Below are positions 1 through 39,048 of a stretch of 39,048 bases of DNA, piece after piece. The stretch's first letter is position 1, and the number at the start of each line of letters is the position of its first letter. The stretch comes from Thiomargarita sp. Lineage in GTDB: Bacteria; Pseudomonadota; Gammaproteobacteria; Beggiatoales; Beggiatoaceae. The position numbers were made by a program, and so were the translations under genes. The notes under the pieces are model-generated. The model worked only from the letters and a program-made list of their open reading frames with translations. It was not told the DNA's origin and searched no databases. The stretch lies in the NCBI GenBank assembly GCA_020720115.1, contig DYPD01000012.1, positions 10,718 to 49,765 of the forward strand, written 5' to 3'.

Positions 1-51
1 TCACCCACCGCCACGACAGGTTCACCCACCGCTACGGAGGCTGGCAAATGA
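1..51 (+). CDS. C-terminal end of an upstream gene (partial)
   Basis: Frame 1 is open from the window edge to a TGA at 49-51. The tail contains a duplicated Ser-Pro-Thr-Ala-Thr unit (SPTATTGSPTATEAGK). The underlying DNA has a near-perfect direct repeat of about 15 bases (positions 1-15 and 22-36). The stop overlaps the ATG at 48 in an ATGA arrangement, which argues that this is the true end of a co-transcribed gene. Too little is present to name a function. Confidence 0.6.
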   Translation, partial: SPTATTGSPTATEAGK

Positions 52-635
52 AGCACTTGGGCGGCGTGTTGTTGGTTTTTCCGCTGAGTTTGGCGGCGGC
101 GGAAACGGTGCGCCAGTATCAGGATCAGGAAACGGGACTGGCGGCGTGGGAATGGCGGGCTGACGGGATTCAATTGCAGCAAATTCAACGCCTTCCCGAC
201 CAGACGCGGGCGTTTTTTCAAGGTCGCGGTTTTACGACGGCAGAGGCGGATCAGATTGCTGCCCATTGCGTGTTTCAAACCATTTTTCACAATCACAGTG
301 CGCAACCCGTCACTTTAGATTTGGCGCAGTGGCGCGTGAATGTGGATGGCGCGACCAAGCCGCCTAAACTCACGGCGGACTGGCAGCAGGATTGGCAAGC
401 CCGCAACACGCCAGAAGCAGCGCGAATTGCGTTTCAATGGGCGTTGTTTCCGAATCAGCAAACTTTCGCGCCAGGCGATTGGAACATGGGCATGATCACT
501 TATCCCGCGCCGCCAAATAGCTTGCTGGATGTGCAGTTTAGTTGGCAAGTCGGTGAGACGCGCCACAACGGGGTGTTGCGCGGGTTACGCTGCGCGGCGG
601 ATCAATCTCTTAATGCTGAAGGAAATCTTCAATGA
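48..635 (+). CDS. Exported protein of unknown function, upstream of a TlpA-like thioredoxin
   Basis: A 195-residue protein with a short hydrophobic N-terminus ending in an Ala-rich cleavage-like site (LSLAAAETV, about residue 19), so probably exported to the periplasm. Only two cysteines are visible in the mature part (about residues 74 and 182), and they could form a disulfide. I recognise no enzymatic motif. The start is supported by GGAGG at 36-40. The gene overlaps its upstream neighbour and the downstream thioredoxin gene by ATGA junctions, so the three are almost certainly one transcript with coupled translation. The next gene is a thiol oxidoreductase, so a role linked to periplasmic disulfide chemistry is possible; that is inference from context only. 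Confidence 0.75.
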   Translation: MKHLGGVLLVFPLSLAAAETVRQYQDQETGLAAWEWRADGIQLQQIQRLPDQTRAFFQGRGFTTAEADQIAAHCVFQTIFHNHSAQPVTLDLAQWRVNVDGATKPPKLTADWQQDWQARNTPEAARIAFQWALFPNQQTFAPGDWNMGMITYPAPPNSLLDVQFSWQVGETRHNGVLRGLRCAADQSLNAEGNLQ

Positions 636-1153
636 ATCGAAGCATAAAATCCATTGTTGCGGTGATTTTCTGCGTATTTTCTACGCTGACTCATGCGCAA
701 CCCGTACCGCAAACGCTGACCGAACTGCCCGACAAACCGCTCGCTCCCGCGTTTAGCCTGCACGATCTGGACGGTAAAACCCATCAGTTAAGCGATTACC
801 TCGGCAAGCCGGTGATTGTCAATTTCTGGGCTACTTGGTGTCCGCCGTGCCGTGAAGAAATGCCGTCCATGCAACGGGCGTGGAATCTTATTCAAGACGA
901 GGCGGTTATGTTGGCGATTAACGTCGGCGAAAATGAAGATAAAGTGTTTCCGTTTTTGGGGCTTTATCCCGTTGATTTTCCGATTTTGTTTGATAGCGAT
1001 TCCAGCGTTCTTAAGGCGTGGCCGGTGCAGGGTTTGCCTACGACTTTTGTGGTTGATCCGCAAGGGCGGATTGTCTATCGGGCGATTGGCGGTCGAAATT
1101 GGGATAATGCTGAAATTTTGCAGAAAATAATGGCATTATTGCAAAAACCCTGA
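632..1153 (+). CDS. TlpA-family periplasmic thiol-disulfide oxidoreductase
   Basis: A 173-residue thioredoxin-fold protein. An N-terminal signal sequence (to about residue 22, ending THAQP) is followed by an AhpC/TSA-Redoxin-like domain. The active site is WATWCPPCREEMP near residues 68-80, a CPPC motif typical of TlpA/ResA-type reductases that keep periplasmic thiols reduced, for example during cytochrome c maturation. The cis-proline loop (GLPTTFVVD) and the GR(I/V)VYR strand near the C-terminus are also present. The ATG lies inside the stop of the upstream gene (ATGA). The specific substrate cannot be read from the sequence, and no cytochrome maturation genes are nearby. Confidence 0.92.
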   Translation: MNRSIKSIVAVIFCVFSTLTHAQPVPQTLTELPDKPLAPAFSLHDLDGKTHQLSDYLGKPVIVNFWATWCPPCREEMPSMQRAWNLIQDEAVMLAINVGENEDKVFPFLGLYPVDFPILFDSDSSVLKAWPVQGLPTTFVVDPQGRIVYRAIGGRNWDNAEILQKIMALLQKP

Positions 1154-1343
1154 TTACATTCGGGTTGCTCAGTCGTGTGTCCGTATCAAGCATTAATTCA
1201 CTGATTATAGGGACAAACCACCATGAAATTATCTCCCGTCAGGAAATTCAAGTGCTTATGCTATTCACAAAAATTTCACATCAGGTCTCTATAGTGTTTT
1301 GATTTAGCTTTTTCTTTTACGAAACACTTCAAGGAGTCCACGC

Positions 1344-3578
1344 ATGTCCCGCTTCAGCCGCCGTGATTTTCTAAAAATAACCCTGGTCAGCGCCGTCGCT
1401 TTACAGCTTGGCGCTTGCAATGATGATGAAGAAACCGCCGCCGCTACCACCGCGCCTGCTTCCAGCGTAGCGGGGGCTGAGTTCTTCCCGCAATCGCTGG
1501 CTTCTGGCGATCCTAAGGCGACTAGCGTGATTCTGTGGACAAGGGTGCAAGACAACAGCTTACAAAGCACGCAAAGCAACGCCAGCTTGCGCTTACAAGT
1601 TGCCACCGATGCAGCGTTTAACAATCTGCTGGTGGAACAAGCAGGGCTGGTTGCAGAAGCGGCACACGATCACTGCATCAAGGTTAAGCTCACCGATTTA
1701 CAGCCACACACGACCTATTATTACCGCTTTTTATACAGTAAAAACAATCTGTTATATCATTCCAACACAGGACGTACCAAAACTGCCCCGGCGTCTAATG
1801 AAAACGTCGCGGTGCGCTTTGCGGTGTTGAATTGCCAGGATTATGTTGGGCGCTATTACAATGCGCTGGCGTGGCTGTTGGCACAAACCGATGCGCCGGA
1901 TTTTGTCGCCTATGTGGGTGATTATATTTACGAAACCAGCGGTGATCCCAGTTTTCAAAAAACCGGTGCAACGCGCACAGTCACCTTCAGCAAGCCGGAA
2001 GAAGCCATTGCGCTGGGCAGCGGCAACGCGGTGTTTTATGCGGCTTCCAGCCTGTCAAATTACCGCGATCTGTATCACACCTATCGTAGCGACCCCATGC
2101 TACAACAGGTGCATGAGCGTTTTCCGATGGTGGCAATTTGGGATGATCACGAATATTCAGACGATTGCTACGGCGCAACTGCGACCTATTACAACGGGGT
2201 GCGCACGGAAAACAACCCACAGCGCCGTCAAAATGCCGAGCAGGTGTTTTTTGAATACATGCCGATTGATGATGAAGACATCGCCTTAACCCAAGCCTTT
2301 ACCACACCGAGCAACAAGCTGTTTCCTTACACGCGCCTATACCGCGACCTGCGCTTTGGACAGCATTTGCACTTATTACTGACCGACTACCGCAGCTTCC
2401 GTCCCGATCACCTGATTCCCGAAGATGGCTTTCCGGGCACAGTGGTGATGGACAAGGATGCCCTGATTAGCCTGTTTGACAGGCAAAACCCTGGCAATGG
2501 CGCAGCCATTTATGCCGCACAAAAAGCCGCTTTGGGTCCTTATGTGGATATGCAAGCCGCGCCCTGGAGCGCCTACCAAGCCGCCTTTGCGCCTTTATTG
2601 ACACAAAGTTTCATGAGCAATGGTTTAAGCCAAAGCAATGCCGCCGCCAAAGCCACGCAAGTCCTGTCTGGCAAGCTCAGCGCCTTTGTGTTCAACCAGT
2701 TAATTACCCAATACAATCAAGCCGTTGCCGCCGGTTTGATTCCAGGCGCGACCCTCGCCGCGATTGACGACGCCACCTACGCCAGCCTGGACACCGGCAT
2801 CGCCTACTTACATCTAGGCAAACAAGCAAGCTTCAGCGATTTCGGCTCGCGTTACGGCGTAGTCAAGCCGACTTTCGACCTGTACGCCGCTTATCGCTAC
2901 GCCCAACAAGTGCAAGCCGGACAACGCCCAGAAGATGTCTACGGGCAAACTCAAGAAGCCTGGTTGTGGCAACAAATCCAAACCTCCTCAGCCACTTATG
3001 TAGCAGTTGCCAGTTCAGTTTCGACCGCAACCCTGGGTTGGGATTTCACCGGCAACGCAGCAATTCCCGCCGCATTCCAAACCGCCTTTTACTTAAACGT
3101 GGATCACTGGGATGGTTTCCCCAACAAACGCGCCGAATTGCTTGCACAACTGCAAAAGCGCGGCAACAGCTTCCTGTTTTCTGGCGACATTCACTCGGCT
3201 TATGTGGTGGATCACGGCGGCGTGGCGGATTTCACCTCTGCCGCCATTTCTTCCGGCACTTTCTTTGAATTTGCTCAAGGTGCGGTACAGAGTTTAGGCT
3301 CGGCTTTCACCGCCGAACAACAGGCGGGTTTACAAGCATTACTCAACAGCAATTTTGAGCAACTGATGCAGAGTTTCTCACCAAAACTCACCTTTGCCGA
3401 CACCCGACATCATGGTTTTATCATGCTGCAAGTAGATGCCGCGCAAGTGAAAGCCACATTCCATTTATTGCCCGCCGCTTTGGTCAATGAATCCTATTAC
3501 ACCCAAAGCAGCAAATTGGCAGAATCCGTTGTAAAACGCAGCTTTGTGCTGCAAAATGGCGTGGTAAAAGCAGCTTAA
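1344..3578 (+). CDS. PhoD-like alkaline phosphatase/phosphodiesterase, Tat-exported
   Basis: A 744-residue protein. The N-terminus has a twin-arginine motif (SRRDFLK, residues 5-11), a hydrophobic stretch and a lipobox-like LQLGAC, so it is probably a Tat-exported lipoprotein. A PhoD N-terminal domain (FPQSLASGDP, then the Fn3-like LQPHTTYYYRF) precedes the metallophosphatase core. Metal-binding motifs visible are LNCQD, YVGDYIYE, WDDHEYSDD and SGDIHSA, matching the PhoD Ca/Fe-dependent phosphatases that release phosphate from mono- and diesters. An insert of about 200 residues between the DYRSFRPDH motif and the last motif makes it longer than Bacillus PhoD. AAGGAG lies just upstream of the ATG. 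No PHO box was recognised, and the gene appears monocistronic, ending before a strong terminator. Confidence 0.93.
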   Translation: MSRFSRRDFLKITLVSAVALQLGACNDDEETAAATTAPASSVAGAEFFPQSLASGDPKATSVILWTRVQDNSLQSTQSNASLRLQVATDAAFNNLLVEQAGLVAEAAHDHCIKVKLTDLQPHTTYYYRFLYSKNNLLYHSNTGRTKTAPASNENVAVRFAVLNCQDYVGRYYNALAWLLAQTDAPDFVAYVGDYIYETSGDPSFQKTGATRTVTFSKPEEAIALGSGNAVFYAASSLSNYRDLYHTYRSDPMLQQVHERFPMVAIWDDHEYSDDCYGATATYYNGVRTENNPQRRQNAEQVFFEYMPIDDEDIALTQAFTTPSNKLFPYTRLYRDLRFGQHLHLLLTDYRSFRPDHLIPEDGFPGTVVMDKDALISLFDRQNPGNGAAIYAAQKAALGPYVDMQAAPWSAYQAAFAPLLTQSFMSNGLSQSNAAAKATQVLSGKLSAFVFNQLITQYNQAVAAGLIPGATLAAIDDATYASLDTGIAYLHLGKQASFSDFGSRYGVVKPTFDLYAAYRYAQQVQAGQRPEDVYGQTQEAWLWQQIQTSSATYVAVASSVSTATLGWDFTGNAAIPAAFQTAFYLNVDHWDGFPNKRAELLAQLQKRGNSFLFSGDIHSAYVVDHGGVADFTSAAISSGTFFEFAQGAVQSLGSAFTAEQQAGLQALLNSNFEQLMQSFSPKLTFADTRHHGFIMLQVDAAQVKATFHLLPAALVNESYYTQSSKLAESVVKRSFVLQNGVVKAA

Positions 3579-3652
3579 AGCCCTGCATTACAGAGAAGAA
3601 TATTCCAGTTGCGCGGGGGCGTCGCAAACTATCATCGCCAGATTACAAGCAC

Positions 3653-3680
3653 AAAAAAACCCGCCTTGGCGGGTTTTTTT
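3653..3680. terminator. Bidirectional intrinsic terminator
   Basis: A perfect CCCGCC-TT-GGCGGG stem (3660-3673) is flanked by seven A on the left and seven T on the right. It can therefore terminate the plus-strand phosphatase gene and the minus-strand tRNA (and rpoD read-through), whose 3' end lies about 19 bases away. Confidence 0.88.
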
Positions 3681-3698
3681 ACAAATGAACTTCAGAAA

Positions 3699-3775
3699 TG
3701 GTGGGCCCGGTAGGACTTGAACCTACGACCAATGGATTATGAGTCCACTGCTCTAACCAACTGAGCTACAGGCCC
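3699..3775 (-). tRNA. ileX: tRNA with CAU anticodon, probably tRNA-Ile2 (lysidine type)
   Basis: The minus strand folds into a full cloverleaf. The acceptor stem is GGGCCTG/CGGGCCC with one G-U pair, the D arm is GCTC...GAGC, the anticodon loop is CTCATAA, and the T arm is GTAGG-TTCAAGT-CCTAC. CCA is encoded. The anticodon CAU could mean elongator Met, initiator Met or Ile2. The G1-C72 pair excludes the usual initiator. The variable region (TTGGTCG) resembles E. coli ileX more than elongator metT. E. coli ileX also lies just beyond rpoD, as here. I therefore favour the AUA-reading tRNA-Ile, whose C34 is modified by TilS. The tRNA call itself is near certain; its identity is less so. Confidence 0.9.
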
Positions 3776-3786
3776 CTGATGCGGGG

Positions 3787-3812
3787 AGACTTGCGGCTGT
3801 TGCTGCAAGTCT
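3787..3812 (-). other. Hairpin between rpoD and the tRNA
   Basis: GACTTGC is repeated inverted as GCAAGTC around an inner GGC-TGTT-GCT, giving a stem of about 10 pairs just 5' of the tRNA. No U-run follows on the minus strand, so it is more likely an RNA processing or leader structure than an intrinsic terminator. Confidence 0.4.
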
Positions 3813-3815
3813 TTG

Positions 3816-3908
3816 TATAGTAGGATTACTCAATAATTATATTTTTATAATTATTAAGCATATGATTTTATATATCTTTTATTTTAAAGATTCAGTAATC
3901 CGACTATA
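3816..3908. repeat. 15-base inverted repeat enclosing an AT-rich palindrome
   Basis: The left arm TATAGTAGGATTACT (3816-3830) matches the reverse complement of 3894-3908 at 14 of 15 positions. The spacer carries a perfect 10-base inverted repeat, AATAATTATA (3832-3841) with TATAATTATT (3846-3855), around TTTT. Both outer ends are TA. It lies between the rpoD stop and the tRNA. It could be a small MITE-like element or a structured rpoD 3' end. Confidence 0.55.
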
Positions 3909-3933
3909 ATGCGGAAAAGCCGCGTATTTTAGG

Positions 3934-5775
3934 CTAATCGAGGAAGCTGCGCAACTGTTCTGAGCGGCTGGGGTGACGCAGTTTGCGTAGTGCTTTGGCT
4001 TCGATTTGGCGGATGCGCTCGCGGGTGACATCAAATTGTTTGCCGACTTCTTCTAGTGTGTGGTCGGTGTTCATGTCTATGCCAAAGCGCATCCGTAGGA
4101 CTTTGGCTTCGCGGGGGGTGAGTCCGTGTAGCATTTCTTGGGTGGCGCGGCGCAAGCCCTCAAAGGTGGCTGAATCTACCGGCGAGGGTATGGATACGTC
4201 TTCAATAAAGTCGCCTAAATGTGAGTCTTCGTCGTCGCCGATGGGGGTTTCCATGGAGATGGGTTCTTTGGCGATTTTTAGCACTTTGCGTACTTTGTCT
4301 TCGGGCATGTCCATGCGTTCGGCGAGTTCTTCGGGGGTGGCTTCGCGGCCTTTTTCTTGCAAAATTTGCCGTGATACGCGATTGAGTTTGTTGATGGTTT
4401 CAATCATGTGGACGGGGATGCGGATGGTGCGGGCTTGGTCGGCGATTGAGCGGGTGATGGCTTGGCGTATCCACCAAGTGGCGTAGGTGGAGAATTTGTA
4501 GCCGCGCCGGTATTCAAATTTGTCCACGGCTTTCATTAAGCCGATGTTGCCTTCTTGAATTAAGTCAAGGAATTGTAAGCCGCGATTGGTGTACTTTTTG
4601 GCAATTGAAATGACTAGGCGTAAGTTGGCTTCGATCATTTCTTTTTTGGCACGGCGTGCTTTGGCTTCGCCGATGGACATGCGGCGGTTGATTTCTTTGA
4701 TTTCAATTAAGCTTATGCGGCAGTGTTGTTCTAGTTCAATGAGGGTTTGTTGGGCTTCGCGCAAGCGTTTTTCTTGTTGCTTGAGCATGGCAACATAGGG
4801 TTTGCTGCCGCGCAGTAATTCTGGCAACCAGTTAGGATTGGTGGCGTTGTTTTTGAAGGAAGTTAGAAATTCTTTCTTTTCCATGCGGGCTTGAGAAACG
4901 CAGAGATCGCGGATGAGGTTTTCTTGGCGGCGAATGAGGTTGACGGCTTCGCGCAGACGTATCGTGAGATTTTCAATCACTCGCGGCACTATCTTAAATT
5001 CCAGAAAGCATTCTGCGACTTCTTGGCGTAACTGCTGATATTGTGCGGATTTTGCGCCCTGCGCTTCTTTGGCTTTGGCGGCTTTTTCGTAAAGTTCGCG
5101 CAAGCGGGTAAAACGCGCTTCGGCTTCTTCAGGATCAAGGTTTTCGCTATCGTCTACGATAGTGCTACTGGTGTCCTCATCCTCGTCATCGTTGACGGCT
5201 TCGAGTTCTTCGCTGCTGTCATCAAGCTCTGCGGGCGGTACTTCCAGTTCTTCTTCGCTGTAGGAGTTGGCAAAGCCGTTGATGATTTCGGATAATTTGA
5301 GTTCATCTTGCTTCACTTTGTCGTACAGCGCGAGGAATTCGATGATGATGTCAGGGTGTGTTGCTAAAGCGGAAAGCGCCTGAATCATACCCTCTTCAAT
5401 GCGTTTGGCGATTTTGATTTCGCCTTCGCGGGTGAGCAAATCCACTGTACCCATTTCGCGCATGTACATACGCACCGGATCAGTGGTGCGACCAAATTCG
5501 CTGTCTACACTGGCAAGCGCAGCGGCAGCTTCTTCGGCAGCATCTTCATCGGCGGCAACTGCGGTATCGGACATTAACAAGGAGTCATCATCGGGTGCAG
5601 ATTCGTGCACTGTGATACCCATGTCATTGATCATGTTGATGATGTTTTCGACTTGTTCGGGGTCTACAATATCATCGGGTAAATGATCATTGACCTCATG
5701 GTAGGTCAGATACCCTTGTTCCTTTCCTTTAGCAATCAATAACTTAATTTGTGATTTCTGCTGTTCCTGATTCAT
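3934..5775 (-). CDS. rpoD: Primary sigma factor RpoD (sigma-70)
   Basis: A 613-residue housekeeping sigma factor, the usual length for gammaproteobacterial RpoD. Region 1.1 fills roughly residues 1-80. Region 1.2 starts at [13 protein letters not shown] (about 99), followed by the acidic non-conserved insert (DDEDEDTSS...). Region 2 (about 378-456) includes the core-binding [19 protein letters not shown] and the -10 recognition and melting segment [14 protein letters not shown]. Region 4 (552-613) ends with the -35 helix-turn-helix [20 protein letters not shown]. The ATG is preceded by GAGG four bases upstream. It is the last protein gene of the rpsU-yqeY-dnaG-rpoD cluster, about 110 bases after dnaG. 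In E. coli this operon also has internal and heat-shock promoters; I could not identify one here with confidence. Confidence 0.99.
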
Positions 5776-5886
5776 ATCGCCTCAAACACCTATGAAAAAT
5801 AACCAGTTTTCAGTTTTATTGGGGGGTCACATACGGTTTAGTAAGTGTAGACTATGATCGAATTGCCTGCTGAGAATCAGACTTTT

Positions 5887-7689
5887 TTAGCGAGTGTGCT
5901 CGCTTTTAGTATGAGTGAGTTCTCTTAATTCTTGCTTTTCCGCTGCATTCAAGCCCGTCAAACGGGATTTTTGTAACAAAGCTTCTAAGCGTTGTTCTTG
6001 CGCTTGCAGTGCTAGGCGCTGGGCTGCGTCACAAAATTCTGCGACCAATCCGCTGTCAGGTAGATGATGCTCCCAGGCAGCGAGCTTATGTAGTGCGCCC
6101 GCATAGTCGCTGTCACGCCAGCGTTCTAAAATCATGCCGGTGTTGCTGTGCGGTGCTTGCCGAATAAAAGTCGCCAATTGCTGCAATAAGTCTCCGCCGA
6201 ACAGGGTGCGCAATGCCAACGGCAGATTTTCGGGTAAATATTCAATCAGTTTAGGCTGTTGAATCAACAAGCCAACCAGGGTGCGCATCGGCGACATACC
6301 GGTGAAATGCCCGTGAAATGCCCGCCGTTGCTGCTGTTCGCCTTGTACACGGGAGCGCCAAAGATGTTGACTGTGCTGCGCAGTCTGATCGCTTTCGGAA
6401 GGCGCCAGTTGGCTAAGGTTTTTTGTATCAATGTCGCCCAAGCGATTGCGTAGCAATTGTTTCGCTGGACCTTCTGGGATTTTATCTAACAGGGGTTTAA
6501 TTTGTTCTAACACCTGCATTTGCCCGTTGAGGCTGTTGATGTTGAGTTTATCTGCCAAGGCGTGAAACAAAAACTCAACTAATGGCTGCGCTTGGTGGAT
6601 GTGCTGCTGAAATGCGGCGGCACCGATTTTACGCACCAGGGTGTCTGGGTCTTCGCCATCCGGTAGAAACATGAACCGCGCTTGACGCCCTTCGCGCAAC
6701 AAGGGTAGCGTGATTTCTAGCGCCCGCCATGCGGCTTTACGCCCCGCTTCATCGCCGTCAAAACAGAAAACCACTTGGTTGACCGCACGAAACAATTGGT
6801 TAAGGTGTTCGGTGTTGGTCGCTGTGCCCAAGGTGGCGACGGCGTTGCGCACGCCAAATTGCGCCAGCGATACCACATCCATGTAACCTTCGACCACCAC
6901 TAGCGTGTCTGGTGGCGGGCGTTGCGTGCGAGCCTCATACAGCCCGTATAACTCTTGTCCCTTGTGGAATACCAGGGTTTCCGGCGAATTGAGATACTTG
7001 GGTTTACTGTCATCCAACACCCGCCCACCAAAGCCAACCACTTGTCCGCGCTTATCTTGAATGGGAAACATGATGCGATTGCGAAAGCGGTCATAAACGC
7101 TGCCAGGCTCTTTTTCCACCAACAAACCCGCTTCTAACAAGTTTTTTTGCGCTTCCGGCGTTTGCCCAAACTGGTTCAGCAGAATATCTCGCCCAGGCGG
7201 TGCGAAACCCAACCCAAAGCGGGCAGAAATTTCTCCGCTTAACCCACGTTTTTTTAGATAATCAATGGCTTGCTGCTTTTGTGGATGCTGGCGTAGCTGC
7301 TGCTGGTAAAAGTGCGCAGCCTGGGTCAATAAGCGCAACACTATTTGTCGCTGTGCAAGGTTGTTGCTTTCTGCTACGTCATCGCCCGCCTCGTAAGCAA
7401 CTTCTATCCCTTGGCGATTGGCAAGCTCTTGTACAGCTTCTACAAAGTCCAGATGCGCATAATCCAGCAAAAAGGAAATTGCATTACCTTTAGCGCCGCA
7501 ACCAAAGCAATAATAAAATTGCTTATCGGGGCTGACGGTAAAAGAAGGCGTTTTTTCTTCATGGAAAGGACAACAGGCAGAAAAATCTTTACCCGTCTTG
7601 CGCAGGCTCACATAGCTATTGATCAGTTCGACAATATCTGCACGCGCCAGCAAATCATCAATAAAAGCGCGGGGAATGCGTTTAGACAC
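5887..7689 (-). CDS. dnaG: DNA primase DnaG
   Basis: A 600-residue replicative primase that lays RNA primers at the fork. The N-terminal CHC2 zinc finger has ligands C, H, C, C at about 40, 43, 61 and 64 (CPFHEEKTPSF ... YYCFGCG). The RNA polymerase/Toprim core has VVVEGYMDVV and FCFDGDEAGRKA, the Glu and Asp-x-Asp metal ligands. The C-terminal helicase-binding region is present. The open frame can be extended to a TTG at 7692, but AGGGG is better spaced from the GTG at 7689, so I take GTG. A non-ATG start suits the low expression expected for primase next to S21 and sigma-70. A small hairpin overlaps its 3' end (5889-5904). Confidence 0.98.
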   Translation of the reverse strand: MSKRIPRAFIDDLLARADIVELINSYVSLRKTGKDFSACCPFHEEKTPSFTVSPDKQFYYCFGCGAKGNAISFLLDYAHLDFVEAVQELANRQGIEVAYEAGDDVAESNNLAQRQIVLRLLTQAAHFYQQQLRQHPQKQQAIDYLKKRGLSGEISARFGLGFAPPGRDILLNQFGQTPEAQKNLLEAGLLVEKEPGSVYDRFRNRIMFPIQDKRGQVVGFGGRVLDDSKPKYLNSPETLVFHKGQELYGLYEARTQRPPPDTLVVVEGYMDVVSLAQFGVRNAVATLGTATNTEHLNQLFRAVNQVVFCFDGDEAGRKAAWRALEITLPLLREGRQARFMFLPDGEDPDTLVRKIGAAAFQQHIHQAQPLVEFLFHALADKLNINSLNGQMQVLEQIKPLLDKIPEGPAKQLLRNRLGDIDTKNLSQLAPSESDQTAQHSQHLWRSRVQGEQQQRRAFHGHFTGMSPMRTLVGLLIQQPKLIEYLPENLPLALRTLFGGDLLQQLATFIRQAPHSNTGMILERWRDSDYAGALHKLAAWEHHLPDSGLVAEFCDAAQRLALQAQEQRLEALLQKSRLTGLNAAEKQELRELTHTKSEHTR

Positions 7690-7814
7690 CAAGCCCCCTA
7701 GCGAAATTCGGCGCTTGCAGCCAAGCTGAAATCAAACCACACAGAGCAAAACAGCGCCAAGCACGGCACTGGCAGGGCTTAGCGTCTGTTGAAAAAAACG
7801 GTAATCGTTGGATT

Positions 7815-8267
7815 TTATGCCAATTTTTGCTTAATCAGGGCGCTAACTTGCCCCATATCAGCACGCCCCTGCAACTGCGGTTTCAGCAAGCCCATAACTT
7901 TACCCATATCCTGCATAGTAGCGGCGCCCGATTCGCTCATGGCTTGGCTAATCAGCACATCCAATTCCTCAGACGACAAAGGCGCAGGCAGGTAGCTCTG
8001 AATAACAGTCACTTCAAACTCTTCCTGCGCAACCAAGTCCGCCCGCTGCGCCGCTTGATATTGACTAATGGAATCACGCCGTTGCTTCAGCATTTTATCC
8101 AGCACCGCCATGACCTGGGTATCGTCTAATTCAATACGCTCATCTACTTCGCGCTGTTTGAGCGCGGCAAGAATCAAGCGAATGATGCCCAAACGCGGCT
8201 TATCGCCACCTTTCATTGCGGCTTTCATGTCAGCCGTAATTTGTTGTTTCAATGCACAATCAGCCAT
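7815..8267 (-). CDS. yqeY: YqeY/GatB-related protein
   Basis: A 150-residue single-domain YqeY protein, full length for the family. It resembles the tRNA-binding tail of GatB, the amidotransferase subunit that amidates mischarged Glu/Asp-tRNA. Family features seen are an N-terminal helical part (MKAAMKGGDKPRLGIIRLILAALKQREVDE) and a C-terminal helical bundle (QSYLPAPLSSEELDVLISQA ... MGKVMGLLKPQLQGRADMGQVS). GAGG lies 7 bases upstream of the ATG. In many proteobacteria it sits between rpsU and dnaG exactly as here. The precise role is unproven, and no gatB is present in this window. Confidence 0.93.
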   Translation of the reverse strand: MADCALKQQITADMKAAMKGGDKPRLGIIRLILAALKQREVDERIELDDTQVMAVLDKMLKQRRDSISQYQAAQRADLVAQEEFEVTVIQSYLPAPLSSEELDVLISQAMSESGAATMQDMGKVMGLLKPQLQGRADMGQVSALIKQKLA

Positions 8268-8291
8268 GTCTTACCTCAGCGTTGCAGACAC

Positions 8292-8349
8292 AAAAAAACC
8301 ATCAGGTTTTCAATCCAGGTAAAAAACATACAGATTGAAAATCCTGATG
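8292..8349 (-). terminator. Attenuator-like terminator between rpsU and yqeY-dnaG-rpoD
   Basis: On the minus strand a 16-17 base stem (8333-8349 pairing with 8300-8315, one bulged base) closes a 17-base loop and is followed by seven T (8292-8298). It lies between S21 and the replication/sigma genes. This corresponds to the partial terminator T1 of the E. coli operon, which lowers transcription past rpsU. Confidence 0.65.
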
Positions 8350-8387
8350 TGGGATTGGGATAGGCAATGCCTAGAAAATAAAGGAAA

Positions 8388-8603
8388 TCAGTAAGGTTTT
8401 TCGCGGCGTGCAGTGTCGCGGGAGACTTTCTTCATGTGGCGTTTCACAGCGGCTGCCGCTTTGCGCTTGCGCACAGAAGTGGGTTTTTCGTAAAACTCGC
8501 GGCGGTGAACTTCGGCAAGCACACCTGCTTTTTCACAGGCACGTTTGAAACGACGGATAGCAACCTCAAAAGGCTCGTTTTCTTTGACACGGACGTTTGG
8601 CAT
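8388..8603 (-). CDS. rpsU: 30S ribosomal protein S21
   Basis: A 71-residue basic protein of the same length as E. coli S21, a late-assembling 30S protein needed for efficient initiation. Conserved segments include the N-terminal [24 protein letters not shown] and the Arg/Lys-rich tail ending [10 protein letters not shown]. It is the first gene of the macromolecular synthesis operon and is separated from yqeY by an attenuator-like hairpin, so S21 can be made in large excess over primase and sigma. The upstream Shine-Dalgarno is weak (GGGG 13 bases before the ATG). Confidence 0.98.
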
Positions 8604-8623
8604 GAGAAGATGATGACCCCGAT

Positions 8624-8652
8624 ACTATATTAGGTAAAATAACGCCACAAAA
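8624..8652 (-). promoter_or_regulatory. Candidate sigma-70 promoter for rpsU
   Basis: On the minus strand TTTTGT (8647-8652) and TATAGT (8624-8629) are separated by 17 bases. The -10 is good and the -35 is weak. The predicted start would leave a short leader before the ATG at 8603. Confidence 0.35.
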
Positions 8653-8658
8653 AACCAC

Positions 8659-8710
8659 AAAATTATTAAAAATCAAATAGTTGCTTAACTAAAACAGCAT
8701 TAATAATTTT
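8659..8710. repeat. Nested inverted repeat upstream of rpsU
   Basis: Perfect 11-base arms AAAATTATTAA (8659-8669) and TTAATAATTTT (8700-8710) enclose a second hairpin, TAGTT-GCTT-AACTA (8678-8691). It is AT-rich, so chance is possible. Its place just upstream of the presumed rpsU promoter suggests a regulatory site or the transcript end of the preceding gene. Confidence 0.45.
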
Positions 8711-8866
8711 CACCCACATTTGCAGTTTTTCGGACAGCTATGGTATAGAAAAAACAGATAGCCAATTATTTTAGCCCATTGCGAATATGAGGACAAGAAT
8801 AAAATTTATGATGGTGTCTTTATGTCGGTGGGGGGAATGCCGGAATGAATTGATTTCGTATAGACT

Positions 8867-9274
8867 TTAAGCATTTCTTTCTTCCTGAAAAATCTGCATC
8901 AGCGTTGCGGCGTTCAATATCTGCCCAGCCCACAATTCTAGTTGTTCATCTGAAGCAGTGTTTAGGCGCTGCTCGATAGATTCAGATAATGCACCAAATT
9001 TCATCTGTAATTGCCATCGCAGTACAGAGATTAAACCTTCATGTTTACCTTCTTGACGCCCTTCCTGTCGTCCTTCTTGTTGCCCAGCTTGCCAGCCTTT
9101 TTGATAAGACGGCAGATCACTGAGTTTCATGGCGCTTAGCATTTCTTCCTCCTCGTTTACCAGGGTTTGCAACTGACGGTTGCCAGAGAGAATTTCCAAC
9201 ATGCCGAAATAATCGCGCAAGCCCTTTTCATCGCGCTTGAGTATGTCTTTGGAAATGATGTCTTTTTCAGCCAT
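8867..9274 (-). pseudogene. DUF4351 C-terminal remnant of an Rpn/PD-(D/E)XK transposase-like protein
   Basis: A 135-residue frame with the C-terminal layout of Rpn-type 'recombination-promoting nuclease/transposase' relatives. A Gln-Glu-Gly-Arg repeat (QQEGRQEGRQEGKHEG) is followed by a DUF4351-like helical domain (LRWQLQMKFGALSESIEQRL ... ELWAGQILNAATLMQIF). Full family members are about 250-320 residues, with an N-terminal PD-(D/E)XK nuclease that is absent here. Only 59 bases separate this start from argB, so the nuclease half is gone and not merely frameshifted. There is no clear ribosome binding site. It may still be made as a short protein, but a decayed relic is more likely. Confidence 0.65.
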
Positions 9275-9333
9275 GCTGGGTCTGCTTGGTGGCGCATTAG
9301 GCGCGATGTACTGATCTTAACAACAGCCAGGTT

Positions 9334-10242
<909 letters not shown>

Positions 10243-10270
10243 TTAGCAGGCGTAAATGCAAAGCGGCGCA

Positions 10271-11023
10271 TTATACGCCAGATTGTCCGCAAACAGCACA
10301 TTTTGGGTCTTTGCGCACCCGCAGCGTGCGCCATTCCTGAGTCAAAGCATCCACCAGCAACAAGCGCCCGCCTAAATCCTCGCCCACGCCTAACAAGACC
10401 TTAAGCGCTTCGGCAGCTTGCAAACAGCCGATCACGCCCACCAGCGGCGCAAAAACACCGATTTGCGTACAGGTATCGCCGTCTGCACCTGTGTCCTGGT
10501 ACAAGCACTGATAACAAGGACTGTCGGCGTGTGCGGGTTTGAACACCGCCAACTGCCCTTCATAGCGTATGGCAGCGCCCGACACCAGCGGCGTGCGTGC
10601 CTGTACACAAGCGCGATTGACCGCAAAGCGAGTAGCAAAATTATCGCTGCAATCCAACACTAAATCAGCGAGTTGCGTTTGTTCTGCTAACTCAGCTTCG
10701 TCCAGTTGATAATCCAACGCGGTAACCCGCAAGTCAGGATTCAGACTGAGCAAATGCTGTTGCGCAGAAGCGACTTTAGTGGTGCCAATACTGGCGTGGT
10801 TGTGGAGGATTTGGCGCTGCAAATTGGATAATTCCACCCGGTCATAATCGCTGATGACCAGGTGTCCAACGCCCGCTGTTGCTAAGTAAATAGCGGCAGG
10901 CGATCCCAGCCCGCCCATACCGATGATGAGCACACGGGCATTGAGCAGCTTTTCCTGCCCCGCCGCGCCTATCTGTGGCAGGGCAATATGCCGTGCGTAG
11001 CGTGCTTGCTGTGCTGAGTTCAT
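10271..11023 (-). CDS. moeB: MoeB/ThiF-family adenylyltransferase
   Basis: A 250-residue E1-like enzyme that adenylates the C-terminal Gly-Gly of a ubiquitin-like sulfur carrier (MoaD for molybdopterin, or ThiS for thiamine). The Rossmann nucleotide-binding GMGGLGSPAA (35-44), DYDRVELSNLQRQ (59-71), the DCSDNFATR catalytic region and zinc cysteines at 170/173 and 242/245 are all present. A Cys at 185 sits where ThiF carries its reactive cysteine. Length and motifs fit MoeB as well as ThiF, and neither MoaD nor ThiS is encoded nearby, so the partner is uncertain. It starts six bases after the OmpA-domain gene ends. Confidence 0.9.
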   Translation of the reverse strand: MNSAQQARYARHIALPQIGAAGQEKLLNARVLIIGMGGLGSPAAIYLATAGVGHLVISDYDRVELSNLQRQILHNHASIGTTKVASAQQHLLSLNPDLRVTALDYQLDEAELAEQTQLADLVLDCSDNFATRFAVNRACVQARTPLVSGAAIRYEGQLAVFKPAHADSPCYQCLYQDTGADGDTCTQIGVFAPLVGVIGCLQAAEALKVLLGVGEDLGGRLLLVDALTQEWRTLRVRKDPKCAVCGQSGV

Positions 11024-11029
11024 GGCGTT

Positions 11030-13138
11030 TTAGGGCTGCACCGCAATGCGCACGCGGCGGTTTTGCGCTTGTCCTGCCGCAGTAGTGTTGCTGGCAATGG
11101 GCGCGTCTTCGCCTTTGCCTTCCGTCTGCAAGCGTTCTGCTTGGAAGCCATGCTGTTGCACCAACCAATTTTTCACAAAAGCAGCGCGTTTTTCTGATAA
11201 GCGCAAATTCGTCGCCGTTGCGCCTAAACTATCGGTATAGCTTTGAATCAGCACGGTTTTATCGCGCAATGCCAGGCTCTTAAGGGCTTCTGCCAACTGT
11301 TGCAAAGGCTGCTGATCGTTTAATTGCGTGGAGGAGCCGGAAACAAAACTCAGCGGAATATCCACATAAGCAGCGCCGTTGCCCAACTTGGGCGCAGCGG
11401 GATCGCGCAAAGCTTTAACCAGCGCCGCCGCTGCTGGCGATAGGTTTTCGGCATCAGGTGCAGGCGTCGCGTGTGCGGTAGCCAGCGCCTGCGCTGATGT
11501 GACTGCTGGCTCTGCGGGGGCGTTGCTAGTCTGAGGCGCAGCGGTTTGTGGCGCCGCGATTGGTAGCGGCTGTGCTGTGGACGCCTGAGCAGCAGCAGTT
11601 TGCACCGCTGCCACCTCGCTTCGCAAATGCTGCAAACTGCCCTGAATCTTGTGCAATTCATCTGGCAATTGCTGCATTTGCTGCTTAATCGAGTCCAAAT
11701 CCGCTTGCGCCGTTGGTGGCAATGTGGGAACGGCGGCAGGCGCTTCCTGGTCTGGCGCAGGTTTGTTCAGGACAGTTTGCACTGCTTCGCGTAGCGGCGG
11801 CAATTCTGCGGCTAACTGCTGCACTTGCTGGGTAAGCTGCTGTATTTGCGCTGGTTGCTGTGCTAATTGGCTGCGTAGTGCTTGTAAGTTTTCCTGCATT
11901 TGTTGCAAAGTTGCTGACCGTTGCGCTTCCGTAGCGGGCTGCGCTTGCAGACTTTGCATCTGTTGTTGCAAGTTTTCCAACGGCGGGTTAAGCGCCGCCG
12001 CCAATTGGGTTTCCAGTTGAGTTTCTAATTGGATTTTCAGGTGCGCCTGCTGCTCTGTACTCAAGCCAGCCAACTGCTGCTCCAACGCGCCCTGGTGTTG
12101 CTTTAAGCGTTCCTGAGTTTGCTTATCCAAATTTGTCAGTGCCGCTTGCAAACCCTGTATATCTGTATTAAGCGACTGTAATTGCTGCTGATTTTCGCTT
12201 TGGCTCTGCACCTGAGCTTGCTGCAAGGTGCTCTGTCCTTGGCTCACGTCCGCCTGCACTTGCGTCAATGCCTCGCTCAAGCGCCCCACACCGCCGTGAA
12301 AATCGCTTTGCACTTGGCGCAATGCCTGATGCAGCGCATCGGTTGCCCGCGTATCAGCAACGAGATTTTTCACCGCCTGCACCTCGGTTTTAGTGCTTTG
12401 CGCCTCAGTTGCCATCTGTTTGAGTTGTTGCTGATGGTCTTCCAAGGCGCTTTGTAGTGCCGTCAAGCGGGTTTGCGCTGATTCCGCTTGTGCGGCTAAT
12501 TGGCTATTGAGCGTGCCCGTGTTGGCTTGCACCTCGCGCAAAGCCTCTGAATGACTCTGCGTAGTGCGCAGCAAAGCCTCAACTTGCGCGGCTTGTGCGC
12601 TGGTTTCACTACGCTCCCGCAAGGTTTGCACAGCGGCTTGCAAGCCGCCCGTGCCCTGCTGAATATCTGCCAGCAGCGCATGAATTTTGTGTTCCTGCGA
12701 AACTGCCAGCGCCTTATTGACGCGCTGAATATCCAACGGACTGCTGAGATACGCCAACCAACCCCACAACAGCGAAGACGCCATCAACAACAAACCAGTG
12801 ATTTGCAAGTGGCGCTTGGTTTGCGCGTCAGTCAATTCCACCCGCACCAACGCACCCGCAGCGACCCAGCGATCCTTATCTAAACGACTGAAACGCTCTT
12901 CTTCATCCTTAGCTTTAATATCAGTGCCACGCGGCAGCCAGGTATCTTTATGTAAGCGTTTAAAATCATAAGCAATTTTATCAGAGTCTTGAGACTCACC
13001 GCTCAATTGCAGACCGCGCTGAAAGAGTTTAGCGCCGACAAAGATTGCCGCAATTGCCGCAATAATCAACAACACCGCCAAAATGCTTTTGGCAACCACC
13101 ACATACAGCAAGGCATCAGTGTGCAGAGGAAAATCCAT
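11030..13138 (-). CDS. Inner-membrane coiled-coil protein with C-terminal OmpA peptidoglycan-binding domain
   Basis: The start is taken at the ATG at 13138, with AGGAG seven bases upstream; the frame extends to a TTG at 13144 that overlaps the ribosome site. The 702-residue product has a transmembrane segment at about 9-38, a soluble stretch rich in charged residues, and a second transmembrane segment at about 112-132. A Gln/Ala/Leu-rich coiled coil of roughly 390 residues follows, then a Pro/Ala-rich linker (about 530-580) and an OmpA/MotB-type domain (about 590-702, with IQSYTDSLGATATNLRLSEKRA). There is no outer-membrane barrel. The layout suggests an inner-membrane anchor whose long rod reaches peptidoglycan. 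Function is unknown, and no MotA/ExbB partner is adjacent. Confidence 0.85.
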   Translation of the reverse strand: MDFPLHTDALLYVVVAKSILAVLLIIAAIAAIFVGAKLFQRGLQLSGESQDSDKIAYDFKRLHKDTWLPRGTDIKAKDEEERFSRLDKDRWVAAGALVRVELTDAQTKRHLQITGLLLMASSLLWGWLAYLSSPLDIQRVNKALAVSQEHKIHALLADIQQGTGGLQAAVQTLRERSETSAQAAQVEALLRTTQSHSEALREVQANTGTLNSQLAAQAESAQTRLTALQSALEDHQQQLKQMATEAQSTKTEVQAVKNLVADTRATDALHQALRQVQSDFHGGVGRLSEALTQVQADVSQGQSTLQQAQVQSQSENQQQLQSLNTDIQGLQAALTNLDKQTQERLKQHQGALEQQLAGLSTEQQAHLKIQLETQLETQLAAALNPPLENLQQQMQSLQAQPATEAQRSATLQQMQENLQALRSQLAQQPAQIQQLTQQVQQLAAELPPLREAVQTVLNKPAPDQEAPAAVPTLPPTAQADLDSIKQQMQQLPDELHKIQGSLQHLRSEVAAVQTAAAQASTAQPLPIAAPQTAAPQTSNAPAEPAVTSAQALATAHATPAPDAENLSPAAAALVKALRDPAAPKLGNGAAYVDIPLSFVSGSSTQLNDQQPLQQLAEALKSLALRDKTVLIQSYTDSLGATATNLRLSEKRAAFVKNWLVQQHGFQAERLQTEGKGEDAPIASNTTAAGQAQNRRVRIAVQP

Positions 13139-13186
13139 CAACAAACTCCTTTGGCTAAATCTACAATTTATCGAATATTCTTAGAG

Positions 13187-14008
13187 TTACAAAAAAGCCC
13201 CACGCTTCACAGTCGCATCCACCGCCTGCAAAGTTTCCAACAAAGCCCGCATATCCGCCAGCGCCCAAGAGTTTGCCCCATCGCTTAAAGCCTGCTCAGG
13301 GCGCGGATGCGTTTCCATAAACAACCCAGCAATACCCACCGCCACCGCCGCACGCGCCAACAAAGGCACAAACTCACGTTGTCCGCCCGACACAGTACCC
13401 TGCCCGCCCGGCAATTGCACCGAATGCGTCGCATCAAACACCACCGGACAACCGGTTTCACGCATCACCCCCAGCGCCCGCATGTCCGACACCAAATTGT
13501 TATACCCAAAAGACACGCCGCGCTCACACACCAAAATCGCCTCATTACCCGTAGCCTTAGCTTTCGCCACCACATGCTTCATATCCCAAGGCGCAAGAAA
13601 CTGCCCCTTCTTAATATTCACCGGCTTACCCTGACTAGCAACCGCCTGAATAAAATTTGTCTGGCGACACAAAAACGCCGGCGTTTGCAGCACATCCACC
13701 ACCTCAGCCACCTCTACCAGCGGCGTATCCTCATGCACATCCGTCAACACCGGCACCCCAATCTGACTACGCACCGCCTGCAAAATCTTCAGCCCCGCCT
13801 CCACGCCCAAGCCGCGAAAACTCTCATGCGAAGAACGATTCGCCTTATCAAACGAAGACTTATAAATAAACGGCATATGCAGCGCAGCCGTCAACTCCTG
13901 CAACGCCCCCGCCGTATCCAACGCCAACTGCTCAGACTCAATCACACAAGGACCGGCAATCAAAAACAACGGCTGCTGCAAACCCACCTCAAAACCGCAA
14001 AGCTGCAT
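13187..14008 (-). CDS. kdsA: 3-deoxy-D-manno-octulosonate 8-phosphate (KDO8P) synthase
   Basis: A 273-residue enzyme that condenses phosphoenolpyruvate with arabinose 5-phosphate to make KDO8P, needed for the inner core of lipopolysaccharide. Family motifs are [10 protein letters not shown] near the start, [56 protein letters not shown] and [14 protein letters not shown]. The residue after [10 protein letters not shown] follows the non-metallo (Asn-type) or metallo pattern, which I did not settle. AGGA precedes the ATG inside the end of the DUF2788 gene two bases upstream, so the pair is probably translated together. The minus-strand coding sequence is unusually G/T-rich compared with rpoD and accA. 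Confidence 0.98.
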
Positions 14009-14010
14009 GG

Positions 14011-14211
14011 TTAAATCCTCATAAATTCAGTCAGTAACGTCTTCACAATAAAGCCAACCATCCCCAGCCCCAAGACCAAAAACAAAGCGATATAACCATA
14101 CTTACCCGCCTTAGATTTATGCGCCAGTTCCCAAATAATAAAAAACATATACAACATCAAGACAGTCAAACCAATGGTCAGCGACCACTCCTCAAATTGC
14201 GCCACAGTCAT
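14011..14211 (-). CDS. DUF2788 small membrane protein
   Basis: A 66-residue protein with two transmembrane helices (about residues 9-28 and 41-60) joined by a short basic loop ([10 protein letters not shown]). The start ([15 protein letters not shown]) and the [12 protein letters not shown] helix match what I know of DUF2788, a proteobacterial family of unknown role. It ends two bases before kdsA starts and carries the kdsA ribosome site in its last codons. A role in envelope biogenesis is a guess from that linkage. GAGG lies about ten bases before the ATG. Confidence 0.82.
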
Positions 14212-14352
14212 ATTAATCAGCCCTCACCAAACAAAGATCAAATATTAGCGGGCGTATAATAGCACAGGGCAAAACCAGGCGCGTTGCCCTCATACCCCAT
14301 CCAGCCCATACTCGCGCCAACAATCCGCACAGCAAACACCAGCAAAACAACC

Positions 14353-16734
14353 ATGAATCTATACCAAAAACTCCAACACGCAAAATCCGAAGAAGACGTC
14401 AAAGACCTCTACATCAAAGCACTCGGCTTAAAAAGCTACACCAAAGGTTTGATTGACATACGCACCGAAGAAATCTGGTTTGAAGCCAAAGACACCGGCA
14501 AACATTCCAGCTACGCCATGTTCACCCAACTCCTCCACTATGTTCAAGACGCGCTCAACAAAGGCGAAACCCTACCCCCCTTTCTCGCCGTCATAGACAC
14601 CGAAAAAGCCGCCTTAATGAAAACTGCCGATGTCTTACCCTTTCTCAAAAAGAAAACCGTCAAATGGGGCAAATCCGCCAGCCAATATCCCAAAGAAGCC
14701 CTAGACGAAGTATCCGCCCACATAGGCACCCACTTTGTATCATTCAGAATCGCCACCCACGAAGACGAATTCATCCAAACCGTCAAAACCGCCATCCAAT
14801 CGGGCGACATCATCCGCACCCAAATCACCCCTGACAACTTAAAACAAGTCTTTGACAAATGGGTTGCCATGATTGGGCGCGAAATCAACGGCGTCAAAGA
14901 AGAAGACTATGCCCTACTCTTCTTTGCCGACATCATGCACGACGGCACACTTTCCACCCACACCCACCTACCCGCAGAACTCCTCCACAAAAACAACGCC
15001 CCCGTCTTCAGCTTAAACGGCAAACTCTACGAACTCAGCAACAAAGAAGGCTATCGGCAATTCTGGGCGATCTATCACAAACCGCCACCAGCAGAATACC
15101 GCAACTACCTACTTGAACGCCGCGATAGCTTAATTCCACTGGATGAACGCAGTTTCAAAGGCGCGTATTACACACCGCTCGCAGTCGTAGACAAAGCCTA
15201 TGACAAACTCAGTGAAATCTTAGGAAAGAACTGGCAAAGAAACTACCTGGTTTGGGACATGTGCTGCGGCGTCGGCAACTTAGAAGTCAAACATTCCAAC
15301 CCGCGCAACTTGTTTATGAGCACCCTAGATCAAGCCGACGTAGACGTCATGAAAGCCACCAAAACCTGCGTCGCCGCCTACCGCTTTCAATACGATTATT
15401 TAAATGACGACATCACCAATGAAGGCAAAATTGATTACACCCTCACCAATAAAGTACCGCCAGAATTACGCACTGCAATTGCCGAAGGCAAAAAGATTTT
15501 GGTGTTGATTAATCCGCCTTATGCAGAAGTTGGTACAGGTGCAGACAGTGGAAACAAGGCAGGAGTAGCAAAAACAAAATTTGCAGAAACTGCAATGGCA
15601 GGTTATGGTAAAGCAAGCAATGAACTTTTTACGCAATTTGTCGCACGAATGGCATTAGAAATACCAACCGCAACGCTGGCAATGTTTAGCAAATTAAAAT
15701 ATGTAAACGCGCCAAATTTTGAAAAATTCAGGCAAGTTTGGAGTGCTGAGTATTTAGGCGGCTTTATCGTACACAGCAAAGCATTTGAAGGATTAGCAGG
15801 TAATTTTCCCATTGGTTTTTTAGTATGGAAAACGAATCAAAATGCTAAGAAAAAAATAGAATTTAATGAAATTATTACCGAAGTATTAGACAAAAAAGCT
15901 GAAGCTATTGGTGAAAAGGTATTTTACAACTTACCAAACAATATTTTTTTAAATGTTTGGCTAAAACGTCCAAAGAAAAATAATCAATCAGCTTTACCGC
16001 TGAAAAACGCAATTACTCCTGCCACTTCTGTGCCGCGTGTAGATTCATGGTCTGATAATGCTATTGCTTATATGTACTGTGGAAAAAACGACTTGCAACA
16101 TGCTAATCAGCAAACTGTTTTGTTTTCATCTCCGTATGGACAAGGTGATGGTTTTTATATAACCCCAGAAAACCTCTGGCAAGCTGCAATTGTTTTCTCA
16201 GTCCGCCGCTTAATCAAACCCACTTGGCTTAACGACCGCGACCAATTTCTACAACCCACTGGAGAATTAACTGAAATATTTAAAAGCGATTGTTTAATCT
16301 GGATGTTGTTTAATGGCAGCAATCTCACCGCCAGCGCCAACGATTTAGAATGGAACGGCAAACAATGGTCTATTGTGAATCATTTTATTCCTTTCACCGA
16401 AAGCGAAGTCAACGCTCCGGATCGCTTTGAATCGGATTTTATGGTGCGCTATCTTGAAAACCAGCCTCTTTCCAAAGAAGCTAAAGCAGTGTTAGCCGCC
16501 GGACGTGAATTGTGGCAAGCCTATTTCGCAGTCGTTGATGTGTATAGTGTGCGTGAGGAATTTAAGTTAAACCGCCCAGATGTTGGCTGGTATCAAATCC
16601 GTAATGCGCTGAAAAGAAGAAACGCCAGCGGTGATTATCCGCCTATCGGATTTGACGCATTTGAACAGGCGTATAAAAGCTTGACTGAAAAACTGCAACC
16701 GCAAGTCTTTAGCTTGGGTTTTTTGCGGCTATAG
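14353..16734 (+). CDS. Type IIG-like restriction-modification enzyme (nuclease-methyltransferase fusion)
   Basis: A 793-residue protein from the ATG at 14353; an upstream TTG at 14284 adds 23 non-conserved residues. The N-terminus has a PD-(D/E)XK-like arrangement, D35 with E44-A-K46 (GLIDIRTEEIWFEAKD). A helical connector follows, then an adenine-N6 methyltransferase: motif X-like GAYYTPLAVVD (270-280), motif I WDMCCGVGNLE (301-311) and motif IV NPPY (387-390). The last 350 residues probably hold the target-recognition domain. One chain could therefore both cut and methylate, with S-adenosylmethionine as methyl donor. No separate specificity, nuclease or BREX gene adjoins it. Composition drops to AT-rich soon after motif IV (about 15480-16170). 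The nuclease activity is inferred from a weak motif and needs a structural comparison. Confidence 0.78.
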   Translation: MNLYQKLQHAKSEEDVKDLYIKALGLKSYTKGLIDIRTEEIWFEAKDTGKHSSYAMFTQLLHYVQDALNKGETLPPFLAVIDTEKAALMKTADVLPFLKKKTVKWGKSASQYPKEALDEVSAHIGTHFVSFRIATHEDEFIQTVKTAIQSGDIIRTQITPDNLKQVFDKWVAMIGREINGVKEEDYALLFFADIMHDGTLSTHTHLPAELLHKNNAPVFSLNGKLYELSNKEGYRQFWAIYHKPPPAEYRNYLLERRDSLIPLDERSFKGAYYTPLAVVDKAYDKLSEILGKNWQRNYLVWDMCCGVGNLEVKHSNPRNLFMSTLDQADVDVMKATKTCVAAYRFQYDYLNDDITNEGKIDYTLTNKVPPELRTAIAEGKKILVLINPPYAEVGTGADSGNKAGVAKTKFAETAMAGYGKASNELFTQFVARMALEIPTATLAMFSKLKYVNAPNFEKFRQVWSAEYLGGFIVHSKAFEGLAGNFPIGFLVWKTNQNAKKKIEFNEIITEVLDKKAEAIGEKVFYNLPNNIFLNVWLKRPKKNNQSALPLKNAITPATSVPRVDSWSDNAIAYMYCGKNDLQHANQQTVLFSSPYGQGDGFYITPENLWQAAIVFSVRRLIKPTWLNDRDQFLQPTGELTEIFKSDCLIWMLFNGSNLTASANDLEWNGKQWSIVNHFIPFTESEVNAPDRFESDFMVRYLENQPLSKEAKAVLAAGRELWQAYFAVVDVYSVREEFKLNRPDVGWYQIRNALKRRNASGDYPPIGFDAFEQAYKSLTEKLQPQVFSLGFLRL

Positions 16735-16842
16735 CAAAGCGGTGCTGATCCGACTCAGGATAGCCTTGCAGTGATATAGGGAATCCAAATCATTTGCGCT
16801 GGATTGCTTTTAAGTTTTTGTTTAATCCAGTAAGCTAGGGCT

Positions 16843-17241
16843 TGAGTTGGTCGGGCAGTCGCGGCGGAGTTGGTTGCCGTCGAGGAAAGTCCGGGCTCCA
16901 GTGGACAGAGTGCCAGGTAATGCCTGGGGGGTGTGAGCCTACGGAAAGTGCCACAGAAAATATACCGCCTGCATTTGTGTGGGTAAGGGTGAAATGGTGC
17001 GGTAAGAGCGCACCGCACGTCTGGTAACAGACGCGGCAGGGAAAACCCCACTCGGAGCAAGACCAAATAGGGAAGCAGCCGGTTGTTTACAACTGTCAGG
17101 CGTGGTCCGCGTCGCTTCCGGGTAGGTCGCTTGAGGAGCATGGTGACATGCGTTCCAGATGAATGGCTGCCTCGTTTGCACAGGGTATGTATTAAGCCGT
17201 GTGCAAATAGACAGAACCCGGCTTATAGACCAACTTTTTTT
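16843..17241 (+). ncRNA. rnpB: RNase P RNA (A type)
   Basis: The catalytic RNA that removes 5' leaders from tRNA precursors. Universally conserved blocks are present in order: GAGGAAAGTCCGGGCTCC, GTGCCAGGTAATGCCTGGGG, AGGGTGAAATGGTGCGGTAA, GAGCGCACCGC, CGGAGCAAGACCAAATAGG, GGGTAGGTCGCTTGAGG, CCAGATGAATGGCTGCC and ACAGAACCCGGCTTATAGAC. The ends pair as P1 (AGTTGGTC with GACCAACT), followed by a T-run acting as terminator. The region between P2 and the first conserved block is shorter than in E. coli, so helix P3 is compact. Ends are placed to within a few bases. The promoter upstream is not clear. Confidence 0.97.
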
Positions 17242-17272
17242 CTTCTCTTCTATAACCGCTGTGCCTATGTTG

Positions 17273-18232
17273 TTATTCGGTGTCGCCGATGCCGAATTTC
17301 ATGAAGCGTTGGTAGCGGTTTTCTAGTAGTGTTTCTAAGGGTTGTGCACAGAGATTTTGCAGGTTTTCCTGTAAAACTTTGCTTAAGTTGGCTGCTATTG
17401 CATCGAAATTCCGATGCGCTCCTCCCAGTGGTTCTGCAACAATCTGTTCTACTAAGCCTAATTCATGCAAGCGGTGGGCTGTTAGCCCCATTGCTTCTGC
17501 GGCTTCGGCGGCTTTTTCTGCGCTTTTCCATAGAATGGAGGCGCAGCCTTCGGGTGAAATCACGGAATAGGTGCTGTATTGCAGCATGTTGACGCGATCT
17601 CCCACGCCAATTGCCAAGGCGCCGCCTGAGCCGCCTTCGCCGATCACGGTGCAGAGGATGGGGGTTTTGAGGCGCATCATTTCAAATAGGTTGCGTGCAA
17701 TGGCTTCGCTCTGACCGCGTTCTTCGGCATCTACGCCTGGATAGGCGCCGGGGGTGTCAATAAAGGTGAGTAGCGGGATTTTGAAGGTTTCTGCGAGTTT
17801 CATCAGGCGCAGGGCTTTGCGATAGCCTTCTGGACGCGGCATTCCAAAATTGCGGGCAATTTTTTCTTTGGTATCGCGTCCTTTTTGATGTCCGATGACC
17901 ATTACCGGCTGTCCAGCCAGCCGTGCGAGTCCGCCGATAATGGCTTTGTCATCGGCAAAGGCGCGGTCGCCGTGCAGTTCGACAAAGTCGGTAAATGCGC
18001 GTGCGAGGTAATCCAGCGTGTAGGGGCGTTGTGGATGGCGCGATAACTGGGAAATTTGCCAGGCGCTGAGGTTGGCGAAAATGGATTGCGTTAATTCACG
18101 GCTTTTGGCTTGTAAACGCGCAATTTCTTCGTTGATGTTGATCTCGTTGTCATTGCCGACATAGCGCAATTCGTCTATTTTGGCTTCAAGTTCGGCTATC
18201 GGCTGTTCAAAATTAAGGAAATTCAGATTCAT
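17273..18232 (-). CDS. accA: Acetyl-CoA carboxylase carboxyltransferase subunit alpha
   Basis: A 319-residue protein, the same length as E. coli AccA. With AccD it moves the carboxyl group from biotin to acetyl-CoA, giving malonyl-CoA for fatty-acid synthesis. Seen are the N-terminal helix ([19 protein letters not shown]), [24 protein letters not shown], the crotonase-fold glycine-rich segments [13 protein letters not shown] and [18 protein letters not shown], and [15 protein letters not shown]. The ATG has no strong Shine-Dalgarno. It converges on rnpB with about 30 bases between them. The coding strand is A/C-rich. Confidence 0.98.
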
Positions 18233-18348
18233 GGTGTGGTTTTTTTTTAGCGTATTGAATTGATCAGAATGAGGGTTTCTCGGAGCATCAAGTGATGATG
18301 CTGGGTGATTTGCTCTGGTTAAGCGAAATTTTTACAATCATTAAACAG

Positions 18349-18825
18349 CTAACTCTGCGGGGTATGCAGTTGAACTTGTGTTATCTCAGCTGTGTTGTTT
18401 TTCTGCACGCCTACGCTGTTGGCTTGAATTTCGAGTAAATGAGCGCCGTCAGGTAATTCTGCGCCCACTTGGTAACGCGCAACTTTGTTATTAGCGCCAT
18501 TAATGATCAGGGCATATTTGCTTTTGCCTTCACCTACAATGCCGAGCAGTTTCCAAGCATACTGGGGTTTTTCTGGGGCTTTTTCCTCGGTGCTTTCTGT
18601 TTGTTCTGTTTGGGCGGGTTGTCCCCAGGGGTGTAATTGTTCTAGGCGTGCTTTGCTGACAAAGGCGCTGTTGCTTAAGCTCAATTTAGGTAATTGCCAA
18701 TTATCTTCTGCCGTTTCTGCTTGGATGTCAGTCTTTATTGCTGGCAACAATTGCGTTGCGGCAAGCCAATTACCTGCCGTGACCAGGCTTAATAGAAGAA
18801 AGGTATGCAGATTGGATTTCAACAT
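18349..18825 (-). CDS. GspC-like HR-domain protein (orphan)
   Basis: A 158-residue protein with one N-terminal membrane anchor (about residues 8-28), a linker rich in Gln, Glu, Thr and Pro, and a C-terminal domain from about residue 88. Its pattern (WKLLGIVGEGKSKYALI ... YQVGAELPDGAHLLEI) fits the homology region of type II secretion protein GspC. In that system the HR domain contacts the secretin GspD in the periplasm. No other gsp gene is in the window, and the PDZ domain of classical GspC is missing. It may serve a dispersed type II system or be a stand-alone relative. I see no clear ribosome binding site. Confidence 0.7.
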   Translation of the reverse strand: MLKSNLHTFLLLSLVTAGNWLAATQLLPAIKTDIQAETAEDNWQLPKLSLSNSAFVSKARLEQLHPWGQPAQTEQTESTEEKAPEKPQYAWKLLGIVGEGKSKYALIINGANNKVARYQVGAELPDGAHLLEIQANSVGVQKNNTAEITQVQLHTPQS

Positions 18826-18995
18826 AATTGACTAGAACTGTTGTGGATACTGTCGGCAGAGGGGTTTTTAAGATAAAACCTAGAGGAGTCTTGCATGATA
18901 AATTTGCCATTATTCGCTATTTGAGCGGTATTTTTGCACGATTATACAGGTATTCCAATTCTTTCCAGAAAAATTGGTGTTCACCTGAATGCGGG

Positions 18996-19529
18996 TTATT
19001 CTTCTGCTTGGCGTTGGCGGCGTTTGTGTTCGCGCCAAAAGTGTTCGGCGAAGGCAACCAGTGGATGCGAAGGGGGTTTGGGGCGATTCATTAGGGGCAT
19101 GTTGGCTTCGTCTGGCGTGCGATTACCCTTACGGCTATTGCAGATTTCGCAGGCTGTGACAATATTGTTCCAGCTATCGCTGCCGCCGCGTGAGCGGGGT
19201 AGAACGTGATCGAGGGTTAAATGCCGAGTGCTGCCGCAATATTGACAGGTATGTTTGTCACGGCGTAAAACTTCGCGGCGTGTCACGCCAGGCACGCGCC
19301 AGGCGCGTTCAATGTGGTTCATGGTTAAGCGGATGAGCGGCGGCACGAGGAAGACCATGCTGGGCGAATGCACCGGAATGCGCTCGCCGCAGCCTTCTAG
19401 TTCAAGTGGCTCGGCTTTGCCGGATACCAGTAAAATAAGGGCACGTTTTACCGGTATCTGACTGACGGGTAAATAGTTTTTGGAAAAAACTACGACTGGG
19501 CGTCGAAGACCTTCTTGCGCGGCACTCAT
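18996..19529 (-). CDS. HNH endonuclease family protein
   Basis: A 177-residue protein. An N-terminal domain (PVVVFSKNYLPVSQIPVKRALILLVSGKAEPLE) precedes a compact HNH nuclease at about 90-140. The zinc cysteines are CQYCG and CEICN. The catalytic segment is LTLDHVLPRSRGGSDSWNN, with the His of DH and the Asn of WNN. This exact architecture is common as a lone chromosomal gene in many bacteria, without a self-splicing intron or phage around it. Its substrate is unknown. The basic tail (WREHKRRQRQAEE) may add nucleic-acid binding. The gene is divergent from the MBL hydrolase gene. Confidence 0.9.
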   Translation of the reverse strand: MSAAQEGLRRPVVVFSKNYLPVSQIPVKRALILLVSGKAEPLELEGCGERIPVHSPSMVFLVPPLIRLTMNHIERAWRVPGVTRREVLRRDKHTCQYCGSTRHLTLDHVLPRSRGGSDSWNNIVTACEICNSRKGNRTPDEANMPLMNRPKPPSHPLVAFAEHFWREHKRRQRQAEE

Positions 19530-19810
19530 GGTTATTGGCTCTTAAGGATGTGGCGTTTTATCGTCCTGGTGCGGAACGGTTGGGATTGCTCAAAATGTGC
19601 CGCAAAATTGTTTGCCCGGTTATAAAATCCAGCTTATTGGCATCAGTTATGACCTCAAAGTCTTCTACATAATCATATTCAGGAAAGCTTGTAAACAGCT
19701 ATTTATAGCCATTTGTTAAAGTTTTTGTGACAAAAGCGGTGCAATCAGCGGTTTTGCCCGCCTAAACAGTATCTCTTCCAATCCACCCTGCAAGGCTCGT
19801 TTGAATCACT

Positions 19811-20773
19811 ATGAATAGTCTTTATGAAGACCAGGATTTTGGCATCAGTATCCTTGATACGGGTTATTTGCGTGCCCGGTTAGCTGCTAGTTATTTACTG
19901 GTAGAACAAGGACATGCGGCTTTTATTGACACTGGCACTAATGCTTCTGTGAGGCATTTGCTATCTGTGTTGCGCGAGAAAAATATTGCGCCTGAGCAGG
20001 TAGATTATGTGATTGTCACGCATGTGCATTTGGATCACGCTGGCGGTGCGGGTTTGTTAATGCAGCAGTGTCCTAACGCGCAGTTGGTGGTGCATCCGCG
20101 TGGCGCGCCGCACATGATCGATCCCTCGCGTTTGATGGCGGGTGTGGAGGCTGTGTATGGCAAAACACAAACAGAGGCGCTCTATGGTCAGGTGCAACCT
20201 ATTGATGGTGAAAGAGTAATACAAGCAGGTGAGCATTTTGAACTGGATTTTCAGGGGCGTTTGTTGCTGTTTCTCGATACGCCTGGTCATGCGTTGCACC
20301 ATTTCTGTGTGTGGGACGCATTCAGTCGTAGCCTTTTTACCGGCGATACTTTTGGCTTGTCTTACCGCCACTTTGATAGTGCTCAGGGGGCTTTTATTTT
20401 TCCCACTACTACGCCGGTGCAGTTTGATCCCGGCGCTTTACATGCTTCGATTAAGCGCCTTTTGGAGCTAAAACCGCAGCACATGTTCCTCACACATTAC
20501 GGCAAATTGTCTGGAGATTTAGCGGCGTTCGCTGAAGAACTACACTACTTAATTGACGAATTTGTGCGCTTGGTGCGCCTTGCGAGTGAGCATGGCGAGC
20601 AACGTCATGCGTTTTTAACCGAGCAGATGATGGTACTGTTATTGGCGCGTTTGCAGGCGCAGGGCTGCTCTCTGTCAGAAGCGGAATGCCGCAGTTATTT
20701 GGCGATGGATGTGGAGTTAAACGCGCAGGGTTTAGAATTTTGGTGGGATAAAACCCAGGCAATTGCGCATTAA
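19811..20773 (+). CDS. MBL-fold metallo-hydrolase
   Basis: A 320-residue metallo-beta-lactamase-fold hydrolase. The dinuclear metal motif HVHLDH lies at 71-76, with further ligands in DTPGHALHH and FTGDTFG, and a C-terminal His in LTHYGK. The C-terminal 90 residues form a helical extension (ELHYLIDEFVRLVRLASEHGEQ) whose role is unclear. There is no signal peptide, so it is cytoplasmic. Relatives act on thioesters, sulfur persulfides or phosphodiesters; the sequence does not decide between these. It precedes the NuoD-like gene by about 175 bases on the same strand. The upstream ribosome site is weak. Confidence 0.9.
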   Translation: MNSLYEDQDFGISILDTGYLRARLAASYLLVEQGHAAFIDTGTNASVRHLLSVLREKNIAPEQVDYVIVTHVHLDHAGGAGLLMQQCPNAQLVVHPRGAPHMIDPSRLMAGVEAVYGKTQTEALYGQVQPIDGERVIQAGEHFELDFQGRLLLFLDTPGHALHHFCVWDAFSRSLFTGDTFGLSYRHFDSAQGAFIFPTTTPVQFDPGALHASIKRLLELKPQHMFLTHYGKLSGDLAAFAEELHYLIDEFVRLVRLASEHGEQRHAFLTEQMMVLLLARLQAQGCSLSEAECRSYLAMDVELNAQGLEFWWDKTQAIAH

Positions 20774-20948
20774 TGTCGCTCTTGGCGTTGTTGCACGGCG
20801 CAATGCACTGGTTTCTGGTTAAAAACAGGATGCAGACGAATGTTATGCCGCTCATAGCTTCTTTAGTCATACTCGGCTGTTATATACTGAATCCACTCTA
20901 AACGCACATTGCCTGATGGCACACACTTATATACGGAGATATTTCGTC

Positions 20949-22091
20949 ATGCGTCCAGAAAATTATCAACCTGTTGAACACCCTGCCAGCCATGAATATG
21001 AATTGTATTTTGGTCCCAATCATCCTGGCATTGAAGGTAATTATGCGCTGAAAGTGCTGCTCTCTGGCGATGAAATAGTGAAAGCCACTGCTGACGGTGG
21101 TTATCTGCATCGCGGTTTTGAAAAGCTCATGGAAGAACGCCTGTGGATACAAAATGTGGCGCTTGTACCGCGTATTTGCGTGCCTGATCCGGTGCCTATG
21201 GAAGAAACTTATGCGCGTTGCGTGGAAATGCTTGGCGGCTTGGAAGTGCCGGAGCGGGCACAGTGGATTCGCGTATTAATGCTTGAATTATCAAGAATTT
21301 GTGCGCACATTTTTACCTTCGGCGGCAATTCTGCCACCATCGGACAATACAGCACCATGTTCTGGGGCGTATCTGACCGCGACTTGATTTTGGATATTTT
21401 TGAAGAAATCAGCGGCGGGCGCATTTATCACATGTATATCACGCCCGGCGGCGTGCGCCGCGATTTGCCAGAAGGTGTGCTGGAACGCATCGCACGGGTG
21501 CTAGACGACATTGAAACCCGCTTGCCAGAATACGACGATTTATTTTTCGACAATCCAGTATTTATGCGCCGTTCTCAAGGCGTGGGTAAAATGAGCGCCG
21601 AGCAAGCATTAGCCTGGGGCGTCACGGGACCCAACCTACGCGCTTGTGGATTGCCCTTTGATTTGCGCCGCGACGATCCTTATTTGGTTTATGACCAACT
21701 CGAATTTGAGGTGCCCACTGAAACCGGCGGCGACATTTACGCCCGCACCCTAGTACGGCGTGCCGAGTTAAAACAAGCCTTCCGCATCGTGCGCCAAGTC
21801 ATCAAGCGCCTGCCTTCAATCAAGGGTCCCATCCGTTGCCCGCTACCCAACCCGCTGGCGTGGAACATCCCCAAAGGCAGCGCTTACGCCCGCACCGAGT
21901 CATCTAAAGGCGAACTGGGCTTTTTCGCCGTATCCGATGGTGGCACCAAACCCTGGCGCGTGCATGTGCGCGGCGCGTCCTCCATGCACGCCGTACAAGT
22001 GCTGGAAAACCTATGCAAAGGTGCTCGCTTGGAAGACGTAGCGCAAATCATGTTCTCGCTAGACGCCTGCCCGCCTGAAGTGGACCGCTAA
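20949..22091 (+). CDS. Orphan NuoD/[NiFe]-hydrogenase large-subunit-like protein
   Basis: A 380-residue protein from the ATG at 20949 (GGAG at 20935-20938); a start at 20916 lacks support. It is homologous throughout to complex I subunit NuoD: FGPNHPGIEG, GYLHRGFEKLMEE, VPERAQWIRVLMLELSRI, SAEQALAWGVTGPNLRACG and KGELGFFAVSDGGTKPWR. The usual complex I quinone-site Tyr aligns with Val (RICVPDP). The region holds Cys77 as in the hydrogenase L1 motif R-x-C-x-x-C, but without the second Cys. The C-terminus (DACPPEVDR) likewise has the first Cys (374) of L2, with Glu377 in place of the second. It is therefore neither a standard NuoD nor a complete [NiFe] subunit. No NuoB, NuoC or membrane subunit is adjacent. 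Function unknown. Confidence 0.88.
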   Translation: MRPENYQPVEHPASHEYELYFGPNHPGIEGNYALKVLLSGDEIVKATADGGYLHRGFEKLMEERLWIQNVALVPRICVPDPVPMEETYARCVEMLGGLEVPERAQWIRVLMLELSRICAHIFTFGGNSATIGQYSTMFWGVSDRDLILDIFEEISGGRIYHMYITPGGVRRDLPEGVLERIARVLDDIETRLPEYDDLFFDNPVFMRRSQGVGKMSAEQALAWGVTGPNLRACGLPFDLRRDDPYLVYDQLEFEVPTETGGDIYARTLVRRAELKQAFRIVRQVIKRLPSIKGPIRCPLPNPLAWNIPKGSAYARTESSKGELGFFAVSDGGTKPWRVHVRGASSMHAVQVLENLCKGARLEDVAQIMFSLDACPPEVDR

Positions 22092-22095
22092 CCCT

Positions 22096-23025
22096 ATGAG
22101 TGCACTATTAAAATATCCCCTACCAGGGACCGCACCGTTACCGCCTCGACACTTGTTGCCGAGCATGTACGATTTGCCCAGCGAAGACCCGCAGGAGCCA
22201 GGTTTGGCAGACGAATTTCATTATTACCAACCGCATTTACTCAGCGAAACCTTCTACCCACCAGACTGGGCGAGGGATCAGGTGTTCGCCGTTGGCGACA
22301 TGAACCTGTATTTTGATTTGCAGCACACCCTATGGCACAAACGCCCTGATTGGTTCGCCGTGCTCGGTGTGCCTAATCTCTACGAACACAAGGACTTGCG
22401 TCTCAGCTATGTGCTCTGGCAAGAGGGCGTAGTGCCTTCTGTGGTAGTTGAATTATTGTCGCCCAGCACTGCCAAAGAAGATTTAGGGCAATCGCCCGTG
22501 CGCGACGCCAGCGAACCGCCCAGTAAATGGCAAGTGTATGAAAGCATTTTGCGCATTCCCTATTATGTGCTATACGACCATTACCAAGAAAAATTGCAAA
22601 TCTTTCAACATGATGGCAAACGTTACCAGTCACTACCCAAGACGGGCACAGAGCAGCGCATCTGGCTACCAGAAATCAACTTAGGTTTGGGCGTCTGGCA
22701 AGGCGAATACCGAGATACCATTAACTGCACCACCTGGGTGCGTTGGCTCGACGCGCAAGGCGCCTGGCTACTGACGCCTTTTGAACGAGAAAGAGCGCGG
22801 GTTGCGCAAGTGAAACAAGCAGCAGATGTAGCCCAACAACACGCTGAACAAGAAAAGCAACGCGCTGAACAAGAAAAACAACGGGCTGATTTAGCCACAC
22901 AAGAAGCCAATCAAGAAAAACAACGCGCTGATTTTGCTGCAAAACGCGCTACTCAAGCAGAAGATAAGGCTGCCAAACTAGCAGCTAAATTGCGCGAATT
23001 AGGCATTGATCCTGGCGCTCTATGA
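22096..23025 (+). CDS. Uma2-family (DUF820) putative PD-(D/E)XK endonuclease
   Basis: A 309-residue protein. The Uma2 nuclease-like core is at about 60-195, with the motif series RPDWFAVLGVP, SVVVELLSPST (Asp and Glu ligands) and PYYVLYDHYQEKLQIF. The family is abundant in cyanobacteria and large filamentous bacteria, and its biological role is unsettled. From about residue 235 a charged coiled coil with repeats of the type EQEKQRAEQEKQRAD runs to the end, which may drive oligomerisation. It begins four bases after the NuoD-like gene stops and has no strong ribosome site, so translational coupling is likely. Confidence 0.87.
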   Translation: MSALLKYPLPGTAPLPPRHLLPSMYDLPSEDPQEPGLADEFHYYQPHLLSETFYPPDWARDQVFAVGDMNLYFDLQHTLWHKRPDWFAVLGVPNLYEHKDLRLSYVLWQEGVVPSVVVELLSPSTAKEDLGQSPVRDASEPPSKWQVYESILRIPYYVLYDHYQEKLQIFQHDGKRYQSLPKTGTEQRIWLPEINLGLGVWQGEYRDTINCTTWVRWLDAQGAWLLTPFERERARVAQVKQAADVAQQHAEQEKQRAEQEKQRADLATQEANQEKQRADFAAKRATQAEDKAAKLAAKLRELGIDPGAL

Positions 23026-23064
23026 GTTGCTTTCTCACATTTTCTAACTGATGAATAACCCAAC

Positions 23065-23955
23065 ATGCACTTTCCTACGATTGAAAACTTTGTCGGCAAT
23101 ACGCCTTTAGTGCGCCTGCAACGCTTACCTGGTGCGACCTCTAACTACCTACTGGCTAAATTGGAAGGCAATAATCCAGCGGGTTCGGTGAAAGACCGTC
23201 CGGCGCTCAATATGATTCAGCAGGCAGAAGCGCGGGGTGAAATTAAGCCAGGAGATACCCTGATTGAAGCCACCAGTGGCAACACTGGCATTGCGCTGGC
23301 AATGGCAGCGGCGATCAAAGGCTATCGCATGGTGCTGGTGATGCCAGAACACATGAGCTTAGAGAGGCGTGGAGCGATGAAAGCTTTTGGCGCTGACATA
23401 GTGCTCACGCCTAAAGCCGGTAGCATGGAGCAAGCCATTGATACGGCAAGAGCCATGCAAGCGCGTGGTGAGGGCAAAATTCTCGATCAATTTTCCAATC
23501 CAGACAATCCCTTAGCGCATTATCGCAGCACAGGTGCGGAAATCTGGCGCGATACTGACGGGACAGTAACGCACTTTGTCAGTGCGATGGGCACGACTGG
23601 GACTATTATGGGTACTTCGATGTTTTTGAAGGAAAAAAATCCAGCAGTGCAGATTGTTGGGGTGCAGCCGACAGAAGGCGCCAATATTCCCGGTATTCGC
23701 CGTTGGCCCTCAGAGTATCTACCCAAGATTTATGATTCCAGCCGCGTAGATCGTATTCTTGATGTCGAACAAGCCAGCGCCGAAGAAACCACGCGGCGCT
23801 TGGGTGCAGAAGAAGGGATTTTTGCCGGCATTTCCTCCGGCGGTGCGGTCAGCGCCGCACTCAGTTTATCGCAAGAAGTAGAAAATGCGGTGATTGTGGT
23901 GATTATTTGTGATCGCGGCGACCGCTATCTTTCTACTGGTGTGTTTCCTGCTTAA
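23065..23955 (+). CDS. cysM: Cysteine synthase B (O-acetylserine sulfhydrylase)
   Basis: A 296-residue PLP enzyme that makes cysteine from O-acetylserine and sulfide; the B form can also use thiosulfate. The PLP lysine is K43 in NPAGSVKDRPA, the phosphate and substrate loop is EATSGNTG (69-75), and the second glycine loop is GISSGGAVSAAL. The RRWPSEYLPKI segment and the short length favour CysM over CysK. Thiosulfate use would suit a sulfur oxidiser, but that is inference. It is the last gene of the plus-strand run and converges on the DHH gene. Confidence 0.95.
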   Translation: MHFPTIENFVGNTPLVRLQRLPGATSNYLLAKLEGNNPAGSVKDRPALNMIQQAEARGEIKPGDTLIEATSGNTGIALAMAAAIKGYRMVLVMPEHMSLERRGAMKAFGADIVLTPKAGSMEQAIDTARAMQARGEGKILDQFSNPDNPLAHYRSTGAEIWRDTDGTVTHFVSAMGTTGTIMGTSMFLKEKNPAVQIVGVQPTEGANIPGIRRWPSEYLPKIYDSSRVDRILDVEQASAEETTRRLGAEEGIFAGISSGGAVSAALSLSQEVENAVIVVIICDRGDRYLSTGVFPA

Positions 23956-24007
23956 AACTGAAGTAGTGGCTAAATAGATTACTGCTTGCCGCAAGATAAT
24001 TGCATGA

Positions 24008-24048
24008 ACTACCACCTCAGTTTTTAGTAAAACCACCAGGTAGTTTTT
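24008..24048 (+). terminator. Possible terminator after cysM
   Basis: ACTACC (24008-24013) pairs with GGTAGT (24039-24044), with an inner GTTTT/AAAAC pairing, followed by TTTTATTT. A longer, mismatched stem with sequence just after the cysM stop is also possible. The stem is weak. Confidence 0.35.
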
Positions 24049-24979
24049 ATTTGTCAGCATTAATGCGTCGAATCAATTCGCGCATCACATCTTCTGCCTG
24101 TTCATTATTCACTTGGCAAGTGCCTGCTTTCATGTGACCACCGCCACCATATTCAAGCATGAGTTTACCAATATCAGTGTTTGAACTGCGGTTGACAATA
24201 GATGCACCAACAGCAAACACGGTGTTTTGTTGTTTTAAGCCCCATAAGACGTGCATAGACACGTTGCATTCTGGGTATAAGGCATAAATCATAAAGCGAT
24301 TTGCCGCATAAATGTCTTCTTCACGACGTAAATCTACTATAACCAAGTTCTTCTGTACATGAGCACATTTTTCAATTTGGTGCATAGCCGCTTTTTGGTG
24401 TTCAAAATAGAGTTCAATGCGTTCTTTGACATCAGGCATTTCCAGGATTTCTTCAATCGTGTGATCTTTGCAATAATCAATCAGTGCCATCATTAAAGTT
24501 TGATTAGAAATGCGAAAATTTTTGAAGCGCCCAAGCCCAGTACGCGCATCCATTAAATAATTCAGCAAAACCCAGCCTTTAGGAAATAAAATTTCTTCGC
24601 GGGAGAATTGTGCGGAGTCACCTTTATCTACAGCATCCATCATTTCCTGACTCACGCCCGGAAAAGCTTCGGCACCGCCATAATAGTTGAACACGACGCG
24701 GGCGGCAGAGGGCGCATCGGGATCAAGAATGTAGTTATCCGGCGGCGCTCCGGCATTGCGCAAAGCTTCGCTGGAATGGTGATCAAAGACCAGATAGGCA
24801 CCTTCAACATAGGGTAGGTTGGTCGTGATGTCTAAGGGGGTGATTTCAATTTTGCCATCCTGCATGTCTTTGGGATGTACAAATTTGATTTCGTCAATCA
24901 GGTCTTTTTCTTTCAATAAAACCGCGCAAATCAGACCATCAAAATCACTCCGTGTGACCAGCCGATATTTTTGCGACAT
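24047..24979 (-). CDS. DHH-family phosphoesterase
   Basis: A 310-residue two-domain DHH phosphoesterase. The N-terminal DHH domain has SDFDGLICAVLL (first Asp ligands) and FDHHSS (66-70), where two His follow the Asp, binding Mn/Mg. The C-terminal DHHA1 domain ends with the substrate loop GGGGHMKAGTC. The family hydrolyses small phosphodiesters or polyphosphate, for example oligoribonucleotides (NrnA), cyclic dinucleotides or inorganic polyphosphate. The substrate cannot be fixed here. GGAGG lies eight bases before the ATG. It appears monocistronic, with about 250 bases of non-coding sequence upstream in which I see no further gene. Confidence 0.9.
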   Translation of the reverse strand: MSQKYRLVTRSDFDGLICAVLLKEKDLIDEIKFVHPKDMQDGKIEITPLDITTNLPYVEGAYLVFDHHSSEALRNAGAPPDNYILDPDAPSAARVVFNYYGGAEAFPGVSQEMMDAVDKGDSAQFSREEILFPKGWVLLNYLMDARTGLGRFKNFRISNQTLMMALIDYCKDHTIEEILEMPDVKERIELYFEHQKAAMHQIEKCAHVQKNLVIVDLRREEDIYAANRFMIYALYPECNVSMHVLWGLKQQNTVFAVGASIVNRSSNTDIGKLMLEYGGGGHMKAGTCQVNNEQAEDVMRELIRRINADK

Positions 24980-25232
24980 GCTGTATCCTCCGCTTTATCT
25001 GTTATTCAGAGAAAAGATTAAAAATCAGTTGTTTGCATTCTTTTTTTCAAGAATTGCTGAGCTTTGTAAGCCATTATAACGAGCCGCTTGCTAAACATCT
25101 ATACTCAAACAGTGAGTTGGATGCAGTTGTTGCTCAACGGGCAGGCTAACATCAAGCTAATCTGGGAAACGGCTTGAAAATTTTTGCAGTATCGGGTGCC
25201 TCTGCAAATACAAGACCAGAAACCTAAACGGG

Positions 25233-27452
25233 TTATTTTCCCTGCTCTTGGGCTGTCTGCATGGGTTCGTCTATGTCCAGATCAGAGGGACTTTGGTCTG
25301 CCTGCAAATAGGCGCGGTAGCGTTCGCGGATTTCGTGTACATAGCGCACGGGTTCGCTCCCGCGCACATAACCATAGCGCGACTGTTCGGCATATTTTTC
25401 TTTGGATAATAGCAGCATGGCTTTTTCTACTTGATTAAACCAACGGTTTGGATTTAAGCCTTGTTGTTCTGCTAAACGACGAGCGTCTTGTACATGTCCC
25501 CAGCCAGCGTTATAACCTGCTAAGGCAAACCATAGGCGGTCTTTAACCGGAATGCTGTCTTCAAAACGCTCACGCACCCAATCCAGGTATTCAATACCCG
25601 CACGGATGTTTTGTTCTGGAGCAGTCAGGTCATTGACGCCAAATTGTTTGGCGGTGCGTGGCACAAGTTGCATCAATCCAGATGCGCCCGTCCAAGCAGT
25701 GGCTTTGGGATCAAACTGACTTTCTTGATACATCTGTGCCACTATGAGTCGCCAGTCAAACAGATAGTTTTTGGCATAGCGCTGCACCAAGTCGTCATAA
25801 GGTGAAAAGTGCCCGTTTTCGCTGTTGATTCGCGCTGCTTGATAAGAGCGAATTTTGCGCGAGTTGTGAAAATACCTTTGGTAAATCACGTTGTAAGTTA
25901 AGCTGCGGTATTGTTTTTTGTGAAAGTCGTTGAGGGCGCGTAGCAGTTCTGGATTGTTCTGGCGCACTGCCCAAGCTTGGGGCTGAGATTTTTTTAAGGC
26001 AAAACCGGCTTTGATGTCGTCGCGCCAAGCCAATTCGATGTCTAAAATGGGGCTGTCAGCAAGGGTTAAATCGTATTCGCCGGTCGCCACTCGATTAATG
26101 ATTTCTTCGGTTTCTAAATCCTCTGGCGCTGCTTGCAATTGAATCTGAACGCCCTCTTGCTGTAGTTCGGCTTGCAAACGCTCTAAAATATGCCACTGCT
26201 CACTGGCAGGGCGTGCCACTAAAATTCTTTGGTGCAGATCGGCACGGCTTTCTACTGTATCGTTGGTACGCATCACCAGGCGTTCTTCGGCGAAATGATA
26301 AGGGCGGGAAAAAGCCACGCCCTGTTTGAGGCGATCTTCAGAAGGCGCCATGAAAGCGGCAATCAAATCGCCTTTGCCTTCCAGCAGCCGCTTAACCAAT
26401 TCCTCATGCGTCGGCGCTACTATGATTTCCAGGTGCAAATCCTGCTGTTTGGCAAACTGGTTAATGATTTCGTACTCAAAACCCATTAATTCTCCGCGCA
26501 ATAGAAAATAGCAAGCGGCGTTGTTGCGTGTCAGCAGACGCAGGGTTTTGCGTTCTTTTAAGCTGGGTAAATCATCAAAATACAGGGTTTCTTGCGGCTT
26601 CAAGAGTGCTTGAGCGGTTAAAAAGCGATTCAGGCGCTCCAACAACTGTGGGTTATTTTTACGCACCGCCCATGCCTGATATTTTTCTTGGCTCACCACC
26701 AAAGGTACGCGAAAATCATTGCGATAAGCGCGAATCGCATCCAGCACATTGCTGTCGCCAATCAGCAAATCAATCTCGCCGCGCTCTAAACGATCCAGGT
26801 TTTGATCCACAGTCGCATTGCCTGGCAAGAGCTTGAGTTTTAGGTCTGGGAAGCGCCCTTGCAGTTGTTGCGCAGTGTCCCAAAAAGCCGTGCCCGCCGG
26901 CACCGATAGCGTGCGTTTAGACAAGTCTTCCAACTGATTCAATGGCTTATCCGTTGCACGGGTCACGATACTTTCATGACTCGAACTGACTGGCACTGTG
27001 AACGCGACTTGCGCCTTGCGGCTATCGGTAATGGTCAGATTCGCCACCGCCACATCCCCATAGCCCTGCTCCAGATAAGACAATAAATCGCTGAAACGCT
27101 CAACATGCAGAAATACGGGCTGTATGCCTAATTGTTCTGCAAAATCAATGGTTAAGCGACGTTCTAAATTGGGTGGATAGCCGTGACGTGGGAGATAAAT
27201 ATGATCTATGTGTTGCGTTAAAATACGCAGTTTGCCGGTTAAAACCAAGCTCTCCAGATCGCCCGTGTGGCTATCTGCAACCGCTTGATCGAGCAGCAAT
27301 TTAGTGACTTCTGGCTCAGACCATTCGTGCGCTTCTGGCGGTAGCGGCTTGTGCAGTTCATAAGCCAGCCAAGTCAAACTGCCCCACAGGGCACAAAAAC
27401 CTACAAAGGCTAACCAACCAAGCGGGATTTTCTCTAAAAGCGGATATTGCAT
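25233..27452 (-). CDS. MltF-like membrane-bound lytic transglycosylase with two solute-binding domains
   Basis: A 739-residue protein with an N-terminal membrane anchor (about 11-31). Two family-3 solute-binding-protein domains follow in tandem (about 72-282 and 300-515). Each has recognisable landmarks (DVAVANLTITDSRKAQVAFT and DLIAAFMAPSEDRLKQGVAFS; both end with an AWAVR-NNPxLL segment). The C-terminal SLT domain (about 556-690) has the catalytic Glu577 in YQESQFDP, then GASGLMQLVPRTA and AGYNAGWGHV. E. coli MltF (about 518 residues) has a single binding domain. It cleaves peptidoglycan glycan strands, probably under control of a bound ligand such as a muropeptide. It is divergent from the DUF455 gene. 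Confidence 0.92.
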   Translation of the reverse strand: MQYPLLEKIPLGWLAFVGFCALWGSLTWLAYELHKPLPPEAHEWSEPEVTKLLLDQAVADSHTGDLESLVLTGKLRILTQHIDHIYLPRHGYPPNLERRLTIDFAEQLGIQPVFLHVERFSDLLSYLEQGYGDVAVANLTITDSRKAQVAFTVPVSSSHESIVTRATDKPLNQLEDLSKRTLSVPAGTAFWDTAQQLQGRFPDLKLKLLPGNATVDQNLDRLERGEIDLLIGDSNVLDAIRAYRNDFRVPLVVSQEKYQAWAVRKNNPQLLERLNRFLTAQALLKPQETLYFDDLPSLKERKTLRLLTRNNAACYFLLRGELMGFEYEIINQFAKQQDLHLEIIVAPTHEELVKRLLEGKGDLIAAFMAPSEDRLKQGVAFSRPYHFAEERLVMRTNDTVESRADLHQRILVARPASEQWHILERLQAELQQEGVQIQLQAAPEDLETEEIINRVATGEYDLTLADSPILDIELAWRDDIKAGFALKKSQPQAWAVRQNNPELLRALNDFHKKQYRSLTYNVIYQRYFHNSRKIRSYQAARINSENGHFSPYDDLVQRYAKNYLFDWRLIVAQMYQESQFDPKATAWTGASGLMQLVPRTAKQFGVNDLTAPEQNIRAGIEYLDWVRERFEDSIPVKDRLWFALAGYNAGWGHVQDARRLAEQQGLNPNRWFNQVEKAMLLLSKEKYAEQSRYGYVRGSEPVRYVHEIRERYRAYLQADQSPSDLDIDEPMQTAQEQGK

Positions 27453-27493
27453 GGTGGCGTAAGCTCGCTTTAGCTTAATCAGACAAAGGTTTT

Positions 27494-27499
27494 TATAAT
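27494..27499 (+). promoter_or_regulatory. Candidate -10 element for the DUF455 gene
   Basis: A perfect TATAAT lies 63 bases before the ATG, in the short divergent interval with the MltF-like gene. No convincing -35 hexamer is found at 16-18 bases upstream, so activator help or an extended element may be needed. Confidence 0.35.
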
Positions 27500-27561
27500 G
27501 AAAGCCTTGAGCCTTTTAGCGCAAGTGTTTTATCAGATTAAAAAATTTTCAGGAGTATAAC

Positions 27562-28377
27562 ATGAGTCTTTTCAATGCCGCCTACCAGTGTTTAAGCGCC
27601 TCCACAATAGAGGAAAAAGTGCTGCTTACTCAAGCATTTGCACAACAATGGACGGAGCGCACCCTGGTTTGGTCGGAAGCTGATGAGCCACCACCGTTGG
27701 CAATTTCCATCCCTGGACGCCCCGCTCAGCCGCGTCTGGTTGCACCGCGAGAATTGCCGCGCCGTCGCTTATCTACGCACGAAGGACATGCGGCTTTGCT
27801 GCACTCAGTCGCGCACATTGAGTTTAACGCCATCAATTTGGCTTGGGATGCGGTATACCGTTTTCGTTACATGCCGCTGGCTTATTATGATGACTGGGTA
27901 TGGGTTGCAGCCGAAGAAGCGCAGCATTTTCAAGCACTACGCGGGCATTTACGCAGTCTTGGCTACGATTACGGGGATTTTCCGGCGCACAACGGCTTAT
28001 GGGAAATGGCGCAAGACACGGCGCACGATGTGCTGGTGCGCATGGCAATGGTGCCGCGAGTGCTGGAAGCGCGGGGGTTAGATGTTACGCCAGGCATGAT
28101 GCAAAAGCTGGAAGCCTTTGGTGATCAAGAAGCTGTGGCTATTTTGCAAGTGATTTGGCAAGAGGAAATCGGGCATGTTGCCGCTGGGTCGCGCTGGTTT
28201 CACTTCAGTTGCGCACAGCGGCACTACGAAGCAGAAAGCACTTTTCGCCAGTTAATCAAAGACTATCTTAAAGGCGATTTGCACCCGCCTTTTCACCAAG
28301 AAGCGCGGCTTGCCGCAGGTTTTAGTGCCGCAGAATTAGCCGCGTTAGAGGCGCGATATGGTGGGAGTGGCGCATAG
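27562..28377 (+). CDS. DUF455 ferritin-like protein
   Basis: A 271-residue protein of the DUF455 family, a ferritin-like four-helix group. Likely di-metal ligands are Glu and His residues in HSVAHIEFNAINLAWDA, AAEEAQHFQALRGHL and IWQEEIGHVAAG, following an E-x-x-H rhythm in successive helices. RRLSTHEGHAALLH is a family signature. In some relatives the domain is linked to tRNA hydroxylation or oxidative chemistry, but no function is established for this one. AGGAG lies eight bases before the ATG, a strong ribosome site. Confidence 0.87.
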   Translation: MSLFNAAYQCLSASTIEEKVLLTQAFAQQWTERTLVWSEADEPPPLAISIPGRPAQPRLVAPRELPRRRLSTHEGHAALLHSVAHIEFNAINLAWDAVYRFRYMPLAYYDDWVWVAAEEAQHFQALRGHLRSLGYDYGDFPAHNGLWEMAQDTAHDVLVRMAMVPRVLEARGLDVTPGMMQKLEAFGDQEAVAILQVIWQEEIGHVAAGSRWFHFSCAQRHYEAESTFRQLIKDYLKGDLHPPFHQEARLAAGFSAAELAALEARYGGSGA

Positions 28378-28400
28378 TGAGTGCGCAATGCCCTCACTAT
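28374..28400 (+). terminator. Hairpin at the DUF455/VWA convergence (weak terminator candidate)
   Basis: Perfect 8-base arms ATAGTGAG and CTCACTAT surround an 11-base loop and overlap the DUF455 stop codon. The only T-run (ATTTTT) is about 13 bases further on, so termination efficiency is doubtful. Confidence 0.3.
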
Positions 28401-28416
28401 GAGCCACTACCGATTT

Positions 28417-30096
28417 TTAGAAGAAAGTCGAAATTTCGCGGAATACGGTGTTGATGTTTTGTGGCGTGCCGGAATAGGCTTGGGTTTGGGTGGTTTGGGC
28501 GATGTCTTTCAATACGTCTAGGCGAGCGCCGTCGCCGTAGGCGATGGGAAAAATACGAATGGCTTGGTGTTCTGCGTCGAGCGCAATTTTGCTGTGCAGT
28601 TCTTCCAATGTCATCTGGCTGTTGCTGTCAGCGCCGTCACTGAGTATCACTATGGCTGCGATGTTTTCTGCGGATTGGTGCTGCAAAAAGCTATGGGCTG
28701 CGGCGATGGCGTCGTATAGCGCAGTGCCGCCAGAGGCGAAGAGTGCTTCAACCTGGCGTTTCGCCTCGTCACGTTTGTCAGCTACTTTCTCATTTTGCAT
28801 CACCCAATCGGGTTGGCTGTTGAAGGGGAGCAAGGAGAAGTTGTCTTCTGCACCGAGCATGTCGAGCAGTTGCAAGGCGCCTTGACGGGCGTTGTCCATT
28901 TTTTCTCCGCTCATACTGCCAGAGGTGTCTAACACCAGCACTATGTTGGCGTGACGTTTTTGTTGATACCAAAGTTGTTTGATTTCATTCATCACAGTCA
29001 CGCTGGGCACTTCTAACGTGGTTTTAGGTTCTGCTGGGTCTACGCCGTGTTGGGCGTCTAGCGGGGCGGCGAGTGGGATATTGACATCGGCGGGGCGAAA
29101 GCCATAAGCCAAGGCGCGTTCTTGCTGGGGTTTGTCAAGTAAGAATTTAAGGTAAATGCCTGCGGCTTCGCGTTGTTCGGCGGAAACCCAAGGGGCATTG
29201 ACAATGCCAGCGGGGTGGTCGCTCCAGAATGTGCCTTCTTGGGGATAAATGGCGACGATGGGGAAGGGTAGGTTGTTGCGCTGGTAGGATTCTATAACCA
29301 TGTTTTCATACAACACGGCGGCGCTTAAGTAGCCGGGACCATTGTCCATGAGTTTGTTGCCAAAAAAGCCGGTGGAGCGTCCGTAATGCACGACAGCTTG
29401 CTCGATGCTGTGCAGATAATCGGCTGTTTGCGGATTGCGCACATCTTCTAGGGTAAGCCCAGAGACTTTGCCGGCGCCTGCATACACTTCAGCAAAAAGG
29501 GAGATCAAGCCGCTGTTGCTGTAATCTGGATGGGTGTGACCAAATTTGAATTTGCCCCATTGCGGATAACCATAGCTTGCCCAGCCTTTGGGGTCTTTTG
29601 CCAATGTCACTATGTCTTTCCAACTGATGGTTTTTTTACCCCAACCCAGCGCCTCTGCCATCGGTTTCCACATAGCAATGACCACCGGGGAGAGCACCAG
29701 TTGTTCGGTGTGGTCAAACAGGTCTTTGTTGGTTTTGACTTGTGCTTGTGCATTGCCCAGTTTGATGAAAGCATCCGAAGCGGGGCTGCCGAGATGTGCC
29801 TGCAAACTGCCGTCGAGCAAGCCCTCCACCAGTTCGCCCGAACCCATTGGCTGGGTTTGGATGTGAATGGTTTTGCCGCTGGCAAGCTGCACCTTGGCGT
29901 TGTTAAAACCAGCGGTGACTTCTTCTACCCAAGCTTGTTTCTCTGAGCCGTAAGCAAATAAAACATTCACCGCATTGGGATCGTCAACTGGTTTGGCTGA
30001 CTGCGACTGATCGTTGCTGTTATCGCTACAAGCACTCAGTAGGAGTGCGCCAAGTCCTAGACCGGTTAGGGTCAAGATATTTTTGAAGCTGTGCAT
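28417..30096 (-). CDS. Lipoprotein fusing a solute-binding domain to a von Willebrand A domain
   Basis: I take the ATG at 30096 (AGAGG nine bases upstream), which places a signal peptide with lipobox LLLSAC (Cys23) at the N-terminus; the longer frame adds 43 unlikely residues. The 559-residue product has a periplasmic binding-protein-like region (about 45-350; e.g. MGSGELVEGLLDGSLQAHLG, WSDHPAGIVNAPWV). The VWA domain starts near 384, with a complete MIDAS: DTSGS (390-394), Thr458 in GGTALYD and Asp487 in LSDGADS. It should bind a divalent metal and a protein or ligand at the envelope. The ligand is unknown, and no transporter permease is adjacent. Confidence 0.87.
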   Translation of the reverse strand: MHSFKNILTLTGLGLGALLLSACSDNSNDQSQSAKPVDDPNAVNVLFAYGSEKQAWVEEVTAGFNNAKVQLASGKTIHIQTQPMGSGELVEGLLDGSLQAHLGSPASDAFIKLGNAQAQVKTNKDLFDHTEQLVLSPVVIAMWKPMAEALGWGKKTISWKDIVTLAKDPKGWASYGYPQWGKFKFGHTHPDYSNSGLISLFAEVYAGAGKVSGLTLEDVRNPQTADYLHSIEQAVVHYGRSTGFFGNKLMDNGPGYLSAAVLYENMVIESYQRNNLPFPIVAIYPQEGTFWSDHPAGIVNAPWVSAEQREAAGIYLKFLLDKPQQERALAYGFRPADVNIPLAAPLDAQHGVDPAEPKTTLEVPSVTVMNEIKQLWYQQKRHANIVLVLDTSGSMSGEKMDNARQGALQLLDMLGAEDNFSLLPFNSQPDWVMQNEKVADKRDEAKRQVEALFASGGTALYDAIAAAHSFLQHQSAENIAAIVILSDGADSNSQMTLEELHSKIALDAEHQAIRIFPIAYGDGARLDVLKDIAQTTQTQAYSGTPQNINTVFREISTFF

Positions 30097-30188
30097 AGCA
30101 TGAACCTCTTGATGGAATAAATAGATAAAACAAAGCCTAATGCCTAGACTAAGCCGCGTTGCGCCGCCGCTGAGCTTGAATTTTAACG

Positions 30189-30213
30189 AAAAACTCCGAC
30201 GGCGCAGCGTCGG
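30189..30213 (-). terminator. Intrinsic terminator after the restriction-modification operon
   Basis: On the minus strand CCGACG-CTGCGC-CGTCGG (30196-30213) is followed by AGTTTTT. It lies just beyond the stop of the specificity gene, at the GC-rich edge of the AT-rich segment. Confidence 0.6.
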
Positions 30214-30226
30214 CTTGAGCGACAAG

Positions 30227-30988
30227 TTATGTTTTTTGGGAATGTTTTACATGCCCATTTTTGAAGTTAATAAGCATGAATTCCTTGAAATTTTTATCTA
30301 CGGACTCTTTATCAACTTTGCCACTGGACAAGCTTTTAACCATATCTCCAAAGACTTTCTTAAGTCTTGAGTCTGCTTTTTTAACAACTTGATTTCTAAT
30401 GTGGTTTGCCTCGCTAATCAAGTCCGCTATTACATCTTGTACTTCTTTATCTGGTACGGGTATTTTGGTCTTTTCAATATCTTCATCTAAAATTGCGGGA
30501 TAGCTAGAACCTGTACTCCATTTTCTAAACTGTTCGAGAGTGCTGTCTAAGCGAAGTGCGAAATGTAAATATAATGGATTAACCCCTTTTTTAGCGCGAA
30601 TTACGCTAAAACCAGTAGAGCAAATTTCACCATCAAGATTTTCTGGAATCACAGCAATTGCGCCTCGCGTTGGGCGACATGTGGAGATAATAATGTCGTT
30701 TTTTTCAACTAATTTTCTAGCTCTTGACGGTGCCTCATCACCAGTTAGTTCTTGTGGATTTTCAATAACTCCAGATAAGACATTAACACATGAAATATCA
30801 ACATATATAAAAGTTAAATCAGGCTCTTTTGTTGGGTCTTTTTTCTCCTTTATTACATCAGCTACTTCGTATACATTTTTTAATATACTCGCTGGAAATT
30901 CCTTAATTCCATCTGGCGGTAAATGGTAGTCAATATCCCATCTTCCCTCTAATTTTAATTCTTGCCTTGTTTTTATAAGTATTTTCAT
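30227..30988 (-). CDS. Half-size (single-TRD) restriction-modification specificity subunit
   Basis: A 253-residue HsdS-like protein. The ATG at 30988 overlaps the TGA of the methylase gene (ATGA); a TTG six bases earlier is less likely. One target-recognition domain fills about residues 15-180, with typical landmarks (FIYVDISCVN, DIIISTCRPTRGAIAV, CSTGFSVIRAKKGVNPLYL, GSSYPAILDEDIEKTKIPVP). A coiled-coil spacer helix follows (VQDVIADLISEANHIRNQVV). A Type I S subunit has two such halves and about 400 residues, so this one should dimerise or pair with the partner and read a symmetric or half site. The region is AT-rich compared with neighbours. Confidence 0.85.
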   Translation of the reverse strand: MKILIKTRQELKLEGRWDIDYHLPPDGIKEFPASILKNVYEVADVIKEKKDPTKEPDLTFIYVDISCVNVLSGVIENPQELTGDEAPSRARKLVEKNDIIISTCRPTRGAIAVIPENLDGEICSTGFSVIRAKKGVNPLYLHFALRLDSTLEQFRKWSTGSSYPAILDEDIEKTKIPVPDKEVQDVIADLISEANHIRNQVVKKADSRLKKVFGDMVKSLSSGKVDKESVDKNFKEFMLINFKNGHVKHSQKT

Positions 30989-32832
30989 TTCCAACCTACC
31001 TGTCTATGAAATTCAGAAATTACCGAATCAACCTCTGAGCCAACTTTTTTTCTACCTGTTGCATCATAACCGAGATTATCAACTTGACATAGAAAAGCTT
31101 TTTGTTCTTTGTTCTCTTTCTCTCTTGGCTTTAATTTTCTAAATATACATAGGCATGTTTTGACCATAGCGCCATAAGGTGTAAAAGCCTCCTCTGGAAA
31201 ACTAATAATCGCTTTTATTTCTGCAATGCCAAATAACCAATCACGAACAAATTTAGTGCTTTTCCCCTTCATTAAATGCTCAGGAAGAACTATAGCTAGT
31301 CTACCGTTTGGTTTAAGAAACTGAAAACTTCTCTCTAATCCTAAGATTTCAAGTGGAAGTGATTTTTTCTTGTGTCCAAGTTGAAATCTACCTATGATTT
31401 CCATAGATTCTTGGCGCATTATACTTCCAAACGGTGGATTAGTAACAATAACATCAAATACAGATGGGTCTTTTTCTCCATCATCTCGTAATGCAATAAT
31501 ATCTGGATAATTATCAAAACTAAGTAAAGCATCCTGGTTTCTTATATTAGTATGCCCATCATCATTAAGCATCATGTCTGTCATTGCAATGCGAACCATA
31601 CGCTCGGATTTTTCGATTCCATGAAGGTGAAAAAATTTGAACTCATATAGCCCATGATTTGATATGGTTTTTCCTTGGTTAAATATTACATACTGAAGGC
31701 TTCTTGTCAAGAAATGACCCGAACCACAAAAAGGATCAAGTATTAAATCTTCTGCTTTAGGCTGAATAATTCCAATAGCTAATTGTACAATTGGATCTGG
31801 AGTGAAATATTGCCCCATACCTGCTCTGATAGCAGGGGCTAGTACCTTTTGGAAAGCAGAACCTTTTATATCTGAATTACTATCAATTAGTGAAAAGTCT
31901 TGTAGTTTTTCTACAACCCCATAGAGTGCCGTATCACTAAGTCTTACCTGATGTTTAAATACACCCCTAGATCGCTCATACCCTGGAATTCGTTTAGAAT
32001 ATATTTCTATATCAGCATTTCTAGCTTCTTCATATAAGACTCTTATATTTGAAGCAACTTCAGAAGCATTACTAGCTCCATAAGTTTGAAATCTAAATTC
32101 TGCGCCAGATTTTTGCTTTGTTGTGGTTCTCTCATCAAATATTTTTGCATAAATGACTTTGCATAGCTCATCTAATGCCTCGTCTGCATGAAGGCCATCA
32201 ATATCCCTGACAATACCATGACATTCAAATAAAACTTTGTCATATTTTCCGTCTATCTTTTGGAGTCCAGTTTCTCCAGTTTCAATGCCATCAGGCAATT
32301 CACGGATAAGCTTAAATTTTGATTGTCCTTTAATTCCATAAGATGGCAAATCACTAATATATTCAAAATCGTTAGGGTCAATTTTTTTTCTTATAGTTTT
32401 TGTTTTTTCACCATCTGTTACCATGCCAATGGTAGCAGTGTGTGTTGAAGCTAAATAAGTTTCTAATTGGCGTTCTGCTTCATCAAAAACATCTTTACTT
32501 ACACCACGCTTTTTAGTTTCAATATATAAAAATGTTCTTCTGTTACTATTTTTTATAGATATATCTGCTTCTTTATAAGTTGACCCCATTTTTACGGGTT
32601 CTTCTATAATTATTCTTTCACCAATCCACTCTGAAGGATATTTGTACTTATCTAGTAATTGTTTAAGCGCCCATTGCCTGACAAATTCTTCAATATAATA
32701 TTCTGCACCATCATATGTGCCATTTTCTTTGTGCCAATCTTCTGCTCTGCGCATAGCTTCTTGAACATCTCCATGAGTTTTGCAAAGCCAATTCTTGGGT
32801 TCTATAAGTTCAAACACGCCTATTAGTGGCAT
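30985..32832 (-). CDS. BcgI-like fused nuclease and adenine methyltransferase subunit
   Basis: A 615-residue protein. The N-terminal part (about 1-150) resembles the HsdR N-terminal nuclease, with D90 and E105-T-K107 (EADISIKN ... FLYIETKKRG) as a PD-(D/E)XK centre. The C-terminal part is an HsdM-type N6-adenine methylase: MGQYFTPDPIVQLA (339-352), motif I LDPFCGSGHF (365-374) and motif IV NPPF (465-468), then IVLPEHLMKG. There is no helicase/translocase. With the adjacent single-TRD S gene this matches the A and B subunits of Type IIB systems such as BcgI, which cut on both sides of the site. GGAG lies nine bases before the ATG. AT-rich codon use marks recent transfer. Confidence 0.86.
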   Translation of the reverse strand: MPLIGVFELIEPKNWLCKTHGDVQEAMRRAEDWHKENGTYDGAEYYIEEFVRQWALKQLLDKYKYPSEWIGERIIIEEPVKMGSTYKEADISIKNSNRRTFLYIETKKRGVSKDVFDEAERQLETYLASTHTATIGMVTDGEKTKTIRKKIDPNDFEYISDLPSYGIKGQSKFKLIRELPDGIETGETGLQKIDGKYDKVLFECHGIVRDIDGLHADEALDELCKVIYAKIFDERTTTKQKSGAEFRFQTYGASNASEVASNIRVLYEEARNADIEIYSKRIPGYERSRGVFKHQVRLSDTALYGVVEKLQDFSLIDSNSDIKGSAFQKVLAPAIRAGMGQYFTPDPIVQLAIGIIQPKAEDLILDPFCGSGHFLTRSLQYVIFNQGKTISNHGLYEFKFFHLHGIEKSERMVRIAMTDMMLNDDGHTNIRNQDALLSFDNYPDIIALRDDGEKDPSVFDVIVTNPPFGSIMRQESMEIIGRFQLGHKKKSLPLEILGLERSFQFLKPNGRLAIVLPEHLMKGKSTKFVRDWLFGIAEIKAIISFPEEAFTPYGAMVKTCLCIFRKLKPREKENKEQKAFLCQVDNLGYDATGRKKVGSEVDSVISEFHRQVGWK

Positions 32833-32908
32833 ACATCAATACTCCTTAATATTTTTGAGGTACTCTGCCATCAACTTTAAAACATAACAGAGAAATATGA
32901 ACGCTGTC

Positions 32909-34684
32909 TTAAAATGTTGCCTGGTGTGCGTAGAGTCCGGGGCGTGCTTTGCGTAGCAGTTCGCGTTGTGCGGGATCAGGGGTGTAGAGGGTGGCAAAGG
33001 CTTTTTCCAAGCCGATGTCGCGTTCGTACACGTCTTGGCGGAACTGCACGCTGTTGTCTTCATCTACCCACGCTGTCGAGTACAGAATGTACACCGGCAG
33101 CGTTTCTGCCAAGCTGACTCTTTGCGTGGTGCCTTTGTCTAAGCCGTCTTGCAGCTTGTTTTCTGACCACCCTAACAGGGTTTCGGCTAACGCCAGCGGC
33201 TTTTCTATTCGCACACAGCCAGAACTGAAAATTCTCTGGCTTTCCTTAAACAATGAGCGGTGCGGGGTGTCGTGCAAATAGATGTCAAAATCGTTAGGAA
33301 ACATAAACTTGATTTTGCCCAGTGCGTTATCGTCGCCGGGGCGCTGGGAAATGCGGAAGGGAAAATAATCGCTACCAACGTTCCACCAGTTGACAAAGCG
33401 CCCGTCAAGTTTCTGTCCGCCCTGGGATATGTTCATGTTTTTGCGGGCTAAATAGCCAGGGTCTTGGCGTAGGTGCGGGAGTATATCCTTGATGGCGATA
33501 GTGTGCGGCACGCTCCAATTCGGATTGAGCACTAGATAGCTCATGTTGGCGCTAAAAGACGGGGTTTGCCGATCTTTGCGTCCCACCACCACGCGCATGT
33601 TCAGGGTTTTCTGACTATTTTGTACCAAATCCAAGGTAAAACCCGCTGCATTGACGAGGATATAGCTGGCGCCCAAATCATCTGGCAGCCAACGCCAACG
33701 CTCCAAATTCCATTTGATTTGCGCAATGCGCTGTTCTAGCGTGAGGTTAAGTGCGGCGCGAGTTAAAGGTCCCACCACGCCGTCATCTTTCAAACCGTGC
33801 CGATTTTGGAAATGCTTGACCGCTGCTTGTAAGGGCGCGTCGAAATAGTTCAAATCCGCCTCCGGGCAATAGCCCACCGCCAGATCGCCACTTTCCCATA
33901 GGCGCAAACGCAGCAGGGATACCGCTGTGTGGCTCACGCCAACTTCTAATTTAGGTAACTCAGCTTTAGTCAATTCTGGCAGCAGGGGCCACAGGGTATT
34001 TTGCGCCAATTGCCGATATTGTTTGAGTAAAGCTTGCAACTTAGCATACTGCGCCTGTTGCGGCGGCAGGCTATCGAGTAACGTCTGCACAGTGCCGCTG
34101 GCTAAGGCTTGTTCCAAGCGTTCGACAGGTTTCCAGGGCGCAGAATCAACAATATACCACTGCTCATCCATTTGGCGCGGCGAAAAATGCCCACGATTGA
34201 GGTGCGTGCTGTAGCGCAAATAGGCGTCGCTGAGCAGCAGTTCTAAGTCTGCTTCCTCGCAAGTGTGCATCAGCGAGGAATTTAAGCACAGGCTGATCAA
34301 AGACACCGAATATTCTTCTGGTTCTAGCCCATGCTCGTCGGCATGGCGCAAATAACTGAACAGCAATAAACCTTGCTGATTCAAACCACCCGCTTGAATC
34401 CAGATCGGTTGATAATCGCGGTGTTTGTAGAGTGTTTGCAGCAAAGGCAAGCTGGGTAGGCGCAGATTAGCAATGCTCAAGGTCGGGCTAAAGAGCTTTT
34501 CGCTCAGACGATAGCGTTGCAGAGAAAATAGGTTGTTAAGATTTTGCAGATGTTGCAAAGGCGTGGGCGCAGGGCGAACAGTGGCAGGCTGGGCTACGAG
34601 CATACCGGCAAGCCCATACAACACCATAAAAAAAGCAATACGAATCAATAGAATAGTTGTTTTTTGCGGGCAGGGTATAGACAT
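32909..34684 (-). CDS. YcbB/LdtD-type L,D-transpeptidase
   Basis: The start is placed at the ATG at 34684 (GGGAG nine bases upstream); the frame runs on to 34816 without support. The 591-residue product has a signal anchor (about 9-32). An N-terminal helical domain follows, then a peptidoglycan-binding repeat (YFDAPLQAAVKHFQNRHGL ... GVVGPLTRAAL) and a YkuD catalytic domain with the motif HDTPHRSLF...SSGCVRI, catalytic Cys about 490. Such enzymes form 3-3 crosslinks in peptidoglycan and give resistance to many beta-lactams when D,D-transpeptidases are blocked. The domain order matches E. coli LdtD. The gene follows the orphan membrane sensor by about 100 bases. Confidence 0.93.
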   Translation of the reverse strand: MSIPCPQKTTILLIRIAFFMVLYGLAGMLVAQPATVRPAPTPLQHLQNLNNLFSLQRYRLSEKLFSPTLSIANLRLPSLPLLQTLYKHRDYQPIWIQAGGLNQQGLLLFSYLRHADEHGLEPEEYSVSLISLCLNSSLMHTCEEADLELLLSDAYLRYSTHLNRGHFSPRQMDEQWYIVDSAPWKPVERLEQALASGTVQTLLDSLPPQQAQYAKLQALLKQYRQLAQNTLWPLLPELTKAELPKLEVGVSHTAVSLLRLRLWESGDLAVGYCPEADLNYFDAPLQAAVKHFQNRHGLKDDGVVGPLTRAALNLTLEQRIAQIKWNLERWRWLPDDLGASYILVNAAGFTLDLVQNSQKTLNMRVVVGRKDRQTPSFSANMSYLVLNPNWSVPHTIAIKDILPHLRQDPGYLARKNMNISQGGQKLDGRFVNWWNVGSDYFPFRISQRPGDDNALGKIKFMFPNDFDIYLHDTPHRSLFKESQRIFSSGCVRIEKPLALAETLLGWSENKLQDGLDKGTTQRVSLAETLPVYILYSTAWVDEDNSVQFRQDVYERDIGLEKAFATLYTPDPAQRELLRKARPGLYAHQATF

Positions 34685-34782
34685 TCCAATGTTCTCCCTG
34701 AACAGGCTTGGCGGATAAAGTGTCCTTGTCTTAAAGTAGATAATACCACCAAGCTGCTCAGTGACACAGACAAGCTTGCTCG

Positions 34783-35658
34783 CTATGAATCGCCCATAGT
34801 GCGCCAAGACAACCACACCAAAATGACCGTGAGGAGCAGCACAATGCCCATGATAATGCCCGCTTCAATCCAGCTTTGGCGTTGAAAATTTTCCAAAAAA
34901 TTGGCTTCTGGCAAGCTCACCAGCGTCCATTGCGTCCCCATAATCGGCAAAGACAGACGAATGCGCCGCAACTCATCAGCACTGAGGTGATTGTCACGGG
35001 TTAGGGTATCGCGTGAACCCTTATCGGTAATTTCGATTAAACCGGAGCCATCTTTTTTGATGAGCAAAAACTCATAACCAGGCAATTGATAATTGCTCAA
35101 TACTTGTGCCAAGGTTTTGGTATGCAAGCTAACCAGCAAAATGCCGTCGAGTTTTTTGTATGACCAAGGCGCCATCACATCAAAATGATAATTAAAGGGC
35201 TGCGGATGTATGTAGGTTTCGTTCCAGCGTTCATTGCCGTACAGATGTACCAGTTGGCTATAATGCTGCAAATCCTGCTGGCACGTTTCACCAATCAGGG
35301 GTTCAACCTCTTGTAGCAAAGATTCGCCCTTGCTATTGGTTAAAGTAAAGGCGGCAAAATCGGCAAAGCGCCGCTGTAAACGCGAGATAATTTGTTTTTG
35401 ATAATCCTTATCTTCAGGATGAACTCCCATATAATGCAGGCTAGGTAAGTATTCATCCGCAAAAATATGCGCTTGTTCTTGTAGCTTGCTGAGCACAGCA
35501 CCTAACTCCCGCGCTGCGCCATTAGCGATGCTTTCTTCCAGATGCTTCTGGCTCAGTTCAAAGCGCGTTTGGCGATCCAGACTGTGCCAAGCCAGCACGA
35601 TAAAGACCGTGAGCAGCGTCACGCAAGCGAAAAAGAAAGTTTGAAAACGTGGCAACAT
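34783..35658 (-). CDS. Membrane protein with periplasmic cache-like sensor domain and no output domain
   Basis: A 291-residue protein with a first transmembrane helix at about 7-26, a periplasmic region of about 230 residues and a second helix at about 265-285. The periplasmic part (e.g. FADFAAFTLTNSKGESLLQEV, APWSYKKLDGILLVSLHTKTL) has the look of a dCache/PAS-like ligand-binding domain. It stops nine residues after the second helix. Diguanylate cyclases, kinases and chemoreceptors with this front end continue with HAMP, GGDEF or MA domains, and none follows here. It may be truncated, or it may act through a partner. The transpeptidase gene lies next on the same strand. Confidence 0.75.
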   Translation of the reverse strand: MLPRFQTFFFACVTLLTVFIVLAWHSLDRQTRFELSQKHLEESIANGAARELGAVLSKLQEQAHIFADEYLPSLHYMGVHPEDKDYQKQIISRLQRRFADFAAFTLTNSKGESLLQEVEPLIGETCQQDLQHYSQLVHLYGNERWNETYIHPQPFNYHFDVMAPWSYKKLDGILLVSLHTKTLAQVLSNYQLPGYEFLLIKKDGSGLIEITDKGSRDTLTRDNHLSADELRRIRLSLPIMGTQWTLVSLPEANFLENFQRQSWIEAGIIMGIVLLLTVILVWLSWRTMGDS

Positions 35659-36212
35659 GGCGGTTCCTGCCTTTGGGTTGGAGAGCCTAAACGAAAATTA
35701 AAGATGCCTAAAAAATCGGTGGTTTGTGCGACGCAGCATTGTATAGCAAAAATCAATGGCTTGCACTCATAGAATAAAAACATAAAATATTATTTTTCAA
35801 TAAGTTATATTCTTTATGCAAGTGCGTAGCAAAATCAACAAATGGTGTTCCCTAGCGCGAGTGACAAGTACAACCGCCTCTTGATTTTTCCGCTAACGCC
35901 TGAAAATCGGGGCTAAATGGGCTTCGCATTGAGCGCACACCCATCTGACTAGGTAAAACTACGCATTAGTTTACCCCAATAGACAGCGTAATGGCAGGCG
36001 GATTCATGTGTTACCTCTTGCCAGCGCTTGCTTTGACTGGGTTAAAAAATTTAGAACTGTTTTTAGTCAATAGGTTATACAAATTCAGGCAATCAGTGTT
36101 GTAATAGAGCTTGCAGATTTTGCAAGCCCTGCAAGATTTTTGGAAATCGTACAAATCGGAACGGGCGTTACAAAATCTTTATAGAATCAACGGTGGTTTT
36201 TACAGGAATGCG
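35659..36212. other. Long intergenic region between divergent genes
   Basis: About 550 bases with no supportable gene. It holds a hairpin, GGTAAAACTA-CGCAT-TAGTTTACC (35952-35975, one bulge), and AAAATCAA/TTGATTTT arms (35831-35838 and 35881-35888). AT-rich stretches near 35775-35815 and 36040-36085 could contain promoters for the divergent sensor and peptidase genes. No clean -35/-10 pair was found. A frame reaching back to 36111 in the peptidase gene is not supported by a ribosome site. Confidence 0.5.
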
Positions 36213-37616
36213 ATGATGCTGCGAAAAAACAAGGCTGGAATTGGGGTGTTGCTGCTGTGCGTGCTTGCTGGGCAAGCTGCCAAAGCGCAAGTACATGAAT
36301 ATAAACTCGATAATGGTTTGAGACTCATTGTCAAAGAAGACCACCGGGTGCCAGTGGTGGTGAGCGAAGTCTGGTACAAAATCGGTTCTAGTTATGAGGA
36401 AAGTGGACGTACTGGCTTGTCGCATATGCTAGAACACATGATGTTCAAAGGCACCGCGACTTATCCAGGCAACGAGTTTTCGCGCATCATGGCAGACAAT
36501 GGGGCGCAGGAGAATGCTTTTACCAGCGATGATTTCACCGCCTATTACCAAAAACTGGAAAAAAGCCGCTTGGAAATCAGCTTTAAGTTGGAAGCGGATC
36601 GGATGCGCAACTTGAAATTTGACCCGCAAGAATTTGCCAAAGAGCGCGAAGTGGTGATTGAAGAACGCCGCTTGCGTTACGATGACAAGCCGACCGCCTT
36701 GCTGTATGAAACTTTTCGCGCCACTGCTTATCAAACCAGTCCTTATCAAAATCCCACCATTGGCTGGCCGAGCGATTTAGCCAATCTGCAATTAGCCGAT
36801 GTGCGGCAGTGGTATCAGCAATGGTACGCGCCCAACAACGCCATTGTTGTGGTGGCTGGCGATGTTGAACCGGACGCAGTGTTAGCCTTAGCACAAAAAT
36901 ATTTTGCTCCGCTGTCGCCGTTTCAAATCGAGCCACCGCGTCCGCGCCCGGAAGTTGCGCAGCATGGCATCAAGCGTGTAACAGTAAAGCGTCCGGCAAA
37001 ATTGCCCTATTTGCTCATGGGCTACAAAGTCCCGGTGTTGAATACCGCGCCGCCTGAGACGCAATGGGAAGTCTATGCGCTGGAATTACTGGCGTATGTA
37101 TTGGATGGCGGTAGCAGTGCGCGCTTAACCCGCGATCTGGTGCGTGGGCAAGAAATCGCCACCAGCCTCAACACGGATTACAGCCCTTATGGACGCTTGG
37201 AAGAGTTATTCATTTTTTCCGGCATTCCAGCACAAGGGCACACAGTTACCGATTTAGAGCAGGGCTTGCGGGCACAAATTAAAGCACTTCAAGATACCCC
37301 AGTAGACGCTGCCGAACTCAAGCGCGTTAAAGCCCAACTGGTCGCGGCAAAAGTCTACGAACAAGACTCCTTGTTTTATCAAGCCATGCAAATCGGACAG
37401 CTTGCCAGCGTCGGATTGGACTGGCGTTTGGCAGAGGTTTATTTGCAACAACTCAACGCCCTCAGTCTCCAGCAGTTGCAAGCAGTAGCAAAAAAATATT
37501 TGCAAGATGAAGGGCTTACTGTTGCCGTGCTAGAGCCGCAACCGCTTGACAACGATACCCCTAACGCCGCCGGAACCGAGATTCCCGCGATTGAAACCGT
37601 TCGCCAGGAACCTTAA
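36213..37616 (+). CDS. M16-family zinc metallopeptidase, catalytic partner
   Basis: A 467-residue protein from the ATG at 36213 (AGGA at 36204-36207); the next ATG at 36216 is equally possible. A signal peptide (to about residue 25, GQAAKAQ) leads to the insulinase/pitrilysin fold. The inverted zinc motif HMLEH is at 71-75, with the third ligand in the downstream VVIEERRLR region. The second domain has the usual GGSSARLTRDLVRG segment. Substrates are typically peptides or unfolded proteins in the periplasm. The next gene, five bases away, encodes a partner without the zinc motif, giving the active/inactive pair seen in bacterial M16B heterodimers and mitochondrial processing peptidase. Confidence 0.95.
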   Translation: MMLRKNKAGIGVLLLCVLAGQAAKAQVHEYKLDNGLRLIVKEDHRVPVVVSEVWYKIGSSYEESGRTGLSHMLEHMMFKGTATYPGNEFSRIMADNGAQENAFTSDDFTAYYQKLEKSRLEISFKLEADRMRNLKFDPQEFAKEREVVIEERRLRYDDKPTALLYETFRATAYQTSPYQNPTIGWPSDLANLQLADVRQWYQQWYAPNNAIVVVAGDVEPDAVLALAQKYFAPLSPFQIEPPRPRPEVAQHGIKRVTVKRPAKLPYLLMGYKVPVLNTAPPETQWEVYALELLAYVLDGGSSARLTRDLVRGQEIATSLNTDYSPYGRLEELFIFSGIPAQGHTVTDLEQGLRAQIKALQDTPVDAAELKRVKAQLVAAKVYEQDSLFYQAMQIGQLASVGLDWRLAEVYLQQLNALSLQQLQAVAKKYLQDEGLTVAVLEPQPLDNDTPNAAGTEIPAIETVRQEP

Positions 37617-37621
37617 AACCC

Positions 37622-38932
37622 ATGTTCAAATATCCCGCTTTTTTACCCCTAAGCCTACTGATTCTAAGCACCCAAACACTCGCATTGCCCGCTATTCAAC
37701 AGTGGGAAACCACGCAAGGCGCACGGGTGTATTTTGTGCCCGCGCCCGAATTACCCATCCTTGACCTCAAGCTGGTATTTGACGCCGCCGCAGCGCGTGA
37801 CGGCGACAAAGCCGGTTTAGCCATGTTGACCAACGGACTGCTTGAAGAAGGTGCTGGCGGTTTAAGCGCCGAACAGATCGCCGAACAGCTTGCCGACACT
37901 GGTGCGCAACTGAGCTTGGATTCAGCCCGTGACATGGCTTCCGTCAGCCTACGCACGCTCACACAACCTGACCTCATGCAAACTGCCATCAACACCTTCA
38001 CTCAAGTGGTCAGCCAGCCCGACTTTCCGCCCGACGCCCTAGAGCGCGTGCGCAAACAAATGCTGCAAAATCTACAATACCAGCAGCAATCGCCCGAAAG
38101 CATTGTTGAACAAGCCTTTTATAGCAAACTGTACGGCAAACACCCCTACGCCAACCCACCGCAAGGCACCACCCGCAGCGTCACCCATCTAAGCCGCGAA
38201 GACGTACAAAATTTCTATCAGCAGCACTATGTAGCGCGCAACGCCGTGCTTGCCATCGTCGGCAACCTAGATCGCGCCGCCGCCGAAACCCTCGCCGAAC
38301 AAATCACCCAACCACTGCCCAGTGGCGAACCCGCAGCGCCCCTGCCGCCCGTTACCACACCACAAGACACCAGCGCCTTGCGCATTGCCCACCCCTCCAA
38401 ACAAACCCATATCATGCTCGGACAAATTGGCTACTCACGCTACGACCCAGACGCTTTCCCGCTCTATGTCGCCAACTACCCCCTCGGCGGCAACGGCTTA
38501 GTCGCACGCCTCTTTAGCCAAGTACGCGAAAAACGCGGTTTAGCCTACAGCGTGTACAGCAACTTCATCCCCATGCGCCAGCCAGGACCCTTCTACGCCG
38601 CCCTACAAACCCGCAACGAGCAAGCCGAACAAGCCATTAGCCTCGTGCGCCAAACCATCGCCGACTACGTTACCCAAGGACTCACCGACGCCGAATTAAT
38701 CGCCGCGAAGAAAAACCTCACCGGCAGCTTTCCCTTACAAATTGACAGCAACGATAAAATCACCGCCTACGTCGCCATGATAGGCTTTTACGGGCTACCG
38801 CTTGACTACCTCCACACCTGGATGGACAAAATCAACGCCGTCACCCTAGAACAAGCCAAAGCTGTGCTACAACGCCGCTTACAGCCCACGCAAATGCTCC
38901 TCGTCACGGTCGGCGAAACGCCCGCCCCATAA
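37622..38932 (+). CDS. M16-family peptidase-like, non-catalytic partner
   Basis: A 436-residue M16 protein with signal peptide (to about residue 22). In place of HxxEH it has LAMLTNGLLEEG (66-77), so it cannot bind the catalytic zinc. It keeps the C-terminal substrate-handling motif LFSQVREKRGLAYSVYS, whose Arg/Tyr act in trans in paired M16B enzymes. It probably forms a heterodimer with the upstream subunit. Codon third positions are markedly C-rich compared with the upstream partner, although the two genes are adjacent and on the same strand. Confidence 0.94.
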   Translation: MFKYPAFLPLSLLILSTQTLALPAIQQWETTQGARVYFVPAPELPILDLKLVFDAAAARDGDKAGLAMLTNGLLEEGAGGLSAEQIAEQLADTGAQLSLDSARDMASVSLRTLTQPDLMQTAINTFTQVVSQPDFPPDALERVRKQMLQNLQYQQQSPESIVEQAFYSKLYGKHPYANPPQGTTRSVTHLSREDVQNFYQQHYVARNAVLAIVGNLDRAAAETLAEQITQPLPSGEPAAPLPPVTTPQDTSALRIAHPSKQTHIMLGQIGYSRYDPDAFPLYVANYPLGGNGLVARLFSQVREKRGLAYSVYSNFIPMRQPGPFYAALQTRNEQAEQAISLVRQTIADYVTQGLTDAELIAAKKNLTGSFPLQIDSNDKITAYVAMIGFYGLPLDYLHTWMDKINAVTLEQAKAVLQRRLQPTQMLLVTVGETPAP

Positions 38933-38978
38933 CCTAAGCATTTAAGCAGCGATAGGTGGTGTATTAACAAAGCTTGGC

Positions 38979-39006
38979 TTGCTAACCGACAAGGACTTGC
39001 TATGCT
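38979..39006 (+). promoter_or_regulatory. Candidate promoter for a gene beginning at the window edge
   Basis: TTGCTA (38979-38984) and TATGCT (39001-39006) are spaced 16 bases apart, four of six matches each. An AGAGGA ribosome-site-like sequence follows, and the window ends ...GTAAT, so an ATG may start at 39047 if the next base is G. Confidence 0.35.
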
Positions 39007-39048
39007 CACGCCTTCGATTCACCCATTCAAAAGAGGAAACAACGTAAT

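Follow-up and report, generated by a model that had tools for sequence, protein, structure and literature searches.

The P. furiosus MBS complex (formerly Mbx; PDB 6u8y) combines the subunits J, K, L, N and M with a Mrp-type membrane arm. According to the available parts of its description (PMC7684303), the large subunit MbsL retains C85 and C385 out of four cysteines that coordinate [NiFe], and has no equivalents of the quinone-binding residues H38/Y87 or of hydrogenase E21; a Pyrococcus C85A/C385A mutant retains activity. The same parts give C28, C93 and C123 as the cluster ligands of MbsJ, C25 not binding the cluster. The 13 Pyrococcus MBS subunits include no GltD module. Ferricyanide treatment reportedly abolishes polysulfide reduction by Pyrococcus MBS, and iron brings it back. 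Putative bacterial Mbx complexes are already in print, including those of the tubeworm symbiont Endoriftia (Mrp-Mbx; PMC11636981) and of T. maritima (MBX; PMC9431562), which we liken to the present one through the accessible parts of their descriptions. The subunit described below belongs to this known kind.

Within a window of 39,048 nucleotides (the whole stretch of DNA that was analysed) on contig C170 of a Thiomargarita sp. assembly, positions 20949..22091 encode a 380-aa NuoD-like protein, in a frame open from 20916 or 20949; all features given here lie on the + strand. A GGAG at 20935..20938, read from the sequence, is the probable ribosome-binding site of the ATG at 20949. Judged by its PDB match, its position in a tree and the operon context of its relatives, this gene is very probably mbxL/mbsL. 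Its product would be the large subunit, homologous to NuoD, of an Mbx/MBS-type complex, with the genes for that complex dispersed across the genome of this sulfur bacterium of the Thiotrichales.

As in subunit L of Mbx/MBS, two of the four [NiFe] cysteines are kept in the alignment. Cys77 (codon 21177..21179), within RICVPDP, aligns with MbsL C85 and with the first L1 cysteine of hydrogenases, and Cys374 (22068..22070), within DACPPEVDR, aligns with MbsL C385 and the first L2 cysteine; the second cysteine of each hydrogenase pair is replaced, by Asp80 and Glu377. The quinone-site His (Nqo4 H38) is replaced by Glu29 (21033..21035), the quinone-site Tyr (Nqo4 Y87) by Val78 (21180..21182), in a column where MbsL also has V, and MbhL E21 by Gly30. 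The alignment bears out the first-pass annotation, made from the letters alone, in its naming of RICVPDP/Cys77, DACPPEVDR/Cys374, Val for Tyr and Glu for His. That annotation saw in these residues a mosaic of hydrogenase-like and complex I-like signatures. The residues are real, but as the same two cysteines occur in Pyrococcus MbsL, the half-kept pairs are the known signature of the MbxL/MbsL family, and the apparent evolutionary oddity is removed, half-kept [NiFe] cysteines being the normal state of MBS.

A search returned 98 relatives, of which we used the best 80, a set skewed to close ones (49-93% identity), and we added the window where counts are out of 81. R75, I76, C77 and V78 are identical in 81/81 sequences of this alignment, and C374 and P376 in all 80 members that reach them (locus L077 being truncated), conservation that is far from chance. 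The column of Gly30 is G in 81/81, and that of Glu29 is E in 69/81. The first cysteine of each ligand pair is shared with the group 4 [NiFe] hydrogenases (MbhL, HycE), but the window protein lacks the second cysteines, and with them the two C-x-x-C pairs of such hydrogenases, has G in the place of MbhL E21 and stands apart from them in the tree. As the Pyrococcus C85A/C385A mutant is active, Cys77 and Cys374 have no proven function and need not be catalytic; they are remnants of a hydrogenase pocket, kept for structure or for a putative secondary role.

The best PDB match of the protein was 6u8y_L, the P. furiosus MbsL (363.1 bits), followed by Nqo4 (274.6 bits); the alignment to 6u8y_L spans residues 26-391 of the 391-aa form and includes RICVPEP and DNCPPDIDR. 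A tree of 60 rows, which took in 49 of the 81 family members and left out 32 (L077 among them), contains a branch, supported at 100/99, that separates MbsL and the 49 bacterial sequences from the six NuoD rows of complex I (96/86) and from four rows that are hydrogenase-like (100/100). The relatives in the tree span four named phyla, Pseudomonadota, Spirochaetota, Calditrichota and Bacillota. MbsL itself came out among the bacterial sequences, close to those of Halanaerobium, Spirochaetes and Calditrichota, an inner position that is unsure since the tree program warns of long branches, that of MbsL included. Family identity, like the invariance of the two cysteines, the partner genes elsewhere in the assembly and the co-occurrence reported below, was established by computation.

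Homology to NuoD/Nqo4 extends along the full length of the protein, and the Pfam assignment is Complex1_49kDa. A rival identity would be that of an additional, divergent NuoD able to replace the usual one in the ordinary Nuo complex. In its favour, an NCBIfam model for NADH-quinone oxidoreductase subunit D passed its threshold (440 bits against 360), whereas the TIGR01962 NuoD model remained below its own (350 vs 459 bits). The fold, too, was indistinguishable from NuoD among the matches listed: the 50 listed of 398 with Z of at least 2 all came from complex I or were related NDH chains, with equal scores of Z ~40, and with MBS and MBH absent from these 50, so that the fold comparison does not separate the families. 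The AlphaFold2 model of the protein had a pTM of 0.83, with pLDDT <50 at residues 53-76 and in the loop 23-31. However, the six NuoD rows keep the quinone-site His and Tyr that the window protein lacks, and have Asp/Glu and Val at the positions of the two cysteines; the protein branches with MbsL and not with NuoD; its gene co-occurs with, and in relatives usually adjoins, J, K, M, H and N genes that are its own; and contig C98 of the same genome bears a nuo operon that includes a nuoD. We consider a second NuoD very improbable. Two outcomes that the first-pass annotation had named as fatal to its reading, a place inside NuoD with poorly conserved cysteines and a gene that is the only nuoD of its genome, are contradicted by the tree, by the invariance of both cysteines and by this nuo operon. 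This gene should not carry a nuoD annotation.

The window gene is under purifying selection. Compared with the same-genus copy at locus L004 (93% identical), its changed codons comprise 165 synonymous and 27 non-synonymous ones, and the differences at codon positions 1, 2 and 3 number 37, 14 and 172 of 380. Promoter-like matches (4 vs a shuffle mean of 2.4) and terminator-like matches (4 vs a mean of 3.5) were little above the shuffles. That the gene could be a relic, decaying after the loss of a complex, was one of the earlier suggestions, and the break-up of the operon in the window's family and the occurrence of mbxL 3'-tail fragments elsewhere in three genomes would fit it. An intact open reading frame, the predominance of synonymous change and partner genes that are open in the same genome argue against decay, which we regard as very improbable.

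The 80 relatives belong to Thiotrichales, Chromatiales, Thiobacillus-like bacteria, tubeworm symbionts, some Alphaproteobacteria, Spirochaetes, Calditrichota and Halanaerobium, and in most of them mbxL lies inside a conserved Mrp-Mbx operon, in the order Mrp-type subunits, MrpD, MbxH, MbxM (NuoH-like), MbxJ (NuoB-like), MbxK (NuoC-like), MbxL and MbxN-GltD. Using tblastn on flanks of up to 8 kb in these best 80 of 98 relatives, and counting only loci with enough flank, we found MbxJ near mbxL in 68/73, MbxK in 72/77, MbxN-GltD downstream in 67/74, MbxM in 56/67, MbxH in 50/58 and MrpD in 50/56. Five tubeworm-symbiont loci (L029, L030, L031, L033 and L034) carry the Mrp-Mbx operon. The seven loci without a downstream MbxN-GltD (L004, L005, L006, L008, L009, L011 and L014) are all of the window's own family. 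At L039, J, K and N are adjacent, yet MbxM, MbxH and MrpD are absent within 8 kb.

In the window, by contrast, a Uma2 gene starts 4 bp past the stop codon of mbxL, and it had been proposed that the protein was repurposed to work with this Uma2 or with a nearby MBL gene. Apart from that close spacing the proposal finds no echo in the relatives: both neighbours occur in 0/80 loci, the same-genus L004 included, within flanks of up to 8 kb. Of all the explanations considered, we give this one the least credence.

The partners of the window's mbxL lie elsewhere in its genome. Searches of the assembly (3.86 Mb in 185 contigs, with a completeness of 99.5% and a contamination of 4.4%) with MbxJ, MbxK, MbxM, MbxH and MbxN gave no match on C170, where the contig extends ~17 kb beyond mbxL without another Mbx match. 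MbxJ and MbxK were found on contig C138, MbxN-GltD on C146, and on C128 Mrp-type MrpE, F, G, MbhD-like, MnhB-like, C and D together with MbxH and MbxM, so that J, K, M, N, H, H' and a Mrp-type arm are all present, as expected of an Mbx/MBS partner set. The best PDB match was to P. furiosus MBS for MbxJ (211.1 vs 117.9 bits for the next), MbxM (186.5 vs 66.3), MbxH (187.1 vs 108.5) and the N-terminal part of MbxN (85.4 vs 67.9, to MbsN). The gene looks orphaned, we conclude, because the genes of its complex are scattered over the genome. It stands alone, as the first-pass annotation noted, on its contig, but not in its genome; the suggestion there of a subunit of an unrecognised redox complex was right about the redox complex, which is of a recognised kind. 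The partner contigs are assigned to the assembly by binning only, and the estimated contamination of this bin is 4.4%. L, J and N are also present in another genome of the same genus (G003), at 93, 88 and 85% identity. Scattering sets the window's family apart from P. furiosus MBS and from T. maritima, where, in the available part of PMC9431562, mbx is one transcription unit, whereas in the window's genome the genes lie on four contigs.

Co-occurrence was examined in 42 genomes of the order, with E limits of 1e-40 for J and 1e-150 for N, chosen to be strict so that NuoB and GltD proteins of other kinds would not be counted. MbxL was found in 15 genomes, MbxJ in 16 and MbxN-GltD in 16, with none of the three in 26, and all 15 genomes with MbxL also have MbxJ and MbxN-GltD. 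One genome (G037, 87% complete) has MbxJ and MbxN and gave no MbxL match, and in another (G038) the MbxJ match contains two TAA codons within the aligned stretch. L and N are on separate contigs in 15/15 MbxL genomes, and J is on the contig of L in 9/15; as many assemblies are fragmented, part of this separation could be due to assembly.

MbxJ has the short C-x-x-C loop of the MBS type and aligns with MbsJ without gaps. In the loci of the relatives, the columns of the MbsJ ligands C28, C93 and C123 are invariant (68/68, 69/69 and 70/70, respectively), and the column of the non-ligand C25 varies, being G in 3/68. This pattern points to a three-Cys proximal cluster on MbxJ, as in MBS.

The bacterial MbxN differs from that of P. 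furiosus MBS in carrying a C-terminal GltD/NfnB-like FAD/NAD(P)H module. Its N-terminal part has MbsN of 6u8y as its best match, and the matches of its C-terminal part are flavoproteins, for instance the NfnI large subunit and the glutamate synthase small chain. One aligned stretch spans both modules in at least 63/67 loci, and the 17 Cys of the first 270 residues and the checked FAD/NAD(P) glycines are invariant in the 64-67 loci covered. This fusion may be new; neither it nor the dispersal of the operon was found described in the literature searched, most subscription papers lying outside that search. The mbx cluster of T. maritima may include a GltD-like gene. As Pyrococcus MBS has no GltD among its subunits, the electron donor of the bacterial complex may differ, and the fusion of MbxN to a GltD/NfnB-like flavoprotein makes NAD(P)H, perhaps with ferredoxin, the probable partner. 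On C146, MbxN-GltD is directly followed by another GltD-like flavoprotein (L106:2471-4168), which has a ferredoxin domain at its C-terminus, and near the MbxN gene (L106:6379-11937) is a large polyketide-synthase-like ORF (1852 aa, by eye).

By homology, MbxL, MbxJ and MbxM would form a hydrophobic chamber with neither a [NiFe] site nor the quinone-site His/Tyr, in which the proximal [4Fe-4S] cluster of MbxJ, held by three Cys ligands, would split the S-S bond of polysulfide or another sulfane. The open iron of this cluster would exchange electrons with the substrate at the MbxL/MbxJ/MbxM junction. Electrons would pass through two clusters of MbxN, wired to FAD and NAD(P)H, and the Mrp-like arm would couple the redox step to Na+/H+ movement. 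The fusion of MbxN to its flavoprotein module suggests an NAD(P)H-linked, ion-coupled polysulfide reductase. Our best guess at its role would be energy-conserving reduction of stored sulfur, via polysulfide, in anoxia, and for a sulfur-reducing role as such we would put the chances at about even. The complex may also run in reverse, with gradient-driven reduction of NAD(P)+ by sulfide or persulfide.

Several observations in print touch on this role, each taken from the available portion of its source. Respiration of stored sulfur is known in Beggiatoaceae (PMC4959497), and mbxA of T. maritima rises with sulfur (PMC9431562). Against such a role, co-expression links the Mrp-Mbx genes of Endoriftia to the ferredoxin-dependent rTCA cycle and not to the Calvin cycle, and the same Riftia-symbiont study groups MBX with complexes whose function or direction in vivo is unknown (PMC11636981), so that gradient-driven reverse operation is possible. 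We tentatively propose, at somewhat less than even chances, that this NAD(P)H-linked MBS variant serves giant and other sulfur-storing bacteria as the ion pump for respiring their sulfur store in anoxia, or in reverse makes NAD(P)H from sulfide by drawing on the ion gradient, its operon having become fragmented in the window's family. The literature searched, most subscription papers lying outside that search, names no enzyme for the stored-sulfur respiration of Beggiatoa-type bacteria, and the complex is a testable candidate for it.

The family identity could be right and the complex still work mainly as a ferredoxin:NAD(P)+ or an NAD(P)H-driven, ferredoxin-reducing ion pump, sulfur chemistry being secondary or absent. 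The Endoriftia co-expression with the rTCA cycle would suit such a pump, as would the frequent downstream MbxN-GltD, the continuity of its two modules and the invariance of its cysteines and FAD/NAD(P) glycines, and Mbx is described as a ferredoxin:NADP oxidoreductase in the accessible parts of PMC4596419 and PMC3608648. Against it stand the conservation, in sequence, of the MBS three-Cys proximal cluster and of the empty polysulfide-reducing site, and the names of many of these bacteria, which mark them as sulfur oxidisers. We judge this alternative possible and rather unlikely, and a polysulfide-reducing complex remains the reading that we prefer.

Some further features of these genomes were recorded. 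The window's genome has dsrA, above its cut-off; in the region C121:21737-29565, a 654-aa open frame with GltD-like matches lies ~5 kb from this gene and may be dsrL. The ~3.4 kb between MbxH and MbxM on C128 (L095:7676-11104) hold only small ORFs, some toxin-antitoxin-like by eye. In other genomes of the order (L125, L126), a NuoD-like protein of ~530-540 aa, HyfG-like by eye, is a different paralogue, in which Ser replaces the first Cys of each hydrogenase pair. Detached mbxL 3'-tails occur in G016 (L138:3302-3604; 98% nt over 267 bp to its own mbxL) and in G003 (L136:2266-2649; 94% over 334 bp, past the stop codon), the latter with a transposase-like ORF (IS630-like, by eye) directly upstream. 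A diverged 116-bp piece of such a tail (78% nt) lies on contig C154 of the window's genome (L137:2228-2347), and a fourth match, in G031, is a 123-bp, 100% overlap of contig ends.
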